Positions 1-64,000 of a stretch of DNA of 64,000 nucleotides are shown in pieces. The notes beneath the pieces were generated by a model, which was not told where the DNA came from, did no database searches, and worked only from the letters and a program-made list of their open reading frames with translations. The stretch comes from Bacillus weihaiensis (lineage in GTDB: Bacteria; Bacillota; Bacilli; Bacillales; Bacillaceae): assembly GCF_001889165.1 (NCBI RefSeq), contig NZ_CP016020.1, forward strand, positions 3,384,501-3,448,500, in the 5' to 3' direction. A program made the translations under genes and the position numbers. Every line of letters starts with the position of its first letter. Positions within the stretch are counted from its first letter, which is position 1.

Positions 1-2
1 TG

Positions 3-458
3 TACTCCATTTTTCAAAAAATAAAGCCAGCTTTCGATAGTAAAGGAGTTACACTTGAATTGGTTTGTAAAATCAATACTGTTGTAGATATTGATCCTAT
101 TAGGTTTGAACAGGTCTTATTAAATTTATTGGATAATGCTTTAAAATACTCTGATACCCACACTTTGACTACAATTGTAATAACAAACGAAGGGAATTTG
201 GTAAAGATATTTGTCAAAGATCAAGGCATAGGGATTCCTGCTGAAGATTTACCATATATCTTTGAACGTTTATATAGAGTGGATAAATCTCGTTCCAGGC
301 TAACAGGGGGTTACGGATTAGGATTATCCATAGTTAAAGAAATAGTAGATGCTCACGGTGGAAACATTACGGTAGAAAGTCAATTAAATAAAGGTACATG
401 CTTTAGGATTACACTGAAAGGACTTTATGATGACAACAGTTTTGTTAATAGACGATGA
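3..458 (+). CDS. Sensor histidine kinase, C-terminal part (cut by window edge)
   Basis: This is the ATPase end of a membrane sensor histidine kinase; the sensor and HisKA parts lie outside the window because the frame is open to base 3. The HATPase_c boxes are in order: N box with LNLLDNALKYSD, G1 with DQGIGIP, F box with FERLYRVDKSRS, and G2 with GGYGLGLSIV. The stop at 456-458 lies inside the next gene, so kinase and regulator genes overlap by about 30 bases and are surely co-transcribed. By family the kinase phosphorylates the OmpR-type regulator that follows. Metal sensing is only inferred from the neighbouring copper genes. Confidence 0.93.
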   Translation, partial: YSIFQKIKPAFDSKGVTLELVCKINTVVDIDPIRFEQVLLNLLDNALKYSDTHTLTTIVITNEGNLVKIFVKDQGIGIPAEDLPYIFERLYRVDKSRSRLTGGYGLGLSIVKEIVDAHGGNITVESQLNKGTCFRITLKGLYDDNSFVNRR

Positions 459-1116
459 GCAAAGAATGCTCGATTTATTATCCTTATATATAGAACCTTA
501 TGGATATACGTGTTTTAAGAAGAACTCTGGTCCTGAAGGCATAGAATTTTTGCAATACAAAAAAGTCGATATTGTTATTCTTGATATCATGATGCCTGAA
601 ATGGACGGATGGACAACCTGTGAAAAAATAAGAGAAATATCTGATGTACCAATCATCATGTTAACGGCAAGAAATGAAAAGGAAGATATCGTTAAAGGAT
701 TAAAAAAAGGTGCTGATGATTATTTGGTCAAACCATTTAATGAAGAAGAATTGTTATCACGTATAGAAGCGATTATGAGGAGAACCAGCAGGACTTCTCA
801 TTCTGAAAATATCATCAGATTTGAAGGTTTGTTAATAAATCAATCTACGTATCAGGTTACATTTCAGAAGAAAGAAATCGTACTTACACCAAAGGAATAT
901 GCATTACTTAGCTTATTTTTAGAAAACCAAAATAAAGTATTTTCACGAGAACATTTACTCTCAACCATATGGGGGCTAAAAGCTGAAACAGAGGATCGAA
1001 CTATTGATTCGCATATACGGAACATGAGAGAAAAGCTACGACAAGCTAACTTTCCAGTAGGACAATATTTAAAAACTGTTTGGGGAGTTGGCTATAAATG
1101 GATCTCTAGTAACTAA
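430..1116 (+). CDS. OmpR/PhoB-family response regulator
   Basis: DNA-binding partner of the preceding kinase. The receiver domain (about residues 1-115) shows the acidic pair in LLIDDEQ, the phospho-acceptor Asp in ILDIMMPEMDG, the Thr in IIMLTARN and the Lys in YLVKPF. The winged-helix effector domain (about 130-227) carries EYALLSLFLENQ and DRTIDSHIRNMREKL. Two ATGs are adjacent (427 and 430); the second sits about 7 bases after AAAGGA and is preferred. The gene is 30 bases inside the kinase reading frame. The likely targets are the metal-related genes downstream, but no operator could be identified by eye. Confidence 0.95.
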   Translation: MTTVLLIDDEQRMLDLLSLYIEPYGYTCFKKNSGPEGIEFLQYKKVDIVILDIMMPEMDGWTTCEKIREISDVPIIMLTARNEKEDIVKGLKKGADDYLVKPFNEEELLSRIEAIMRRTSRTSHSENIIRFEGLLINQSTYQVTFQKKEIVLTPKEYALLSLFLENQNKVFSREHLLSTIWGLKAETEDRTIDSHIRNMREKLRQANFPVGQYLKTVWGVGYKWISSN

Positions 1117-1144
1117 TCAAAAAGTAGGAGGTATTGTTGTAATA

Positions 1145-2083
1145 ATGATAAAAAAGATATCTTCATTTTTTCTAATAAGTATATTATTAACTGCTTGCTC
1201 GCAGGGAGAAAATGAACAGACAACGAATAAAGATTCAGAATTATACAATGAAGTAAAAGGCGAAAAAATTGAACATATACACGGTATTGGCTATGCAGGA
1301 AATAAAAATGAATTGTATCTGGCTTCACATGATGGATTATTAAGATTCTCAAATGAAAAGTGGTTTAAAATAACCGAAAATAAACATGACTACATGGGTT
1401 TCCAAGCAACTGATGAAGGATTCTATTCAAGTGGACACCCTGAACATGGATCTGATTTAAAGAATCCTCTTGGGATAATAAAAAGTTCGGACGCAGGAAA
1501 AACAATGGACAAACTAGCTTTTTATGGGGAAACGGACTTTCATTATTTAGCGGCAGGTTATAAAAGTCATATGATCTATGTGATTAATGAATCAGCGAAT
1601 TCAAGTTTAAATAGTGGTTTTTATTATTCCAAAGATGAAGGTGAAAACTGGACACAAGGTAAGACGCAGGGGCTTTCATTTAATAATATTGGTAACATAG
1701 CCACTCACCCTACCAAAGCAAATATAGTAGGTATAGCCACAGATCAAGGTTTATATATTTCAAATGATCATGGTGATTCATTCTCTCTAGCGTCACAACC
1801 TCAGCCAGTAACAAGTGTTGAATTTAGAGAAAAATCCTTACTTTATTTTACTTTAAAAGGAGATAAGGTATCGCTTTATAGACAAGAACTAAGTAATGAA
1901 AAAGAAGAAACAATCCCTCTCCCAAATGAAGTGAATAGACAAAATCCTGTGATGTACATTTCATCTCATGCAGAAAAAGAAGAAGTGATGACTGTGGTTA
2001 CTTACGAAAATGATATCTATCAAACAAAAGATAATGGTCAATCATGGACTACTTTAGTAAGTAAGGGCAAGATACAATCATAG
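1145..2083 (+). CDS. Lipoprotein of the F510_1955 glycosylhydrolase-like (BNR beta-propeller) family
   Basis: Exported lipoprotein of about 312 residues. The signal peptide MIKKISSFFLISILLTAC ends in a lipobox Cys. The mature part has propeller-type repeats: HIHGIGY...LYLASHDGLLRF, SSDAGKTM, YYSKDEGENW, YISNDHGDSF and QTKDNGQSW, the Asp-box-like turns of BNR/sortilin folds. The family is often called glycosylhydrolase, but no catalytic residues can be assigned, so an enzymatic role is unproven. The start at 1145 follows GTAGGAGG at a rather long distance of about 13 bases. It lies just behind the response regulator and is probably in the same transcript. A strong terminator follows. Confidence 0.85.
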   Translation: MIKKISSFFLISILLTACSQGENEQTTNKDSELYNEVKGEKIEHIHGIGYAGNKNELYLASHDGLLRFSNEKWFKITENKHDYMGFQATDEGFYSSGHPEHGSDLKNPLGIIKSSDAGKTMDKLAFYGETDFHYLAAGYKSHMIYVINESANSSLNSGFYYSKDEGENWTQGKTQGLSFNNIGNIATHPTKANIVGIATDQGLYISNDHGDSFSLASQPQPVTSVEFREKSLLYFTLKGDKVSLYRQELSNEKEETIPLPNEVNRQNPVMYISSHAEKEEVMTVVTYENDIYQTKDNGQSWTTLVSKGKIQS

Positions 2084-2095
2084 TTATATACTCAA

Positions 2096-2130
2096 ATAAG
2101 AACTTGGATTGATCCAAGTTCTTTTCTTTA
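2096..2130. terminator. Bidirectional terminator between convergent genes
   Basis: Perfect 12-bp inverted repeat, AAGAACTTGGAT (2098-2109) and ATCCAAGTTCTT (2112-2123), with T-rich flanks on both sides. It separates the lipoprotein gene from the convergent ydhK-like gene. Confidence 0.9.
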
Positions 2131-2148
2131 TTTTAAGTACACACATTC

Positions 2149-2736
2149 CTATTTTGGTGACAATTCACTTTCCGTCATCCACTTATGGTTTTTCACTTCC
2201 TCACCGCCAGTTGTTGGAGTGTAGTCAACCATATATACTGTCATTTCTTCAACTGAGTCAACAACAGCTGTTGCTCCTTTCATACCTTCCATATGATCTG
2301 TGTTTAACACAACCTCCGTTCCTGGTTCAAATGGTTGATCTCCTGCATTTTCAATTTCTTCATGGATGACCCATTTATGATCTTCAACCATTTCTCCTCC
2401 AGTTGTTGGAGTATAAGAAACCACATAAACATTTGTATGATATGCTCCAACAATTGTAGCTTCTGCACCCTTCATACCTTCCATGTGATCTGTTTCAAGA
2501 ATAGCTTGACTCCCAACTTTATAAGTTGGATTTTCTTCTTCTTTTAATCCTTCTGGAATTTCACCAGAACCTGAATGATTCATCTCAGAATGATCCATTT
2601 TCATACTTTCTTCGGTATTTGTATTTGTGTTCGAGTCTGTGTTTTCATTTGGTGTCTCTTCTCCATTATTACTACATGCAGCTAAAGAAATTGCTAATAG
2701 ACTTGTCATAATACCTATTATGAATTTATGTTTCAT
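2149..2736 (-). CDS. ydhK: YdhK-family lipoprotein with two DUF1541 repeats
   Basis: Surface lipoprotein of 195 residues: signal peptide with lipobox LAAC (Cys21), a low-complexity Asn/Thr/Glu/Met/His linker, then two near-identical modules (about residues 72-128 and 136-192). Each has the pattern ETDHMEGMKGA...YTPTTGGE...HKW. The linker motif MKMDHSEMNHSGSG is rich in Met and His, as in copper-binding exported proteins. The family turns up in copper and other metal resistance clusters; no enzymatic activity is known to me. The CopZ and MCO-like genes upstream on the same strand support a periplasm-like metal-buffering role, which is an inference. Confidence 0.9.
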   Translation of the reverse strand: MKHKFIIGIMTSLLAISLAACSNNGEETPNENTDSNTNTNTEESMKMDHSEMNHSGSGEIPEGLKEEENPTYKVGSQAILETDHMEGMKGAEATIVGAYHTNVYVVSYTPTTGGEMVEDHKWVIHEEIENAGDQPFEPGTEVVLNTDHMEGMKGATAVVDSVEEMTVYMVDYTPTTGGEEVKNHKWMTESELSPK

Positions 2737-2858
2737 ATCAACCTACTCCTTCTTTGTTTATGAATTATATGTTAATACTGTAAAAATACCAAAAGACTTT
2801 GCAGAAAGTGTGCAAAATTAGTGTCATATATGTAAATATTTTGAACTTAAAAATTAAA

Positions 2859-2895
2859 AAGCAGTAAGTAGAAAGAATTGGTCTACATACTGCTT
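2859..2895 (-). terminator. Terminator after the multicopper-oxidase-like gene
   Basis: Inverted repeat, 13 of 14 bp: AAGCAGTAAGTAGA (2859-2872) with TCTACATACTGCTT (2882-2895). It is followed on the minus strand by a T-rich run and lies directly after the stop at 2905. Confidence 0.85.
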
Positions 2896-2904
2896 AGTTT
2901 ATCC

Positions 2905-3804
2905 TTATTTATCATAAATTAATTTTGTTACCATACCACCTGGTGTTTTTCCATTATTCGTTTGGTGAAATGTTTTTGTTCCGTTTATTGGGAAAGGTCC
3001 TGGATTTATTGATAATAATTCAATGTCAATCCGTTGACCTGAAGCAACATTAATTGTGTCATCGTATATGTTATAACGTGGAAACCCATTGACACTTACT
3101 ACTTGAAAATCATGACCATGAACATGCATGGAATGTGAGGCACTGGACTTATTTATAAAACGAATTCTAATTTTTTCCCCATACTTCGTGCGAAGTCCTT
3201 CAGTATCAGGAAATGATTTTCCATTTATTGTGAAAAAGTTTGGGTTTTGATCAAATTTTTTAGGTTTGAAAGTCCCAGGTGTTACTTTCCCTATTTCTCC
3301 TTGCGGTATATCCCACTGTTGGAGAACTAAAACGTAGTCACGATATGGAATTTGTTCTCTTGTTAATTGATTATCATTAGGTAAAATGATAAAAGGTCCC
3401 ATTAATCCCTGAGGAATTTGTGCAGGATCTCCAGCATGATAAAAGAACGTTCCTACTTGCCATGCAGGAAATTGATAAACATAAGACTCTCCTGGTTTGA
3501 TTAAGGGGGTAGGTTCAATTTCGGGTATACCGTCTTGAGATACAGGTTTAGACAACCCATGTACATGAAGTGAAGTGGGTTTATCTAATTGGTTTTCTAA
3601 TTCAATTTGAACAGTCTCTCCTTGTCTAAACACCAGTAAAGGACCAGGAATAGAACCATTGTATCCAAGACCCTCAATTTCAACCCTATCAACAATACTA
3701 TGACGTGAAGGTTTTGCAACAAGTTTATAGTAACGTGTATTGCCGCCCGTTTGATACTTTGCTTTTAATCCGTTCGGCATAACCAATCTACTTTCCCAGT
3801 TCAT
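2905..3804 (-). CDS. Multicopper oxidase-like protein lacking the C-terminal HCH motif
   Basis: Cupredoxin-type protein of 299 residues. It has the N-terminal copper motif LHVHGLSKP and the late motif HSMHVHGHDF, as in multicopper oxidases. Two canonical motifs are altered. The second motif reads FFYHAGDP rather than HxH. The C-terminal HCHxxxH...GM signature reads NGTKTFHQTNNGKTPGGM, so the type-1 Cys and its paired His ligands are absent, although the last His and axial Met remain. No signal peptide is visible. The start at 3804 is preferred over the ATG at 3819 because GGGGGA stands about 8 bases before it. Its place between CopZ and YdhK suggests copper binding rather than a classic laccase. 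Confidence 0.8.
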   Translation of the reverse strand: MNWESRLVMPNGLKAKYQTGGNTRYYKLVAKPSRHSIVDRVEIEGLGYNGSIPGPLLVFRQGETVQIELENQLDKPTSLHVHGLSKPVSQDGIPEIEPTPLIKPGESYVYQFPAWQVGTFFYHAGDPAQIPQGLMGPFIILPNDNQLTREQIPYRDYVLVLQQWDIPQGEIGKVTPGTFKPKKFDQNPNFFTINGKSFPDTEGLRTKYGEKIRIRFINKSSASHSMHVHGHDFQVVSVNGFPRYNIYDDTINVASGQRIDIELLSINPGPFPINGTKTFHQTNNGKTPGGMVTKLIYDK

Positions 3805-3893
3805 GTCTACATCCCCCATAATATAAAGTTTTGCTATGAACTAAATATTATGATTGGTTATACCAGAATATGAAAATGAATAGAACTTCAATT

Positions 3894-3924
3894 AAAAATA
3901 ACGAGCTATCAACTCGTTATTTTT
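3894..3924 (-). terminator. Terminator after copZ
   Basis: Perfect 12-bp stem, AAAAATAACGAG (3894-3905) with CTCGTTATTTTT (3913-3924) and a 7-base loop. It begins 6 bases after the copZ stop; T-runs occur on both sides, so it may act in both directions. Confidence 0.9.
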
Positions 3925-3929
3925 GGTTC

Positions 3930-4136
3930 TTATTCAACATCATACCCTTGATCATCGATCTTTTCCTTAATATCACTTAAATTTACTTCCGCAGAATTAA
4001 ACTCTACTTCTACCTCTCCTGAATTCAAGTTTACCTTTACTGATTTTACCCCTGCTAACTTACCAACACTTCCCTCAATTGCACTTACACAATGTCCACA
4101 TGACATTCCTTGAACTTTTAATGTTATCTTTTCCAT
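3930..4136 (-). CDS. copZ: Copper chaperone CopZ (heavy-metal-associated domain)
   Basis: Small cytosolic Cu(I) chaperone of 68 residues, the normal CopZ length. The metal loop GMSCGHC at the start and the ferredoxin-like HMA fold (KVNLNSGEVEVEF, DQGYDVE) are intact. In the family, the two Cys carry Cu(I) and deliver it to CopA-type ATPases or to the CsoR repressor. No CopA gene is present in the window. The start at 4136 follows GAGGAG by about 8 bases; an in-frame ATG 18 bases upstream lacks a site. It is flanked by a CcdA-like gene upstream and the MCO-like gene downstream on the same strand. A mercury-binding MerP relative is less likely because there is no signal peptide. Confidence 0.92.
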   Translation of the reverse strand: MEKITLKVQGMSCGHCVSAIEGSVGKLAGVKSVKVNLNSGEVEVEFNSAEVNLSDIKEKIDDQGYDVE

Positions 4137-4226
4137 CTTTATTTCTCTCCTCATTTTATAAACTCTTTTTATTTTCTTCTAAAAAGTAATCATTAAACCA
4201 AGACATTACTTAAGTGATTCTGGTTG

Positions 4227-4958
4227 TTAATACCAGTATGTAATGGTATCAAGTATCCCTACAAGAAACATAAAGACCCCTGCTACCTTTTGAATAAAGG
4301 AACCAAATTTTCTTCCTTTCTTTAATAAAGCTCCACTTCCCCCTAAGTACCATATAAAGAAAATTGTAATAATTAGTGGTAAGACAGTGCCGATCGCAAA
4401 CAAAGTCGGCAAAATAAAGCCATATGAACTCGACAGCACAACAGGTATAAGGGATACAAAATATAATACAAACATTGTAGGACAAAAGGCAAGTGAGAAA
4501 CTAAATCCTAATAGAAAGGATGCAAATGGTCTTTCTAGATGGTTACCTTGAACTTGTTTAACTATACTAATTGTACCTTTTAATTTAATGACACCTACCA
4601 TAACCAATCCTACAATAATTAAAAGAGGTCCTATTAGTTTACGTATCCACGGAAAATACATCGTAAGAGTCTGTTCAATTTCCCGACCTAAAATCCAAAT
4701 TAATATCCCCAAAAGAGAAAAGGCAACAATTTTACCTAAAATAAAACCTAAAATATCCTTCCATACGATCTTTCTTTGCAGGGAACGATTTCCATAAAGC
4801 GTGACTGCACTTACATTAGCAACAAATTGACATGGAGCGAGTGCCCCTACAATCCCCAATACAAAGGCAAATACAATAGGAAATCCTTCAAGTACATTTG
4901 CCATATTAAAAAATGGTTGGCTTAACCAAGAACTTATTTTACTGATGAAAATATACAC
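4227..4958 (-). CDS. CcdA/DsbD-like membrane protein (UreH/TauE-type annotation)
   Basis: Polytopic membrane protein of 243 residues with about six helices. The conserved Cys pair sits in GALAPCQF (Cys43) and LAFCPTMF (Cys159). This is the arrangement of the DsbD/CcdA transmembrane electron carrier, which moves reducing equivalents from thioredoxin to extracytoplasmic thiols. Homologues are often labelled sulfite exporter TauE/SafE or UreH domain, and copper-cluster members may serve metal transport. The start is GTG, 6 bases after GGAGG. It stands directly upstream of copZ on the same strand, so copper-linked thiol reduction is a reasonable inference. Confidence 0.82.
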   Translation of the reverse strand: MYIFISKISSWLSQPFFNMANVLEGFPIVFAFVLGIVGALAPCQFVANVSAVTLYGNRSLQRKIVWKDILGFILGKIVAFSLLGILIWILGREIEQTLTMYFPWIRKLIGPLLIIVGLVMVGVIKLKGTISIVKQVQGNHLERPFASFLLGFSFSLAFCPTMFVLYFVSLIPVVLSSSYGFILPTLFAIGTVLPLIITIFFIWYLGGSGALLKKGRKFGSFIQKVAGVFMFLVGILDTITYWY

Positions 4959-5063
4959 ACCTCTCCTCCTTTCTTTACTCTGTCAATAGCTTAATACATA
5001 ATTGTGCAGATTTTATGAAGGAGTTTTAAAGACATATTTCTATTACTCTTTGACGTGAAATCA

Positions 5064-5228
5064 TTAATTAAATATGTGGTCTTTGTAGAAGTAAACAATA
5101 GAAAAGATAAACCCCGTTAAAAAAATGGATATCGAAATGATAGAAATTCCAGTAAGGTTTATAGAGATTACACTTGAAGCAAAAGTGAATAATAACCATT
5201 TTAATGATGTCGAGATTATTTTACCCAT
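5064..5228 (-). CDS. Small two-helix membrane protein, unknown function
   Basis: A 54-residue protein that starts at ATG 5228, inside the last codons of the upstream spoIIP-like gene (overlap of 8 bases, ATGGGTAA). AGAGGT lies about 8 bases before this ATG. The sequence has a basic start (MGKIISTSLKW) and two hydrophobic segments (about residues 11-30 and 32-48). Translational coupling to the SpoIIP paralogue suggests a partner or anchor role. I do not recognise a family; it does not look like YqxA, which follows spoIIP in B. subtilis. Confidence 0.6.
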   Translation of the reverse strand: MGKIISTSLKWLLFTFASSVISINLTGISIISISIFLTGFIFSIVYFYKDHIFN

Positions 5229-6381
5229 TACCATTGACCTCTTTCGCTTCACTTGATTCCCAATAATACTCTGAAAAAACCTCTGTAAATGCATCGACCG
5301 ATCGATATAATTCATTTAGATCATTATCGACACCACCAATTTCAACAAGCATTGCTTTATTTGAAACATCTTGGTTATAAACACCGTTTCCTTCACTTTT
5401 TGTTTTGAGGAATACACCTCTACTTATACCTGGATACTTTGCCTCTAGTCTCTTATGCAGCTCTTTTGCAGTATCAAGATTTTCTAAATATTTATTGTGT
5501 TCCTTTCCAACCACAAAGTATAATCTTGCATAATCTTTACCATTAATATTTTTCGTGGTTAGATGTTTTCTGGCAGAATCACGATGGATATCTATAAAAT
5601 AGGTCAAATCATTTCCTTTGTTCGACACGGCATCTTCGACAAGATTACCAGACACAGCATACGCTTTAGTGGACCTCATTCCTTTTTCATTCAAAGTTTT
5701 GGTCATATTGGTCGTGTCATGCACAACACCAATACCTTTATTTATTAAGTTTTGACTCATTCGTTTTCCTAAACCTATTACATTAGCCCTCTCATCATTA
5801 CTGATTGCGTCATTTGGAACTTGTGCATCTTCCAGTAGAGGTAAAAATGATTCCCAACTATGTGTTTGATATATATAGACGGTTTTCTTCTGGGGAGGTG
5901 AAACTTGGGTAAATTCCTTAGATGAGTTACCTTCAATTTGCTTTAATTTCTCTTCAGCTACTTTCCTTTCTTCTAGCAAAACCTCTGTTGGGGGAGAGGA
6001 CTCGTATGGTAAAGTGGTTAAATCTGTTCCTTCCCCTGCAATAATGATTTCCGTATCATATAGTCTTAACCCTGGTAATTCATTACCTAAGAATGTTCTT
6101 GCATCTGAGGGTTTAACACTGGTTGCAAGTTGAATTGCCATTTTAGAAGCATTTGAAATTGTAAACAATTCATCTGTCTCCTTAGGGTAAAAATAATGAT
6201 TTTCAGCTCGGAGAAAATGTGCAAAAAGGTCTTTACTGTACAAATTATTAATAGATTTTTGCAAAACAACTGAGTCAATTTTTAAATTCATAAAGATAAT
6301 AGTCCCGATTAGTAGATACATAATGATCAACGCTACTATAAAAGACGAGAAATATTTTGGTTGATTTGCTGATCTTTTCAT
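5221..6381 (-). CDS. SpoIIP-family peptidoglycan hydrolase (paralogue A)
   Basis: SpoIIP-type amidase/endopeptidase of 386 residues with one N-terminal membrane helix (about 13-31) and an extracytoplasmic catalytic domain (about 165-372). Conserved motifs are YQTHSWESFLP (His174, Glu177), FIDIHRDS (His266), GNGVYNQD and LVEIGG (Glu347). In B. subtilis SpoIIP these His/Glu positions hold the zinc and catalyse cleavage of stem peptides and glycan strands during engulfment. Here the gene follows a second copy and sits in a metal-response island, away from gpr-spoIIP-yqxA, so it is probably an accessory paralogue with another job. The ribosome site lies in a hairpin (6390-6428). Confidence 0.88.
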   Translation of the reverse strand: MKRSANQPKYFSSFIVALIIMYLLIGTIIFMNLKIDSVVLQKSINNLYSKDLFAHFLRAENHYFYPKETDELFTISNASKMAIQLATSVKPSDARTFLGNELPGLRLYDTEIIIAGEGTDLTTLPYESSPPTEVLLEERKVAEEKLKQIEGNSSKEFTQVSPPQKKTVYIYQTHSWESFLPLLEDAQVPNDAISNDERANVIGLGKRMSQNLINKGIGVVHDTTNMTKTLNEKGMRSTKAYAVSGNLVEDAVSNKGNDLTYFIDIHRDSARKHLTTKNINGKDYARLYFVVGKEHNKYLENLDTAKELHKRLEAKYPGISRGVFLKTKSEGNGVYNQDVSNKAMLVEIGGVDNDLNELYRSVDAFTEVFSEYYWESSEAKEVNGNG

Positions 6382-6389
6382 TATAGGAC

Positions 6390-6428
6390 AACCCCTTTCT
6401 CCTCCATAATATGAAGGTGAAAGGGGTT
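6390..6428 (-). promoter_or_regulatory. Stem-loop in the leader of spoIIP paralogue A, covering its ribosome site
   Basis: Perfect 10-bp inverted repeat: AACCCCTTTC (6390-6399) and GAAAGGGGTT (6419-6428). On the minus strand the 3' arm contains the AAAGGGG ribosome site about 10 bases before the ATG at 6381, so folding would hide it. There is no T-run, so it is not a simple terminator. Confidence 0.55.
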
Positions 6429-6467
6429 GAATGGCTAAAAAATTATTACAAATATTACAGAAACATT

Positions 6468-7457
6468 TTAGTCATGAACTTTATCCCAATAGTATTGACT
6501 TATGGCATTTCCTATAATATCGGCACTACGATAAAGTTCCTCCAGATTATTTTCAACTCCACCTATTTCAACAATAACACTATTTGGTAGTAAATCTTGA
6601 TTATAGACACCATTACCTTGAGACTTATCTTTAATGATGACTCCTCTAGAAAGACCAGGATATTTCCTCTCAATAACTTCATGAATACCATTCGTAAAAT
6701 CTAAATTTTTCTTGTAATTTTCATGTCCACTTCCAATAACAAATGAAATTTTAGCTAGTGATTCTCCACCAATTTCAATTGTTGAATGTTCTCTTTGCAA
6801 TGAATCACGATGAATATCAAAAGCCATTTCTAAATCTCTATTTTCACGCATTTCATCTACAATAACTTCTCTGGACATTTGATATGACTGACCAAATGTT
6901 AAGTTTCGGTCATGTAACATATTTACTATATCAATTTGACTAACCTCATTCCAAATTCCATTATGCTTTAGAGAGTCTCCTAATCTCTCCCCAACAAGTG
7001 CTATATTTAACTGGGAGTGATATGCACTTTCAGAAGCTGTTCCCTTTTTAAAGTAAGGCAGAAATGACTCCCTCGTATGAGAAAAATATATAAATACGAC
7101 CTTTCTACCGAATGTGTTGTGAAAGCTCTTATTCTTTATTTCTGGTCTTTTAATATCCTTTTGATTAATTGAATTAATCTTTTCTTGATTCAGTTTAGCG
7201 TCTTTTTGCAGTGCTTTTTCCTCTGGTACTAGCTCTTCTGATACTTCAAATCCACTATCATCACCTGGATCAGGTTTACTTTTAGAGTTTATCTCTACAT
7301 AAGTGTTTTTACCTTTATTGTTACTAATAACATGGAGTTTTTTAATTTTGTGATCACCTTTTTCATATAGGTGAAGAATAACTACTAATAAACCTAAGAA
7401 TAAAGTAATTGCCGTAAATAATAAAACCTTTAGAGTTTTAGTGCTTATTTTATCCAT
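6468..7457 (-). CDS. SpoIIP-family peptidoglycan hydrolase (paralogue B)
   Basis: Second SpoIIP-type protein, 329 residues: one N-terminal membrane helix, a charged linker with a Lys/Glu/Asn-rich stretch, and a catalytic domain. Key motifs are intact: IYFSHTRESFLP (His127, Glu130), FDIHRDS (His216), GNGVYNQD and VIVEIGG (Glu307). It resembles paralogue A throughout the catalytic half but differs in the linker, pointing to an old duplication rather than a recent one. The start at 7457 follows GAGGA by 7 bases; an in-frame ATG at 7481 has no site. It is the first gene of the minus-strand run that leads to copZ. Confidence 0.87.
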   Translation of the reverse strand: MDKISTKTLKVLLFTAITLFLGLLVVILHLYEKGDHKIKKLHVISNNKGKNTYVEINSKSKPDPGDDSGFEVSEELVPEEKALQKDAKLNQEKINSINQKDIKRPEIKNKSFHNTFGRKVVFIYFSHTRESFLPYFKKGTASESAYHSQLNIALVGERLGDSLKHNGIWNEVSQIDIVNMLHDRNLTFGQSYQMSREVIVDEMRENRDLEMAFDIHRDSLQREHSTIEIGGESLAKISFVIGSGHENYKKNLDFTNGIHEVIERKYPGLSRGVIIKDKSQGNGVYNQDLLPNSVIVEIGGVENNLEELYRSADIIGNAISQYYWDKVHD

Positions 7458-7602
7458 CCTAACATCCTCATGTAAAAGCATTCTTTTCTATAACTTATAT
7501 CGGATTCATTTTTAGAATTATTAATCATACTGACATTCCCTTGATAAAAATCACTATTCATACGTCTCATTATTTAAAAGGAATATTTCCATAAAACAAG
7601 TC

Positions 7603-7945
7603 ACCCCCCCGTGAGAACGGGTGGTTTGCTCTGCGGCTGAAAGCCTTTGTTACTGACCAAACCCTAAAGGGCTACTGAATGGTTCGCCAGTTGTACTACT
7701 TTTACTGGCCAGACCTCAAAGGCCTACTACCTATTTTCAACACCTTTTCTTTCGCATAGAGTACGTAGTATTTCTCCAATGTCTTTTTTGATTTTCCCAT
7801 AAATTACTTGTCTTCTATATTTAGGTGCAAAGACGATGTGATACTTACAATTCCAGGTTGTATGTGTCTTTTGACATTTAAACTCCTCCGTATGCTGATA
7901 TTTTGGTTGGCGAACCAAAAATATTTTAGCACCTCGGGGGAGTTT
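7603..7945 (-). mobile_element. Decayed IS200/IS605-family element
   Basis: A remnant of about 340 bp with structured ends: a hairpin CCCGTGAGAACGGG (7608-7621) at one side and a perfect palindrome TTTTGGTT-ggcg-AACCAAAA (7901-7920) at the other. It encloses the first 60 or so codons of a Y1 transposase. Subterminal hairpins are what IS200/IS605 transposases recognise. The tnpA 3' half and any tnpB are gone, so it can move only if a transposase acts in trans. The exact ends are uncertain. Confidence 0.75.
7727..7918 (-). pseudogene. tnpA: Truncated IS200/IS605 TnpA transposase
   Basis: A 63-codon fragment matching the N-terminus of Y1 transposases: THTTWNCKYHIVFAPKYRRQ followed by GKIKKDIGEILRTLCERKGVE. 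Full proteins are about 130-155 residues; the HUH histidine pair and catalytic Tyr that follow this part are missing. The frame then ends after a few unrelated residues. The open frame begins at TTG within the palindromic left end. Confidence 0.88.
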
Positions 7946-7972
7946 TTTTATACCACGCTAGAAGCTTTTTAG

Positions 7973-8001
7973 AACCCTAGGTCTAGCCTAGGGTTTTCTT
8001 T
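7973..8001 (+). terminator. Hairpin with T-run beside the IS remnant
   Basis: Perfect 9-bp stem AACCCTAGG (7973-7981) / CCTAGGGTT (7987-7995), followed by TTCTTTT on the plus strand. No plus-strand gene leads into it, so it may be part of the old element or insulate spoVR from antisense transcription. Confidence 0.6.
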
Positions 8002-8003
8002 TA

Positions 8004-8038
8004 GATAAAAAACAAAAGCCACTAATAAATTAGTGACT
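8004..8038 (-). terminator. spoVR terminator
   Basis: Stem AGCCACTAAT (8017-8026) with ATTAGTGACT (8029-8038), 9 of 10 pairs, followed on the minus strand by TTTGTTTTTT. It lies 15 bases after the spoVR stop. Confidence 0.88.
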
Positions 8039-8052
8039 TCTTAAGTAAGCTA

Positions 8053-9468
8053 CTATAAATACTTCCTCGAGATACTCTTCCCATCATATGAGAACAGCAC
8101 TGCTTTGTCTTCTAATACAGATTCCATATGAACAGGTCTTCCCCATAGTTGATAGACATATGGGAGAACCTTTTCTAAATATTTTAAATCAAGTTCGATA
8201 TCCTCAAACCAGTGTTTTAGATAGAGTTCGTTGTTTCTTAAGTAATCTCCGTCATTTACTGTGATATAAGGGAAACCTCCGTTTACTCTCATGCTTACAA
8301 GCTGATCCCGAACCGCTTCCCATTCTTTATCAACGACTTTGTAATCTCGACCTTGCTTTTGGAAGAGATACATATCCTCACGCATGACAAGGTCTTTTGT
8401 TAAGTAGTTTCGAATAAACGAGATGTCTGATTCGATTTCTCTGACTTCAAACATCTTTTCTCGTCCAGATCCTGACTTCACACCAAGTTGTTTCATTGCT
8501 TCAGTAGGGTTGTTATAGCGCTCTTCAATATCTTCAAAGATTTTCAATCCCAAATAATATGGGTTAATACTTGTTTTTGATGGCTGTACAACACCCGCGT
8601 TGAGCTTAGCAAATTCAATGGACTCGTCTGAGGTAAGATCCATTTCACGTAGGATCCTTTGGTGCCAGAAGGAAGCCCAGCCTTCGTTCATGATTTTTGT
8701 TTCAAGCTGTGGCCAGAAGTAGAGCATCTCTTCTCTCATCATTGTTAGAATATCACGCTGCCAATCTTCTAGCTCACGACTGTATTCCTCGATAAAGAGT
8801 AAGATGTCTTTTTCAGGTGCTGGTGGAAATTTACGTTTTTTCTTTTTTTGAACAGGGTGCTGATCCTTTTTTTCATCAAGATTCCAGAGATCATCATAAG
8901 GACTTACTTGTTTGTCCTCGGTTTCTTCAAATTCAAGATCCTCAACCGACCAATTTAGCTTTGGACGTACGAGTGATGGGTCGATATGCTCTTGAATAGA
9001 AAGGACTGCATCTAAGAAGGTCTCGACCTCTTGTCTGCCATATTGGATCTCGTATGTTTTTATTCTCTCAGCCGTTGCCGACATACTCTCTACCATTTCT
9101 CTCTTTGTATTTCCAAATCTAGCATTGTTTTTAAAGAAATCGCAATGGGCTAAAACATGGGCGACGATCAATTTATTTTGAATGAGTGAGTTAGTATCAA
9201 GTAAAAAGGCATAGCATGGGTCAGAATTTATAACAAGTTCATAAATTTTACTTAAACCTAAATCATATTGGAGCTTCATTTTATGAAATTGCTTTCCGAA
9301 GCTCCAATGGGAAAATCTCGTTGGCATCCCGTAAGCACCAAATGTATAAATAATGTCTGCAGGGCAAATTTCATATCTCATTGGGTAAAAATCAAGCCCA
9401 AATCCTTTTGCAATCTCTGTAATTTCACTGATTGCGTATTCTAGTGCCTTTTGTTCAGATTCTCTCAT
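8053..9468 (-). CDS. spoVR: SpoVR family sporulation protein
   Basis: SpoVR of 471 residues, full length for the family (B. subtilis about 468). In B. subtilis it is a sigma-E-dependent mother-cell protein needed for proper spore cortex; the enterobacterial homologue is YcgB. Recognisable stretches are [11 protein letters not shown]-like [48 protein letters not shown] and [12 protein letters not shown]. The start follows GGGGGGAG closely. A sigma-E-like promoter stands about 30 bases upstream. Gene order with nsrR, yhdC and yhdB matches B. subtilis. PrkA and YhbH, with which SpoVR co-occurs widely, are encoded 45 kb away in this window. Confidence 0.97.
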
Positions 9469-9497
9469 GCTCTCCCCCCTAAGCTATCGTTATCCTA

Positions 9498-9526
9498 AAT
9501 GTATGTAAGTAAGAGGGAAAACATGA
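9498..9526 (-). promoter_or_regulatory. Sigma-E-type promoter of spoVR
   Basis: On the minus strand: -35 TCATGTT (9520-9526), 14-bp spacer, -10 CATACATT (9498-9505). This matches the sigma-E consensus (KMATATT, 13-15 bp, CATAnanT) and fits the known sigma-E control of spoVR. Confidence 0.72.
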
Positions 9527-9580
9527 AAAGGTTTGTATTATTCCCACGTTCTTTTCCTAATAGCACTCTAAAAATCTAGC

Positions 9581-10774
9581 TCATATTTGGAGAGAAGGCC
9601 CAAAGAATTCATAGCGTATTGCTTCTTTTTTAACTCCTAGTGAATGCAAGGAATGTATCACACTTTTCATAAAGGGAATTGGACCACAAATGTAAAAAAC
9701 ACCTTGTTTTTCAGAAAGTATTCGACTTAATTTCTCTACATCTAAGGGTCCTTCATGACTCGTGTCATCTTTCGTTATGGGTGGAAGTACATCATAAAAA
9801 ACAACTTGTTTCCCATGTTCTATCTGGTGAAGAAGAGAAGTTACTTCCTGTTTAAATGCGTGAGACTCTTGATTACGTGAGGCATGAATAAAGGTAACAT
9901 GGCGGTCTGATTGATGAGTGGACAAATCGTTCAACATGCTCATCATCGGTGTGATTCCAACTCCTCCACTTATCAGATACACAGGTGTTGTGCTTTGATC
10001 TAAGACAAAGTCTCCAGCAGGTGCTGTTATTTCAATTAAATCCCCTTCTTGTAACACATCATGCAAATAATGAGATACTTTCCCTTTTCTATCTTCATCC
10101 CCTTCACGTTTTACTGAAATTCTTAAGTACTTTTCGTTATAAGCGTCAGATAAACTATATTGCCGGTTGAATAAATAGGGCTCCCCACTAAGGGGTAATC
10201 GAAGTGTCACGTATTGTCCTGGTAAAAAAGATGGTATTTGCAAACCATCCTCCGCTTCTAAATAAAAAGAGGTAATAACCGAACTCTCTTCTTTCTTCCT
10301 CGTAATACGAAATGTTTTAAAGCCTTCCCAAGCTTTTTCTCTTGCTTCTTTATACAAGTCTTCTTCAACTTGAATAAACACCTGAGCAATTTCTGTGTAC
10401 GCTTCTTTCCATGCATCTACTATCTCAGTTGTTGCTTCTTCACCTAATACATCTTTAATGGCTCTTACTAGGTATTCCCCTACAATAGGATAATGCTCTT
10501 TCTTCACATGTAAGCTCCGATGTTTATGAGCGATCTGTCTTACTACAGGCACTAACACGTCTAACTGGTCAATAGCAGTTGCGGCAGCATAAATGGTATT
10601 GGCAAGTGCTGCTTGTTGTCTTCCCTTCTCCTGATTTGCATGATTGAAAAGATGTAATAACTCAGGATGATCATTAAACATTGTTTTATAAAAATAGCTG
10701 GTGATTTCCCTACCGCGCTCCGCGAGAATGGGTGCTGTTGCTTTTACTATCTTGCTAGTTTTTTCAGATACCAA
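9581..10774 (-). CDS. hmp: Flavohaemoglobin (NO dioxygenase) Hmp
   Basis: Three-domain NO dioxygenase of 397 residues that turns NO and O2 into nitrate using NAD(P)H. The globin domain is at about 1-135 (RSLHVKKEHYPIVGEYL region with the proximal His before it), the FAD domain at about 150-260 (FNRQYSLSD), and the NAD domain at about 265-395 (YLISGGVGITPMM, FYICGP). The TTG at 10774 is chosen as start: AGGAG lies 9 bases before it, whereas the ATG at 10783 touches AGGAG. The resulting N-terminus aligns with the B. subtilis protein. It is divergent from nsrR with an NsrR operator next to its promoter. Confidence 0.96.
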   Translation of the reverse strand: MVSEKTSKIVKATAPILAERGREITSYFYKTMFNDHPELLHLFNHANQEKGRQQAALANTIYAAATAIDQLDVLVPVVRQIAHKHRSLHVKKEHYPIVGEYLVRAIKDVLGEEATTEIVDAWKEAYTEIAQVFIQVEEDLYKEAREKAWEGFKTFRITRKKEESSVITSFYLEAEDGLQIPSFLPGQYVTLRLPLSGEPYLFNRQYSLSDAYNEKYLRISVKREGDEDRKGKVSHYLHDVLQEGDLIEITAPAGDFVLDQSTTPVYLISGGVGITPMMSMLNDLSTHQSDRHVTFIHASRNQESHAFKQEVTSLLHQIEHGKQVVFYDVLPPITKDDTSHEGPLDVEKLSRILSEKQGVFYICGPIPFMKSVIHSLHSLGVKKEAIRYEFFGPSLQI

Positions 10775-10789
10775 TTTCACCATCTCCTA

Positions 10790-10812
10790 AAGATGTATTT
10801 TGAATACATCTT
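10790..10812. promoter_or_regulatory. NsrR operator in the hmp-nsrR intergenic region
   Basis: A 23-bp inverted repeat: left arm AAGATGTATTT (10790-10800), central T, right arm GAATACATCTT (10802-10812), matching at 10 of 11 positions. It fits the known NsrR site (AAGATGYATTT-n-AAATRCATCTT). It covers the predicted hmp transcription start, so binding of the [4Fe-4S] repressor would block hmp until NO destroys the cluster. Confidence 0.9.
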
Positions 10813-10813
10813 T

Positions 10814-10843
10814 ATTGTAAAACCGACTCTATAATAAAAGCAA
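10814..10843 (-). promoter_or_regulatory. hmp: Predicted sigma-A promoter of hmp
   Basis: On the minus strand: -35 TTGCTT (10838-10843), 18-bp spacer, -10 TACAAT (10814-10819). The start of transcription would fall within the NsrR operator. Confidence 0.6.
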
Positions 10844-10956
10844 TATTCTAAATACTCCTTTATAAAACTGTCACATTTTATCTCAAACAGTAAGCAATGA
10901 GACCGATATATGATATGATGATGAAAAAGAGCAATATAAATGTGAGGTTAGTTCTT

Positions 10957-11406
10957 ATGCGGTTAACTCAATACACCGATTATTCACTAAGAGTCTTACT
11001 CTATTTGGCTACAAAGCCATCTGATCAATTATCTACTATTAAAGAAATTGCGGAAGTTTATCATATATCTAAAAATCACCTTATGAAGGTTACATATGAA
11101 TTAGGCAAAATGAATATGATTGAAACCATACGAGGTCGTAATGGTGGAATTCGACTTGCTCTTTCACCAGCAGATATTAATATTGGTGCTATTGTAAGAA
11201 AAACGGAAGAGGATTTCCATTTAGTGGAATGCTTTGATCAGGAACAAAATGCTTGTATCATCTCTCCTGCCTGCGGTTTAAAGCATGTACTAAATAAAGC
11301 GTTAGTAGCCTATTTTGCTGTTTTAGATGAATATACGCTAGAGGATTTAGTTAAAAATAAAGATACACTATTATCTTATTTTCAATTAAATGAAACACTT
11401 TCATAA
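10957..11406 (+). CDS. nsrR: NO-sensing Rrf2-family repressor NsrR
   Basis: Rrf2-family winged-helix repressor of 149 residues (B. subtilis NsrR 146). The DNA-binding region is MRLTQYTDYSLRVLLYL...TIKEIAEVYHISKNHLMKV with the RGRNGGIRLA wing. The three Cys that bind the NO-labile [4Fe-4S] cluster are in VECFDQEQNACIISPACGL. The start at 10957 has GAGG 9 bases upstream and gives the family N-terminus; an upstream in-frame ATG at 10897 adds 20 unrelated residues. It is divergently arranged with hmp around an NsrR operator, so it probably represses hmp. Confidence 0.96.
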   Translation: MRLTQYTDYSLRVLLYLATKPSDQLSTIKEIAEVYHISKNHLMKVTYELGKMNMIETIRGRNGGIRLALSPADINIGAIVRKTEEDFHLVECFDQEQNACIISPACGLKHVLNKALVAYFAVLDEYTLEDLVKNKDTLLSYFQLNETLS

Positions 11407-11450
11407 AGAAACACAGACCTACAAAATTTAGATACCATCTACATTTTAGC
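11403..11450 (+). repeat. Dispersed repeat, copy 1 (partner at about 63803)
   Basis: AAAGAAACACAGACC, then TACA and TTTAGATACC...TACATTT, recurs in the same orientation near 63803-63850 with a 4-base insertion and a few substitutions. It lies immediately after nsrR. The function is unknown; probably a vestige of a repeat family. Confidence 0.5.
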
Positions 11451-11510
11451 AATAGTCGTAAACTTATGGCTATTTATCAATTTTATGAAGTTCATGCAAA
11501 TGAAAATGAA

Positions 11511-11547
11511 AAAAAGAAAACCGACTCCATTTCACGGTTTTCTTTTT
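11511..11547. terminator. Bidirectional terminator between nsrR and yhdC
   Basis: 13-bp stem AAAAAGAAAACCG (11511-11523) / CGGTTTTCTTTTT (11535-11547), with A- and T-runs at both ends. It lies between the convergent nsrR and yhdC genes. Confidence 0.88.
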
Positions 11548-11559
11548 AATATATACCCA

Positions 11560-11910
11560 TTAAAAATCCTGTTGCTCTAATTCTTCCATCTTAACTGTGA
11601 TTAGCTTGCCATTGATAGGGTTAAAAACTACATCTACATTTACAATCATTATTTTTTCCTGTTCTTTCACTTTAAGATGAAAAACATCCTTTGATTCCGC
11701 TTCATTTACCTCTTCACGCTTTACATATTTATAATCGGTAACCTCTGCATTTGGATATTTTTCTTGAACGGATGAAATGGCTATTTTACTCCATTTCTCA
11801 TAGTCCAATTCTTGATCATTGTGCTCCCCATAAGCTTTCATTCCTGCTGTTAACATAAGTAAAAAAGCTACAACTGTAAAAAGAATTTTCGTTTGTGGGA
11901 TCAAGTTCAT
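11560..11910 (-). CDS. yhdC: Exported DUF3889 protein (YhdC-like)
   Basis: Secreted protein of 116 residues: signal peptide (hydrophobic core LFTVVAFLLMLTAG ending near AYG) then a DUF3889 domain with YEKWSKIAISSVQEKYPNAEVTDYKYV and a C-terminal beta part (VDVVFNPINGKLITV). The biochemical function is unknown. Its position next to nsrR and near yhdB/azr is as for B. subtilis yhdC. The start is set at 11910, 4 bases after AGGA; the ATG at 11922 has no ribosome site, and a TTG two codons further in is a possible alternative. Confidence 0.82.
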   Translation of the reverse strand: MNLIPQTKILFTVVAFLLMLTAGMKAYGEHNDQELDYEKWSKIAISSVQEKYPNAEVTDYKYVKREEVNEAESKDVFHLKVKEQEKIMIVNVDVVFNPINGKLITVKMEELEQQDF

Positions 11911-12045
11911 CTCTTCCTTCATTTAATTGTGTACGTAACATTAATTTGTCCCTCTATAGGAAATGTATTCTATATTCACATGAAAAATTCGTACGTTCGC
12001 TATTCTCTTCTTTATACTTAATAAGCTACACTACAGCAGCACTCT

Positions 12046-13044
12046 TTATTCATTAGTGATTTCTCGGTCTTCATTTAAATAGCTGTCTGCAAACTCAGCT
12101 AAGAGTAGACCTACTTCTTTATTTCTCTCCCATTCTTCCCTAAGAACGGACAATGGAGGATTTGTTTCCTCTACCAAATAGCTCAACTCAAGTGTAAGTG
12201 CCGGCTTTTTAAAGGTCTCTATAAACCAGTCTGTATAACCACCACCAAATGCCGTGGTAGGAGGATAGGCGATTTCATATCCAGTTACAGTAGAGATGGT
12301 ATCAACAAGCAACAAATCCCGTTCAAGATTATTCAACTCATTAAAATAATACCAATAGATTTCACGGCCAGATGTGTGATAGGCCAGTGAAGCCATTGGG
12401 TTTATTTCGTTTGTGAACGTGGCCAAAGCTCTTGCTTCCTTTGCTTCCAGTGGATTCTTTCCCTTATAGTGAGAATAACATGCATTACGTGGACTCCCCT
12501 GAATGGTTTCCCACCCTGCCGGATATTGACGATTAAGATCCACACCAAGTCCATTGGCCTTCCATCTCTTATAGTTATCATCGCCATTGTTCATATCAAA
12601 AAGAATCTCCTGTAGGACATACGGTAATTCGTTCACACCTTTTTGCTGAATGGTTACACCATCCGGATTAACCATTGGAACAAACCAAATGGAAACACGA
12701 TCTACTATATTCAAGCTATGTCCCCCTAATGAATGCTTGCTTTGATAGGCATCTACATACGTATGAATCATGTTCATTATGATATGAGTCGATAACCATT
12801 CGCGCCCATGATGACTTCCCGTAATTAACACATTCTTTTTTCCATGTCCAAGTTTGACCGCATAGAGGTTACGATCAAATTCAGATTTACCGATAATTTT
12901 TACCTCTATTTCATCTTTTGAGGCCAATTGACGCAACTCTTTTGTTAAGGATTCATAAGTATAAATAGGTGTTTGTATGGCCCTACATGGTGTCGTAAAC
13001 ATAAGAATTGTGAGAAAAATCGAAAAAATATTTGTTAATTTCAT
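12046..13044 (-). CDS. Secreted M14-family zinc carboxypeptidase
   Basis: Exported metallopeptidase of 332 residues with a signal peptide (MKLTNIFSIFLTILMFTTPCRA). The zinc site of M14 peptidases is visible: ITGSHHGREW (His79, Glu82) and the later His in LAYHTSGREIYWYY. The catalytic Glu is in ALTLELSY near residue 290, and substrate-binding Arg/Asn are in VDLNRQYP. Family members remove C-terminal residues from peptides or cleave gamma-D-Glu-diaminopimelate in cell-wall peptides; which of these applies cannot be told. There is no counterpart between yhdB and yhdC in B. subtilis, so it is probably an insertion into the conserved order. Confidence 0.92.
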   Translation of the reverse strand: MKLTNIFSIFLTILMFTTPCRAIQTPIYTYESLTKELRQLASKDEIEVKIIGKSEFDRNLYAVKLGHGKKNVLITGSHHGREWLSTHIIMNMIHTYVDAYQSKHSLGGHSLNIVDRVSIWFVPMVNPDGVTIQQKGVNELPYVLQEILFDMNNGDDNYKRWKANGLGVDLNRQYPAGWETIQGSPRNACYSHYKGKNPLEAKEARALATFTNEINPMASLAYHTSGREIYWYYFNELNNLERDLLLVDTISTVTGYEIAYPPTTAFGGGYTDWFIETFKKPALTLELSYLVEETNPPLSVLREEWERNKEVGLLLAEFADSYLNEDREITNE

Positions 13045-13203
13045 GGTAAAAATCCCTTTTTAATAATTAGGATTCCTACGATTTACTTTTTTATAAATGT
13101 AATCAATTCCAACCTTGATTTATTAACATCGCCAAGTTTTACACAGTAAAAAAAAGAACATTTCACACACAATAATCATATCTCCTTAAAAGGAGGGATT
13201 TTA

Positions 13204-13449
13204 ATGAACAGTGTTGATTATGATAAAGCATTGTACTACACGCATCGTTCACAGTGGGATAACCTACTCATATTAATGGTTCGCACAAAGGACGATTTTC
13301 TTTCAAAAAAAATCGAACACTTTTTACACGCATATAACTTTGAGCAAGATTATAAAGAAGTTGAACAACAATTATACTCGTTGTTACGCTATATAGATCA
13401 TGCCGTTGACATTGATGAACCAGAATTAGAGCATGTCCATCATATATAA
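13204..13449 (+). CDS. yhdB: YhdB-like small protein
   Basis: 81-residue cytosolic protein rich in aromatic and acidic residues (DYDKALYYTHRSQWDNLLIL..., IEHFLHAYNFEQDY). The strong AAAAGGAGGGATTTTA site precedes ATG 13204. It occupies the position of B. subtilis yhdB between azr and yhdC, and the sequence character agrees with that family. The function is unknown. Confidence 0.8.
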   Translation: MNSVDYDKALYYTHRSQWDNLLILMVRTKDDFLSKKIEHFLHAYNFEQDYKEVEQQLYSLLRYIDHAVDIDEPELEHVHHI

Positions 13450-13492
13450 AACGTTTCGGGAGCCTGAAACGTTCAACCAGCAATAAAACACG

Positions 13493-13522
13493 AAAAAGGG
13501 TGACAGTAGCGTCACCCTTTTT
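13493..13522. terminator. Bidirectional terminator between yhdB and azr
   Basis: Perfect 12-bp stem AAAAAGGGTGAC (13493-13504) / GTCACCCTTTTT (13511-13522). A second GC-poor palindrome, AACGTTTC...GAAACGTT (13450-13473), stands just before it. Confidence 0.9.
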
Positions 13523-14086
<564 letters not shown>

Positions 14087-14139
14087 TCATACCTTGTTCA
14101 TACTGCTTCATGTAACATTTCCCTTTAAAAAGTATCCTT

Positions 14140-14787
14140 TTAGTCCTTCACAACCCCATGTTTCACAGCATATAGTGCAGCCTGGGTTCGATCAGAAAGT
14201 TCAAGCTTTGACAGGATATTGGATACATGTGTTTTCACTGTTTTTTCTGTGATAAATAAAGCGGACGCAATCTCTTTATTGCTCTTCCCTGTTGCAAGCT
14301 CATTCAAAACATCCTTTTCCCGATTCGTTAGATCATCGTGCTTGGCGTGCTGCGCCTGCTTCTCTATTGATACATGTGCCATAACATGTGAAGTCACTTT
14401 AGGATGAAGTTTACTTTCTCCCTTCATCACATCTTGTATAGTTGTCACTAATTCATCTGGCTCAATATCCTTCAACTGGTAGCCAGATGCTCCTGCTCGA
14501 ATTGCAGGAATGACATGATCTTGATCGGCGTAGCTGGTTAAGATGATAATTTTCACCTCTGTATCACTCGCTCTTATCTCTCTCGTTGCCATCACTCCAT
14601 CCATTTCAGGCATTGAAAGATCCATCAGAACCACATCAGGTTTGAGCTGCAAGACAAGTTCAACAGCCTCGCGACCATTTGTTGCCTCGCCAATAATTTC
14701 GATGTTTTTTTGTGTTTTTAAGAAGAACTTGAGTCCCCGCCGAACAATATGATGATCATCCGCTATTACTACTTTTATGGTTGTCAT
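14140..14787 (-). CDS. yhcZ: NarL/LuxR-family response regulator YhcZ
   Basis: Response regulator of 215 residues: receiver domain (about 1-120) with VVIADDHH, the phospho-Asp in VVLMDLSMPEMDG, Thr in IILTSYAD and Lys in YQLKDIEP; then a LuxR-type helix-turn-helix (about 145-210) with LTNREKDVLNELATGKSNKEIA and TEKTVKTHVSNIL. The ATG at 14787 starts 4 bases after the yhcY stop, preceded by AGAGGT. The target genes are unknown; the neighbouring azr is a candidate. Confidence 0.95.
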   Translation of the reverse strand: MTTIKVVIADDHHIVRRGLKFFLKTQKNIEIIGEATNGREAVELVLQLKPDVVLMDLSMPEMDGVMATREIRASDTEVKIIILTSYADQDHVIPAIRAGASGYQLKDIEPDELVTTIQDVMKGESKLHPKVTSHVMAHVSIEKQAQHAKHDDLTNREKDVLNELATGKSNKEIASALFITEKTVKTHVSNILSKLELSDRTQAALYAVKHGVVKD

Positions 14788-14791
14788 TTTT

Positions 14792-15919
14792 TTAAACACC
14801 TCTTTGTAAAGGAATTGTAATTGTGATGACCGTTCCCTTTCCAAGTGAACTTTCTAAAGAAAAGATTCCATTAAGCCTTGTTACACGTTCCTTCATACCT
14901 TTTAACCCAAAGGTCGGAAATTGAGCGTGCTCATTATAATTAAACCCAGTCCCATGGTCTCCAACAACCAATTCAACGAATGTACTTTGGCGAGTCAGTG
15001 TAAGAGATACCTCCTTGGTCTCAGCATGTTTTTTGCAATTGTTTAACGCTTCTTGACCAATCCTCCATAGCTCTTCTTCAATATGACATGGTAAGGTGCT
15101 GACTCCTGCTATAGAAGATTTTACAGTCAATCCTAAAATAGTTGCATATTGTAATAAAGCTGCCCCCACTCCGTTTTCTAATCCAGGAGGTCTTAGTTGC
15201 CAGATGAGCCCTTTCATCTCGTTGAGTGCTTCCTGAGATAGTTCCTGCATATATGTGAGCATTTCTTTCACATCAGGCTCCTGAGTCATTTCCTTTGTTC
15301 CTCTTGCCGTTAGCATGATAGAGAATAGGAGTTGGTTAACGGAATCATGGAGATCTTGCGCTAATCGATTTCGCTCCTCAATAAGTGCATGCTTTCGTTC
15401 TTTCTCAACAAGTTGAATTCGTTTCATTGCAGTTCCAATTTGATAAGCTACAGATTCAAGTAAGGCAAGCTCTTCTTCTGAAAAATGCTGTTTGTTCGGT
15501 GATGCTACATTTAATAATCCGAATTTTTCAGTACCTGCTCGTAATGGGACGGTTGCATGATGAGTAATTCCATTTGTATCTCCCCACTCCTGGTCAATTG
15601 CTTCCTCAATTCGTTTACAATTTATAATATTAACGGCCGTTTTAAGGCGCCCATCATGATAGCGATTAATACACCAACATCCACCCTCACACATTGGTTT
15701 TTTCTGGTTCCACTCTAAACCAGGTGGTAACCTATGGTCAGCTGCTAATTCATATTCACCATTCTCTTGAATCGTAAAAATCCATCCAGAATGAAGTCCC
15801 GTCACATGTAAAAGCTCTTTTAATACATCTTTTAGCATTTCCTTTATATCTGTTGCTTCGTTAAGCTTTTCCGCGATAACTTTTAATGTCTTTAACTTCT
15901 GAAATCTAGAATCCATCAT
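14792..15919 (-). CDS. yhcY: Cytosolic GAF-domain sensor histidine kinase YhcY
   Basis: NarX/DegS-type kinase of 375 residues without membrane segments. A GAF domain (about 20-185) contains CEGGCWCINRYHDGRL, a Cys cluster typical of these GAF domains and possibly a redox or metal site. HisKA_3 follows with RNRLAQDLHDSVNQLL (phospho-His), then HATPase_c with GHGTGFNY-like GDHGTGF and FGLKGMKERV. The start is set at 15919 because GGTGAG precedes it and a TATAAT-like box abuts the more upstream ATG (15952), which would then be at the transcript start. It forms an operon with yhcZ. Confidence 0.92.
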   Translation of the reverse strand: MMDSRFQKLKTLKVIAEKLNEATDIKEMLKDVLKELLHVTGLHSGWIFTIQENGEYELAADHRLPPGLEWNQKKPMCEGGCWCINRYHDGRLKTAVNIINCKRIEEAIDQEWGDTNGITHHATVPLRAGTEKFGLLNVASPNKQHFSEEELALLESVAYQIGTAMKRIQLVEKERKHALIEERNRLAQDLHDSVNQLLFSIMLTARGTKEMTQEPDVKEMLTYMQELSQEALNEMKGLIWQLRPPGLENGVGAALLQYATILGLTVKSSIAGVSTLPCHIEEELWRIGQEALNNCKKHAETKEVSLTLTRQSTFVELVVGDHGTGFNYNEHAQFPTFGLKGMKERVTRLNGIFSLESSLGKGTVITITIPLQRGV

Positions 15920-16047
15920 CTTCTCACCACCAGCTCTATCCTTCTTACCCATATTATAACAAGAGATCTAGAAAAAGAGCCTTCGTATTCCGTATGAATT
16001 TTTCTACGACCTTTGATGGAGAAAGTAGAACAAAAACCATTTTATGG

Positions 16048-16076
16048 TTGACACTACTGTTTATACTGTATATATT
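16048..16076 (+). promoter_or_regulatory. Sigma-A promoter of the GntR-ABC operon
   Basis: Consensus -35 TTGACA (16048-16053), 17-bp spacer and -10 TATATT (16071-16076), upstream of the TTG start at 16111. Confidence 0.82.
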
Positions 16077-16095
16077 ATATATAAACAGTATAAAC
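16059..16095. promoter_or_regulatory. Palindromic operator for the YtrA-type GntR regulator
   Basis: Perfect 11-bp arms GTTTATACTGT (16059-16069) and ACAGTATAAAC (16085-16095) with a 15-bp AT-rich centre that covers the -10 box. The position implies repression of the operon, most likely by its own first gene product. Confidence 0.75.
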
Positions 16096-16110
16096 AAAGA
16101 AGGTGACTGC

Positions 16111-16491
16111 TTGAACATTATCATTTCAAATACGACAGACCAGCCTATTTATAGGCAGATTAAAAACCAAATCAAAGATCAAATCCTTCATGGCCAACTA
16201 AAAGAAAAAGAAAATTTGCCGTCCATTCGGAAGCTTGCAAAAGATTTACAAATTAGTGTGATTACTACAAAAAAAGCCTATGAGGAGCTTGAACGAGAAG
16301 GGTTTATCGAAACCTTTCCTGGAAAAGGATCATTTGTTGCTGCACAGAACAAAGAGCTTCTTAAAGAAAAGCAGCTTAAAATGATTGAAGATCAATTAGT
16401 GAAAGTGATTGACGATAGTAAAGCGTTCGATATCAACCTAGATGAGCTAAAAAATATGTTAACTCTACTTTATGAGGAGGGAAATTTATGA
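16111..16491 (+). CDS. YtrA-subfamily GntR transcriptional regulator
   Basis: Small GntR regulator of 126 residues. The winged helix (about 10-75) has PIYRQIKNQIKDQILHGQL, LPSIRKLAKDLQISVITTKKAYEELEREGFI and the wing PGKGSFVA. A short C-terminal dimerisation helix follows, as in the YtrA subfamily, which lacks a large ligand domain. The TTG at 16111 is the start because AAGGTG stands just upstream; an in-frame ATG at 15994 would precede the promoter. Such regulators sit at the head of ABC transporter operons induced by cell-wall antibiotics. The stop overlaps the next ATG by 4 bases. Confidence 0.92.
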   Translation: MNIIISNTTDQPIYRQIKNQIKDQILHGQLKEKENLPSIRKLAKDLQISVITTKKAYEELEREGFIETFPGKGSFVAAQNKELLKEKQLKMIEDQLVKVIDDSKAFDINLDELKNMLTLLYEEGNL

Positions 16492-17354
16492 ATACCATTG
16501 TTGAGGTGAAAGGTTTATGTAAAACTAGACCACAATTCACATTAAATAAAATCGATTTATCCATTAAGAAAGGATTTATTACAGGATTAATTGGCCCTAA
16601 TGGGGCAGGAAAAACAACACTAATTCGTTGCATTATGGATTTAATTAGATTTGATGAAGGTGAAATTAAGCTTTTTGGGAAAACACATGAAGAAGCGACA
16701 GAGGAGATTAAACAAAACATTGGGTTTGTGTATGATGAGAACTATTTTTATGAAGATTTATCTATTCATCAAAACAAAAATGTGGTGAAAATGTTCTACA
16801 AAAATTGGAACGATGACATCTTTCATCATTATCTTGCTACATTTCAGTTACCTACAAACAAAAAGATAAAAGATCTTTCTAAGGGAATGAAGATGAAATT
16901 CTCCTTGGCAATCGCTCTTTCGCATCAGCCTACTCTTCTTATAATGGATGAACCAACATCTGGGCTGGATCCTATTTTTCGTCGAGAGCTTTTAGATATC
17001 CTTTTAGACATTGTCCAGGATGAGGAAAAAGCCATCTTCTTTTCTACACATATGACAAAGGATTTAGAGCAGATCGCTGATTATATTGCCTTTCTTAAAG
17101 ATGGTGAGATTGTGTTCAGTGAAGAGAAGGATGAAATACTTCATAAGTACGTCCTTATAAAAGGATCAAAGCAAGTACTTGATCAAATGGATAGGCAGAC
17201 TATCATCGGCTTAAAAGAATCTTCATTGGGCTTTGAAGGGATTGCTTTACGTTCTAGCATGACAAATGCTGAAGGAATCATTATCGAGAAGCCAAGCTTA
17301 GAAGACATTATGTTTTATACTGTTAGGGGGAAATCACATGCAAGCTCTTGTTAA
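16488..17354 (+). CDS. ABC transporter ATP-binding protein
   Basis: ATPase of 288 residues: Walker A GPNGAGKTT, a signature degenerated to LSKGMKMKFS, Walker B LLIMDEPTSGLD, and the H-loop in STHMT. The divergent C-terminal tail (about 215-288) is typical of YtrB/BcrA-like exporters. It pairs with the permease gene that overlaps its end by 17 bases. Together with the YtrA-type regulator it probably forms an antibiotic-responsive or lipid-related exporter; the substrate is unknown. Confidence 0.93.
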   Translation: MNTIVEVKGLCKTRPQFTLNKIDLSIKKGFITGLIGPNGAGKTTLIRCIMDLIRFDEGEIKLFGKTHEEATEEIKQNIGFVYDENYFYEDLSIHQNKNVVKMFYKNWNDDIFHHYLATFQLPTNKKIKDLSKGMKMKFSLAIALSHQPTLLIMDEPTSGLDPIFRRELLDILLDIVQDEEKAIFFSTHMTKDLEQIADYIAFLKDGEIVFSEEKDEILHKYVLIKGSKQVLDQMDRQTIIGLKESSLGFEGIALRSSMTNAEGIIIEKPSLEDIMFYTVRGKSHASSC

Positions 17355-17997
17355 AAAAGATCTTTACACCTTACCAAAACATGTATTTTTACTTAACCTA
17401 TTATGGTTCATACCATTAACAAACTTTTTCACAGATGGTTCACCACATAAACATCTCATTCTGTTATTTCTTTTGGGATCTAGCCTTATCCTATATTCTA
17501 ATTACAATACTAAAACATCGGAAGATATGCAGGCGAGATTAGTAAATAGTCTGCCTGTTACGAGAAAGAAGATTGTATTGGCAAAATACATGACTGGTCT
17601 GATCTGGTATCTCATTGCCTTTGTGATCTGTAGTATCTATGTATTTTTATTTCATACCTTTGCCCCATTTCCATCAAGATTAATTACACCGGCAGAATAC
17701 GTAATTTGTTTAGCAGGTACCTATCTATTTATTTCAGTCTACTATCCATTCTTATATGCTTTTGGTGATAAAATTGCAGCATTCTTAACTCTTTTTCTAT
17801 TCATTACAAGCAGCATCGGTTTCCAAATTGTCTTAAATTTAGCTGCTAACCCACGATATCCACAAGTAACAGAATTTGTTGAGAGTATTTCGTATCATGA
17901 ATGGTTACTTGCAGGTAGTATGCTTCTTATAAGTTTATTTTTAACCTTTTTATCTTTTCAAGCGTCAGTTCGAATTTATTCTAAGAAAGATCTTTAA
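17338..17997 (+). CDS. ABC-2 type transporter permease
   Basis: Integral membrane protein of 219 residues with about six hydrophobic segments and the charged loop KTSEDMQARLVNSLPVTRKKIVLAK split across helices 2 and 3, as in ABC-2 permeases (the coupling-helix region). The GGGGGA site lies before ATG 17338, inside the ATPase gene. It is the transmembrane half of the exporter driven by the preceding ATPase. Confidence 0.88.
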   Translation: MQALVKKDLYTLPKHVFLLNLLWFIPLTNFFTDGSPHKHLILLFLLGSSLILYSNYNTKTSEDMQARLVNSLPVTRKKIVLAKYMTGLIWYLIAFVICSIYVFLFHTFAPFPSRLITPAEYVICLAGTYLFISVYYPFLYAFGDKIAAFLTLFLFITSSIGFQIVLNLAANPRYPQVTEFVESISYHEWLLAGSMLLISLFLTFLSFQASVRIYSKKDL

Positions 17998-18067
17998 GAC
18001 CTCAAATGGATACAAACTACTTTTATGTTAAAATATGGTATGAATCCGAATAAAAGGAGGTACTGGT

Positions 18068-18256
18068 ATGTCCCCTTTTTTAATAATAGGCATTATCATG
18101 GGAACGCTAGCGATTGATTACATGTGGCTTGATCATAACCGTAAAAGATGGGGCTGGATGAAATCCTTATCGAGGAAGTTTAAAGTGATGTATCTTACTT
18201 GCTTCCTTACTATTTCATGTTTAATTTATATCGGAATAAGTGGGAATTACTTTTAA
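18068..18256 (+). CDS. Small two-helix membrane protein, unknown function
   Basis: 62-residue protein with a strong AAAAGGAGGTACTGGT ribosome site. Two hydrophobic segments (about 4-20 and 40-58) flank a basic loop (DHNRKRWGWMKSLSRKFK). It lies 70 bases after the ABC permease and could be in the same transcript, though a TATGGT-like box upstream allows its own promoter. I do not recognise the family. Confidence 0.7.
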   Translation: MSPFLIIGIIMGTLAIDYMWLDHNRKRWGWMKSLSRKFKVMYLTCFLTISCLIYIGISGNYF

Positions 18257-18405
18257 AAGCAGGCAGTTGTAGATTTTCTTTACAGGCATTCACGCTTTCT
18301 GTTTGCGTTCAGAACCCCTCCCTTTGATATGCTTAGCTTCTCGTGCAGGAGTGTCCTGTCTTCCACTCCAATCAACAAAGAGCAAAAATAGGGCTGGGAT
18401 AAAAC

Positions 18406-18491
18406 AAAGAGCCAGGCAACCTCCGATACAATATACATTTTGCACTGGAATAATCAGTGCATAGTTGTTACGATAAGGTGCCAGGCTCTTT
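18406..18491. terminator. Large hairpin at the pgcA 3' end, likely bidirectional terminator
   Basis: Perfect 13-bp arms AAAGAGCCAGGCA (18406-18418) and TGCCAGGCTCTTT (18479-18491), with a 60-base interior that itself holds TTGCACTGG...CAGTGCAT pairing. T-runs flank both ends. The size and the Bacillus-typical sequence suggest a mobile or dispersed hairpin repeat recruited as a terminator. Confidence 0.75.
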
Positions 18492-18501
18492 TTTATTTTG
18501 C

Positions 18502-20247
18502 TTACTTACTCATTGCTGCTACAAGATTATTTACTTTTTCCATTACGCCGGTCTGTAACGCTTGAAGCTGCTCTTCACTCTGTTCAAGTGTGTCACATTT
18601 CACTGCAAAATAGAACTTCGCCTTAGGCTCTGTTCCAGATGGTCTTACACAGAACCATGATTGGTCTTCTAATGTATATTTCAATACATTTGATCCTGGT
18701 AATTCAATTGTTTCTGTTGAATTTTCAAAAACATTTAAGCGTTCACTCGTTTTGTAATCTTCAATTGTGACAATCTTCTTCCCTGCAATTTCAGTTGGTG
18801 GGTTTGTTCTAAAGCTAGTTAGGATGCTTTGGATTTGCTCCGCACCTGCTTTTCCTTTAAGAGTAAGAGATTGTAGGCCTTCTTTGTAATAGCCATATTC
18901 GTTAAAAATCTCAAGTAAGCCTTGGTACATTGTAAGTCCTTTTTTCTTATAGTATGCCGCGACCTCAACTGCAAGTAATGCTGCTTGAACAGCATCTTTA
19001 TCACGAGCAAAATCACCAATTAAATAACCATAGCTTTCTTCATAGCCGAATTGGAATTCGTATTGACCTGTACGCTCGTACTCATTGATTTTTTCACCAA
19101 TGAACTTAAAGCCTGTTAATGTATCGATCGTATCTAAACCATATGCAGACGCAATGTCACGACCGATTTCAGACGTAACAATTGTTTTAAGCACGACTCC
19201 ATTTGTAGGAAGTGTGCCTTTTGCTTTTTTCTCTGAAAGAATGTAGTGAAGAAGGAGGGCACCTGTTTGGTTACCTGTTAAAACAACATATTCTCCATCA
19301 TTGTTCTTTACAGCAACACCTAGACGGTCTGCATCAGGATCTGTTCCAATTAGTACATCTGCATCAACTTCCTTCCCATCACGAATAGCAAGTGTAAAGG
19401 CCTCATGCTCTTCTGGGTTTGGAGATTTTACAGTAGAGAAGTTAGGGTCTGGTAGCTCTTGTTCTTTAACTACAGTAACATTTGTATATCCAAGTGCCTC
19501 TAATCCAAGTCGTACTGGCTTGTTTGCTGTACCGTGAAGCGGTGTGAATACTACCTTTACATCTACTTCTTGTGATAATGTTGGATTTACTGAGATTGTT
19601 TTTAATTTTTCTGTATAAGCTTGATCAATCTCTTTCCCAATCATTTTAATGAAACCTTGCTCTTTTAGCTCTGCTTCATCCTTTACCTGAATAAGTAGCT
19701 CGTCCTCTACTTGGTTCACATAATCTATTACTGTATCTGCAGCTGCTGGTGGTAATTGACCGCCGTCATCTCCATATACTTTATATCCATTATACTCTGG
19801 AGGATTATGACTTGCAGTAATAACAATCCCTGAAAAGCCATTTAAATGGCGCACAGCAAAGGATAGTTCTGGAGTTGGACGTAATTCTTCAAACACATAC
19901 GTTTGGATACCATGAGAAGCTAACGTTTTAGCTGCCTCCATTGCAAATTCAGGGGACTTGTGACGTGAATCATAAGCAATAACAACCCCACGTTTCTTCG
20001 CTTCTTCTCCGAAAGATTCTATGTATGTAGCTAAGCCTTCGCTTGCTTTTCGAACAGTATACACATTCATTCTGTTTGTTCCTGGCCCTATTTCTCCACG
20101 CATTCCACCAGTACCAAACTCCAAATTTTTGTAAAAGCAATCTTCTAACGCTTGCTCATTACCTTCCATTTCTAGTAGAAGATTTTTTAATTCTTGATCT
20201 AAGTCTTGTTTAGTATTCCAGCGTTGATAACTCGATTCCCAGCTCAT
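18502..20247 (-). CDS. pgcA: Alpha-phosphoglucomutase PgcA
   Basis: 581-residue phosphohexomutase interconverting glucose-1-P and glucose-6-P; in B. subtilis (PgcA/YhxB) this feeds UDP-glucose for teichoic acid glucosylation and glycolipid anchors. The active phosphoserine loop is [17 protein letters not shown], the metal loop is [11 protein letters not shown], the sugar loop is [10 protein letters not shown], and the phosphate-binding loop near the end is [10 protein letters not shown] strong TAGGAGGT site precedes ATG 20247. It stands next to yhcX and yhcY as in B. subtilis, although the glpPFKD operon that lies between yhcX and pgcA there is absent. Confidence 0.97.
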
Positions 20248-20596
20248 TTTTACCTCCTAGGAGTGTTTTATTGTCCTATTTTTATTATTTCCATCCTTAT
20301 TTTAGCATAAGTTCAACTGAACGACATGAAGGATTTTCTACAAAATTAGCGATGAATAGGCGTTCATTCCTAATTTTATTTCCCAACATTATTTTACTAG
20401 AACAATGATGATAATAGAAGCAGCTCGGCTACTATAATTGAACGGGTTCATATTTCAGAAAGAGTGATGGTTACCTATCAGTCTAGATTTGTTTAGCGGA
20501 AAGTCTTCATTAGACTCAAGATGAACAAGCTTATTTTAGTAGGATATTTCTTTTATCGACAGAAACGTTGTACTTGGTCACTCCCTAAACGACAAC

Positions 20597-20648
20597 AAAA
20601 GAGGCTGACCCAAAAGTCTAGATTTTAGACCTTGGGTTAGCCTCTTTT
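20597..20648. repeat. Long perfect hairpin repeat between yhcX and pgcA
   Basis: 17-bp arms (20597-20613 and 20632-20648) beginning AAAAGAGGCTGACCC and ending GGGTTAGCCTCTTTT with at most one mismatch; the loop pairs further (GTCTA/TAGAC). T- and A-runs at the ends would allow termination in either direction. It is probably a dispersed element. Confidence 0.7.
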
Positions 20649-20683
20649 CATACTTTTATTTTTTTAATTCAGTTAACGTAAAA

Positions 20684-20735
20684 ACCGGGACGTTCCATTG
20701 CGCTCCAGTCACTTGCTTTCCGCGGGGTTAGAAGA
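20684..20735 (+). repeat. Bacillus-type dispersed repeat fragment
   Basis: Contains GACGTTCCATTGCGCTCCAG and CACTTGCTTTCCGCGGGG. The second string recurs exactly at about 26397-26415 within another repeat, and related sequence appears near 63890. It is in an otherwise gene-free stretch (20248-20827). Confidence 0.6.
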
Positions 20736-20770
20736 AAAGCTGAAAGAAACACCGATTACTTCAGAAAGAA

Positions 20771-20815
20771 AGGGTGCTCAAAAGGTCGTTATTTAACAAC
20801 CTTTTGAGTCACCCT
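20771..20815. terminator. yhcX terminator
   Basis: Stem of about 19 bp with two mismatches: GGGTGCTCAAAAGGT...ACCTTTTGAGTCACCC between 20772 and 20814. It lies 13 bases after the yhcX stop (minus strand). Confidence 0.82.
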
Positions 20816-20827
20816 CATTTCGTATGT

Positions 20828-22369
20828 CTATTCTTTTTTATAAGTAATAGAATAAATATCCTTACGACGATCTTTTAATTGATTGACTGTTCCTGATTGT
20901 CGTTGACGTCTCAGTATTTCAAGATCAACATCACCGATGATGACCATCTCAATATTCGGGTTACACTCTCCTACAATTCCGTCCCTTGCAAATTCAAAAT
21001 CAGATGGGGAGAAAATAGCGGATTGAGCATATTGAATATCCATATTTTCTGTTTGTGGCAGATTTCCTACTGTCCCAGCAATAACGGTATAAATTTGGTT
21101 TTCAACTGCACGTGCCTGCGCACAATATCTTACTCTTAAATATCCTTGACGGTCCTCTGTACAGAATGGTGTAAAAATGATCTTTGCTCCTTTTTCTGTT
21201 GCAATACGTGCTAATTCTGGAAACTCGATATCATAACATATTTGGATCGCGATTTTTCCACAGTCTGTATTAAAGACCTTCACTTGATCTCCTCTACTAA
21301 TTCCCCACCATTTTCTTTCATTTGGGGTAATATGTAGTTTATATTGTTTCTCAATCGTTCCATCACGACGGAATAAATAGGCAATATTATAAATTCGCCC
21401 TTCCTCTTCAACTACATGCGAACCACCGATAATATTGACATTATAACGGACAGCTAGCTCTGTAAATAATTCAATATATTCCTCCGTAAATTCCGTTAAG
21501 CGTTGAATGGCTTTGCTCGGTGTTTTTTCATCGAGAAAGCTCATTAGCTGTGTTGTGAAAATTTCTGGAAAAACTGCAAAGTCACTGCCAGCGTCAGACG
21601 CAACGTCGGTATAATACTCCACCTGCTTGGCAAATTCATCAAATGAATCGATTTGCTTCATCATATATTGGACAACGCATATCCGAACTGGATTCGCCGT
21701 TTGATAAAATCGTTTAGGATTAGGCTGATAATCCACATTGTTCCATTCCATTAATGTCGCATATTGATAGGATGCCATATCATCTGATAAGTAATTTGGA
21801 TTAATCCTCATTAATGTAAACTCGTTTAAGAGCTGGAAGGAGAGAACTGGATCATAGATTTTATGTAAAGATACTTGTTGAACATACTCACGAGGTGTGA
21901 GTTCATCGGCAAATTTATAATAATTTGGAATTCTACCGCCAATGATAATACTTTTCAAATTCATTGTTCTCGCCAAATCCTTACGAGCCTCGTACAAGCG
22001 ATGACCGATTTTCATTCGACGGTAGTTTGGATGCACCATCACTTCTATTCCGTACATATTGTACCCATCTGGATTATGATTCGAAATATATCCATTATCT
22101 GTTATATCATCCCATGTATGACGGTCATCATATTCATCAAAATTTACTAGTAAGCTTGAACAGGAACCAATAATTTTCCCTTCAAATTCGGCACAAAACT
22201 GTCCTTCAGGAAAATGTTCCAGGTGACTTTCGAGATGCTCACGTTTCCATGGTTCCATTCCGGGGAAACACTTTAATTGAAGCTTTAAAATATCCTCTAT
22301 ATCTGTTTTCTCGATATTTCGGATAATCATCTTTTTCTCAAATTTAGATAAGTCCAACTTTTCAGACAT
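20828..22369 (-). CDS. yhcX: GNAT acetyltransferase-nitrilase fusion YhcX
   Basis: 513-residue two-domain protein, the length of B. subtilis YhcX. The N-terminal GNAT domain (about 14-215) has GIEVMVHPNYRRMKIGHRLYEARK as the acetyl-CoA loop split around YRRMKIG. The C-terminal carbon-nitrogen hydrolase domain (about 228-500) shows the Glu-Lys-Cys triad: Glu in FAVFPEIF, Lys in YKLHITPNE, Cys in IQICYDIEFPE. Substrates are unknown; an amide hydrolysed and an amine acetylated in one pathway is plausible. AAAGGAGA precedes the ATG. Confidence 0.93.
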   Translation of the reverse strand: MSEKLDLSKFEKKMIIRNIEKTDIEDILKLQLKCFPGMEPWKREHLESHLEHFPEGQFCAEFEGKIIGSCSSLLVNFDEYDDRHTWDDITDNGYISNHNPDGYNMYGIEVMVHPNYRRMKIGHRLYEARKDLARTMNLKSIIIGGRIPNYYKFADELTPREYVQQVSLHKIYDPVLSFQLLNEFTLMRINPNYLSDDMASYQYATLMEWNNVDYQPNPKRFYQTANPVRICVVQYMMKQIDSFDEFAKQVEYYTDVASDAGSDFAVFPEIFTTQLMSFLDEKTPSKAIQRLTEFTEEYIELFTELAVRYNVNIIGGSHVVEEEGRIYNIAYLFRRDGTIEKQYKLHITPNERKWWGISRGDQVKVFNTDCGKIAIQICYDIEFPELARIATEKGAKIIFTPFCTEDRQGYLRVRYCAQARAVENQIYTVIAGTVGNLPQTENMDIQYAQSAIFSPSDFEFARDGIVGECNPNIEMVIIGDVDLEILRRQRQSGTVNQLKDRRKDIYSITYKKE

Positions 22370-22657
22370 ACAAATGTCTCCTTTTCATAGATAATACACC
22401 TATTATCTTACCCTTTATTCCCTCTGTAAAAACCTGATTCATCTTTCAATTCAAAAATGTGCCAATGATTCTAAATCGTATTCATCTCTTCCTCATTACT
22501 AGTATACAAAATACACTTTCACTTTTCACCTTAAGTACACTTATTCAAAAGGTTACTACAAGCAAAAAACATTCCACTCTTTCTTACAAGTGCATGAAGT
22601 GTATACCTTTTGCATTCAATTAAAAAGAGACGATGGTTAAAAGGAGCTCAATAAAAA

Positions 22658-22684
22658 GAGGAGACATGATGATGATGTCCCCTC
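22658..22684 (-). terminator. yhcV terminator
   Basis: Stem GAGGAGACAT (22658-22667) / ATGTCCCCTC (22675-22684), 9 of 10 pairs, followed on the minus strand by TTTTT. The rest of the 22370-22694 gap shows no gene or clear site beyond the yhcX ribosome site. Confidence 0.85.
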
Positions 22685-22694
22685 TCATTTACCC

Positions 22695-23117
22695 TTAAAA
22701 TGTTTTATTTTGCTCAGATATATTGGTTAACGCTACACCTGCAGCTTGGTCAGACATTTGATTTGTTGCCAAATCACCTAACGCTACAATCCCAATTAGT
22801 TGATTGTTTTCAACGATTGGCAATCGTCTAATTTGATGCTGTGCCATTACCTTTGCTGCCTCTTCAGTTGACATTGTGGAATGTCCCGAAACAAGATTTG
22901 TGGACATGACCTGTGATACCATTGTATTACTATCTAATCCTTGTGCAGTTGATCGTAATGTAATATCACGGTCCGTTACAATTCCCTTTAACTCTCCTTG
23001 ATCGACAACCGGAATTGATCCTATATTATGCTGGTTCATTAACTCTGCCGCTTCTTTAATTGTTTGGTTTGAAGAAACAGTGGCAACATTTCTTGACATA
23101 CAACCTTGAATATTCAA
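22695..23117 (-). CDS. yhcV: CBS-domain protein YhcV
   Basis: 140-residue protein made of two CBS domains (about 5-65 and 70-130), with VVDQGELKGIVTDRDITLR and IVENNQLIGIVALGDLA as the nucleotide-binding ends. CBS pairs bind adenine nucleotides and act as energy sensors. The TTG at 23117 is taken as start since GGGGAGG lies 5 bases upstream and the length then equals B. subtilis YhcV; ATGs further out lack a site. Confidence 0.9.
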   Translation of the reverse strand: MNIQGCMSRNVATVSSNQTIKEAAELMNQHNIGSIPVVDQGELKGIVTDRDITLRSTAQGLDSNTMVSQVMSTNLVSGHSTMSTEEAAKVMAQHQIRRLPIVENNQLIGIVALGDLATNQMSDQAAGVALTNISEQNKTF

Positions 23118-23259
23118 GTGATCCTCCCCTTTCATATTTAGTATGAACAAAGTAGCCGCTTTCATTGCTTACAGATTTTATTAGGGATAAAGAGCAATAA
23201 TTCGCAAAAAATAGCAAGTACATACGTAGCTTGTCATGAATTTGTCACATTCTATTTAA

Positions 23260-23288
23260 TTTACAGGCTTGTTTGATACGCTTATAAT
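23260..23288 (+). promoter_or_regulatory. Sigma-A promoter of bdbC
   Basis: -35 TTTACA (23260-23265), 17-bp spacer, -10 TATAAT (23283-23288), about 40 bases before the bdbC start. Confidence 0.75.
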
Positions 23289-23328
23289 TTAAACGAGTGA
23301 CAAAATACAATAAATCGTGAGGACTCAA

Positions 23329-23760
23329 ATGAAAGAAAAAAATCAAAAAATGATTGAAAACCTTCTATCCATTGCTTGGATTTCATCATTCATTGCTACT
23401 TTAGGAAGTCTTTATTTCTCTGAAATTATGAAATACACGCCATGTAATCTATGCTGGTATCAGAGAATCTTTATGTATCCATTGGTCATTATTTTAGGAA
23501 TTGGATTAAGTAAAAAAGATACTTCAATTGCTCTTTATACCCTCATTCTTTCTAGTATAGGTGGCTGTATCTCTCTCTATCATTACGGAGTTCAGAAAAT
23601 TAGTTTTCTTAGTGAGAATTCAGTTTCGTGTGGGATCGTCCCATGTACTGGAGAATATATAAACTGGCTTGGATTTATAACCATCCCATTTTTAGCATTA
23701 ATCGGTTTTACCATTATTTTCATTACTAGTATCTTGATTTTAAAAAAGGCAGGTCGTTAA
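23329..23760 (+). CDS. bdbC: DsbB/BdbC-type disulfide bond formation protein
   Basis: Quinone-linked thiol oxidase of 143 residues with four membrane helices. The first Cys pair is in TPCNLCWYQRI, the second in VSCGIVPCTGEY, as in BdbC/DsbB. It re-oxidises an extracytoplasmic thioredoxin-like partner and passes electrons to quinone. The start at 23329 follows GAGG by 6 bases. The next gene, one base after its stop, encodes a membrane-anchored thioredoxin-like protein, the natural partner. There is no equivalent at this point of the B. subtilis order, so the pair is inserted. Confidence 0.94.
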   Translation: MKEKNQKMIENLLSIAWISSFIATLGSLYFSEIMKYTPCNLCWYQRIFMYPLVIILGIGLSKKDTSIALYTLILSSIGGCISLYHYGVQKISFLSENSVSCGIVPCTGEYINWLGFITIPFLALIGFTIIFITSILILKKAGR

Positions 23761-23761
23761 T

Positions 23762-24235
23762 ATGAAAAAAATACTTATTTTTGGTTCAATTATATTAGTT
23801 CTCTTTGGTACCCTAGCTTTTGTCACTTCCTATCAAAATAAACAAAAAGCAGAGGGAAACATGTACAATAAGGCTAGTCTTGATCCAGCTACAATTTCAC
23901 TGCTTGATGATGCAAATTATCAAAACATCATTTTACCCGAGGAATTAGAAACAAAGCTAGAAAAGAAGGAAGATACGATTGTTTATTTCTTTAGCCCTAA
24001 GTGTGATCATTGTATCGCCACAACTCCTGTATTAATGCCTCTCGCTAATGACTTAGATGTCGAAGTTAAACAATTTAATTTGCTGGAATTTGAAGATGGA
24101 TGGAGAGATTACAACATTACAGGCACACCAACACTTGTTCACTTCCAAGATGGAGAAGAAGTCGCTCGTTCTGAAGGATCAAATACAGAAGAAGCCTTCC
24201 GTGAACTACTAGAGGAATGGAAGCAAGGCGAATAA
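23762..24235 (+). CDS. Membrane-anchored thioredoxin-like thiol-disulfide protein
   Basis: 157-residue protein: N-terminal anchor (about 4-22), then a thioredoxin fold (about 65-155) with the CxxC in FFSPKCDHCIATTP and the cis-Pro in ITGTPTLVHF. It begins one base after bdbC and is translationally coupled. It probably acts as the BdbA/BdbD-like oxidant or a thiol carrier outside the membrane; the direction of electron flow is not decided by sequence, but pairing with BdbC favours oxidation. Confidence 0.9.
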   Translation: MKKILIFGSIILVLFGTLAFVTSYQNKQKAEGNMYNKASLDPATISLLDDANYQNIILPEELETKLEKKEDTIVYFFSPKCDHCIATTPVLMPLANDLDVEVKQFNLLEFEDGWRDYNITGTPTLVHFQDGEEVARSEGSNTEEAFRELLEEWKQGE

Positions 24236-24366
24236 GAACCTTGCATAAAAACCAGACCGCTAGAACTGGATGTCGATGTGTTTATAAGAAGAGCACAAGA
24301 CGCCTACTATCAACGTTAGCCTTGTGATTCAGACTATCGACGAAAAGAGCATGTGACAAAACTCAT

Positions 24367-24597
24367 TCATTTTTTAATAGACGAACGATTATCGTTTGAC
24401 ACATTGTTCCTTATTAATATGTTGTGGTGGATGAACAAGTACGTTCCAATCCGCTGCATTACACTAACGATTAACAATCGTATTCATAAACAATACATGT
24501 AGTGACAAAGAATAAAACCCGAGCGATATGGGAGATTTTCATTGGAAAATCACCTGATCGTTCGGGTTTCTCATTAACTAAAACCACTTATGTTCTA
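24367..24597 (+). repeat. Dispersed hairpin repeat, copy A (without insert)
   Basis: About 230 bp closely similar to 26313-26645. It contains GACGAACGATTATCGTTTGA, AACAAGTACGTTCC, CGATTAACAATCGTAT and a long hairpin with arms AACCCGAGCGAT and ATCGTTCGGGTT (about 24518-24571) that would terminate the bdbC operon. Compared with copy B it lacks a 108-bp block at the GCTGCAT junction (24453-24459). The remainder of the 24236-24764 gap holds no convincing gene. Confidence 0.8.
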
Positions 24598-24764
24598 GCC
24601 TCTTTTAAGATTGTATCATCTATTACTTAGTAGCATGAGTTTTATAAAATGAATACATAGAACCAGCCTTAAGGCTTTAGAGTAGCACTTGTTTAGTGTA
24701 TCCCAAAAAACGAATCGTTTAGTTCTTCATTCACTAATTGCTAAGTTGCTTTGCTTTTAAAAGC

Positions 24765-25169
24765 CTATATTAACCATGAATTAGCCGGTTTCACAAACTG
24801 ACTAAATTCACCTTCCTGGCTTTCAGCATTTACAAATTGTGAGAAAGAAAAAGGAAAAAAATAACCGTATTCATTCAAGGTTTGGGTATTACGTTCAAAC
24901 ATAGCTTTATATTCCTCTTCATGCTTGCATTCATCTATTAAATCCAACATAACAATAACAGCTTGTAAGCTAGAGATAATTTGGAAAGCATCCTTTAAAT
25001 TGCCATTATAGAATTGATCTGTTTCCTGTGGTTTAAGAACATTTTGGTGTTGAAAATCCATAATTTTATGGTCTGGAAAGAATTTAGGAAAGATCTCTGA
25101 ATAAAGCTGCCCGACCAATTCCTCAATATGGTTTTCTTGCTCTTCCGTTGAAGCAACAACAACCTTCAC
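24765..25169 (-). CDS. yhcU: YhcU-like protein (DUF5365)
   Basis: 134-residue soluble protein starting MKVVVASTEEQENHIEEL when the GTG at 25169 is used; AAGGG lies 8 bases upstream of it, while an ATG two codons earlier touches that site. It is acidic and helical in the middle (ISSLQAVIVMLDLIDECKHEEEYKAMFERN). It sits beside the yhcT-like gene as B. subtilis yhcU does, though here the two are divergent. The function is unknown. Confidence 0.78.
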   Translation of the reverse strand: MKVVVASTEEQENHIEELVGQLYSEIFPKFFPDHKIMDFQHQNVLKPQETDQFYNGNLKDAFQIISSLQAVIVMLDLIDECKHEEEYKAMFERNTQTLNEYGYFFPFSFSQFVNAESQEGEFSQFVKPANSWLI

Positions 25170-25335
25170 ATACATCACCCTTTTTATCTAGTAAACATCT
25201 AGTTATTTCACTTCATTAAGCATACCATATGACTTAGAAAGAGTGCAGAGGTAGATGTTACCGATAATAGATTGTCCATCCATACACACATTGCTATGAT
25301 ATACTTGTACTCGTGAATCTGTACAAAAAGGATTG

Positions 25336-26241
25336 ATGAATAAATTGAAACGCGCAGGAGAATGGTTTGAAATAAAGATAAATGAAAGCTTTGCAAACAA
25401 CACTGTTTTTCATATTTTATCAAGCAAATTAGGTGTCTCAAAGGCCACCATTCAAAAATGGAATAAAGAAGGATCATTAAGAAGAAACAATACAAAAGCA
25501 GATGTAAATCACCAGCTTCGAGATAGAGATATCCTCTCGATTCACCTTTTTAAAGAAGAGGAGTTTGGAGTAATTCCTGAGAAACACGACTTTTCAATCT
25601 TATATGAAGACGATCACCTCATTATTATCGATAAACCAGCCGGAATGGATACACATCCAAACCACTCAGATCAAGTAGGCACACTAGCTAATGCTGTTGC
25701 CTACTACTATCAAACAATGGGTATCCAGACTCGAGTAAGGCATATTCACCGTCTTGATAAAGAGACCTCTGGTGCGATTATCTTTGCAAAAAATGATTTA
25801 GCTCATACTTTGTTGGATCAAGCTCTCCAATTAAAAAAGATAAAAAGAACCTACCTTGCTTTCGTAGGAGGCAACTTACAGCCTCAAAAAGGAACGATTA
25901 ACAAACCAATAGGACGTGACAGGCACCATCCCACAAGAAGAAGAGTTTCTCCTCAGGGGCAACAGGCCATTACGCACTATCAGGTTGAACATTATGATGA
26001 AAAGAAAGACCTTTCAGTCGTTACCCTTCAGCTAGACACAGGGAGAACTCATCAAATTAGAGTTCATATGAGTTATCTAGGACATTCTATTTTAGGTGAC
26101 GGACTATATGGAGGTAGTATTAAACTCATTACAAGACAGGCTCTACACTCAAAAATGGTTTCGTTCACTCATCCTATTACATTAGAAACGATAAATTGTG
26201 AGGCAGAACTTCCTAAAGATATGTCTGCAATCCTAAGATAG
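25336..26241 (+). CDS. yhcT: RluA-family pseudouridine synthase YhcT
   Basis: 301-residue RNA pseudouridine synthase. An N-terminal S4-like region (about 20-75) with LSSKLGVSKATIQKWNKEG is followed by the catalytic domain with IDKPAGMDTHP, the signature HRLDKETSGAIIFAKN (catalytic Asp) and LDTGRTHQIRVHMSYLG. It converts uridines to pseudouridine in rRNA or tRNA; the exact site is not predictable. The ATG at 25336 stands very close to AAGGA, so a slightly different start is possible. It is flanked by two copies of a dispersed repeat. Confidence 0.93.
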   Translation: MNKLKRAGEWFEIKINESFANNTVFHILSSKLGVSKATIQKWNKEGSLRRNNTKADVNHQLRDRDILSIHLFKEEEFGVIPEKHDFSILYEDDHLIIIDKPAGMDTHPNHSDQVGTLANAVAYYYQTMGIQTRVRHIHRLDKETSGAIIFAKNDLAHTLLDQALQLKKIKRTYLAFVGGNLQPQKGTINKPIGRDRHHPTRRRVSPQGQQAITHYQVEHYDEKKDLSVVTLQLDTGRTHQIRVHMSYLGHSILGDGLYGGSIKLITRQALHSKMVSFTHPITLETINCEAELPKDMSAILR

Positions 26242-26312
26242 TTTTCTTATTATTAGAACAGATTTTCTCTAGACTAAAAAAGAGGTTAGGTGAAAACTCC
26301 TTAATTTTTATA

Positions 26313-26645
26313 AAAGACGAACGATTATCGTTTAACACGTTGATACTTATTAATATGTTGCGGTGGAAGGACAAGTACGTTCCATTCCGCTGCATCCACT
26401 TGCTTTCCGCGGGGAAAAAATGAACTGTTTTTTCCTAGGGAGGAAGCTTTAGCCTCCTCACCTTTCCTCTACCTCCCGCCGGAGGCAAGTGCTTCTGCTC
26501 CATTACATTAGCGATTAACAATCGTATGCATAAATAATACATGTCGTGACACAGAATAAAACCCGAACGATATGGGAGATTTTCATTGAAAATCACCTGA
26601 TCGTTCGGGTTTCTCATTAACTTCATTAACTGAACCACTTATGTC
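26313..26645 (+). repeat. Dispersed hairpin repeat, copy B (with 108-bp insert)
   Basis: Same family and orientation as 24367-24597, with matching GACGAACGATTATCGTTTAA, CAAGTACGTTCC, CGATTAACAATCGTAT and the AACCCGAACGAT/ATCGTTCGGGTT hairpin (26560-26612). Between GCTGCAT (26389-26395) and TACATTAGCG it carries an extra block that includes CACTTGCTTTCCGCGGGG and GGAGGCAAGTGCTTC, near-complementary ends that form a palindromic unit. Confidence 0.82.
26396..26503. repeat. Palindromic 108-bp insert within repeat copy B
   Basis: Absent from copy A at the equivalent junction. The ends pair (CACTTGC...GCAAGTG), with a second hairpin GGAGGAAGC-like AGGAAGCTTT / AGCCTCCT inside. Flanks read GCTGCAT on the left and GCTCCAT at the right end, perhaps a degraded target duplication. 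Confidence 0.65.
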
Positions 26646-26659
26646 CCAACCGCTTTGTC

Positions 26660-27238
26660 TTATACGGCTTTCTTTTTTGCATAAATGATATATCGTTGCG
26701 GCGCATTCCCTACGTAGCTAAACGGATAACAGGTTGTTAATAAAAGCTCTTCTTCTTCATTTTGTAAAGTGATGATACTTAGGTCGTCTGCTTCCACAAT
26801 CTTGGTATGCGTAATTTCATACTCAAATTCTCCATAGGGTAATATTACTTCTAGAGAATCGCCAATTTCTAGCTCTCCAGCTTTACGAAAGACAGTATCT
26901 CGATGTCCGGACAAGACAATTTGACCATTTTCCTCAGGGTAATAGCTCCCCTTGTAGTGTCCTACACCTTTTTCCAAATCATCTGGATCCGTTCCTTCTA
27001 CTATAGGAAGATCCGCTTCCAAACGTGGAATTTGCAAGATCCCTATTGCTTCTCCGATTGGTGGTTTAAAGGTTCCATCTTCCTGCTTAAAGACTTCTTT
27101 ACTCGGTGGTGATTCAACCATTGCTTTTGCTTTGTTTAAAGATTCAGAGGTTTGCATGTTGGTATCGACAATCTCCCACACTGCATACCCAACGATACAC
27201 AATCCTATCACGATAAATAAATATGATAGCTTCTTCAT
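26660..27238 (-). CDS. yhcS: Class D sortase YhcS
   Basis: 192-residue membrane-anchored transpeptidase: N-terminal helix (about 5-23) and sortase beta-barrel (about 60-190) with catalytic His in VLSGHRDTVF, Cys in LLLTTCYPFSYVG and Arg in NAPQRYI. It cleaves an LPxTx sorting motif and links the protein to the cell wall. B. subtilis YhcS anchors YhcR, whose gene is its neighbour; no YhcR-like gene lies in this window. The start at 27238 has AGGG rather close upstream. Confidence 0.93.
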   Translation of the reverse strand: MKKLSYLFIVIGLCIVGYAVWEIVDTNMQTSESLNKAKAMVESPPSKEVFKQEDGTFKPPIGEAIGILQIPRLEADLPIVEGTDPDDLEKGVGHYKGSYYPEENGQIVLSGHRDTVFRKAGELEIGDSLEVILPYGEFEYEITHTKIVEADDLSIITLQNEEEELLLTTCYPFSYVGNAPQRYIIYAKKKAV

Positions 27239-27425
27239 CACCCTACCACGCTTTCTTAAAAATGTTAGTCATATTATATCATAGCTATCATAGGCAAATC
27301 GGAATTAAGAGAACAATTCCTTTGTCTCATTGTAATTTTTTTGTAAAGGTTAATGATTCAATTTATGTCATTCATTCTTAAAAGATAGAAAATTTCAGAT
27401 TGTTTTCCCTGGAAGGGGAACACCA

Positions 27426-28004
27426 TTACATAATATCCACAACCCCTCTCACTTCTCCTAACATCTTCTCTCTTGTTTCTTGATCCACTTGGGGGACTGA
27501 ATAAAAAAATTTGTGAGTCATCACATTAAACCCGCAATAATTTAAAAAGCCTAAGTCTATTGTTGTTTCCATAGAGGATACTAATTGATTAGGTTTCATG
27601 AAATCTTCGGTTTGACTAGTTGTTTGGAAGATGACTACATTTTTCCCAGCTAAAAGCCCTTCCACTTTCCCTTTTGAAAATTGAAAGGCAAATCCATTTG
27701 TAAAAACACGATCAAGATACCCTTTTAACATCGCAGGCATTCCATTCCACCAGGTTGGGAAGATAAAAACAAGGTTTTCAGCCCAAGTGATTAATTTTTG
27801 CTCTTCATGAATGTCCTTCGGTACATTATTTTGATAAAATTGCAGATAATTATCTTCCTTTAAAATAGGGTCAAAGCCTTCTTTATAAAGATCCTTTATT
27901 TTTAATTCGTGATTCTTATTCTTTAAATGACTTTGCACTTCTTCACTTATTGCATAGTTAAAGCTATTTTCATTTGGGTGTGCAATGATAATAAGTGTTT
28001 TCAT
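27426..28004 (-). CDS. NAD(P)H:quinone oxidoreductase (flavodoxin-like)
   Basis: 192-residue flavoprotein of the NQO1/MdaB-YwrO type: MKTLIIIAHPNENSFNYAIS start, FIFPTWWNGMPAMLKGYLDRVFTNGFAF (split here around WWNGMPAMLKG) as FMN/quinone site, and a C-terminal GFNVMTHKFF. It performs two-electron quinone reduction in the cytosol. The GGAGG site stands before the ATG. It is a stand-alone gene; no terminator is evident downstream towards yhcS. Confidence 0.9.
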   Translation of the reverse strand: MKTLIIIAHPNENSFNYAISEEVQSHLKNKNHELKIKDLYKEGFDPILKEDNYLQFYQNNVPKDIHEEQKLITWAENLVFIFPTWWNGMPAMLKGYLDRVFTNGFAFQFSKGKVEGLLAGKNVVIFQTTSQTEDFMKPNQLVSSMETTIDLGFLNYCGFNVMTHKFFYSVPQVDQETREKMLGEVRGVVDIM

Positions 28005-28302
28005 TCAATCCTCCGTTTATCCTTTTTCTACTAGTATGGATTTTCAGAGGAGAAATCAAACATGTAAAAAAGGTGTGGTACTTGCTTCCGGTAAATAGAA
28101 GGACCAGGTTTATCTAACACACATGTTTTTACAAACTGACAAGGAGAGAAACAATTTACTTTCGATAGAACGATGGATATATTTCTAGCAACGAAATATA
28201 GGAAAAAGAGTTACTTTAATCCTTTTTGCAGTTTAATAGATGAAGATTCTGATAGAAACTGTATAATAGGAAGTAGATTAAATCAGAAAGGGTTTGGTGT
28301 TT

Positions 28303-28980
28303 TTGACTGATTTAACAAAAACGTTTGCGAACCTATTACTTCATGGTGATACAACAAACGCATATAAACTAGTGGAAAATTTAATTTTCGAAGGATACAC
28401 CTCCCTCTACGTGTATGAAAATATTGTTAGAGATGCTTTATACTATATCGGTTACCTATGGGAAATCGATGAGATTAGCGTGGCTGATGAGCATCTAGCG
28501 ACCGGTACTGCAGATTTCGTACTCACTAAATTAGATGCCAATCTTGGTCAGATGCTAACGCATGAGCAACATGAAAGGAAATCCAAACAAGTCATGTTAT
28601 TCTGTATAGAAGGAGAAGAGCATTATATTGGGATAAAGATGGCAGCAAATGTGTTTAAAGAGCATAACTGGAATGTAAAATACTTGGGACCTAACTTACC
28701 GCTTGAGCATGCCATTCATTTTGCAAATAAAATGAAGCCCAATGTCATTTGTTTTTCTGTCACGGTTAGTCATCATCTAAAACAAATTCCAACTTATATT
28801 AAAGCTTTAGAACAGCTTGACTATAAGCCACAACTAATGATTGGTAGTCGATTAATAGATAAATATCAATTTTCTCATTTCGTCTCTAAGGACACCATCA
28901 TTATATCTGATCTAGAGGAGCTTTCCCATTGGATTAAAGAGAGAGCGAAACAGCGAGATCGTGCAAAAACTTTTAACTAA
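28303..28980 (+). CDS. HTH-less cobalamin-binding photoreceptor-like protein
   Basis: 225-residue soluble protein with a four-helix B12-cap domain (about 1-85) and a Rossmann B12-binding domain (about 95-215). The cap has W53 followed by nine residues and E63-H64 (LWEIDEISVADEHLAT), exactly the W-x9-EH motif that contacts adenosylcobalamin in CarH/LitR photoreceptors. The Rossmann part has E105-x-H107-x-x-G110 (EGEEHYIGIK), the lower-ligand motif. The MerR-type DNA-binding domain of CarH is missing, so it must signal through protein partners. TTG 28303 has AAAGGG 10 bases upstream; GTG 28297 is an alternative. It is followed 18 bases later by a PAS-like gene, probably the same operon. Confidence 0.9.
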   Translation: MTDLTKTFANLLLHGDTTNAYKLVENLIFEGYTSLYVYENIVRDALYYIGYLWEIDEISVADEHLATGTADFVLTKLDANLGQMLTHEQHERKSKQVMLFCIEGEEHYIGIKMAANVFKEHNWNVKYLGPNLPLEHAIHFANKMKPNVICFSVTVSHHLKQIPTYIKALEQLDYKPQLMIGSRLIDKYQFSHFVSKDTIIISDLEELSHWIKERAKQRDRAKTFN

Positions 28981-28998
28981 AAAGGTGTGTTGAACACA

Positions 28999-29628
28999 AT
29001 GATCGCACTTGAAAATGTACCAGTTCCTGCTTTTATTTTAAATGAAGATTTCCAAATTTTGACTTCATCTGATATGGCAAAAAAGCTTTTTTCATCTCAT
29101 AGCAACTTTTTGCAGTTGGTTGATATAGACAGTCAGAACAAGGTGTCTTTTTTCCTCACGTCAAATGACAAGGATAAATTTGAAGCAAATATGATTACCG
29201 CTTCAAATGAGCTAGAATTATTTGAAATCTATTTAAGAAAAAACGTAACGAATGATCTTTATGTTGTCTGTATACCACTTAAAGAAAACTTAAAAAAAGT
29301 CAGTCACCAGGTTCATATGCTCAGAGAACAACTAATGGTAACTGACAAAGATAAGTTAGAGCAGCATCATCGAAAAGAAATCATTTCTCTTTTTCAACCC
29401 TTTTTGAATGATACAGATCTCTATCATTTAACGAGTTCTTCAGATAATTTAAAGGTATTGCCTAGTAAGCTAGAAAAAATTCAAGACTTACTTAGTTTAC
29501 TTCGCCCAGATATTATTGAAAGTGGTAAAAGTGATCAGTTTGAACTGATTTTAGATGAATTAAACGATTTACGTTCATCCATTGATTTTTATTTAACATT
29601 AATGCCTCTTTTAGACCGCTTCGACTGA
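28999..29628 (+). CDS. PAS-like sensor/adaptor protein
   Basis: 209-residue protein. The first 100 residues look like a PAS domain (VPVPAFILNEDFQILTSSDMAKKLF, then YLRKNVTNDLYVVCIPLKEN). The rest is helical with coiled-coil character (KKVSHQVHMLREQL, LPSKLEKIQDLLSLL). There is no catalytic domain, so it is more likely an adaptor than an enzyme. It follows the B12 photoreceptor-like gene in the same direction; ATG 28999 is preferred although AAAGG is somewhat far. Its last 18 bases overlap the 3' end of the convergent CheB-CheR kinase gene. Confidence 0.68.
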   Translation: MIALENVPVPAFILNEDFQILTSSDMAKKLFSSHSNFLQLVDIDSQNKVSFFLTSNDKDKFEANMITASNELELFEIYLRKNVTNDLYVVCIPLKENLKKVSHQVHMLREQLMVTDKDKLEQHHRKEIISLFQPFLNDTDLYHLTSSSDNLKVLPSKLEKIQDLLSLLRPDIIESGKSDQFELILDELNDLRSSIDFYLTLMPLLDRFD

Positions 29629-32600
29629 ATTAGATAGAGGTAACGTAACTTCTACTGTCGTGCCTTTATCTAGTTCACTTAAAAACTGAATTTTGCCTTG
29701 GTGACTCTCTATGATTTTAAAGCTTACCATTAATCCTAAGCCTGTTCCTTTTTCCTTCGTTGTGAAGAAAGGTTCGCCCATCTTTTCTAGCTTTTCCTTC
29801 GGTATGCCCTTCCCCTGGTCTTTGAATCGAATAAGCACAGTATCGTTTGGTTGTTTAAATGTTTCTATGGTTAGCTTTCCAGCTTGCCCTTCCATTGCTT
29901 CAATTCCGTTTTTCACTATATTAATAAACACCTGTTTTAATTCATTCTCGATTCCTTTTACAACAAGAAGCTTTGGATCTATGTTTGTTTTTATTTCTAC
30001 ATTGTTGAGAATCGCTTGCGTTTCCCAGATTTTCGAAATATCTTTAATGATTTTGTTGATATTTACATCTAAGAAAGTAGCTGATTTTGACCTTGAAAGA
30101 ACTAAAAATTCATTAATAATTTCCTCAAGTCTTAGGAATTCAGACATCATGACTTCAGCATATTCCTTGCTATACGTATTCGTTTGAATCATAAGCTGTA
30201 AAAAGCCTCTAAGGGATGTAAGAGGGTTTCGGATCTCATGAGCAATTCCAGCTGCTAACTGACCAATTGCAGATAGCATTTCAGACTTTACGAGCATTTG
30301 CTCCGAGCTTTTCCTTTTTGTTATGTCCTCTCCAACACGTAGAATTTGGACGACTTCATTTTCTTCGTTTTCAACTGGAATGAGAGTGAGGTTCTCCCAC
30401 ATTTCCTCACCAGCTGGCGTTTTATATGAGACTTCACCAGACCATTTTTCTCCTGCTCTTACTTTTTTCCAGTATTGTTCAAAATCAACACCTTGATAAT
30501 AGTCGGCGTATATATCTTTTAATTTCCTTCCGATTAACTCGGTCGATTCTTTTTCAAGACGAGAAGAAAAATTACTGCTTACATATTCAATTTTTCCTTG
30601 GAAGTCTGTGAAAACTGTATTGGCTGGACTTAATTCAATAGCCTGCATACTTAATTGAAGTTCTCGATTCACTTTTTTTATCGCTGTAATATCGACAAAT
30701 GTAATAACAATCCCATCAATAATATTCTCATTTGTTCGATAGGGCATGATCTTAACGCTATACCATTCTCCATCCTTTGATGACAATTCTTTTTTCACTG
30801 CTTTTGCTGTTAGCAATACGTCCTCAATATCATTCATGAAGTAATCATAATCCAATCGATGGGAAATATGGTAGATCGGTCGACCGATATCACGTTCGAT
30901 TAAATGAAAGATTTTTAACGTTTCAGGAGTAAATAATTTAATATGAAATCTCTTATCTAAGAATATCGTAGCAATATTTGTATTGATTAAGAAGTTATCC
31001 ATGTCATTATTTAAATCTGTTAGTTCCTTAATCTTTTTCTCATACTCAGAATTCACGGTTATTAACTCTTCATTAACAGATTGCATTTCTTCATTTGTAC
31101 TTTGCAATTCTTCATTCGCCGCAATTAACTCTTCATTCGTGGATTGAAGCTCTTCGTTAGAGGTTTCTAGCTCTTCAATGGTTGTTTGAAGACCTTGTTT
31201 TGTATAATACAACTCTTGCTCCAAATCAAAAATACGCTGATTATAGGCTGAATCATGATCAAATGCAATCGATTCATTCTTAAAGATAATCGATGATTCA
31301 GGGCGATGTTCTTCAATAAATAACGCAATATATCCTTGTTTTGCATGCTTTAGAGGCTTAACAACTAATTTAACTTGTTTGCTTTCATTTCGATTAATCA
31401 GTAGGTTTTCATACTTTATTTCTTTGTTATCTTCACGTGCTTTTTTAATAGCGGTTCCAATCGCCACAGATAGGTTTGTTGGAACCATATTAAAGATGTT
31501 GTAGTTTAATTTTCCTTTTGGTAGATTTAAGTATGTTCCAGCGTTCCCTGTTGAAATAATTACTTCATTATGTTCATTTATTATGATACTCGGAGGTAAT
31601 AGCTCGTCCATTAAAGCATAGTAGAACTCATCTGGATTTTTAAATCTAGTCCCTTCTCGATAAGTCTCCACACCTAGCTTTTCTTTTTTTGCATCATGTT
31701 GCTGTGTTTGACTTGATAATAAAGCTTGAGAGAAATGCTGTGTTTGGTCTGATATATGATTGCTAAAGATTTTATATTTTTTATCAATAGGTCCAAATAA
31801 TGAAGACAACTTTCCAATTGTTTCACTAGGGCCTAAAAGCAAATAGCCTCTATCTTTTAAGGCAAAATGAAATAGAGATAAAACTCTTTGTTGAAGTTCT
31901 GTCTGAAAATAAATCATGACGTTACGACAGCTAATCATATCTAAATTAACAAAAGGTGAGTCTTTTATCATATTATGTGGAGCGAAAACAATTTTTTGTC
32001 TAATTTCACGTTTTACCTGATAGTCACTACCATCCTTATCAAAATATTTGATTAAGAGATTTGTAGGGATCGTCGTGACAATCTGCTCAGAATAGGTACC
32101 TTGACTAGCAAACTTAACCGAATCTCGATCAATATCAGTTGCAAAAACTTGCAAATCCATATCAATCTTTCTTTTTTCAATTTCCTCATTAAAGAGAATG
32201 GCTAACGAATATGCTTCCTGTCCAGTAGAACAGCCAGCTATCCAAATACGCATTTTATTGCGACCTTTCACTAAGTTCTCATCTACCATATTCGGAATTA
32301 ATTCATGCTGTAGGTAATTGAAAACCTCTTGATCTCTAAAAAAGTGTGTGACTCCTATTAAAAGATCCTCCTGTAAATATCGTATTTCTCTAGGATTCTC
32401 TAGGAGGTAATTTTTATAATCACCTAATGTTTGAAAGGATTGTTCACTTAAACTCATACGTCTTTCAATCCTGCGAACAACCGTATTTCTTTTATACATT
32501 GAAAAATCAATGCCACTCTTCTTATGTATCATCGTTAACACTTGTTGAAGTGTTGATTCATTAAAATCTACCGGTACTGTTTCCATATAGGTTATAATGT

Positions 32601-33192
32601 GCTGTGGCATATCAGAAGGACTTAAAATAAAATCAGCTACTCCAGATTTTATCGCGCTTTCAGGCATGTCTTGATATTTTGCCGTTTCATTCTGTATTAA
32701 GCACAACCCATTATTTTCATGTATATCCTTTAAACCAGTAGTCCCATCAGATCCTTTCCCTGATAAGATGATGCCAATCGACCGCTCCTTCGCGAAATCT
32801 GCTAAAGAAGTAAAAAAGTGATTAATCGGGTCATTAAGGACTTTGCCTTCGTCGTATTTTTTTAAACGAAGCATACCAGGTTTTTGAATATACAGATAAT
32901 GGTTAGGAGGACATAGAAAAACTGTATTCGGCTTCAGGATCATTCCTTCTTCCACCTGAACTACCTTCATCGTTGTGTATTTTTTTAATATCTCTGGCAT
33001 TAAGCTTTTATATTGTGACGATAAGTGCTGGACGATGACAAATGCTGCTGGTATATCAGTATCCACAGCCTGGAAGAATTGTTCAATCGCCTCAAGTCCG
33101 CCAGCAGATGCACCCAGCCCTACAATATAAGGTGTCTCGTTCTTAGTACTATTACGATCGAGAACACCTTGACCCTCTGTGTTGTTAGACAT
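29611..33192 (-). CDS. CheB-CheR-PAS-PAS hybrid histidine kinase
   Basis: 1193-residue cytosolic signalling fusion. The order is: CheB methylesterase (about 22-195; Ser in GLGASAGG, His in IVQHLSS, Asp in GKGSDGTTG); CheR methyltransferase (about 210-480; SAM loop IAGCSTGQEAYSLA); a long coiled coil of repeated EELQSTNEEL units (about 655-725); two PAS domains (about 730-840 and 850-960); HisKA with the phospho-His in AAGIAHEIRNPLTS (about 985); and HATPase_c with KGTGLGLMVS. Such CheB/CheR-PAS kinases are found as stand-alone sensors; modification of partner receptors or self-regulation is possible. GGAGG precedes ATG 33192. It is convergent with, and overlaps, the B12/PAS genes. Confidence 0.93.
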   Translation of the reverse strand: MSNNTEGQGVLDRNSTKNETPYIVGLGASAGGLEAIEQFFQAVDTDIPAAFVIVQHLSSQYKSLMPEILKKYTTMKVVQVEEGMILKPNTVFLCPPNHYLYIQKPGMLRLKKYDEGKVLNDPINHFFTSLADFAKERSIGIILSGKGSDGTTGLKDIHENNGLCLIQNETAKYQDMPESAIKSGVADFILSPSDMPQHIITYMETVPVDFNESTLQQVLTMIHKKSGIDFSMYKRNTVVRRIERRMSLSEQSFQTLGDYKNYLLENPREIRYLQEDLLIGVTHFFRDQEVFNYLQHELIPNMVDENLVKGRNKMRIWIAGCSTGQEAYSLAILFNEEIEKRKIDMDLQVFATDIDRDSVKFASQGTYSEQIVTTIPTNLLIKYFDKDGSDYQVKREIRQKIVFAPHNMIKDSPFVNLDMISCRNVMIYFQTELQQRVLSLFHFALKDRGYLLLGPSETIGKLSSLFGPIDKKYKIFSNHISDQTQHFSQALLSSQTQQHDAKKEKLGVETYREGTRFKNPDEFYYALMDELLPPSIIINEHNEVIISTGNAGTYLNLPKGKLNYNIFNMVPTNLSVAIGTAIKKAREDNKEIKYENLLINRNESKQVKLVVKPLKHAKQGYIALFIEEHRPESSIIFKNESIAFDHDSAYNQRIFDLEQELYYTKQGLQTTIEELETSNEELQSTNEELIAANEELQSTNEEMQSVNEELITVNSEYEKKIKELTDLNNDMDNFLINTNIATIFLDKRFHIKLFTPETLKIFHLIERDIGRPIYHISHRLDYDYFMNDIEDVLLTAKAVKKELSSKDGEWYSVKIMPYRTNENIIDGIVITFVDITAIKKVNRELQLSMQAIELSPANTVFTDFQGKIEYVSSNFSSRLEKESTELIGRKLKDIYADYYQGVDFEQYWKKVRAGEKWSGEVSYKTPAGEEMWENLTLIPVENEENEVVQILRVGEDITKRKSSEQMLVKSEMLSAIGQLAAGIAHEIRNPLTSLRGFLQLMIQTNTYSKEYAEVMMSEFLRLEEIINEFLVLSRSKSATFLDVNINKIIKDISKIWETQAILNNVEIKTNIDPKLLVVKGIENELKQVFINIVKNGIEAMEGQAGKLTIETFKQPNDTVLIRFKDQGKGIPKEKLEKMGEPFFTTKEKGTGLGLMVSFKIIESHQGKIQFLSELDKGTTVEVTLPLSNSVEAV

Positions 33193-33366
33193 AATGTTCC
33201 TCCTTCTCCTACTGTGTCGCATTTATAAGTGGCTCTTTTTGCCTATCATTATACATGAATCGTTACTTCCTTATTCTTTCTATTTTACCTTATATCTCTA
33301 AGATACTAAAATTCTATTTTTTTTTCCAAATCTAACACTTACCTACTTTTGTGAGTTTATAAAAAT

Positions 33367-33389
33367 CCCTCTCAAATTTGTTGAGAGGG
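33367..33389 (-). terminator. Terminator of the GAF kinase gene
   Basis: 9-bp perfect stem CCCTCTCAA (33367-33375) / TTGAGAGGG (33381-33389), followed on the minus strand by ATTTTTAT, 8 bases after the stop. Confidence 0.87.
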
Positions 33390-33396
33390 TTATCAT

Positions 33397-35460
33397 TTAA
33401 TCTAATAGAGGGAGTAATAGTTTCACCCTAGTACCTTTATTTAATTCAGAAGTAAAATGAATCTGCCCTTTATGATTTTCAATAATGCGATAGCATATCA
33501 TAAGTCCTAAACCACTACCCTTTTCTTTATTCGAATAAAAGGGTTCACCAAGTCTTGCTAACCTTTCCTTTTCTATGCCAATTCCCTGATCTTGAATCGT
33601 TACATAAAAAAACTCTTTATTTTCTTGACCTAACTCAATTTCAATGGTTCCACCATTCGGCATTGCTTCTATAGCGTTTGTAAAGATATGGTGAAAAACT
33701 TGTTTTAGTTGGTTTTCATTACACCATAGTGAACGGTCCTTTTCTCTATGGTGAATCAAAAATGAGATATTTTGCATTTCACAAATATCACTTACTAAAT
33801 ACATCGATTGCTCAATAAGATCTATAACCTTCTTCCTTTCTCTTACTGTTTCAATATGACTATTGGCTAAGATAAGTATTTCGTTTACAAATTCTTCGAT
33901 TTGATTTAACTCAGAAATTATTAAATCATGATAAGGATTATTGAAGGTATCATAAGACCCGAGCTGCATAAATCCCTTAATGCTTGTTAATGGGTTTCTC
34001 ACTTCATGTGCAATGCTTGCTGCTAATTGCCCTACTGCAGCGAGCTTATCTGATTTTCGGAATAGATCAGCATTTAATTTATACTCTGTTATATCCTCTG
34101 CTACACCAACAAATCGGAATTTCTCTCCCTTTTCGTTTAATATAGGAACAATACGATTGCGTATCCAGTGAACTTGTCCATTCTTGTATAGTAAGCGATA
34201 ATCAAATTCAGCACGTGTCTTGAGGTTACGTAACGTTTCAATGACCCAATCCCTATCATCAGGGTGAATGACTTGATACCATTCATCCAAGTTACGACAT
34301 TCTCTTCCTATTTTCCCTACAATTTCATACCAGACGGGGCTCTTATACACAAGCTTCTTTTCGTTAAAATCATAGATCCAAAAAGCTTCATTAATATTAT
34401 TCGCAATTTGCTGGAAGCGTTCCTGACTTTCCTGTAAGCTTGTCTCTGCTTGTATCCGTTCGATTTCATTTCCAATCCATTGCGCGATAAGCTGAAGAAA
34501 CTCAATATCAGAGTCACTTATTCTTCTTTTGATACTACCTTTTGTACAAAAGCAAATACTCCCATATAATGTTTCATTTAAAAAGATAGGTGCAGCTAAA
34601 TACTCAGAAAGGTGTTCATACTCACATGACTGAGAGTAGCTAGTGCGAAAATGGACAGGCTTTAATGATTCTACAATCTGCCTTGTATAATACTCTTCTA
34701 CACGATATACCTCAGAAAAGTTTTTCACGATGCCTGTCTCATTTTTTGCGGCAATGACCTTACATTGTTCAAGCTCAATTTCTGACACCATGCCATCCGT
34801 AAGCTGGAATCGATCCGAACCTACAACTAAAAGAAGGTTTAGCTTTTCATTAAAGCTTAGATTTTTATTGCTTGTTACTTCATATAAAGTTTTAATTGAC
34901 CGCTCATTATTAGTTCTTGTGACCAAGTCCGTTCTTAATTCAATTTCCGTCACAATCCATTGACTTAGATCAATAAGTATTTGCCTATCACGAGAAGTAA
35001 ATGTCCGTGGTTCATAATCTAGAAGACAAAGAGAACCCAACACATTACCTTTCTTAGTCATAACAGGAGCACCTGCGTAAAATCTGAATCCATACTCCTC
35101 AACCAAACGATTGTGTTTAAATCGATCATCTAAAAGAGTATCTTCTATAACAATTGGCTGCCTCTCCACGACAACATGGTGGCAAAAAGCTACACTTCGA
35201 TCTGTAGAGCGTACATTTTCGAGTTCACCTGTTAAACCTACACAGGATTTAAACCATTGTTTATCGTCCGTTATTAAAGTAAAAAGAGCAATTGGAGCTT
35301 GAAAAAGTCTACTTGCTAAATTAGTAATACGATCAAATGATTCTTCCTCAGGAGTTTCTACTAGATCTAATTGATATAGCTCAGTTAATCTTCTTCGTTC
35401 AGACTCTCTTTCTAAAAAAGAGGACCTTTTATCATGAAAATTTTCCCCTAAGTTAAAAAT
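33397..35460 (-). CDS. GAF-GAF-PAS sensor histidine kinase with non-canonical start
   Basis: About 687-residue cytosolic kinase: GAF 1 (about 25-165; LTELYQLDLVETPEEESFD, RSVAFCHHVVVERQPIVI split), GAF 2 (about 190-330), PAS-PAC (about 345-465; WYEIVG, RFVGVAEDITEY), HisKA with AASIAHEVRNPLTSIKG, and HATPase_c with KGSGLGLMICY. The frame with full GAF homology is open up to a stop at 35488-35490, yet between there and the GTG at 35169 no ATG, GTG or TTG occurs. ATT at 35460 lies 6 bases after GGGGGG and is the best start guess. The GTG at 35169 would cut GAF 1 in half. Either an ATT start or a damaged 5' end is implied. Confidence 0.78.
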   Translation of the reverse strand: MFNLGENFHDKRSSFLERESERRRLTELYQLDLVETPEEESFDRITNLASRLFQAPIALFTLITDDKQWFKSCVGLTGELENVRSTDRSVAFCHHVVVERQPIVIEDTLLDDRFKHNRLVEEYGFRFYAGAPVMTKKGNVLGSLCLLDYEPRTFTSRDRQILIDLSQWIVTEIELRTDLVTRTNNERSIKTLYEVTSNKNLSFNEKLNLLLVVGSDRFQLTDGMVSEIELEQCKVIAAKNETGIVKNFSEVYRVEEYYTRQIVESLKPVHFRTSYSQSCEYEHLSEYLAAPIFLNETLYGSICFCTKGSIKRRISDSDIEFLQLIAQWIGNEIERIQAETSLQESQERFQQIANNINEAFWIYDFNEKKLVYKSPVWYEIVGKIGRECRNLDEWYQVIHPDDRDWVIETLRNLKTRAEFDYRLLYKNGQVHWIRNRIVPILNEKGEKFRFVGVAEDITEYKLNADLFRKSDKLAAVGQLAASIAHEVRNPLTSIKGFMQLGSYDTFNNPYHDLIISELNQIEEFVNEILILANSHIETVRERKKVIDLIEQSMYLVSDICEMQNISFLIHHREKDRSLWCNENQLKQVFHHIFTNAIEAMPNGGTIEIELGQENKEFFYVTIQDQGIGIEKERLARLGEPFYSNKEKGSGLGLMICYRIIENHKGQIHFTSELNKGTRVKLLLPLLD

Positions 35461-35641
35461 TGAAATCCCCCCAAATCCCTTGTTTACTTATGAAAACTAT
35501 TTATATTAATATCGTACCATATTCCCCCAAGGTAGTTGAAAGATTTTAGAGAAAAAAATGGAAATAAAAAGGAAAAGTAAGGAAATGTTGAAAAAAGAGA
35601 TTACTAAATGGCTCATTCCCCTTTGTTAGGTTCTAGCGCAC

Positions 35642-35679
35642 AAAAAAAAACAGGCTAGGATTCAAAGCTCCTAGCCTGT
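35642..35679 (-). terminator. yclQ terminator
   Basis: Perfect 11-bp stem ACAGGCTAGGA (35650-35660) / TCCTAGCCTGT (35669-35679), followed on the minus strand by nine T residues. Confidence 0.93.
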
Positions 35680-35689
35680 TCATAAATCC

Positions 35690-36652
35690 TTATTCTAGTC
35701 CAGTAGCAACTTCATTAATCATAAAGTCAACTGATTCTAATCCTCCGCCTGATAAATACCAAACAGCTGCATCTAAATAAACAATTTGCTCATTTTGATA
35801 CGCTTTTGTTCCTTTAATTAATTCGTTCTCTAGTGCTTCCTCTGCTGATGTTTCTCCACCAATTGCAGCCGTGCGGTCAATGACGAATAAATAGTCAGGA
35901 TCCTTCTCTACTATGTACTCAAATGTAACACTTTGCCCATGTGTAGAAGCTTCAATGTTTTCGTCTACTGCAGGTACGCCCATTACGTCATGGATAATTC
36001 CATAGCGAGAACCAGGTCCATACGCACTTAGAGAACCTTCATTTAATAGGACAACAAGAGCATTTTTATCTTTAGCAGCTTCTTTCACATCTGCCATTGT
36101 TTCCTTAATTTCTGCAAGCTTTGTTTCTACTTCATCTTGTTTTGTGAAAATTTCACCAAGTGTCATCATGTTCTCTTCAAACGATTCCATGTACCTAGTC
36201 GTATCCACCCCTAAATAAATCGTTGGGGCAATTTCTGTAAGCTCTTCATAAAAATCTGCTTGTCTACCAGAAATGAAAATAACATCTGGAGCTACTTCAC
36301 TTAATGTCTCGTAATCAATTTCCTTCAAGCTTCCTACATTTTCATATTCTTCCCCATTATATGTAGAAAGATAGTCTGGAATAAGGTTTTTTGGAACAGC
36401 TGCTACTTCTACACCTAATGAATCTAATGAATCAAGAACTCCAAAATCAAATGCTACAACTTTTTCAGGGTTTGTCATTAACGTTGTTTCACCAAGCTCA
36501 TGAGTAATTGTTATTTCTTTCTGCTCTACCTCAGCCGTCTCACCTGCTGCTTCTTCTGTTGTAGATTCCTCACTTGTTGTCGTCTCAGCACCACATGCTG
36601 CTAAAACAAAAGCGAAAAGGGCTACTAGTAAAATAGATAAAAACTTCTTCAC
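35690..36652 (-). CDS. yclQ: Siderophore-binding lipoprotein YclQ
   Basis: 320-residue ABC-importer binding lipoprotein: signal MKKFLSILLVALFAFVLAAC with lipobox Cys, Thr/Glu linker, then the helical-backbone fold with VVAFDFGVLDSLDSLG, YGIIHDVMGVPAVDEN and ASTHGQSVTFEYI. It matches B. subtilis YclQ (petrobactin and related catecholates) along its length. The GTG at 36652, six bases after GAGGTG, is the start. A separate Fur-type palindrome precedes it. It ends the yclNOPQ-like run. Confidence 0.95.
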   Translation of the reverse strand: MKKFLSILLVALFAFVLAACGAETTTSEESTTEEAAGETAEVEQKEITITHELGETTLMTNPEKVVAFDFGVLDSLDSLGVEVAAVPKNLIPDYLSTYNGEEYENVGSLKEIDYETLSEVAPDVIFISGRQADFYEELTEIAPTIYLGVDTTRYMESFEENMMTLGEIFTKQDEVETKLAEIKETMADVKEAAKDKNALVVLLNEGSLSAYGPGSRYGIIHDVMGVPAVDENIEASTHGQSVTFEYIVEKDPDYLFVIDRTAAIGGETSAEEALENELIKGTKAYQNEQIVYLDAAVWYLSGGGLESVDFMINEVATGLE

Positions 36653-36707
36653 TTTCATCACCTCGTAAATTTTTTTTATAGATAACTTACTTTTTGTAGA
36701 ATTCTAT

Positions 36708-36738
36708 TTAATTGATAGTAAAAATCATTATCAATTAA
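36708..36738. promoter_or_regulatory. Fur-type operator upstream of yclQ
   Basis: Perfect 10-bp arms TTAATTGATA (36708-36717) and TATCAATTAA (36729-36738), containing ATCATTATCAAT, typical of Fur boxes. It lies 56 bases before the yclQ start and indicates iron repression and possibly a promoter internal to the operon. Confidence 0.72.
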
Positions 36739-36804
36739 TACTGAAAAGAAAAGGGGTCCCCCCCTATATATCTTCAAAAAGTAAATGATTCACAATAGTA
36801 TTCG

Positions 36805-37563
36805 TTAGGAAAAATATACACAGATTTTTTGATTATTGATGACCTGAACAGGTATATCCATATCATAGATTTCTTTAAGAGACGCAGAGGTCATAATCTC
36901 GTCTTTCGTTCCACTACGAACGACTTGACCATTCTTTAACCCAACGATGTAATCTGAGTAGCATGAGGCAAAATTAATATCATGCAAAACGATAATCACT
37001 GTTTTCCCTAACTCATCAACTAATTTTCTTAAATTCTTCATGATTTGCACAGAGTGCTTCATATCTAGGTTGTTTAATGGTTCATCCAACAGAACATATT
37101 TTGTGTTTTGAGCAATAATCATGGCGATGTATGCCCGTTGTCTCTGCCCTCCACTTAAATGGTCAAGAAATTCATGTTGAATTTCTTCTAATCCCATATA
37201 AGTGATCGCTTCATCGACAGCCTGCCAATCTTCCCCTGTTAAACGTCCTTGTGAATAAGGAAAGCGCCCAAATGCAACAAGCTCTCTTATCGTTAAGCGA
37301 ATATTGATTGAGTTTGTTTGCTTTAGGATGGAAATTTGCTTTGCAAGCTCATTCGTTTTTGCATGTTGGATGTTTTGATCTCCAATGAAAATTTCACCCT
37401 TATCCATTGAAATCAATCGACTTATGCCTGATAAAAGAGTACTCTTACCAGCACCATTAGGACCAATAAAGGAGGTGATTTTTCCCTTTGCAATTTGGAG
37501 TGACACATCATTTACTACAAGCTTCTGACCATATTTTTTTGATGTACTCTTAACTTCTACCAT
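36805..37563 (-). CDS. yclP: Siderophore ABC transporter ATPase YclP
   Basis: 252-residue FepC-type ATPase with Walker A GPNGAGKST, signature LSGGQRQR, Walker B YVLLDEPLNNLD and the switch His in VLHDINF. It powers iron-siderophore uptake with YclN/YclO. It overlaps the yclO stop by 7 bases; GGAG lies 8 bases before its ATG. Confidence 0.96.
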   Translation of the reverse strand: MVEVKSTSKKYGQKLVVNDVSLQIAKGKITSFIGPNGAGKSTLLSGISRLISMDKGEIFIGDQNIQHAKTNELAKQISILKQTNSINIRLTIRELVAFGRFPYSQGRLTGEDWQAVDEAITYMGLEEIQHEFLDHLSGGQRQRAYIAMIIAQNTKYVLLDEPLNNLDMKHSVQIMKNLRKLVDELGKTVIIVLHDINFASCYSDYIVGLKNGQVVRSGTKDEIMTSASLKEIYDMDIPVQVINNQKICVYFS

Positions 37564-38498
37564 GATCGATTCTCCTTTAATAGTAGAAAGAGAAAATATA
37601 TTCCACCAATTAAATTAACAATTACACTTACTGTTGTTGTAAAAGTAAACACTTTCTCAACGATAAATTGACCTGCTACTAAAGCTAATACACTGATTAG
37701 AATTGCTCCAATTATAAGATGCTTATGCTGATAGGTTTTATATAACTCATGCGTCACATTCACAACCAATAAACCTAAGAAAGTGATTGGTCCAACTAAT
37801 GCTGTCGAAATCGCAATGAAAATAGACACAACAATTAGTAATCTTTTCACCACTCGATCATAATCAATCCCCAAATTTATGGCATGCTCTCTCCCTAATG
37901 ACAACACATCTAAATATTTATGGTTTGGCAAGTAAAAGAGAATACCCAGAACCAATAAACCAATAGATAGCAGCAATAAATCTGTACGAACATTATTAAA
38001 GCTCGCAAACATTCTAGATTGAACCATCAAAAACTCATTAGGATCAATTAAAATTTGCATAAACGTCGATAAGCTTCCGAATAATGTTCCAAGGATAATT
38101 CCTATTAATAAAAGAAAATAGATATTTTGTTCTCTCTTAAACATAAAGCCAAATAATAAGGTTGAAAAAAAGACCATTAACCCTGCACCAAGTAAAAAGT
38201 TAACATAATCATTTAAAAAGAAGAACGACATGGATCCTGCTAAGAAGATAATTCCTGTTTGTAGCAAAACATATAATGAGTCCAATCCAATAATACTTGG
38301 TGTTAAAATTCGATTGTTAGTAATGGTTTGAAAGATAACTGTTGAAAAAGCAATGGCCGCCCCAGTGATAATGATTGCAGCTACTTTTGTTATTCTTCTA
38401 GGAAGAACATAATCAATGTTCGGTCCGAGATCATAAAAGAGAAAGCATGCTACTGCAAGTAGTACAAATCCTAATAGAATTAACGTTTTCCTAAGCAT
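37557..38498 (-). CDS. yclO: Siderophore ABC transporter permease YclO
   Basis: 313-residue FecCD-type permease with about nine helices; conserved LGREHAINLGIDYDRVVKR (coupling region) and VGPITFLGLLVVNVTHEL. It starts within the last codons of the frame-restored yclN (AAGGAG upstream), showing that the two were translationally coupled. It forms the membrane channel with YclN. Confidence 0.95.
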   Translation of the reverse strand: MLRKTLILLGFVLLAVACFLFYDLGPNIDYVLPRRITKVAAIIITGAAIAFSTVIFQTITNNRILTPSIIGLDSLYVLLQTGIIFLAGSMSFFFLNDYVNFLLGAGLMVFFSTLLFGFMFKREQNIYFLLLIGIILGTLFGSLSTFMQILIDPNEFLMVQSRMFASFNNVRTDLLLLSIGLLVLGILFYLPNHKYLDVLSLGREHAINLGIDYDRVVKRLLIVVSIFIAISTALVGPITFLGLLVVNVTHELYKTYQHKHLIIGAILISVLALVAGQFIVEKVFTFTTTVSVIVNLIGGIYFLFLLLKENRSW

Positions 38499-39440
38499 AC
38501 GACCTTCTCCTTGTTAATAAGTACACGAACACGATACTTCCAACTACTCCTATAATGACACTAACGGAAATCTCATAAGGAAAAATAATCACTCGTCCAA
38601 TAATGTCACAAACTAATACGATTACTGCACCAAGTAATGCTGTTTCTAGTAAACTCTTTCTCAAATGATCCCCCGATATATACTCACAATATTCGGAACA
38701 ATCAAACCGAGAAAAGGTATGACTCCTACCGTTAAAACAACGCTAGTCGTAATAAAAGCAACAATAATCAGGCCTATATTGACTACTTTTCGATAATGTA
38801 AACCGAGATTTTTCGAGAAATCCTCACCCATACCTGCAACGGTAAACTTGTTCGCAAACAGATAGGCAATTAGAACAAATGGAATGGTTATGTAAAGTAA
38901 TTCATATCTTCCCTTCATAATTAAAGAGAAGTCTCCGTGAAGCCATGACCCTATATTTTGAATCAAATCATATTTATAGGCAAAAAAAGTCGTGATTGAG
39001 CCTATAATATTTCCAAACATCAATCCTACTAGTGGGATAAAAATCGTGTCCTTAAATTTAATCCTATCAAGGATTTTCATAAACACATACGTCCCTGCTA
39101 AAGCAAAGAGAAATGCAATCCCCATCTTTTCTAAAGGACTAGCATTCGTAAACAAAAGCATCGAAACTAAGATTCCTAGTCTTGCAGAATCCATTGTCCC
39201 AGCTGTAGTAGGTGAAACAAATTTGTTTTGAGTAAGCTGCTGCATAATTAACCCGCATATACTCATACTGACACCAGCAATGATCAGACTAATCATTCTT
39301 GGTATTCTACTAATTAAAATTACTTGTTCTTTTTCTTCTGTTAATGAAAATAAATCCTTTGGGCTTAAATCAATGACACCAATAAACAATGAGAGACATG
39401 ATAGAACAATAAGAGAAATACTCAACAATAGTTTAGCCAT
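38491..39440 (-). pseudogene. yclN: Siderophore permease YclN, frameshifted
   Basis: FecCD-type permease. The first 259 codons (39440 down to the stop at 38661) are normal: QQLTQNKFVSPTTAGTMDSA, GEDFSKNLGLHYRKVVNIG, and VGVIPFLGLIVPNIVSIYRG. Family members have about 315 residues and continue GDHLR after this point. In the other frame the DNA directly encodes DHLRKSLLETALLGA...SIVFVYLLTRRR, ending at 38491-38493 inside the yclO start. The shift lies at a run of five G (minus strand; C at 38670-38674); one additional G restores the frame. It is either a true mutation, a phase-variable tract, or a sequencing error. A Fur box precedes the gene. Confidence 0.9.
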
Positions 39441-39476
39441 TAAGAAGACATTCCTTACAAACGATTTATTTGATAT

Positions 39477-39491
39477 TGATAATCGTTATCA
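39477..39491. promoter_or_regulatory. Fur box of the yclNOP operon
   Basis: 7-1-7 inverted repeat TGATAAT-C-GTTATCA (39477-39491), one mismatch from the Bacillus Fur consensus, about 37 bases before the yclN start. It implies repression by Fur under iron sufficiency. Confidence 0.88.
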
Positions 39492-39568
39492 TTACCACAG
39501 TTATTAATGTAGCACAAAAAAATAAAAGTGAAAAGACATTTTTTAAACTTTTTTGTCACACAAAAAAA

Positions 39569-39589
39569 AACACCCTTTGTAAAGGTGTT
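39569..39589 (-). terminator. Terminator after the RHH-domain gene
   Basis: Short stem AACACC...GGTGTT (with extra TTT/AAA pairing), followed on the minus strand by a run of nine T; lies 7 bases after the stop at 39596. Confidence 0.75.
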
Positions 39590-39595
39590 ATCTCG

Positions 39596-39994
39596 TCATG
39601 AAAGCTTTTGTATGGCTTGCCTAATTGCTTCAGATACTTCTAATTGATTTTTCTCACAATAAGCATGCAGTTTAGCATATGTATTATTATCTAATCGAAC
39701 ATGAATGGAGTGGTTAAGCCTAGTCGAATGGAGCTTCTTTGGTCGCCCTCTTACAACCTTTCTCCCACCGATTTCACTTTCATCCTTCCAAACTTGTATC
39801 ACAACATATCCATGCTTTTCAATCCACTTATCACACTCATCTTCTTTCCAACCATTCATAGCTCGATCATAAAAATCTTTTACGTATCCTTCTTTTTCCT
39901 CACCATGTAATTCCCTTTTAGCTGCCTTAGAAAATGCCTTATTCAACATGTACTCTTCATATTCCTGATATGATGTAAAGATTAACTCCTTCAT
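39596..39994 (-). CDS. Protein with C-terminal ribbon-helix-helix domain
   Basis: 132-residue basic protein. The last 40 residues (IHVRLDNNTYAKLHAYCEKN then QLEVSEAIRQAIQKLS) form a CopG/Arc-like ribbon-helix-helix, implying DNA binding as a dimer. The N-terminal 90 residues (YQEYEEYMLNKAFSKAAK, GYVKDFYDRAMNGWKED) are charged and helical and match no family I know; the middle VRGRPKKLHSTRLN resembles an AT-hook. It has GGGG before the ATG. It is monocistronic. There is no toxin-like partner gene nearby, so an antitoxin role is not supported. Confidence 0.75.
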   Translation of the reverse strand: MKELIFTSYQEYEEYMLNKAFSKAAKRELHGEEKEGYVKDFYDRAMNGWKEDECDKWIEKHGYVVIQVWKDESEIGGRKVVRGRPKKLHSTRLNHSIHVRLDNNTYAKLHAYCEKNQLEVSEAIRQAIQKLS

Positions 39995-40125
39995 GCTTCA
40001 TCCCCTAATTAAAGTTTGACTCCACTAAAAACAGTACACTTTTTAGATTTCACAGTTCATTTTTTATATCCTAAAGCTATTATAAAAGAAAAAATCGGTG
40101 GTGGAAATATACGGCATTGAAGAAA

Positions 40126-40145
40126 TTAAACAAACGTTTGATTAA
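40126..40145. promoter_or_regulatory. LacI-type operator-like palindrome
   Basis: 20-bp palindrome TTAAACAAACGTTTGATTAA with 9 of 10 arm matches and the central CG typical of LacI-family operators. It lies in the 39995-40374 gap, about 130 bases before the RHH gene and 230 bases beyond the alpha-galactosidase stop. No LacI-type regulator gene is in the window. Confidence 0.5.
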
Positions 40146-40332
40146 GCTATTTAGAGGGAGCTGAAGGGATACAGGGCATGTGTACTTGGAAAATAACCGT
40201 TTTTTAGTCAAAGTTAGAAGATCTTCTAAATAGGATATAAACACTTATCAAGTGACCAAGTTTTCAGCCTAGGTAGGTGTTACTACTCTTTGAACAGGGG
40301 GAGTAGCGTGTTAAGTTCTCCCCTTCCTATAC

Positions 40333-40365
40333 GTAAAAAGGCCAGCACATAAAAATGCGCTGACC
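40333..40365 (-). terminator. Terminator of the alpha-galactosidase gene
   Basis: Stem GGCCAGCACAT (40340-40350) / ATGCGCTGACC (40355-40365), two mismatches, with CTTTTTAC on the minus strand; 10 bases after the stop. Confidence 0.85.
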
Positions 40366-40374
40366 GTTAACGAA

Positions 40375-42600
40375 TTATTCTTTTGCTTTTAGATGAAAGA
40401 TCACAGATTGATAATCTCCCCCGCGTTTAGCAACCGATGCATTTACTCCATTAAATTCTGTCGGTAGTAAAAGTCCTCTATTTATAAGTTCGTCTCCGTA
40501 ATGAGTTCCTTCTTCGTTTACTTCATAAAGAAGATTCTCATCAAGACCTTTTAGACGAAGAACCTGTTCTTTTTTTCCATTTACTGAAGCAAGGACCTTG
40601 TACCAGCCGACTAAAGCCTCTTTTCGGTCTTTAGAGACAATCATCCAAGCCGTTTCATTTCCTTCAAAAGGACTTAACAAACGATAAAAGGATCCATCTC
40701 TCACTAGTGAGCGTTGTTTTTTATAGAACTCTACCTGTGAACGAATTTCTTCTCGTTCTTCCTCAGATAGTTCAAGTGGGTTCAGTTCATAGCCAAATGT
40801 GCCGAAATAGGCTGTATTTGCTCTTGTTTCAAGTGGCGTTTTTCGCAATGTTTGATGATTCGGTACAGCTGATACATGGGATCCCATACTATAAATTGGA
40901 TACGCGAGAGATGTTCCATATTGTATCTTCAGACGTTCTACTGCATCTGTATCATCACTAGTCCATGCTTGGGGGGCATAATAAAGCATGCCAGGATCAA
41001 ACCGTCCTCCACCACCCGCACAGGATTCAAACAATACATTTGGAAATTCGGTTGTTAATCGCTCATAAAGATCATATACACCTAGAATGTATCGGTGAAA
41101 AAATTCCCCTTGCTGATTCTGCTTTAAGGCATTTGAATGGGCATCAGTAATATTTCGATTCATATCCCATTTTATATACGATAACTTTGTTTTACGGATA
41201 ATCGCTGCCATTTTCTCATAAAGATAGTCAACAACTTCTTTTCTTGAAAAATCGAGTACTAGCTGATTCCGTCCAAACACGAGATGTTCATCTGGATTAC
41301 CAACGATCCAGTCTTTATGTTCTTCAAACAAACGACTATCAGGATTAACCATTTCCGGTTCAAACCAAAGACCAAATTTGATTCCAATCTCTTCAAGCTT
41401 TTCTGAAAGCGATTCTAATCCATTCGGAAGCTTCTTTTCATTTTCGAACCAATCTCCAAGTGAGGAGGTATCATCATTTCGCTTTCCAAACCATCCATCG
41501 TCTAAGACAAACAGTTCTATACCAAGCTCCTTAGCACTTTTCGCAATGGGAAGAAGTTTCTCTTCATCAAAATCAAAATACGTTGCTTCCCAGTTATTAA
41601 TGAGAATTGGTCGATCTTCTGTTTTCCATGGATCTCTTAGTAAATGTTCACGATAAAGGTTGTGGTAGGCTTGACTCAGTCCATTCATTCCATCCTCTGT
41701 ATAAACCATCACCACTTCGGGCGTTTGAAATTGCTCCATATGATTCAGGCGCCATGTGAATTGATGAGGATGGATGCCCATCATGACTCTTGTTGTATCA
41801 TAATGATCCACCTGAACCTGCGCTAAGAAGTTACTGCTATAGACAAAGTGAAAGCCATACGCCTCGTTATGGTGCTCTGTTGTTTCCGGTCTCTTTAAAG
41901 CGATAAAAGGATTATCATGATGAGAGCTTGCTCCCCTAATACTAGAGATGGAGGATATCCCTTGAACGAGCTGACGTTCTTTAATATGCCTTTCCCTTGC
42001 CCACGTTCCTGAAAGGTGTACCATTGAATACTCCGCATCAGGCAAATCAATAGAGGCACTCATAATTTTCTTAAGAGAAAGCTGTTGAGCCCCACTATTT
42101 ATCACCTTTACATGTCTTGTGATGACTGGATGATGGTGAAAAATCGTATAAGATAGCTGTACACGCGCACCGATCTTTTCATCTTCAAGAGTAACTATGA
42201 TAGTCGTAGCCTCTTCTTCCTTTGCATATGTCGCAGGAAGTCCTGTCAATTTCTCTTTTCCACTTCTTAGCTCATAGCTCTTATAAGTGAAAAGGTTCCC
42301 CCCTACTCCATTCTCTGACTCTAGTTCAATCGCAGCTTCTCTGAAATCACCTTTCCCTGGGATAGGAAATTCTTGACGAGTTGTTTCCAAAGAAAATGCA
42401 GGATCCTCCTTATCATAATGACAGCTTGCTGCCGTAGGGATATGATTTTGCTGAAAATAAGAGAAATCATCACGGTGACGTAAAGCCTTTCCGAAATACA
42501 GCTGTCCTAAGCTTCCGTTCTTCAATACTTGAAAAATATAGCTAATCTTTCCATTAGTTAAATGAAATTGCTTATTCTGATCGTTACAATAGATTGGCAA
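40375..42600 (-). CDS. GH36 alpha-galactosidase
   Basis: 741-residue cytosolic enzyme releasing terminal alpha-galactose from melibiose, raffinose-type oligosaccharides. The N-terminal beta-sandwich (about 1-330), TIM barrel (about 331-640) and C-terminal beta domain are all present. The catalytic nucleophile Asp479 is in LSYIKWDMNRN and the acid/base Asp549 in AWTSDDTDA; FVLDDGWFG and ESCAGGGGRFD line the pocket. It has the normal length for GH36 subgroup I enzymes. The start is TTG, 8 bases after GAGGAGG; a nearer ATG is out of frame. It is last in the galactoside cluster, separated from lacZ by a weak terminator. Confidence 0.96.
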   Translation of the reverse strand: MPIYCNDQNKQFHLTNGKISYIFQVLKNGSLGQLYFGKALRHRDDFSYFQQNHIPTAASCHYDKEDPAFSLETTRQEFPIPGKGDFREAAIELESENGVGGNLFTYKSYELRSGKEKLTGLPATYAKEEEATTIIVTLEDEKIGARVQLSYTIFHHHPVITRHVKVINSGAQQLSLKKIMSASIDLPDAEYSMVHLSGTWARERHIKERQLVQGISSISSIRGASSHHDNPFIALKRPETTEHHNEAYGFHFVYSSNFLAQVQVDHYDTTRVMMGIHPHQFTWRLNHMEQFQTPEVVMVYTEDGMNGLSQAYHNLYREHLLRDPWKTEDRPILINNWEATYFDFDEEKLLPIAKSAKELGIELFVLDDGWFGKRNDDTSSLGDWFENEKKLPNGLESLSEKLEEIGIKFGLWFEPEMVNPDSRLFEEHKDWIVGNPDEHLVFGRNQLVLDFSRKEVVDYLYEKMAAIIRKTKLSYIKWDMNRNITDAHSNALKQNQQGEFFHRYILGVYDLYERLTTEFPNVLFESCAGGGGRFDPGMLYYAPQAWTSDDTDAVERLKIQYGTSLAYPIYSMGSHVSAVPNHQTLRKTPLETRANTAYFGTFGYELNPLELSEEEREEIRSQVEFYKKQRSLVRDGSFYRLLSPFEGNETAWMIVSKDRKEALVGWYKVLASVNGKKEQVLRLKGLDENLLYEVNEEGTHYGDELINRGLLLPTEFNGVNASVAKRGGDYQSVIFHLKAKE

Positions 42601-42806
42601 AGCATCGTCCTCCTCATTTGCTTAGTCTTCTGTTAGTTATTGAATTGATACTAGTTGTAGTAAATGGTAAATAAGCTCATCATACTTCACACGAAAAAAT
42701 AAACAAGAAAGAAAAGAGCCCATCTTGCTTTTTAGAGAGAAAAACCATAACTTGATTTTCTCCTACTCAAACATCAATTTAAAATCAGCCCTATCAAATA
42801 ATCGTA

Positions 42807-42840
42807 AACAAAGAGCCTGAATTTTATCGGGCTCTTTGTT
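42807..42840 (-). terminator. Hairpin after lacZ
   Basis: Perfect 11-bp stem AACAAAGAGCC (42807-42817) / GGCTCTTTGTT (42830-42840) ten bases after the lacZ stop. The T-run is weak, so partial read-through into the alpha-galactosidase gene is possible. Confidence 0.8.
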
Positions 42841-42850
42841 GTACTCTTGT

Positions 42851-46726
<3,876 letters not shown>

Positions 46727-46734
<8 letters not shown>

Positions 46735-47647
46735 TTCGATCACCTGCCACTTTAAATTGAATAATGGAGAAGATTACAATCATAATAACAATTGCATATG
46801 ACACCGTTGCTGCATAGCCAAAATCTGGCGTGTACTTAAAGGATAGATTATAGATATATTGAGAAATGGTCATTGTTGAGTTACCAGGACCACCTTTTGT
46901 AATATTCATAACCTCATCAAATAGCTGAAGTGTACCGATTGTTGATGTAATAGATGTAAATAGAATAATAGGCTTTAGCATTGGAATGGTAATTTTAAAG
47001 AACTGCTGAATTGGTGTTGCACCGTCAATCTTTGCTGCTTCATAAATAGAGTGATCAATATTTTGAAGAGAAGAAAGATAGAAAATCATATTATAGCCAG
47101 TCCAGCGCCATGTAATGGCAATAACAATCGTCATCTTAGCCCAGAAAGGATCTGTTAACCATTGAATTGGTTCAGCTATGAAGGAAAGCTTCATCAGCAT
47201 CATGTTAACGATTCCATCTACACTAAATAAATACTTAAAGATAACCGAGTAGGCTACTAGTGATGTTACACATGGTAAAAAGATAGCTGTTCTGAAAAAT
47301 CCCTTGAATTTCAAACGCTTATCATTTAGTAATACAGATAAGAATAAGGCAAGTAAGATCATTACTGGCACTTGAATAATTAAATAAATCACTGTATTTT
47401 TTACAGCTGTTATAAAGGTCGGATCTTTAAAAAGCCTTGCATAGTTATCCAATCCTGTGAACGTTAAATTTGTACCTGTACCTGATTGGAAAGACATGAT
47501 TAATGCTTGTGCCATTGGGTAAAAGTAAAATAAGCAGATTAAAACCGAAGCAAGGGTAATAAACGACCACCCGATGATTGTTGTTTTATTGAAAGGATTT
47601 TTCTTGGAATAAGGCACAGATGAATTTTTTGTTTTTGCTGATACCAT
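46727..47647 (-). CDS. Sugar ABC transporter permease (MalF/LacF type)
   Basis: 306-residue permease with six predicted helices; EAA loop in YEAAKIDGATPIQQFFKITIP (as EAAKIDGATPIQQFF). It forms the channel dimer with the following MalG-type gene. A GGAG site stands 10 bases before ATG 47647. It is separated from the binding protein gene by a large stem-loop. Confidence 0.94.
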
Positions 47648-47676
47648 GATTAGTCAGCTCCTTAACTTATCAAATA

Positions 47677-47749
47677 AGATAGAAGCCTCGAAACTTCATT
47701 GTTCTTCATGTAATATACCGAAGCAACAAGAAATTTCAAGGCTTATCTT
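47677..47749 (-). promoter_or_regulatory. Large intercistronic stem-loop in the sugar transporter operon
   Basis: Arms AAGATAGAAGCCTCGAAA (47677-47694) and TTTCAAGGCTTATCTT (47734-47749), with inner pairing TTGTTCTTC / GAAGCAACAA. It stands between the binding-protein and permease genes without a strong T-run. Such hairpins usually stabilise the upstream mRNA and allow higher output of binding protein than of permeases. Confidence 0.65.
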
Positions 47750-47778
47750 CTCATATCGTACGAGAAGAGAGTTGGTTA

Positions 47779-49077
47779 TTATTGAAGCTGTGCTTCTGCT
47801 TGTTGTTGTGCATCTTCAAGAACTTTATCAATGTCTTTACCGCTTAAGTAGTTCTGCATTTCAACGATTAAGATGTCATCAATTGCATACGTGTGTAGTC
47901 CGTAATTCACTTGTGGAATTTCTGATGACCAAGTAGAGAAATCAGAGATGATTTTTTGTCCTTGGAAGAACTCATCAGCTGCATTATATGCATCTCCATT
48001 AGCTGCAGGAGCGTACGTACCAATTGCACCAATTTCTGTAATTAGATCCTGGTAGAAATCAACATTTGAACCAAACGTTTTTGCTAAGAAGTCTGTTGCT
48101 GCTTCTTTACCATCTACATTTAACACATACCATGAGCTACCACCTAAGTTAGAAGCATTTACTGATTCTTCAATTCCTGGAAGCTTAGGTTGTGGTACAA
48201 TTGCCCACTTACCAGATTGTGATGCTTCTGCTTTTACAGAAGGAGTAATCCAGTTTCCTGTTGGTACACTAGCAACTTCTCCACTGTTGAATGCTGCTAC
48301 GAATTGACTCCAGTCAGAGTTAGGCTTAACAATATCTGCGTCAAGCATCGCTTTATACATTTCAAATGATACTTTTAGTGCTTCATTATCAGCAAGAACA
48401 GGAGTTACTCCATCTTCCTCTAAATACCAAGCACCAGCTGATTGCATCATCATACGAATAATCCCTTGATCATTAGGATCTAATGTAATCATATCTTTAC
48501 CAGTAGCTTCTTTTACTTTCTTACCGATTTCAATATATTCGTTCCAGTCAATACCTGTTAAATCTTCAACTGTATATCCAGCTTGCTCTAAATAATCAGT
48601 TCTTACATATAATCCTGTAACACCACTATCAAATGGTAATCCGTAATTTTTTCCATCTAAGCTTGTTGGTGCAATTTTATAAGATGCGAAATCTTCAGCT
48701 TTAAATGAGCCTGTGATCTCATGGAATGAATCTGGATACGCTTGCAAGAAACTTTGCGCGCGGTAATCTTCAATTAACACGATGTTTGGTAAACCTTTTG
48801 TCGTACCAGAGCTTAAGCTTGTATTTAATTTTTGAATAATATCAGCTTGAGCGTTTTCTACAACTTTTACTTCAAGGTCTGGATTTTCCTTTTGGTAATA
48901 TTCTTTCGCAATTTCCATTGCTTTAATATTAAAGTTTGGATCCCATGCCCAAATTGTAATTTCTTCTTTACCTGATGAATCCCCTGATTTTGCGTCTGTT
49001 GTCTCTTCATTAGTTCCAGAAGAACATGCTGCTAAGAACATCATAAGAGCCATCATCAGAACGAGTAGCTTTTTCAT
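47779..49077 (-). CDS. Sugar-binding lipoprotein of the galactoside ABC importer
   Basis: 432-residue solute-binding protein, family 1: signal MKKLLVLMMALMMFLAAC with lipobox Cys, acidic Ser/Thr linker, then EITIWAWDPNFNIKAMEIAKEYY, LPNIVLIEDYRAQSF and VASVPTGNWITPS of the two-lobed fold. It binds the oligosaccharide outside the membrane. GGGGGT lies 7 bases before ATG 49077. Neighbouring alpha- and beta-galactosidase genes suggest galacto-oligosaccharides as ligand. It is the first gene of the operon, with a cre-like site just upstream. Confidence 0.95.
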   Translation of the reverse strand: MKKLLVLMMALMMFLAACSSGTNEETTDAKSGDSSGKEEITIWAWDPNFNIKAMEIAKEYYQKENPDLEVKVVENAQADIIQKLNTSLSSGTTKGLPNIVLIEDYRAQSFLQAYPDSFHEITGSFKAEDFASYKIAPTSLDGKNYGLPFDSGVTGLYVRTDYLEQAGYTVEDLTGIDWNEYIEIGKKVKEATGKDMITLDPNDQGIIRMMMQSAGAWYLEEDGVTPVLADNEALKVSFEMYKAMLDADIVKPNSDWSQFVAAFNSGEVASVPTGNWITPSVKAEASQSGKWAIVPQPKLPGIEESVNASNLGGSSWYVLNVDGKEAATDFLAKTFGSNVDFYQDLITEIGAIGTYAPAANGDAYNAADEFFQGQKIISDFSTWSSEIPQVNYGLHTYAIDDILIVEMQNYLSGKDIDKVLEDAQQQAEAQLQ

Positions 49078-49108
49078 AAAAAATACCCCCATATTTTTTT
49101 ATCTTCTT

Positions 49109-49122
49109 TGTAAGCGTTATCT
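49109..49122. promoter_or_regulatory. CcpA cre-like site upstream of the galactoside operon
   Basis: TGTAAGCGTTATCT matches the cre consensus (WTGNNARCGNWWWCAW) except at the last position. It lies 32 bases before the binding-protein start, fitting catabolite repression. A longer inverted repeat (ATATCACCCAAATTT at 49140-49154 and AAATTGGTGATAT at about 49183-49195) just upstream may be a site for the YesN-type regulator. Confidence 0.7.
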
Positions 49123-49365
49123 CTCTTACATTTACTATGATATCACCCAAATTTGAAATTCCTTTAGGACTTTATTTTTATAAATTGGTGATATTTTTAT
49201 TAAATGAATTCGCTTACATATTATTTACATTGTACTATCTTTAGATTTTTGTCTTTTCTTTGGATTTAATGAAAATTGTGAGGTATATACTATTTTTCAG
49301 GTATTAGATTGTATAGCTAGGAGGCAAGCATGAAAATGGATGCGGGACATAAGTATGCAAATAAA

Positions 49366-49396
49366 GAAAAACCCGAACTATTTTACTTATTCGGGT
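49366..49396 (-). terminator. Terminator of the yesMN-like operon
   Basis: 7-bp stem ACCCGAA (49371-49377) / TTCGGGT (49390-49396), followed on the minus strand by TTTTCTTTAT. It lies about 90 bases after the kinase stop, in the 49078-49482 gap. Confidence 0.72.
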
Positions 49397-49482
49397 ACTT
49401 GAAACAACATATGCATATTTTATTTGATTTATAAAGGCGTTTAGTTTGTGTAACCTCCATTGATAGATGTCTTTCCCCTTTT

Positions 49483-51261
49483 TCACTCCTCGTCCTTCTT
49501 CACAATAGGAAGAGTGATCTTCACTCTTGTTCCTTCTCCTACTTCACTTGTAATGGACACACCGTATTGTGGACCATATAGAATTTGGATTCTTTCGTGT
49601 ACATTCTTTACACCAATTCCGGTAAAATGCTGTTTCTTCTTTTTCGTTGTCGGCAGCTTATTAGTCGAAATCTCCATTCCATCTCCGTTATCCATCACTT
49701 CACAAATGAGTGTACCCTTCTCCTCCCAAACCATAACGTTAATAAATCCTGATGTTTTATGATTAAAGCCATGAAAAAAGGAGTTTTCAATAAAGGGCTG
49801 TAAAATTAGCTTTGGTATTTCTTTATCCATGCAATCCGGAGAAAGAAGATAATTGACTTTAATTCGGTCCCCATATCTCTTTTGATTAATAAGGACATAG
49901 TTCTTTAAGTTGTTCACTTCCTGTGAAACAGTAATTGTCTCACTCACATTACCAATTGTGTTTTGTAAAAGCGAAATGAGAGAGTTAATGGTTTCCTCCG
50001 CTTCTCCTTTTCCACCTTGCTGAATCATAAATTTAATAGATGTTAACGTATTGTATAAAAAGTGCGGATTAATTTGCTGTTGCAGTGCAGCTAATTCTGC
50101 ATTCCTCTTTTGCTTTTGGAAGAGCACAAGCTTTTCTAAGTAATCATGCAGTTCATCAAGCATGGAATTAAAGGCTCGTCCAATTTGCCTTGTCTCATAG
50201 GTTCCACTCACAGATACATATTGGTCAAAATTGTATTTAGAGGCACTGGAAATTTGTTTTACTAGTTTTGATAACGAGTTTGTCATTTTTCTTGAGATAA
50301 GAAAAACAATCACTAAAGCTATCGCTACTATAAAAATACAAATCAACACAATTTGCTTTTTATTAATTAAATTCCCTATTGCTGTATCGCGATCAATTAA
50401 ATTAACTAAATACATATCAAGGGAAGGAAGATATTCCTTGAAAATAATTTGTTCCTCTCCCATAAATTCTTCAATTGTATAGGAATTGAGAGATTGATCA
50501 GCATTCTGAACATAGGCTAGTAGTTCTTTCGCTTCCTCTCCAATTAAATCCTGTTGATTACTCGATACAATCGTTCCTTTCTTATCCAGTATATACACAT
50601 CATTTCCTTCGCTTGTATAACTGGTAAAAAAATCACGAAATTCACTTTCATGGATTGGAAAATACATCATTCCATAAAAATCACCTGAAATTCTTTCCAT
50701 TAGAGGCTTTGTTGCTACAATAAATTTCGTTCCCTCCGCACCACTTGAATTCTCATAACGCTCATCATAGTGATACATTATTTTTCTAGGGTTTGTCAAA
50801 GACATTCTCGTCATCATATGATTCTTTAACTCTTCATCCGTAATCGGCCAATATGTGCGATTTGTTGCATAATTCATTTCATTGCTACCTGTCACGACAA
50901 TTTCAGTTTCATATGAATCGACAAATGATTTTGTCCGCTTCATTTGCTCGCCAATCTCAAAAATAGATTTCATTTGCTGTGTATTCGATTGTTCCTCCGT
51001 CATAATTCTTTTAATTTTACCGCTTTGTAAAATATTATTTGAAGCGAGTACAATCGAATAGTTATATGATTCAAAGCTGTCTTTCATTTGTTCAACAACC
51101 TTCGCATTTGTAATACTAAATTTTTCAATAAAAAAGTCCTCTGACATGCGAAAGGTTGTCCAAGTAATAATTATAGATACGGTTATGATACTAATGACCG
51201 TAATTGAAAACATAATCGCAAACAAGCCATTATGCTTTAGATGATTTCGGATAAACTTCAT
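49483..51261 (-). CDS. YesM-type sensor histidine kinase
   Basis: 592-residue membrane kinase: helix 1 (about 15-38), a large extracytoplasmic dCache-like sensor (about 39-295), helix 2 (LVLICIFIVAIALVIVFLI as IFIVAIALVIVFLI), HAMP (about 315-370), His_kinase with LQQQINPHFLYNTLTSIKF (phospho-His in NPHFLYNTL) and HATPase_c with DNGDGMEI and GIGVKNVHERI. In the family such kinases sense sugars, often via the binding protein. The start is uncertain (ATG 51261 or GTG 51270). Its gene follows the AraC-type regulator by only a few bases. Confidence 0.94.
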   Translation of the reverse strand: MKFIRNHLKHNGLFAIMFSITVISIITVSIIITWTTFRMSEDFFIEKFSITNAKVVEQMKDSFESYNYSIVLASNNILQSGKIKRIMTEEQSNTQQMKSIFEIGEQMKRTKSFVDSYETEIVVTGSNEMNYATNRTYWPITDEELKNHMMTRMSLTNPRKIMYHYDERYENSSGAEGTKFIVATKPLMERISGDFYGMMYFPIHESEFRDFFTSYTSEGNDVYILDKKGTIVSSNQQDLIGEEAKELLAYVQNADQSLNSYTIEEFMGEEQIIFKEYLPSLDMYLVNLIDRDTAIGNLINKKQIVLICIFIVAIALVIVFLISRKMTNSLSKLVKQISSASKYNFDQYVSVSGTYETRQIGRAFNSMLDELHDYLEKLVLFQKQKRNAELAALQQQINPHFLYNTLTSIKFMIQQGGKGEAEETINSLISLLQNTIGNVSETITVSQEVNNLKNYVLINQKRYGDRIKVNYLLSPDCMDKEIPKLILQPFIENSFFHGFNHKTSGFINVMVWEEKGTLICEVMDNGDGMEISTNKLPTTKKKKQHFTGIGVKNVHERIQILYGPQYGVSITSEVGEGTRVKITLPIVKKDEE

Positions 51262-51271
51262 AGCGTTCACA

Positions 51272-52828
51272 TCACTTCGCTTTTTGATTCCGTCTATATT
51301 GACTAGGTGATTGATCTTTTAGCTTTTTAAATACTTTACAAAAATAACTATGATCTGAATATCCAACAAGTCCACTAATCTCTGAGATTGGTGTAGTCGT
51401 CTGAACTAATAGCTTCACGGCTTCTTCAATACGTATTCTATTCAGGTATTCATTAAACCCTTCTTTATTATGTGCTGCAAAATAGCTAGAAAGATAAGAA
51501 GGATTAAAATGGAAGTGATTTGCAACACCTGTCAGGCTAAGTGGTTCTGAATAATGCTCTTCTATAAAATCCAATATCAACTGGAAATTAGATTGCCCTG
51601 ATAAACTTCGGTTCGCAGCAATAATTTCTTTGGCCTTTTCAATAAACGCCTGTAATTCTTCTACAACCTTTGATGCTGTTTTTGCTTCATCAATTGCATT
51701 AAAGAAGTGAAACTTCTCATTTTCAAGACTCTTCACATTGTACTCTAAGTTATTAAGTAAGATTGACATGGTAAAAATGATGTTCCCAAAAAAAGATTTA
51801 TACTCTAGAATATCCGTTGTGTAATGACTCGATAATAATGTAATATGACTTTCCAAATAAGTAAATGCAGCATCAAATCGCTCATGTTTAAAATCGTTTG
51901 TAAACTTGTCCAAATTAAACGAGTCGATTTTTGGTACTTCTTGCTCCAAATGATGTTCTTCTGTTAGTGTTACCGAAGGATAATAAAATCGATATTGCAG
52001 CATTTTTTTTATGACTTCATTATATTTCACGACAATTTGAGTGAAGCTCTCAAATGAATTAGTCAGTAAAATGGATAGATCATGAACGTGTGCATATTTC
52101 TCTAATTGAGTGGCTACACCTTCCAGCCTGTCATTTGTCCGTTTTCCTGAAAAATTTACAAGAAATGCGCTTACATTAGAATCGACCCTGAAAGCTTGAA
52201 TAATGGGACCTTCAATCGTCGTTATTAGTGCTTCCTTTACGATTTCACTGATTTCTTCCTGATTCTTACCCCCATCACTGAGCCTTAAATCAATAGCTAC
52301 TAAGCAAAAATGAGGCAATGGAAAAGCTTGCTGTATGAAGTGTTCATCATAATCTGATTCATATCCAGACAGATACTTATCAATCATTGTTTCCGCACTA
52401 ACCTGGATTTCCACATCATCAGCACCTTGCTGTAAGGAAGGTATTCGTTCTACAGCTTTTTTTAACACCGCAAGTAAGATCTCCGAATCAAGCTTCGGCT
52501 TTAATATATAGTCTACTGCCCCACTTTGAAACGTTGACCTCACATATTCAAATTCACCAAAGCTACTTAAAATAATAATTTCAATATGAGGAAATTTACT
52601 TTTAACAATCCTAGTCAATTCCTCTCCATCCATAATCGGCATCACAATATCTGTAAGTACGATATGAGGATTTGTTCGTTCAATCACTTCAAGAGCCTCT
52701 TGGCCATTTGAAGCCTCACCAACTATTTGAAAACCCTCTTGTTCCCATTGAACATAGTGTTTTATTCCCTGTCGTATTAATTGTTCGTCATCGACAATGA
52801 CAACTCTACACCCTTCACCCGTTCTCAA
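51272..52828 (-). CDS. YesN-type AraC-family response regulator
   Basis: 518-residue regulator: receiver (about 1-125) with VVIVDDEQLIRQGI, phospho-Asp in IVLTDIVMPIMDGEEL and Lys in YILKPKLD; a central region (about 130-400); and two AraC helix-turn-helix motifs at the end (LTGVANHFHFNPSYLSSYF and EISGLVGYSDHSYFCKVFKK, ending SPSQYRRN). The TTG at 52828 stands 6 bases after GGGGGG; upstream in-frame ATG at 52864 has no site. It probably activates the galactoside importer and glycosidases downstream. Confidence 0.94.
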   Translation of the reverse strand: MRTGEGCRVVIVDDEQLIRQGIKHYVQWEQEGFQIVGEASNGQEALEVIERTNPHIVLTDIVMPIMDGEELTRIVKSKFPHIEIIILSSFGEFEYVRSTFQSGAVDYILKPKLDSEILLAVLKKAVERIPSLQQGADDVEIQVSAETMIDKYLSGYESDYDEHFIQQAFPLPHFCLVAIDLRLSDGGKNQEEISEIVKEALITTIEGPIIQAFRVDSNVSAFLVNFSGKRTNDRLEGVATQLEKYAHVHDLSILLTNSFESFTQIVVKYNEVIKKMLQYRFYYPSVTLTEEHHLEQEVPKIDSFNLDKFTNDFKHERFDAAFTYLESHITLLSSHYTTDILEYKSFFGNIIFTMSILLNNLEYNVKSLENEKFHFFNAIDEAKTASKVVEELQAFIEKAKEIIAANRSLSGQSNFQLILDFIEEHYSEPLSLTGVANHFHFNPSYLSSYFAAHNKEGFNEYLNRIRIEEAVKLLVQTTTPISEISGLVGYSDHSYFCKVFKKLKDQSPSQYRRNQKAK

Positions 52829-52970
52829 AACAATCCCCCCCAGGAGTTTGTAGGTTAATTTCAATTCTTTTTACTATTATACACATTTGTCAATAGGATA
52901 AGTAAGTTTGACACACTATTCAAAGGGTATTAAGGATTAAAACATACTAATAAAGGAGATGTCAGGAAAT

Positions 52971-53135
52971 ATGAATCATAAGCAAAACAATCCATCCACA
53001 AATACAATGATTCGCAACATGGAGGATTTAAAGAAGCAATCAAAAATAATGGAACAGATGAAAACGAACAAGCAAATAAAAAAGACTGGAAAACAGCCTG
53101 ACCCTGTCCAATATATGAAAAAAGACGAGATGTAA
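52971..53135 (+). CDS. Small basic protein, unknown (54 residues)
   Basis: Short open frame with AAGGAGATG and a second AGGA upstream of ATG 52971. The protein is very hydrophilic and Lys/Gln/Met-rich (NMEDLKKQSKIMEQMKTNKQ), resembling small spore or cytosolic helical proteins but no family I can name. It lies alone between the divergent yesN and the yhbH gene. Codon use and the strong ribosome site support it; an opposite-strand frame across the same place has no start site. Confidence 0.6.
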   Translation: MNHKQNNPSTNTMIRNMEDLKKQSKIMEQMKTNKQIKKTGKQPDPVQYMKKDEM

Positions 53136-53411
53136 GACGATAAAAATGACAGTTCCCCACTCTAGATACTTGTCTTATTTTTACTATATTCAGAATCATT
53201 TCTCAAATTTTTTGTCAATAAATCGAAACTGCCGCATAGGATAAAGTAATCCACAGATTTTTAAGCAGTCAGTGGTCACAATTTATGCATCCACGTTAAT
53301 GTATGCTTAAAGCTTTAGAAAAGTGACAGTTTTTTTTACTTCTTGAAATTATTTTTTTACAAAGTGAGTACCTTTTTAAAAAATTGATCATCTCGGAGGG
53401 GGAATTTGAAT

Positions 53412-54587
53412 ATGTCAGGTCAAGAAAAGCAGAATTTTGTTATCTCACAAGAAGACTGGACCCTCCATCGCAAAGGCCAAGACGACCAAACACGTCATCA
53501 AGAAAAAGTCCAAGAAGCGATCCGTAACAACCTTCCAGACCTTATAACAGAAGAAAGTATCGTCATGTCTAACGGAAAGGACGTTGTTAAGATTCCCATT
53601 CGTTCACTTGACGAATATAAGATTCGCTATAATTATGATAAAAATAAGCATGTGGGCCAAGGTGATGGAGAAAGTCAGGTTGGTGATGTAGTTGCAAGAG
53701 ATGGCTCTCAGTCAGATGCGAAGGGTCCAGGAAAAGGTCAAGGAGCAGGAGACCAAGCAGGCGAAGATTATTATGAAGCCGAGGTTTCGATCTTAGAGCT
53801 TGAAGCAGCATTATTTAAGGAATTAGAATTACCTCATTTAAAACAAAAAGAACGCGACGATATAGTTATTGAGAATATTGAATTTAATGACATTCGCCGA
53901 ACAGGTTTAATGGGAAATGTGGATAAAAAGCGAACCATGCTTTCCGCCTATAAACGAAATGCAATGGGAGGAAAATCAACCTTCCACCCTATTTATCCAG
54001 AGGATCTTAAATTCAAAACATGGAACGAAGTTGTAAAGCCTGAGTCAAAGGCAGTCGTCATCGCCATGATGGATACAAGTGGCTCCATGGGCTTATGGGA
54101 AAAATACATGGCACGAAGCTTCTTTTTCTGGATGACTCGCTTCCTACGTACAAAATATGAAAAAGTAGACATTGAATTTATTGCTCATCATACCGAAGCA
54201 AAAATTGTGTCAGAAGAAGACTTTTTTTCTAAAGGAGAAAGTGGTGGTACCATTTGCTCTTCCGCTTATCGAAAAGCATTAGAAGTGATTGACCAAAAAT
54301 ACAACCCGTCTCGTTTTAACATCTATCCTTTCCACTTTTCAGATGGTGACAACCTAACCTCAGATAATGCTAGATGCGTAAAACTTGTTGGCGAACTGAT
54401 GAAGGTATCTAATATGTTTGGATATGGTGAAGTAAATCAGTACAACAGGCATTCGACCCTAATGTCCGCATATAAAAACATCTCTGATGAAAAATTCCGT
54501 CATTATATCCTCAAGCAAAAAGCAGACGTATTCCAAGCAATGAAAAGTTTCTTTAGAAAAGACGAAGAAAATAAGATGTATGCATGA
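53412..54587 (+). CDS. yhbH: Sporulation protein YhbH (DUF444)
   Basis: 391-residue DUF444 protein, full length. It contains [20 protein letters not shown] at the start, a Gly/Gln-rich linker (about 80-120), and a von Willebrand A-like domain with MIDAS motif MMDTSGSMG and [10 protein letters not shown]. Its enterobacterial homologue YeaH works with the PrkA homologue YeaG. In B. subtilis yhbH is a mother-cell sporulation gene next to prkA; here prkA lies 1.8 kb away on the other strand with two genes in between. The start at ATG 53412 follows GGAGGGGG; a TTG at 53406 is closer. Confidence 0.95.
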
Positions 54588-54607
54588 GAAGAATTTTCTT
54601 CTCTCAC

Positions 54608-54645
54608 CCTGAAGACAATTGAGGTTGTCTTCAGGCTTTTTATTT
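54608..54645 (+). terminator. yhbH terminator
   Basis: Perfect 11-bp stem CCTGAAGACAA (54608-54618) / TTGTCTTCAGG (54625-54635), then CTTTTTATTTT. The rest of the 54588-54899 gap holds no other recognisable feature. Confidence 0.93.
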
Positions 54646-54899
54646 TAGCCACTTTCTTTAGATGTAAAGAATAACATCATCATTCACTCGTATTACCAAA
54701 GTAAGGTGAAAAGAGCTGCTCTTCCTTTACAGAGAGAAAACCTTGTACTCCGGAGCTTAAGATGTTTTTGGAAAACAACATTTTATTCGTAAACAGCCTC
54801 ATTTTACAATCCCTTTGCTAAATAAATCCTTTTAGGTGATATTCGGAATTTACTTAGTGTAAACTAAAAGGAATGATTATGTAGAAAGAGGGATCTTAC

Positions 54900-55859
54900 A
54901 TGGTTTATGTTTTATTAATCCTAGGTTTTGTCCTTTTGATTAAAGGTGCAGATTTATTTGTTGATGGTTCATCTAGTATCGCCCGAGCTTTTCATGTGTC
55001 TCCGCTATTGATTGGTTTAACTATTGTCGCATTCGGAACAAGCTCGCCTGAAGCAACCGTCAGTATCATTGCAGCTATTGAAGAGAATCCCGGAGTAGCT
55101 TTAGGAAATGTTATTGGAAGTAATATATTGAATACAAGCTTGGTGGTGGGAGTGGCTGCTATTCTCCATCCTTTAAAAGTAGAAAGTACCACGATTCGCA
55201 AAGAAATTCCCTTTACCTTATTGGCTAGTTTGGCTTTACTTATATTGGTTAGTGATCAGGCTTTGCAACTAGCTGGTGAAAACCTTCTGACAAGAGGAGA
55301 CGGCTTCATTATCCTATTATTCTTTATGATCTTCTTATATTACATATTTGAAATTGCAAAGAATAGCCGAGAAAAAACAAAAGAGGAAGAGACAGAGGAT
55401 GTAAAACCTAGCTCCTGGAAGAAGAACACCCTGTTAACCGTTGGCGGCTTACTTGGTATTTTATTTGGTGGTGAATTAGTTGTAAGTAACGCCACTGAAA
55501 TTGCTTATTCATTTGGTATGAGTGAAACATTAGCTGGCTTAACAATCATCGCCATTGGTACCTCTTTACCGGAATTGATTACGTCAATTACTGCTGCGCT
55601 TAAGAAAGAAAGTGAAATAGCACTTGGTAACATAGTAGGTAGTAACATTTTTAATATTCTATTTGTTCTTGGTACGACTGCCGCTATACATCCGTTGACT
55701 GTAAGCAATATGATTATTACAGATATTACGATTATGATTATCTTAACCTTCGTCTTACTCATCTTTTCTCGCACAAATTTTAAAATTGGAAAGATTGAAG
55801 GTAGCCTATTGGTAATTACATACATCGTTTATATGATATATATCATCATCCGAAACTAA
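54900..55859 (+). CDS. Calcium/sodium antiporter (CaCA family, YrbG-like)
   Basis: 319-residue inner-membrane cation/proton exchanger with ten helices in two inverted halves. Each half has its alpha-repeat: IVAFGTSSPEATVSI...ALGNVIGSNILNT and IIAIGTSLPELITSI...ALGNIVGSNIFNI, holding the ion-binding Glu and Asn. It exports Ca2+ (or Na+) using an ion gradient. The acidic loop KTKEEETEDVKPS joins the halves. GAGGG precedes ATG 54900. It lies between yhbH and prkA, probably a separate unit. Confidence 0.95.
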   Translation: MVYVLLILGFVLLIKGADLFVDGSSSIARAFHVSPLLIGLTIVAFGTSSPEATVSIIAAIEENPGVALGNVIGSNILNTSLVVGVAAILHPLKVESTTIRKEIPFTLLASLALLILVSDQALQLAGENLLTRGDGFIILLFFMIFLYYIFEIAKNSREKTKEEETEDVKPSSWKKNTLLTVGGLLGILFGGELVVSNATEIAYSFGMSETLAGLTIIAIGTSLPELITSITAALKKESEIALGNIVGSNIFNILFVLGTTAAIHPLTVSNMIITDITIMIILTFVLLIFSRTNFKIGKIEGSLLVITYIVYMIYIIIRN

Positions 55860-55889
55860 TTACGTTAAAGCTACGTTAGGAGAATAAAG

Positions 55890-56162
55890 ATGACATTTGA
55901 AGAATTCGTGCGAATGACCATTGAAAGTCTTGATACATTTAACCCAAAAAGTATGAAAGATCAAAAAATCATTCTTAAAGAAGCCATCCACCAATACAAG
56001 TTGAAAAGTAATGTGACACTTGAAGCTGGGAAAGAGGTTTTATACCTCTATTCTATGGCTGAGGAGAATATGTTAAACAGAATTTCAGAGCTAGCTTCCT
56101 CATCTTTTGAAGTGGGGAATGTAGAAGAGTTGTTTGAAGGTGCTGTCGTGAGGAGATATTAA
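55890..56162 (+). CDS. Conserved-looking 90-residue protein, unknown
   Basis: Acidic helical soluble protein (MTFEEFVRMTIESLDTFN, LYLYSMAEENMLNRISEL) with AGGAGAATAAAG before the ATG, 30 bases after the antiporter gene and probably in the same transcript. There is no recognisable domain. A good terminator follows. Confidence 0.7.
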   Translation: MTFEEFVRMTIESLDTFNPKSMKDQKIILKEAIHQYKLKSNVTLEAGKEVLYLYSMAEENMLNRISELASSSFEVGNVEELFEGAVVRRY

Positions 56163-56178
56163 TTGATTAGACAAGAAA

Positions 56179-56226
56179 CGCTGGACTATCACCGAGAAGC
56201 TATGGAGATAGTCTGGCGCTTTTTGT
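56179..56226 (+). terminator. Terminator after the antiporter transcript
   Basis: 12-bp stem CGCTGGACTATC (56179-56190) / GATAGTCTGGCG (56207-56218), one mismatch, then CTTTTTGTC. Confidence 0.9.
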
Positions 56227-56284
56227 CTTCTATTTTTCTAGTTGATTAATGTCTCGTTCATACGAAGCAGCTTGGGAGTAATCA

Positions 56285-56322
56285 AGAAAAACAGAGCTGG
56301 CGCCTATCTCCTTCGCCAGCTC
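56285..56322 (-). terminator. prkA terminator
   Basis: 9-bp perfect stem GAGCTGGCG (56294-56302) / CGCCAGCTC (56314-56322), followed on the minus strand by TGTTTTTCTTG; 8 bases after the prkA stop. Confidence 0.92.
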
Positions 56323-56329
56323 CCTCCTC

Positions 56330-58225
56330 TTATCGGTTTAATAAGCTTCCTACGTAACGTAGCAAATCATTTGCTGATGTTGAGTTATAGCCATGTTCAT
56401 CAATTAGCCTTGCCACAACTTCATTGATTTTCTTTAATTGTTGTTCATCAGGTGTTTTCGAAGAGGTCGTAATCTTGACAACGTCCTTTAAGTCAGCGAA
56501 TAACTTCTTCTGAATTGCCTCACGTAGGCGTTCATGTGAGTTGTAGTCAAAGCGTTTGCCTTTACGAGCATATGCTGAGATTCTAATTAGAATTTCTTCA
56601 CGGAACGCTTTCTTCGCATTTTCAGAAATGCCAATTTGCTCCTCAATGGAACGCATAAGCTTTTCGTCTGGATTCATTTCTTCACCCGTTAATGGATCAC
56701 GAAGCTTGTTTTTATTACAATACGCTTCTACATTATCTAAGTAATTGTCCATAAGCGTTTTTGCAGACTCCTCATATGAGTAGACAAAGGCTTTTTGTAC
56801 TTCTTTTTTCGCGATATCATCGTATAATTTACGCGCAACGGAGATGAAATTTAAATATTTTTCACGGTCTTCGTTTGAGATGGAAGCATGTTGGTCAAGA
56901 CCTTCTTTTAAGGCACGAAGAACGTCTAATGCATTAATGGAAGGAACTTCTTTTCGAATAATTGTAGAAGAGATTCGATTAATGACATAACGAGGGTCAA
57001 TCCCTGTCATCCCTTCGTCATTGTACTCTTTTTGAAGCTCAGCTACATCTACTGAATTAAAGCCTTCCACACTCTCTCCATCATAGAGTCGCATTTTTTT
57101 CACTAAATCAATGTCGCCTCTTTTTGGATCCTTAAGACGAGTTAAAATGGTAAACATAGCTGCAACCTTTAATGTATGTGGAGCAATATGAACATCTGAC
57201 ACGTCACTTTCTTTAATCATTTTTTCATAGATTCGCTCTTCTTGTGTAACCTTTAAATTGTAAGGAACAGGCATCACGATAATACGGGAATGGAGGGCTT
57301 CATTCTTTTTATTAGAAATAAAGGAACGGTACTCTGTTTCATTAGTATGTGCGACGATAAGCTCATCAGCGGATATTAACGCAAATCGGCCGGCTTTGAA
57401 GTTCCCTTCTTGCGTAAGCGAAAGTAAGTGCCACAAGAATTTCTCATCACATTTTAGCATCTCCTGGAATTCCATCATTCCTCGGTTTGCTTTGTTTAAT
57501 TCTCCATCAAAACGGTACGCACGAGGATCAGACTCCGAACCGTATTCCGCAATTGTTGAGAAATCAATACTCCCTGTTAAATCGGCAATATCCTGTGATT
57601 TAGGATCTGATGGACTAAATGTTCCGATACCTGTACGTTTGTCTTCTGATAAGAATACTCGCTCAACCCGTACATCCTCAATTCGTCCACCATATTCCTG
57701 CTCAAGGCGCATGACATTTAATGGGGAGAGATTCCCTTCAATTCGTATGCCATACTCATCATAGAAATCTTCTCGTAAATGATGTGGTATGAGATGTAAA
57801 GGGTCCTCGTGCATCGGGCAGCCTTTAATGGCATAAACGGCTCCTCGATCTGTTAAGGAGTATGCCTCAAGACCACGCTTCAAAATCGTGACTAGCGTTG
57901 ATTTCCCTCCACTTACTGGTCCCATTAATAGTAAAATCCGTTTTCTTACGTCTAATCGTTTAGCTGCAGGGTGAAAATATTCCTCTACTAATCGTTCTAG
58001 AGCATCTTCTAAACCGTATAATTGATGATCAAAGAATTTATACGTTCTTTTTCCATCTACTTCTTCGATTCCAGCATCTTTAATCATATTGTAAACCCTG
58101 GAGTGAGCAGATTGCGCGACCCACGGCTTCTCCTTAACAATATCCAAATACTCTACGAAGGTACCTTCCCACTTTAAACGCTCTTCATCTTCTCTGTACT
58201 TTTCAATCTTTTTTAAGATATCCAT
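56330..58225 (-). CDS. prkA: PrkA serine protein kinase / AAA+ protein
   Basis: 631-residue PrkA, the same length as in B. subtilis. The AAA+ PrkA domain (about 20-380) has Walker A GPVSGGKSTLV; a C-terminal kinase-like domain follows (EMNPDEKLMRSIEEQIGI, RKGKRFDYNSHERLREAIQ). Reported as a Ser kinase and as an ATP-dependent protease in the literature, and sigma-E-controlled in sporulation. ATG 58225 follows GGAGGAGG; a sigma-E-like promoter lies 50 bases upstream. It partners functionally with YhbH and SpoVR. Confidence 0.97.
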   Translation of the reverse strand: MDILKKIEKYREDEERLKWEGTFVEYLDIVKEKPWVAQSAHSRVYNMIKDAGIEEVDGKRTYKFFDHQLYGLEDALERLVEEYFHPAAKRLDVRKRILLLMGPVSGGKSTLVTILKRGLEAYSLTDRGAVYAIKGCPMHEDPLHLIPHHLREDFYDEYGIRIEGNLSPLNVMRLEQEYGGRIEDVRVERVFLSEDKRTGIGTFSPSDPKSQDIADLTGSIDFSTIAEYGSESDPRAYRFDGELNKANRGMMEFQEMLKCDEKFLWHLLSLTQEGNFKAGRFALISADELIVAHTNETEYRSFISNKKNEALHSRIIVMPVPYNLKVTQEERIYEKMIKESDVSDVHIAPHTLKVAAMFTILTRLKDPKRGDIDLVKKMRLYDGESVEGFNSVDVAELQKEYNDEGMTGIDPRYVINRISSTIIRKEVPSINALDVLRALKEGLDQHASISNEDREKYLNFISVARKLYDDIAKKEVQKAFVYSYEESAKTLMDNYLDNVEAYCNKNKLRDPLTGEEMNPDEKLMRSIEEQIGISENAKKAFREEILIRISAYARKGKRFDYNSHERLREAIQKKLFADLKDVVKITTSSKTPDEQQLKKINEVVARLIDEHGYNSTSANDLLRYVGSLLNR

Positions 58226-58277
58226 AAGGACCTCCTCCATCTTTGGTCGTTCTTTTGTGACACTTGCAGATTAATAC

Positions 58278-58306
58278 ACTGTATGCATGGATGTCCTTTA
58301 ACATTC
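58278..58306 (-). promoter_or_regulatory. Sigma-E-type promoter of prkA
   Basis: On the minus strand: -35 GAATGTT (58300-58306), 14-bp spacer, -10 CATACAGT (58278-58285). It agrees with the sigma-E consensus and with the promoter found before spoVR. Nothing else is apparent in the 58226-58538 gap. Confidence 0.7.
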
Positions 58307-58538
58307 GTTTTCAGATGAAAAGTTATCTTAAATATCTTCCACACTTTCCACTTCGACTAAGCTAATTTTCGCAACTAGCAACAGCCACCTCTAAGAAAGG
58401 GAGCCTATAAAAAAGCACGCTTTCACATTCACAACGATGTAAGATTAGGTTATAATAAAACTAGTCTCTAAGTGGATACTATACATAGTTATAGATTCAA
58501 GTGTTCTGGTGAAAAGTTTTGTAAGGGGGTACATGTTG

Positions 58539-58631
58539 ATGGGATTCTTAATCATTCTCGGAGTGAGCTTAGCATTTTTAACAGCTATCTTTACAGCAGG
58601 ATATGACAGCAAACCAGGTGTAAAAAAATAA
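58539..58631 (+). CDS. 30-residue membrane peptide, unknown
   Basis: MGFLIILGVSLAFLTAIF followed by TAGYDSKPGVKK: one hydrophobic helix with a short basic tail. AAGGGGG lies 9 bases before ATG 58539 and a clear terminator begins 10 bases after the stop, which together support a real gene. An earlier ATG (58533) in frame would add two residues. The function is unknown. Confidence 0.65.
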   Translation: MGFLIILGVSLAFLTAIFTAGYDSKPGVKK

Positions 58632-58640
58632 TTTTTCAAT

Positions 58641-58698
58641 AAAAAAGGATGACTCATGAACAGATTTCGCGATCTGATTCATGAAGTCATCCTTTTTT
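58641..58698. terminator. Bidirectional terminator between the small membrane gene and trmL
   Basis: Long stem starting AAAAAAGGATGACT (58641-58654) and ending AGTCATCCTTTTTT (58685-58698), with inner CATGAACAGAT / ATCTGATTCATG pairing. It touches the trmL stop and serves both strands. Confidence 0.93.
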
Positions 58699-59172
58699 TT
58701 ATGTTAAGCCTGGGTAATTTTGTTGTCTAAGTGCTTCGTAAATTAAAATAGCAGCCGTGTTTGAAAGATTTAACGAACGTACATGTTCTGTCATTGGTAA
58801 GCGTAAGCACTTATCCATGTTAGCCTCTAATAAATCCTTCGGAAGACCCGTTGTTTCACGACCAAAGACAAAGAAATAGTCCCTATCAGTTTCACTATAA
58901 TCGAAGGTTGTATGTGGCTGTTTGCCAAATTTCGTTAAATAGAAGAATTCACCGTTTGAATAGGTTTCAAATAATTCTTCAAGAGAGTCATGGTATATGA
59001 CCTTTACATGCTCCCAGTAATCCAAGCCAGCTCTTTTCAACATTTTATCATCTGTTGAAAATCCTAATGGACGGATTAAATGTAAAGTCGTATTTGTTGC
59101 TGCACATGAACGTGCAATATTTCCTGTATTTGCAGGTATTTCTGGTTGATATAATACTACGTGTAAAGCCAA
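58699..59172 (-). CDS. trmL: tRNA (cytidine/uridine-34 2'-O)-methyltransferase TrmL
   Basis: 157-residue SPOUT-class enzyme (CspR in B. subtilis) that methylates the wobble ribose of tRNA-Leu isoacceptors with SAM. The trefoil-knot motifs are visible: PEIPANTGNIARSCAAT, FFVFGRETTGLPKDLL and RLPMTEHVRSLNLSNTAAI. TTG 59172 is the start (GAGGTG six bases before; the protein then begins MALHVVLYQPE). It stands between prkA and yhbB as in B. subtilis. Confidence 0.96.
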   Translation of the reverse strand: MALHVVLYQPEIPANTGNIARSCAATNTTLHLIRPLGFSTDDKMLKRAGLDYWEHVKVIYHDSLEELFETYSNGEFFYLTKFGKQPHTTFDYSETDRDYFFVFGRETTGLPKDLLEANMDKCLRLPMTEHVRSLNLSNTAAILIYEALRQQNYPGLT

Positions 59173-59268
59173 TTCTGTCACCTCGTCTAATTCTATAACG
59201 TTCGCAAAGCTCGCTCACCCTCTGCTAAACGTGTTCAAATCATTTTTACGAAACCTATTATACCATTG

Positions 59269-60165
59269 TTACTTGCTAGACGTATCATCTATGATATGAA
59301 AAAAGGCATATTGAATATTCGGGGTATAGGCTGTTGAATCTTCATATGCCCAATACCTCATACGACTATTATAAGTTTGTGCATTTACTAGCGGCATATT
59401 CTCTTCATCTTTTGCGACAACAAAGGTAGTGTGATCAAAGCGACCATCACCTTGAAAATCATAACAGATAAGATCGCCCGGTATCAATTGCTCTGCACGA
59501 TCTACTTTTTTCGCACGTAACCCGGTTTTCGAGTGATGAAGGAAATTTGTCATAGCATTGGCAACAGACCAGCTATAGCTCCAATTATTCTGCTGCATCC
59601 ACCAGCCCGAAGAACGATTCGGATAGCCTCGCATGGATGCATTGCCAGCATGTAAGCATTGAGAAACAAAATTTGTACAATTCACTTCAAAATTTTTGTA
59701 ATGTGGATTGTGATCATCCCACCATCGCTCTGCATATTGAACAGCCGCTAAACGGTCATAAGTAAATGGCTGGTTATTCCTACTCTGATCATCGCTGGTT
59801 GAAAAGGACTGTGTATTCGTATCACCTTCTGAATGAAGGGCAAAATCGTCAACAAGCTCATCACGATAAAAGCTTGCTTTGCGAAATTCCTTCCTTTCCT
59901 CCAGATAGAAATACTCCTTTTGCTTATGAAGCCATTTGTGGTGGTTCGTATAAAAGACATCCTGTAGCTTATCCCCTGCATCCGTAAGTTGAGTAATCCG
60001 AGTCTCTGAATGTCCTTTTACAACTTCAACCTTTCTTTTTTCATTGCATTCAATCTTTCGTTCAAGTGCAAGAAGCTCTTCATTATGTCGCATTTGTTTC
60101 ATCAGCTTTTTATTGACAAGCATCTGTAGCTTATCGGTATTTAATTGCGAAAGAATTTTTTTCAT
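59269..60165 (-). CDS. yhbB: YhbB-like amidase-domain protein
   Basis: 298-residue protein: a charged helical N-terminal half (about 1-140; KLMKQMRHNEELLALERK) and a C-terminal amidase_6 domain (about 150-290) with YDRLAAVQYAERWWDDHN, the catalytic Cys in NCTNFVSQCLHAG, and His in DHTTFVV. No signal peptide is seen. Family members are CHAP/NlpC-like papain-fold amidases; B. subtilis yhbB is sporulation-associated. ATG 60165 follows GGTGGTG; an earlier in-frame ATG (60228) is preceded by no site. Confidence 0.88.
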   Translation of the reverse strand: MKKILSQLNTDKLQMLVNKKLMKQMRHNEELLALERKIECNEKRKVEVVKGHSETRITQLTDAGDKLQDVFYTNHHKWLHKQKEYFYLEERKEFRKASFYRDELVDDFALHSEGDTNTQSFSTSDDQSRNNQPFTYDRLAAVQYAERWWDDHNPHYKNFEVNCTNFVSQCLHAGNASMRGYPNRSSGWWMQQNNWSYSWSVANAMTNFLHHSKTGLRAKKVDRAEQLIPGDLICYDFQGDGRFDHTTFVVAKDEENMPLVNAQTYNSRMRYWAYEDSTAYTPNIQYAFFHIIDDTSSK

Positions 60166-60295
60166 CTTTACACCACCACTTTGTATTAAGCTCTTCCTTT
60201 TGTGCGACTGAATCATCCTCCTACCCACACAAAAGACAGCTTTGTTTACTACAAACTATGAATGGTGATGAGCTGTCATGACTGAACACTTATTT

Positions 60296-61060
60296 TTACT
60301 TTTCTCCTGCTACCGCCTTTGCAATTTTTGCTGTTAGTGAACGCGGTAGAAACTTCGCTGCATAGGCACCAGCTTTGTTCTTTGCTCCAGGAATGACCAC
60401 ACGTCTCCCTTTCATGATGCCCTCGTAGCTTTGTTTCGCCACTTCCTTAGCATCCATTGCGTTACTAAACATAATTGTATGTTCAACATTTGCAGCCGCT
60501 CCAAAATTTGTCTTAGTCGCTCCTGGACAAATTGTTGTAACAGTAATGTTCTTTCCTTTTAATTCTTCTGCTAGCGCTTCTGAAAAAGATAACACGTACG
60601 CTTTTGTTGCATAATACACAGCCATTAAAGGACCAGGCTGAAAGGCCGCTGTACTCGCAATATTTACAATCTTTCCGTCATTCATTTTTTTCATATATGG
60701 TAGGAAATAATGAGTTAACTCTGTTAAGGCCGTTATATTTAGTTGAATCATTCTCGATTGTTCTTCTAACGATACCGTATCAAATTCACCTAATAGTCCG
60801 AAGCCTGCATTGTTCACAACAACGTCAATCGTTATCCCTAGCTTAGACAGCTCTTCAAAAATCTCCTTTGCAGCTCCTGGTTTACTAAGATCCTTTTGAA
60901 TTCTCGTAATTTCTACGTGATGAAAAACTTGCTCAATTTCGTCTAATTTTTCTTCATTTCTTCCAACAACAACTAAGTTATATCCACCCCTGGAAAATAG
61001 CTTTACAAATTCATAGCCTATTCCACTTGTTGCTCCAGTAATAAGTGCTGTTTTAATCAT
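60296..61060 (-). CDS. Short-chain dehydrogenase/reductase
   Basis: 254-residue SDR: cofactor loop TGATSGIGYEF, NNAG motif VVNNAGFGLLG, catalytic Ser in IVNIASTAAFQ and YxxxK in YYATKAYV. Arg35-type residue in VVVGRNEEKL suggests NADPH. Homologous to the DltE/YqjQ type; the substrate is unknown. GGAGGATATAAA before the ATG. It lies between yhbB and queG. Confidence 0.93.
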   Translation of the reverse strand: MIKTALITGATSGIGYEFVKLFSRGGYNLVVVGRNEEKLDEIEQVFHHVEITRIQKDLSKPGAAKEIFEELSKLGITIDVVVNNAGFGLLGEFDTVSLEEQSRMIQLNITALTELTHYFLPYMKKMNDGKIVNIASTAAFQPGPLMAVYYATKAYVLSFSEALAEELKGKNITVTTICPGATKTNFGAAANVEHTIMFSNAMDAKEVAKQSYEGIMKGRRVVIPGAKNKAGAYAAKFLPRSLTAKIAKAVAGEK

Positions 61061-61274
61061 TTTATATCCTCCAACATATCATTCATCCACAATGAGTTTA
61101 AATGTTTAATAATTTAAACAAATCATAATTTCAAGAGAAGTGTTTGTCAAGAAGTCACGTTTCCATCGCTCCTAGTATGCCATGTCGTGACAAAAAGAAG
61201 TGTAGGCTATCCGTTCTAGCTCTCAAAACACTGGTTTATGTAAATTTCCTAATCAATAACCGAGTTGGGAAGTC

Positions 61275-62441
61275 TTATGACGTTGACTTCCCAACTTCTG
61301 GTTCTACTTCTTCTCCTAATAAGCGTAAACCTTTATTCATTTCTTCTATTACTTGTTCATCTTTTTCGTTTAATAGAAGAGCTTTTAATTCATCCTTCAT
61401 TGTCTGATCTCCAATTTTCCCTATTGCCCACGCTGCCGTCCCACGAATAACAGGTCTTGGATCTTCTTTTGCAAGCTTCAGCAAATCTTTAAGAGCAGTA
61501 GTATCTTTAAAATGAGCAAGCGCTAGGATGGCATTCCGCTGTAATGGCTTCTTGCCTCGCCAAGAGCCAGACATATGACCAAATGTCTCTTTAAATTCAC
61601 GATTACTCATTGTGAGCAATGGTTTAAGCTTTGGCTTTGCAAGCTCCGGATCAGGCTCCATTTCCTCATGAAAATGAAAGTCCTTTCCTTTATTCACCGG
61701 GCAAACCGTTTGACACGTATCACACCCATAAATGCGATTTCCGATTTTTGTTCGATATTCATCCGCTAAAAATCCTTTTGTTTGCGTTAAGAAGGCTATA
61801 CACTTCGAGGAGTCAAGCTGACCTGGCTGAACAAGGGCCCCTGTTGGACATACATCCAAGCATTTTCTACATGTTCCACATTGATCTTCCATTGGCTGAT
61901 CTGGTGGAAAAGGTACATTGGTTATCATCTCACCAAGATAAACATATGAACCAAATTCTGGTGTAATAATAGCGCAATTCTTTCCACTCCATCCAATACC
62001 CGCTCTTTCTGCTACAGCACGATCAGATAATTCTCCTGTATCAACCATCGATTTCACTTCGACATCCGGTAGCTTTTCTTTTAAAAAGGCTTCTAATTTT
62101 GCAAGTCGATCTCTAAGAACCATATGGTAGTCCTGTCCCCATGAAGCACGACAGAAGATTCCTCGACGATCTTCCTTTGTGCTTTTTGGTGCATCCTTTA
62201 GCTTTGAAGGATAGGCTAGTGCAATAGAAATGATGGAGCTAGCCTTTGGTAACAGCTTAATCGGAGTAACTCGTTTCTCAATATCAGGCTCCTCAAAGCC
62301 TGATTGATACCCAAGTTCCTGTTGGTTTATGAGACGTTGTTTTAATTCTTCGAACATACTTGCACTTGTAAATCCGATCTTATCAATCCCTATTTCCTTG
62401 CTATAGGCAATGACTTCTTGTTTTAGCTGTTCACTATTCAT
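61275..62441 (-). CDS. queG: Epoxyqueuosine reductase QueG
   Basis: 388-residue cobalamin- and iron-sulphur-dependent enzyme carrying out the last step of queuosine synthesis in tRNA. N-terminal catalytic domain (about 1-180; VDTGELSDRAVAERAGIGW), two [4Fe-4S] motifs CGTCRKCLDVCPTGAL and CDTCQTVCPVNKG, and C-terminal HEAT-like repeats (PRPVIRGTAAWAIGKIGD). It matches B. subtilis YhbA/QueG with a strong GGAGGGG site. A hairpin overlaps its 3' end (61263-61296, AGTTGGGAAGTC/GACTTCCCAACT). Confidence 0.96.
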   Translation of the reverse strand: MNSEQLKQEVIAYSKEIGIDKIGFTSASMFEELKQRLINQQELGYQSGFEEPDIEKRVTPIKLLPKASSIISIALAYPSKLKDAPKSTKEDRRGIFCRASWGQDYHMVLRDRLAKLEAFLKEKLPDVEVKSMVDTGELSDRAVAERAGIGWSGKNCAIITPEFGSYVYLGEMITNVPFPPDQPMEDQCGTCRKCLDVCPTGALVQPGQLDSSKCIAFLTQTKGFLADEYRTKIGNRIYGCDTCQTVCPVNKGKDFHFHEEMEPDPELAKPKLKPLLTMSNREFKETFGHMSGSWRGKKPLQRNAILALAHFKDTTALKDLLKLAKEDPRPVIRGTAAWAIGKIGDQTMKDELKALLLNEKDEQVIEEMNKGLRLLGEEVEPEVGKSTS

Positions 62442-62652
62442 GTTTGCCCCTCCTTTCTACTAGTCGATTTCTATTAATACATTCTATTTTAAGTTCTTTT
62501 AAAAGAAGCTGTCTTAAATGCTTTAAGATGGTCTCACAAGCGTTGTCATTACATCCCTTCTTAGGACCATCATGAAATTCTCAAGCCGTCTATTCCAGGT
62601 AAATCTATTACATATGATAAAATAACTGCATATTGTTGTGGAGGTTTAAATT

Positions 62653-63318
62653 ATGGAAATAACCATTGATTCTACATTAAAATCAATTGAGCCAAATGTA
62701 AAGGTTGGTGTTGTTACGTATAAGGGTATTACTGTCGGGGATTCTCCACAAATGTTAAAAGGACGGTTACAGCTATTTCAGGAATCACTTTATTTTGATT
62801 TTACTGATAAGAAAATAACTGACATTCCCGCTATCCAAGAATGGAGAAAGCTATTTAAGTCGGCAGGCACTGACCCTAATCGCTATCGTCCATCAAATGA
62901 AGCACTATTTAGGAGAGTTCAGAAACAGCAGTTTGTAGGAACCGTAAACTCTGCTGTTGATATGAACAATTTCCTTTCTCTTCAATATCAAATTCCATTA
63001 GGAATCTATGATAGGAATAAAGTAGCCGGAGATCGAATCACAATCTCAATTGGAAGTGAGCATGCTTCTTATACGGCTATTAATGAACGTGAAATTTCGT
63101 TATCAAATAAAATTGTATCACTCGATTCAGAAGGTCCTTTTGGTAGTCCTTATGTGGATTCTAAAAGAACCTCTGTTACCACGGCCACAAAAGCTGCTGT
63201 TCACCTAATTTATTTACAGCCATCAATGGGAAAAGATGAAGCACTTAAATTGCTCAACGCGTTATCCACTATGTTTACCCAAATTCATGGCGGTGAAGCA
63301 ACATTTGATGTCATTTAG
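62653..63318 (+). CDS. B3/B4 tRNA-binding domain protein
   Basis: 221-residue stand-alone B3/B4 domain, as in the PheRS beta-subunit editing region: WRKLFKSAGTDPNRYRPSNEALFRRV and VNSAVDMNNFLSLQYQIPLG (in two parts), then SEGPFGSPYVDSKRTSVT. Free B3/B4 proteins may edit misacylated tRNA or bind free amino acids; the function is not settled. GGAGG lies 8 bases before the ATG. It is monocistronic with its own terminator. Confidence 0.9.
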   Translation: MEITIDSTLKSIEPNVKVGVVTYKGITVGDSPQMLKGRLQLFQESLYFDFTDKKITDIPAIQEWRKLFKSAGTDPNRYRPSNEALFRRVQKQQFVGTVNSAVDMNNFLSLQYQIPLGIYDRNKVAGDRITISIGSEHASYTAINEREISLSNKIVSLDSEGPFGSPYVDSKRTSVTTATKAAVHLIYLQPSMGKDEALKLLNALSTMFTQIHGGEATFDVI

Positions 63319-63358
63319 CATGTTTGCTTCTATTTTATTGATGAAAAAACATTGAAGT

Positions 63359-63409
63359 AAAGTACACCGTCTGTTGTTTTTACTCAACCTCAACGGTGTA
63401 CTTTTTCTT
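63359..63409 (+). terminator. Terminator of the B3/B4 gene
   Basis: Perfect 12-bp stem AAAGTACACCGT (63359-63370) / ACGGTGTACTTT (63393-63404), then TTCTTT. Confidence 0.9.
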
Positions 63410-63502
63410 TATCATATTTAAAGAAGATTATTGGATTAACCTTCTGTTAAGCAAAATCAAGAAATTCTCCCCTGACTGCCTGTAATTGCACGGAAATTAA
63501 AA

Positions 63503-63543
63503 AACGCAATGCCCCGTTTATCTAAGAAACGAAACACTGCGTT
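63503..63543 (-). terminator. Terminator after tRNA-Gly
   Basis: Imperfect stem AACGCAATGCCCCGTTT / AAACGAAACACTGCGTT with an 7-base loop (63503-63543), followed on the minus strand by TTTTTAATT; 15 bases past the tRNA 3' end. Confidence 0.8.
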
Positions 63544-63557
63544 GTAACCATTATGTA

Positions 63558-63631
63558 TGGAGCGGGTGAAGGGAATCGAACCCTCATCATCAGCTTGGAA
63601 GGCTGAGGTTTTACCACTAAACTACACCCGC
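63558..63631 (-). tRNA. tRNA-Gly (anticodon UCC)
   Basis: 74-nt cloverleaf on the minus strand: acceptor GCGGGTG paired with CACCCGC, D arm GTAGTTTAGTGGTAAAAC, anticodon loop CTTCCAA in stem CAGC/GCTG, T arm GAGGGTTCGATTCCCTT, discriminator T and encoded CCA end. Reads GGA/GGG. Confidence 0.97.
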
Positions 63632-63802
63632 ATATGGAATATGTATTTGATTATAACAAGCGTACCAGAAAGATTCAAGACTTTTTTTAAAGTTTTTGTC
63701 GATATTTGTCGATAAGTCTCAAAAAAGATACTTCCTTAGTATATTCTGTCATTTCTAATTAATCAAGCTATTTTTCAAATTACATTCTGAATGGCTTATT
63801 TT

Positions 63803-63850
63803 AAAGAAACACAGACCGACCTACAGAATGTAGATACCTTTTACATTTGG
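63803..63850 (+). repeat. Dispersed repeat, copy 2 (partner at 11403)
   Basis: AAAGAAACACAGACCGACC followed by TACAGAATGTAGATACC and TACATTT, similar to 11403-11450. It lies in the gene-free stretch 63632-64000. Confidence 0.5.
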
Positions 63851-63879
63851 CTATGTATCACGTATTCAGTCTGGTTGAA

Positions 63880-63935
63880 TTCCGCTCCCCTTGCTCGCTT
63901 TCAGCAGGGCGGGGGCGGTGAGACTCCATTCCACC
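63880..63935 (+). repeat. Bacillus-type GC-rich dispersed repeat fragment
   Basis: TTCCGCTCCCCTTGCTCGCT and GCAGGGCGGGGGCGGTGAGA stand out as GC-rich in an AT-rich gap and resemble the CGCTCCAGTCACTTGCTTTC elements at 20684 and 26396. No gene is visible from 63632 to the window end. Confidence 0.5.
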
Positions 63936-64000
63936 TTAAATAGTTTTCATCTTTAGTACCTATTTTAAATGCAACAATAAAAGGAATTTAGCCCAATCTA

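Follow-up and report, generated by a model that had tools for sequence, protein, structure and literature searches.

A free-standing CarH-like B12-binding protein and its conserved PAS partner beside a CheB-CheR hybrid kinase in Metabacillus: a candidate light-signalling module

Described B12 photoreceptors and the locus compared with them

B12 photoreceptors, photocobilins and clusters that combine globins with B12-binding proteins are already known (the clusters from PMC10151467, in its available portion). The CarH/LitR proteins (TtCarH, PDB 5c8a and 5c8d-f; CtMerR, 8jbs/8jbt) have in common with the protein analyzed here a cap and a B12 domain, a four-part signature and a lower-ligand His. 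Our protein differs from them in that it is without a MerR HTH domain and has a Glu at the position of His132. In the photocobilins or photoglobins, a B12 domain is tied to a bilin-type globin, whereas here the B12 protein and the globin are encoded by separate genes and, in the genome under study, at separate loci. The globin here also keeps a phycobiliprotein-like Cys-x-x-Asp, while the photocobilins treated in the available part of PMC10979010 are without a covalent Cys. The BBAG-2 clusters (bilin biosynthesis-associated globins) likewise hold a separate globin, a B12-binding protein and a bilin-making gene. However, those clusters, which are partly from Myxococcales, use HO and pre-PcyA (PMC10151467, same portion), whereas here an ABM-family protein is the candidate bilin-maker and output runs through PAS-STAS, PAS-kinase or PAS-X. 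AerR/PpaA (Rhodobacter capsulatus AerR, 7te2) is a further B12 photoreceptor and acts by binding another regulator, in that case CrtJ. Signalling by contact, with no output domain in the photoreceptor itself, has precedents in AerR with CrtJ (PMC6199135, available part) and in standalone photocobilins, which touch a separate cyclase domain and control it in trans (PMC10979010, available part).

The locus lies in a window of 64,000 nucleotides, the whole stretch of DNA that was analyzed, from the 4.36 Mb genome of Bacillus weihaiensis, whose genus is Metabacillus by its named relatives. Its features are given in Table 1, where PAS-X denotes the protein encoded next to the B12 protein; G and L numbers below refer to genomes and loci. 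The Bacillales operon may already have been described by Schneider et al. (2022) in their work on photoglobins. For a module of B12 protein, PAS-X and CheB-CheR kinase, no published description was found at the level of titles and abstract openings.

Table 1. Features of the module in the window, with the globin gene located elsewhere in the same genome
Feature	Coordinates	Strand	Remarks
-10 hexamer TATAAT, probable promoter of the B12 and PAS-X pair	28262..28267	+	GTATAATA invariant
Ribosome site GAAAGGG of the B12 gene	28286-28292	+	start codon of the B12 gene is TTG
B12-binding protein gene	28303..28980	+	cap and Rossmann domains, free-standing, 225 aa, CarH/photocobilin-type pocket, no DNA-binding domain
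PAS-X (PAS and degenerate DHp, putative adaptor)	28999..29628	+	alternative start GTG 28987
CheB-CheR-PAS-PAS-HisKA-HATPase hybrid kinase	29611..33222	-	by domain models; convergent with PAS-X, 18-base overlap at the 3' ends
Second kinase, GAF-GAF-PAS-histidine kinase	33397-35169	-
Globin gene of the window genome	G000:C1:760951-761301

The B12-binding protein and its pocket

Comparison of the B12 protein with curated models placed it closest to CarH (E 7.4e-17), although the NCBIfam CarH model was aligned only from model position 82 on and scored 61.5 bits against a cut-off of 400. Its best PDB sequence matches were the photocobilins SasPcob (8j2w/8j2x) and AbDPcob (8j2y), which were also among the top structural rows. 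Domain model searches of the 225 residues revealed no HTH family and no fused globin. The sequence-only reading had described the protein as having a W53-x9-E63-H64 and an H107 motif in a CarH-like B12 pocket with no HTH domain, which was confirmed. It had named closer similarity to a corrinoid methyltransferase subunit than to CarH as a point that would speak against it, and this was not the case. The best such subunit reached E 1.3e-5, which leaves CarH ahead by eleven orders of magnitude. The corrinoid carriers of methyltransferase systems do have the same cap-plus-Rossmann architecture, the protein has weak matches to MtgC, MtaC and MetH, and MetH and MttC rows were among its structural matches. 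That it is such a carrier nevertheless appears very improbable, as the W-x9-EH adenosyl pocket is present and the partners are signalling proteins. The MtgC and MtaC models were also under their cut-offs (24.8 of 370 and 23.8 of 450 bits, respectively), and no corrinoid methyltransferase was recognized by eye in the neighbouring ORF lists. A corrinoid methyltransferase identity was rejected on the curated model scores.

The pocket contains the elements GxxW (G50/W53), EH (E63/H64), GxxH (G104/H107) and GxxxP (G129/P133), which together are the signature of light-responsive cobalamin domains (SignatureFinder; PMC11796333, available portion). The full signature was present in 20 of 22 aligned B12 rows linked to PAS-X (five from Metabacillus and 17 others, with the damaged Metabacillus rows left out); one of the other two has N at G104 and one is truncated. 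In 48 rows labelled as PAS-STAS-linked, of which one is actually kinase-linked, the signature residues were invariant except for the Gly of GxxH (G in 11 of the 48).

The residue after W53 is Glu54, and it occupies the position of TtCarH His132, the second His of the bis-His light state (PMC11796333, in the part available). Glu or Gln is found there in all 21 readable PAS-X-linked rows. A bis-His light state of the TtCarH type therefore cannot form in the window protein. This substitution is in keeping with a different reading, in which the module responds not to light but to cobalamin supply, or to AdoCbl as opposed to other forms, and the B12 protein docks on the adaptor only after loading. 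The signature residues contact the adenosyl group and are equally fit for a ligand sensor. However, SasPcob, AbDPcob and CtMerR are also without an equivalent of His132 and yet are light-responsive, according to the available part of PMC11796333. In addition, the operons of relatives hold an ABM gene and a phycobiliprotein-like globin with a KCxxDN motif, which points to light. We thus consider a cobalamin-supply sensor unlikely and a photoreceptor the preferred reading.

The PAS partner and the neighbouring kinases

The PAS-X gene begins 6 bases downstream of the B12 gene, as counted to the GTG at 28987, from which PAS-X residues are numbered here, and the two genes are probably co-transcribed. 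In the alignment of the upstream region, GTATAATA was identical in the window and five aligned relatives, and the -35 region was poorly kept. A structure search with PAS-X listed PAS chains over residues 6-101 and little on the tail, with the Foldseek list consisting mainly of PAS/LOV chains. Across seven orthologues, 59 of the 83 positions in residues 131-213 were invariant, compared to 35 of the 102 in residues 1-102. Pairs with a computable dS gave dN/dS values of 0.05-0.20 for PAS-X.

The C-terminus of PAS-X is most likely a degenerate histidine-kinase DHp region that has neither the phospho-His nor an ATPase. Profile comparison (hhalign) of this region with the DHp region of four B12-linked PAS-kinases gave Prob 92 and E 6.5e-7, and globin, ABM and B12 controls gave Prob 0.2-0.4. 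An HMM built from the PAS-kinase DHp regions matched the window PAS-X at E 4.9e-4, the best of 1250 shuffles being 0.036. A match to the PAS-kinase profile was likewise obtained for the PAS-STAS proteins (Prob 79, E 1.6e-5), but it falls in the linker preceding the DHp. When the PAS-X tail was compared directly with the DHp of the hybrid kinase, the profile match was weak (Prob 7.6, E 0.0046); the link from the tail to DHp runs through the PAS-kinases. Counting back along an ungapped stretch, with a four-column aligner gap nearby, the phospho-His column falls on Lys156, and no His was found at this column in the PAS-X rows inspected. There was no match to Pfam HisKA in PAS-X, and domain model searches found neither a HATPase domain nor a STAS domain, the latter sought since the paralogue has one. 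That PAS-X acts as an adaptor is suggested by this combination of a DHp-like region with no phospho-His or ATPase.

We had at first regarded the PAS-X tail as an unknown domain, an idea that was dropped once a fused PAS-kinase (L173) and the PAS-kinases of L086-L088 surfaced. L173 was retrieved with the PAS-X tail profile itself, and L086-L088 were retrieved independently of that profile. Among these PAS-kinases that follow B12 genes, the phospho-His is intact in L086-L088 and in L179, and L173 has Asn there. The B12 genes linked to PAS-X and those linked to PAS-kinases form one clade (support 99/96).

The distribution of PAS-X was determined in 397 genomes of the order, which we take to be Bacillales, in surveys that scored part of the first-look candidates, at most 2, 7 or 11 per genome depending on the survey, absences holding at that depth. 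The PAS-X C-terminal domain was found in 18 of these genomes, from nine genera. A contig scan with one sequence as query had returned three Metabacillus loci only. PAS-X follows a B12 gene at all 17 loci outside the window's genome, and at 16 of them the B12 reading frame is complete and retains W53, E63, H64 and H107; the remaining locus, L171, has a truncated B12 gene and a split PAS-X. Conservation of the two genes as neighbours had been set beforehand as a check on the sequence-only reading, and it held across the nine genera. The pair is real, but the notion of a light- or B12-responsive pair has to be qualified, as the B12 gene is dispensable in some close relatives in which the PAS gene stays.

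Those relatives belong to Metabacillus, where 11 of the 21 genomes searched have PAS-X. The B12 gene beside it is intact in seven, and in the other four it has been lost or damaged while PAS-X is intact. G005 is without a B12 gene, G015 has a remnant with stops, in G013 the gene is broken by a stop, and in G011 (matching L062, M. niabensis) the cobalt ligand is gone (H107Q) and a Cys replaces G129. Three genes that relatives carry at separate loci, namely the globin, the PAS-STAS gene and the window-type B12 gene, are in G015 all decayed or were not found. PAS-X is under purifying selection between G005 and G015 (dN/dS 0.17), neither of which has a working B12 gene. Since the adaptor stays intact in genomes whose sensor gene has been lost or damaged, it serves some function in the absence of the sensor, and loss of the sensor could fix PAS-X in one signalling state. 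The same losses and the same selection would also fit a B12 protein that is a fading accessory, with PAS-X working mainly alone with the CheB-CheR kinase and sensing via its own PAS domain. This seems quite unlikely to us given the intact B12 genes, with W53, E63, H64 and H107, of the other seven Metabacillus genomes and of the 16 loci outside the window's genome noted above, and we continue to favour a B12 protein that signals through PAS-X.

A survey scoring at most two candidates per genome identified homologues of the hybrid kinase, 46-53% identical to it across 80% or more of its length, in 14 further genomes, or 15 of the 397 with the window's own. Each of the 15 also has PAS-X, with the kinase gene convergent beside it. 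The next-best matches (36-39% identity) were in genomes without a PAS-X match. G084 and G194 have a second copy (45%) elsewhere in the genome. The three PAS-X genomes without a homologue in this survey are G128, which has the fused kinase, G196 and G222. In G117 and G156, which are of one genus, the CheB-CheR protein stops short of a working DHp and ATPase, so that PAS-X and the CheB-CheR protein are both kinase relics and kinase activity cannot be the output there. This distribution argues for a link between PAS-X and the CheB-CheR protein, and against kinase activity as the universal output.

Kinase-like ORFs were observed at the place of the second kinase in L060-L062. Outside Metabacillus none was seen beside the module in the fetched stretches, some of which end close behind the first kinase. 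The proposal that the B12 protein acts by contact on the PAS protein or on the neighbouring kinases is retained, as the best hypothesis, for the PAS protein and the CheB-CheR kinase.

The wider B12 family and the proposed mechanism

The window genome has a paralogous operon 52 kb upstream (G000:C1:3360809 on), in which another free B12 protein precedes a PAS-STAS protein, and it encodes a MerR-B12 CarH-like protein (L003) elsewhere. The two free B12 proteins are 39% identical and their PAS partners are homologous (E 4.9e-12). In the PAS-STAS paralogue (L002), the STAS domain scored above cut-off (23.2 versus 22.6 bits). The kinship of the two operons would allow PAS-X to feed the PAS-STAS, or general-stress, branch instead of the neighbouring kinase. 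We regard this as improbable, since a STAS domain is absent from PAS-X and its gene accompanies that of the CheB-CheR kinase in 15 of its 18 genomes; the neighbouring kinase remains the preferred target. In some Metabacillus loci (L018, L023, L056), a gene that by eye is catalase-like adjoins the B12 and PAS-STAS operon or its remnant, in keeping with a role in photo-oxidative stress.

The gene pair is not confined to one Bacillus; it proved to be part of a large order-wide family of free B12 proteins, the usual partner of which is PAS-STAS in the loci read, with PAS-kinase also found. Among the best-scoring loci (L063-L120), a PAS-type partner lies directly downstream of 52 of 56 free B12 ORFs by the distance rule of our script. 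L093 would be the 53rd, its overlap being slightly beyond that rule, and L083, L085 and L120 are without a partner in the fetched stretch. One locus (L179 1418-5515, G078) has two divergent operons back to back, B12 - PAS-kinase - ABM - globin and B12 - PAS-STAS, and offers a natural comparison of the two outputs. In L086-L089 (G068, G070, G065 and G079), the adenosyl pocket of the B12-like proteins has been lost, EH having become EY or EQ and GxxxP being gone. The protein of G079 has also lost the ligand His, and its neighbour is a PAS protein with a shortened tail where the others have a PAS-kinase. There was no globin match in these four genomes. Judged by their residues, these proteins are possible ex-photoreceptors kept as protein-contact parts.

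A globin lies directly upstream of 22 of the 56 free B12 ORFs. In the window genome, a 122-aa globin adjoins a 101-aa ABM-family protein at ~761 kb, 2.65 Mb from the module along the contig. In L063-L147, all 40 distinct globin ORFs have the KCxxDN motif, and 39 of them have an ABM gene directly upstream. There is a good, but not closed, case for the globin as a bilin-type protein. Pfam Phycobilisome (PF00502) matches five of 13 members, with a best E of 1.6e-5, but the unrelated ARMC9_ARM matches two at a lower E (6.1e-6) and other families match single members. In the PDB profile comparison, the globin profile matched phycocyanin alpha with its Cys motif aligned, but at E 0.13 only. The ABM proteins, which are heme-monooxygenase-like, have W-x9-H in 29 of 37 distinct sequences, as retrieved with a profile seeded with sequences picked for that motif. 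The IsdG triad contains an Asn, and this Asn is not conserved in the ABM proteins.

Globin and B12 protein co-occur. The globin was found in 23 of 79 family genomes, and the same 23 have a B12 match at or below 1e-60, compared to none of the other 56; the cuts of 1e-60 and 1e-40 were set after seeing the tables, and any cut from about 1e-51 to 1e-79 gives the same 23. The other 56 comprise four with a divergent B12 protein (1e-43 to 1e-50), one with a remnant, and the rest with nothing or with MetH- or MerR-type proteins. Across the 397 order genomes (B12 cut 1e-40), both were found in 150, B12 only in 23, globin only in 13 and neither in 211, counts that ignore shared ancestry and use genome lists copied by hand. 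Two of the 18 PAS-X genomes (G097 and G160) are without a globin match. Two globins with Thr for the motif Cys were observed, both in genomes without a strong B12 match, G344 (L183 2668-3036, minus strand) and G166. Directly upstream of the latter gene, an ORF (L182 2901-3242, minus strand) joins a piece that by eye is CheB/CheR_N-like to an ABM tail, and resembles what a deletion would leave behind at a locus that formerly contained both parts. These two genomes, the only two looked at, suggest that loss of the B12 partner is accompanied by loss of the chromophore Cys.

The domains, the signature, the conserved pair, the kinase linkage and the globin co-occurrence are results of computation, and the binding of B12 and bilin, the light response, co-transcription, all protein contacts and the direction of the signal are inferred. 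We hypothesize that an AdoCbl photoreceptor contacts a PAS/pseudo-DHp adaptor and through it acts on the CheB-CheR kinase, perhaps with assistance in trans from a bilin globin, and we would give this mechanism about an even chance of being correct. The 225-aa protein would bind AdoCbl in its CarH-like pocket, with H107 below the cobalt and W53, E63 and H64 around the adenosyl group. Light would cleave the Co-C bond, and the resulting change in the shape or oligomer state of the protein would affect how it touches the PAS-X PAS domain. Signalling by contact is proposed because the protein has no output domain of its own. PAS-X, as a kinase relic, probably forms mixed dimers or helix bundles with the CheB-CheR-PAS-histidine kinase and would modulate it, up or down, via its DHp-like helices. 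As a reasoned addition, the photoreceptor may be a split photocobilin, completed in trans by the phycobiliprotein-like globin and the ABM protein from their distant locus.

Taken at its widest, this would be a light pathway of three proteins in a novel arrangement, from a free B12 photoreceptor with a bilin globin in trans, via a dead-kinase PAS adaptor, to a CheB-CheR-fused kinase, with Bacillales swapping the output between STAS, live kinase and dead-kinase adaptor. We offer it tentatively, as somewhat unlikely in this full form. If true, the light-signalling route of the module would not touch DNA directly, and the module would be a case of a kinase relic recycled as an adaptor and would supply a signal for CheB-CheR-fused kinases. 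Its separate parts would be of use for green/red optogenetics. Non-photosynthetic Bacillales would then use B12 and bilin in one split photoreceptor with interchangeable outputs, which would suggest a role for many of the free-standing cobalamin-binding proteins of the order.
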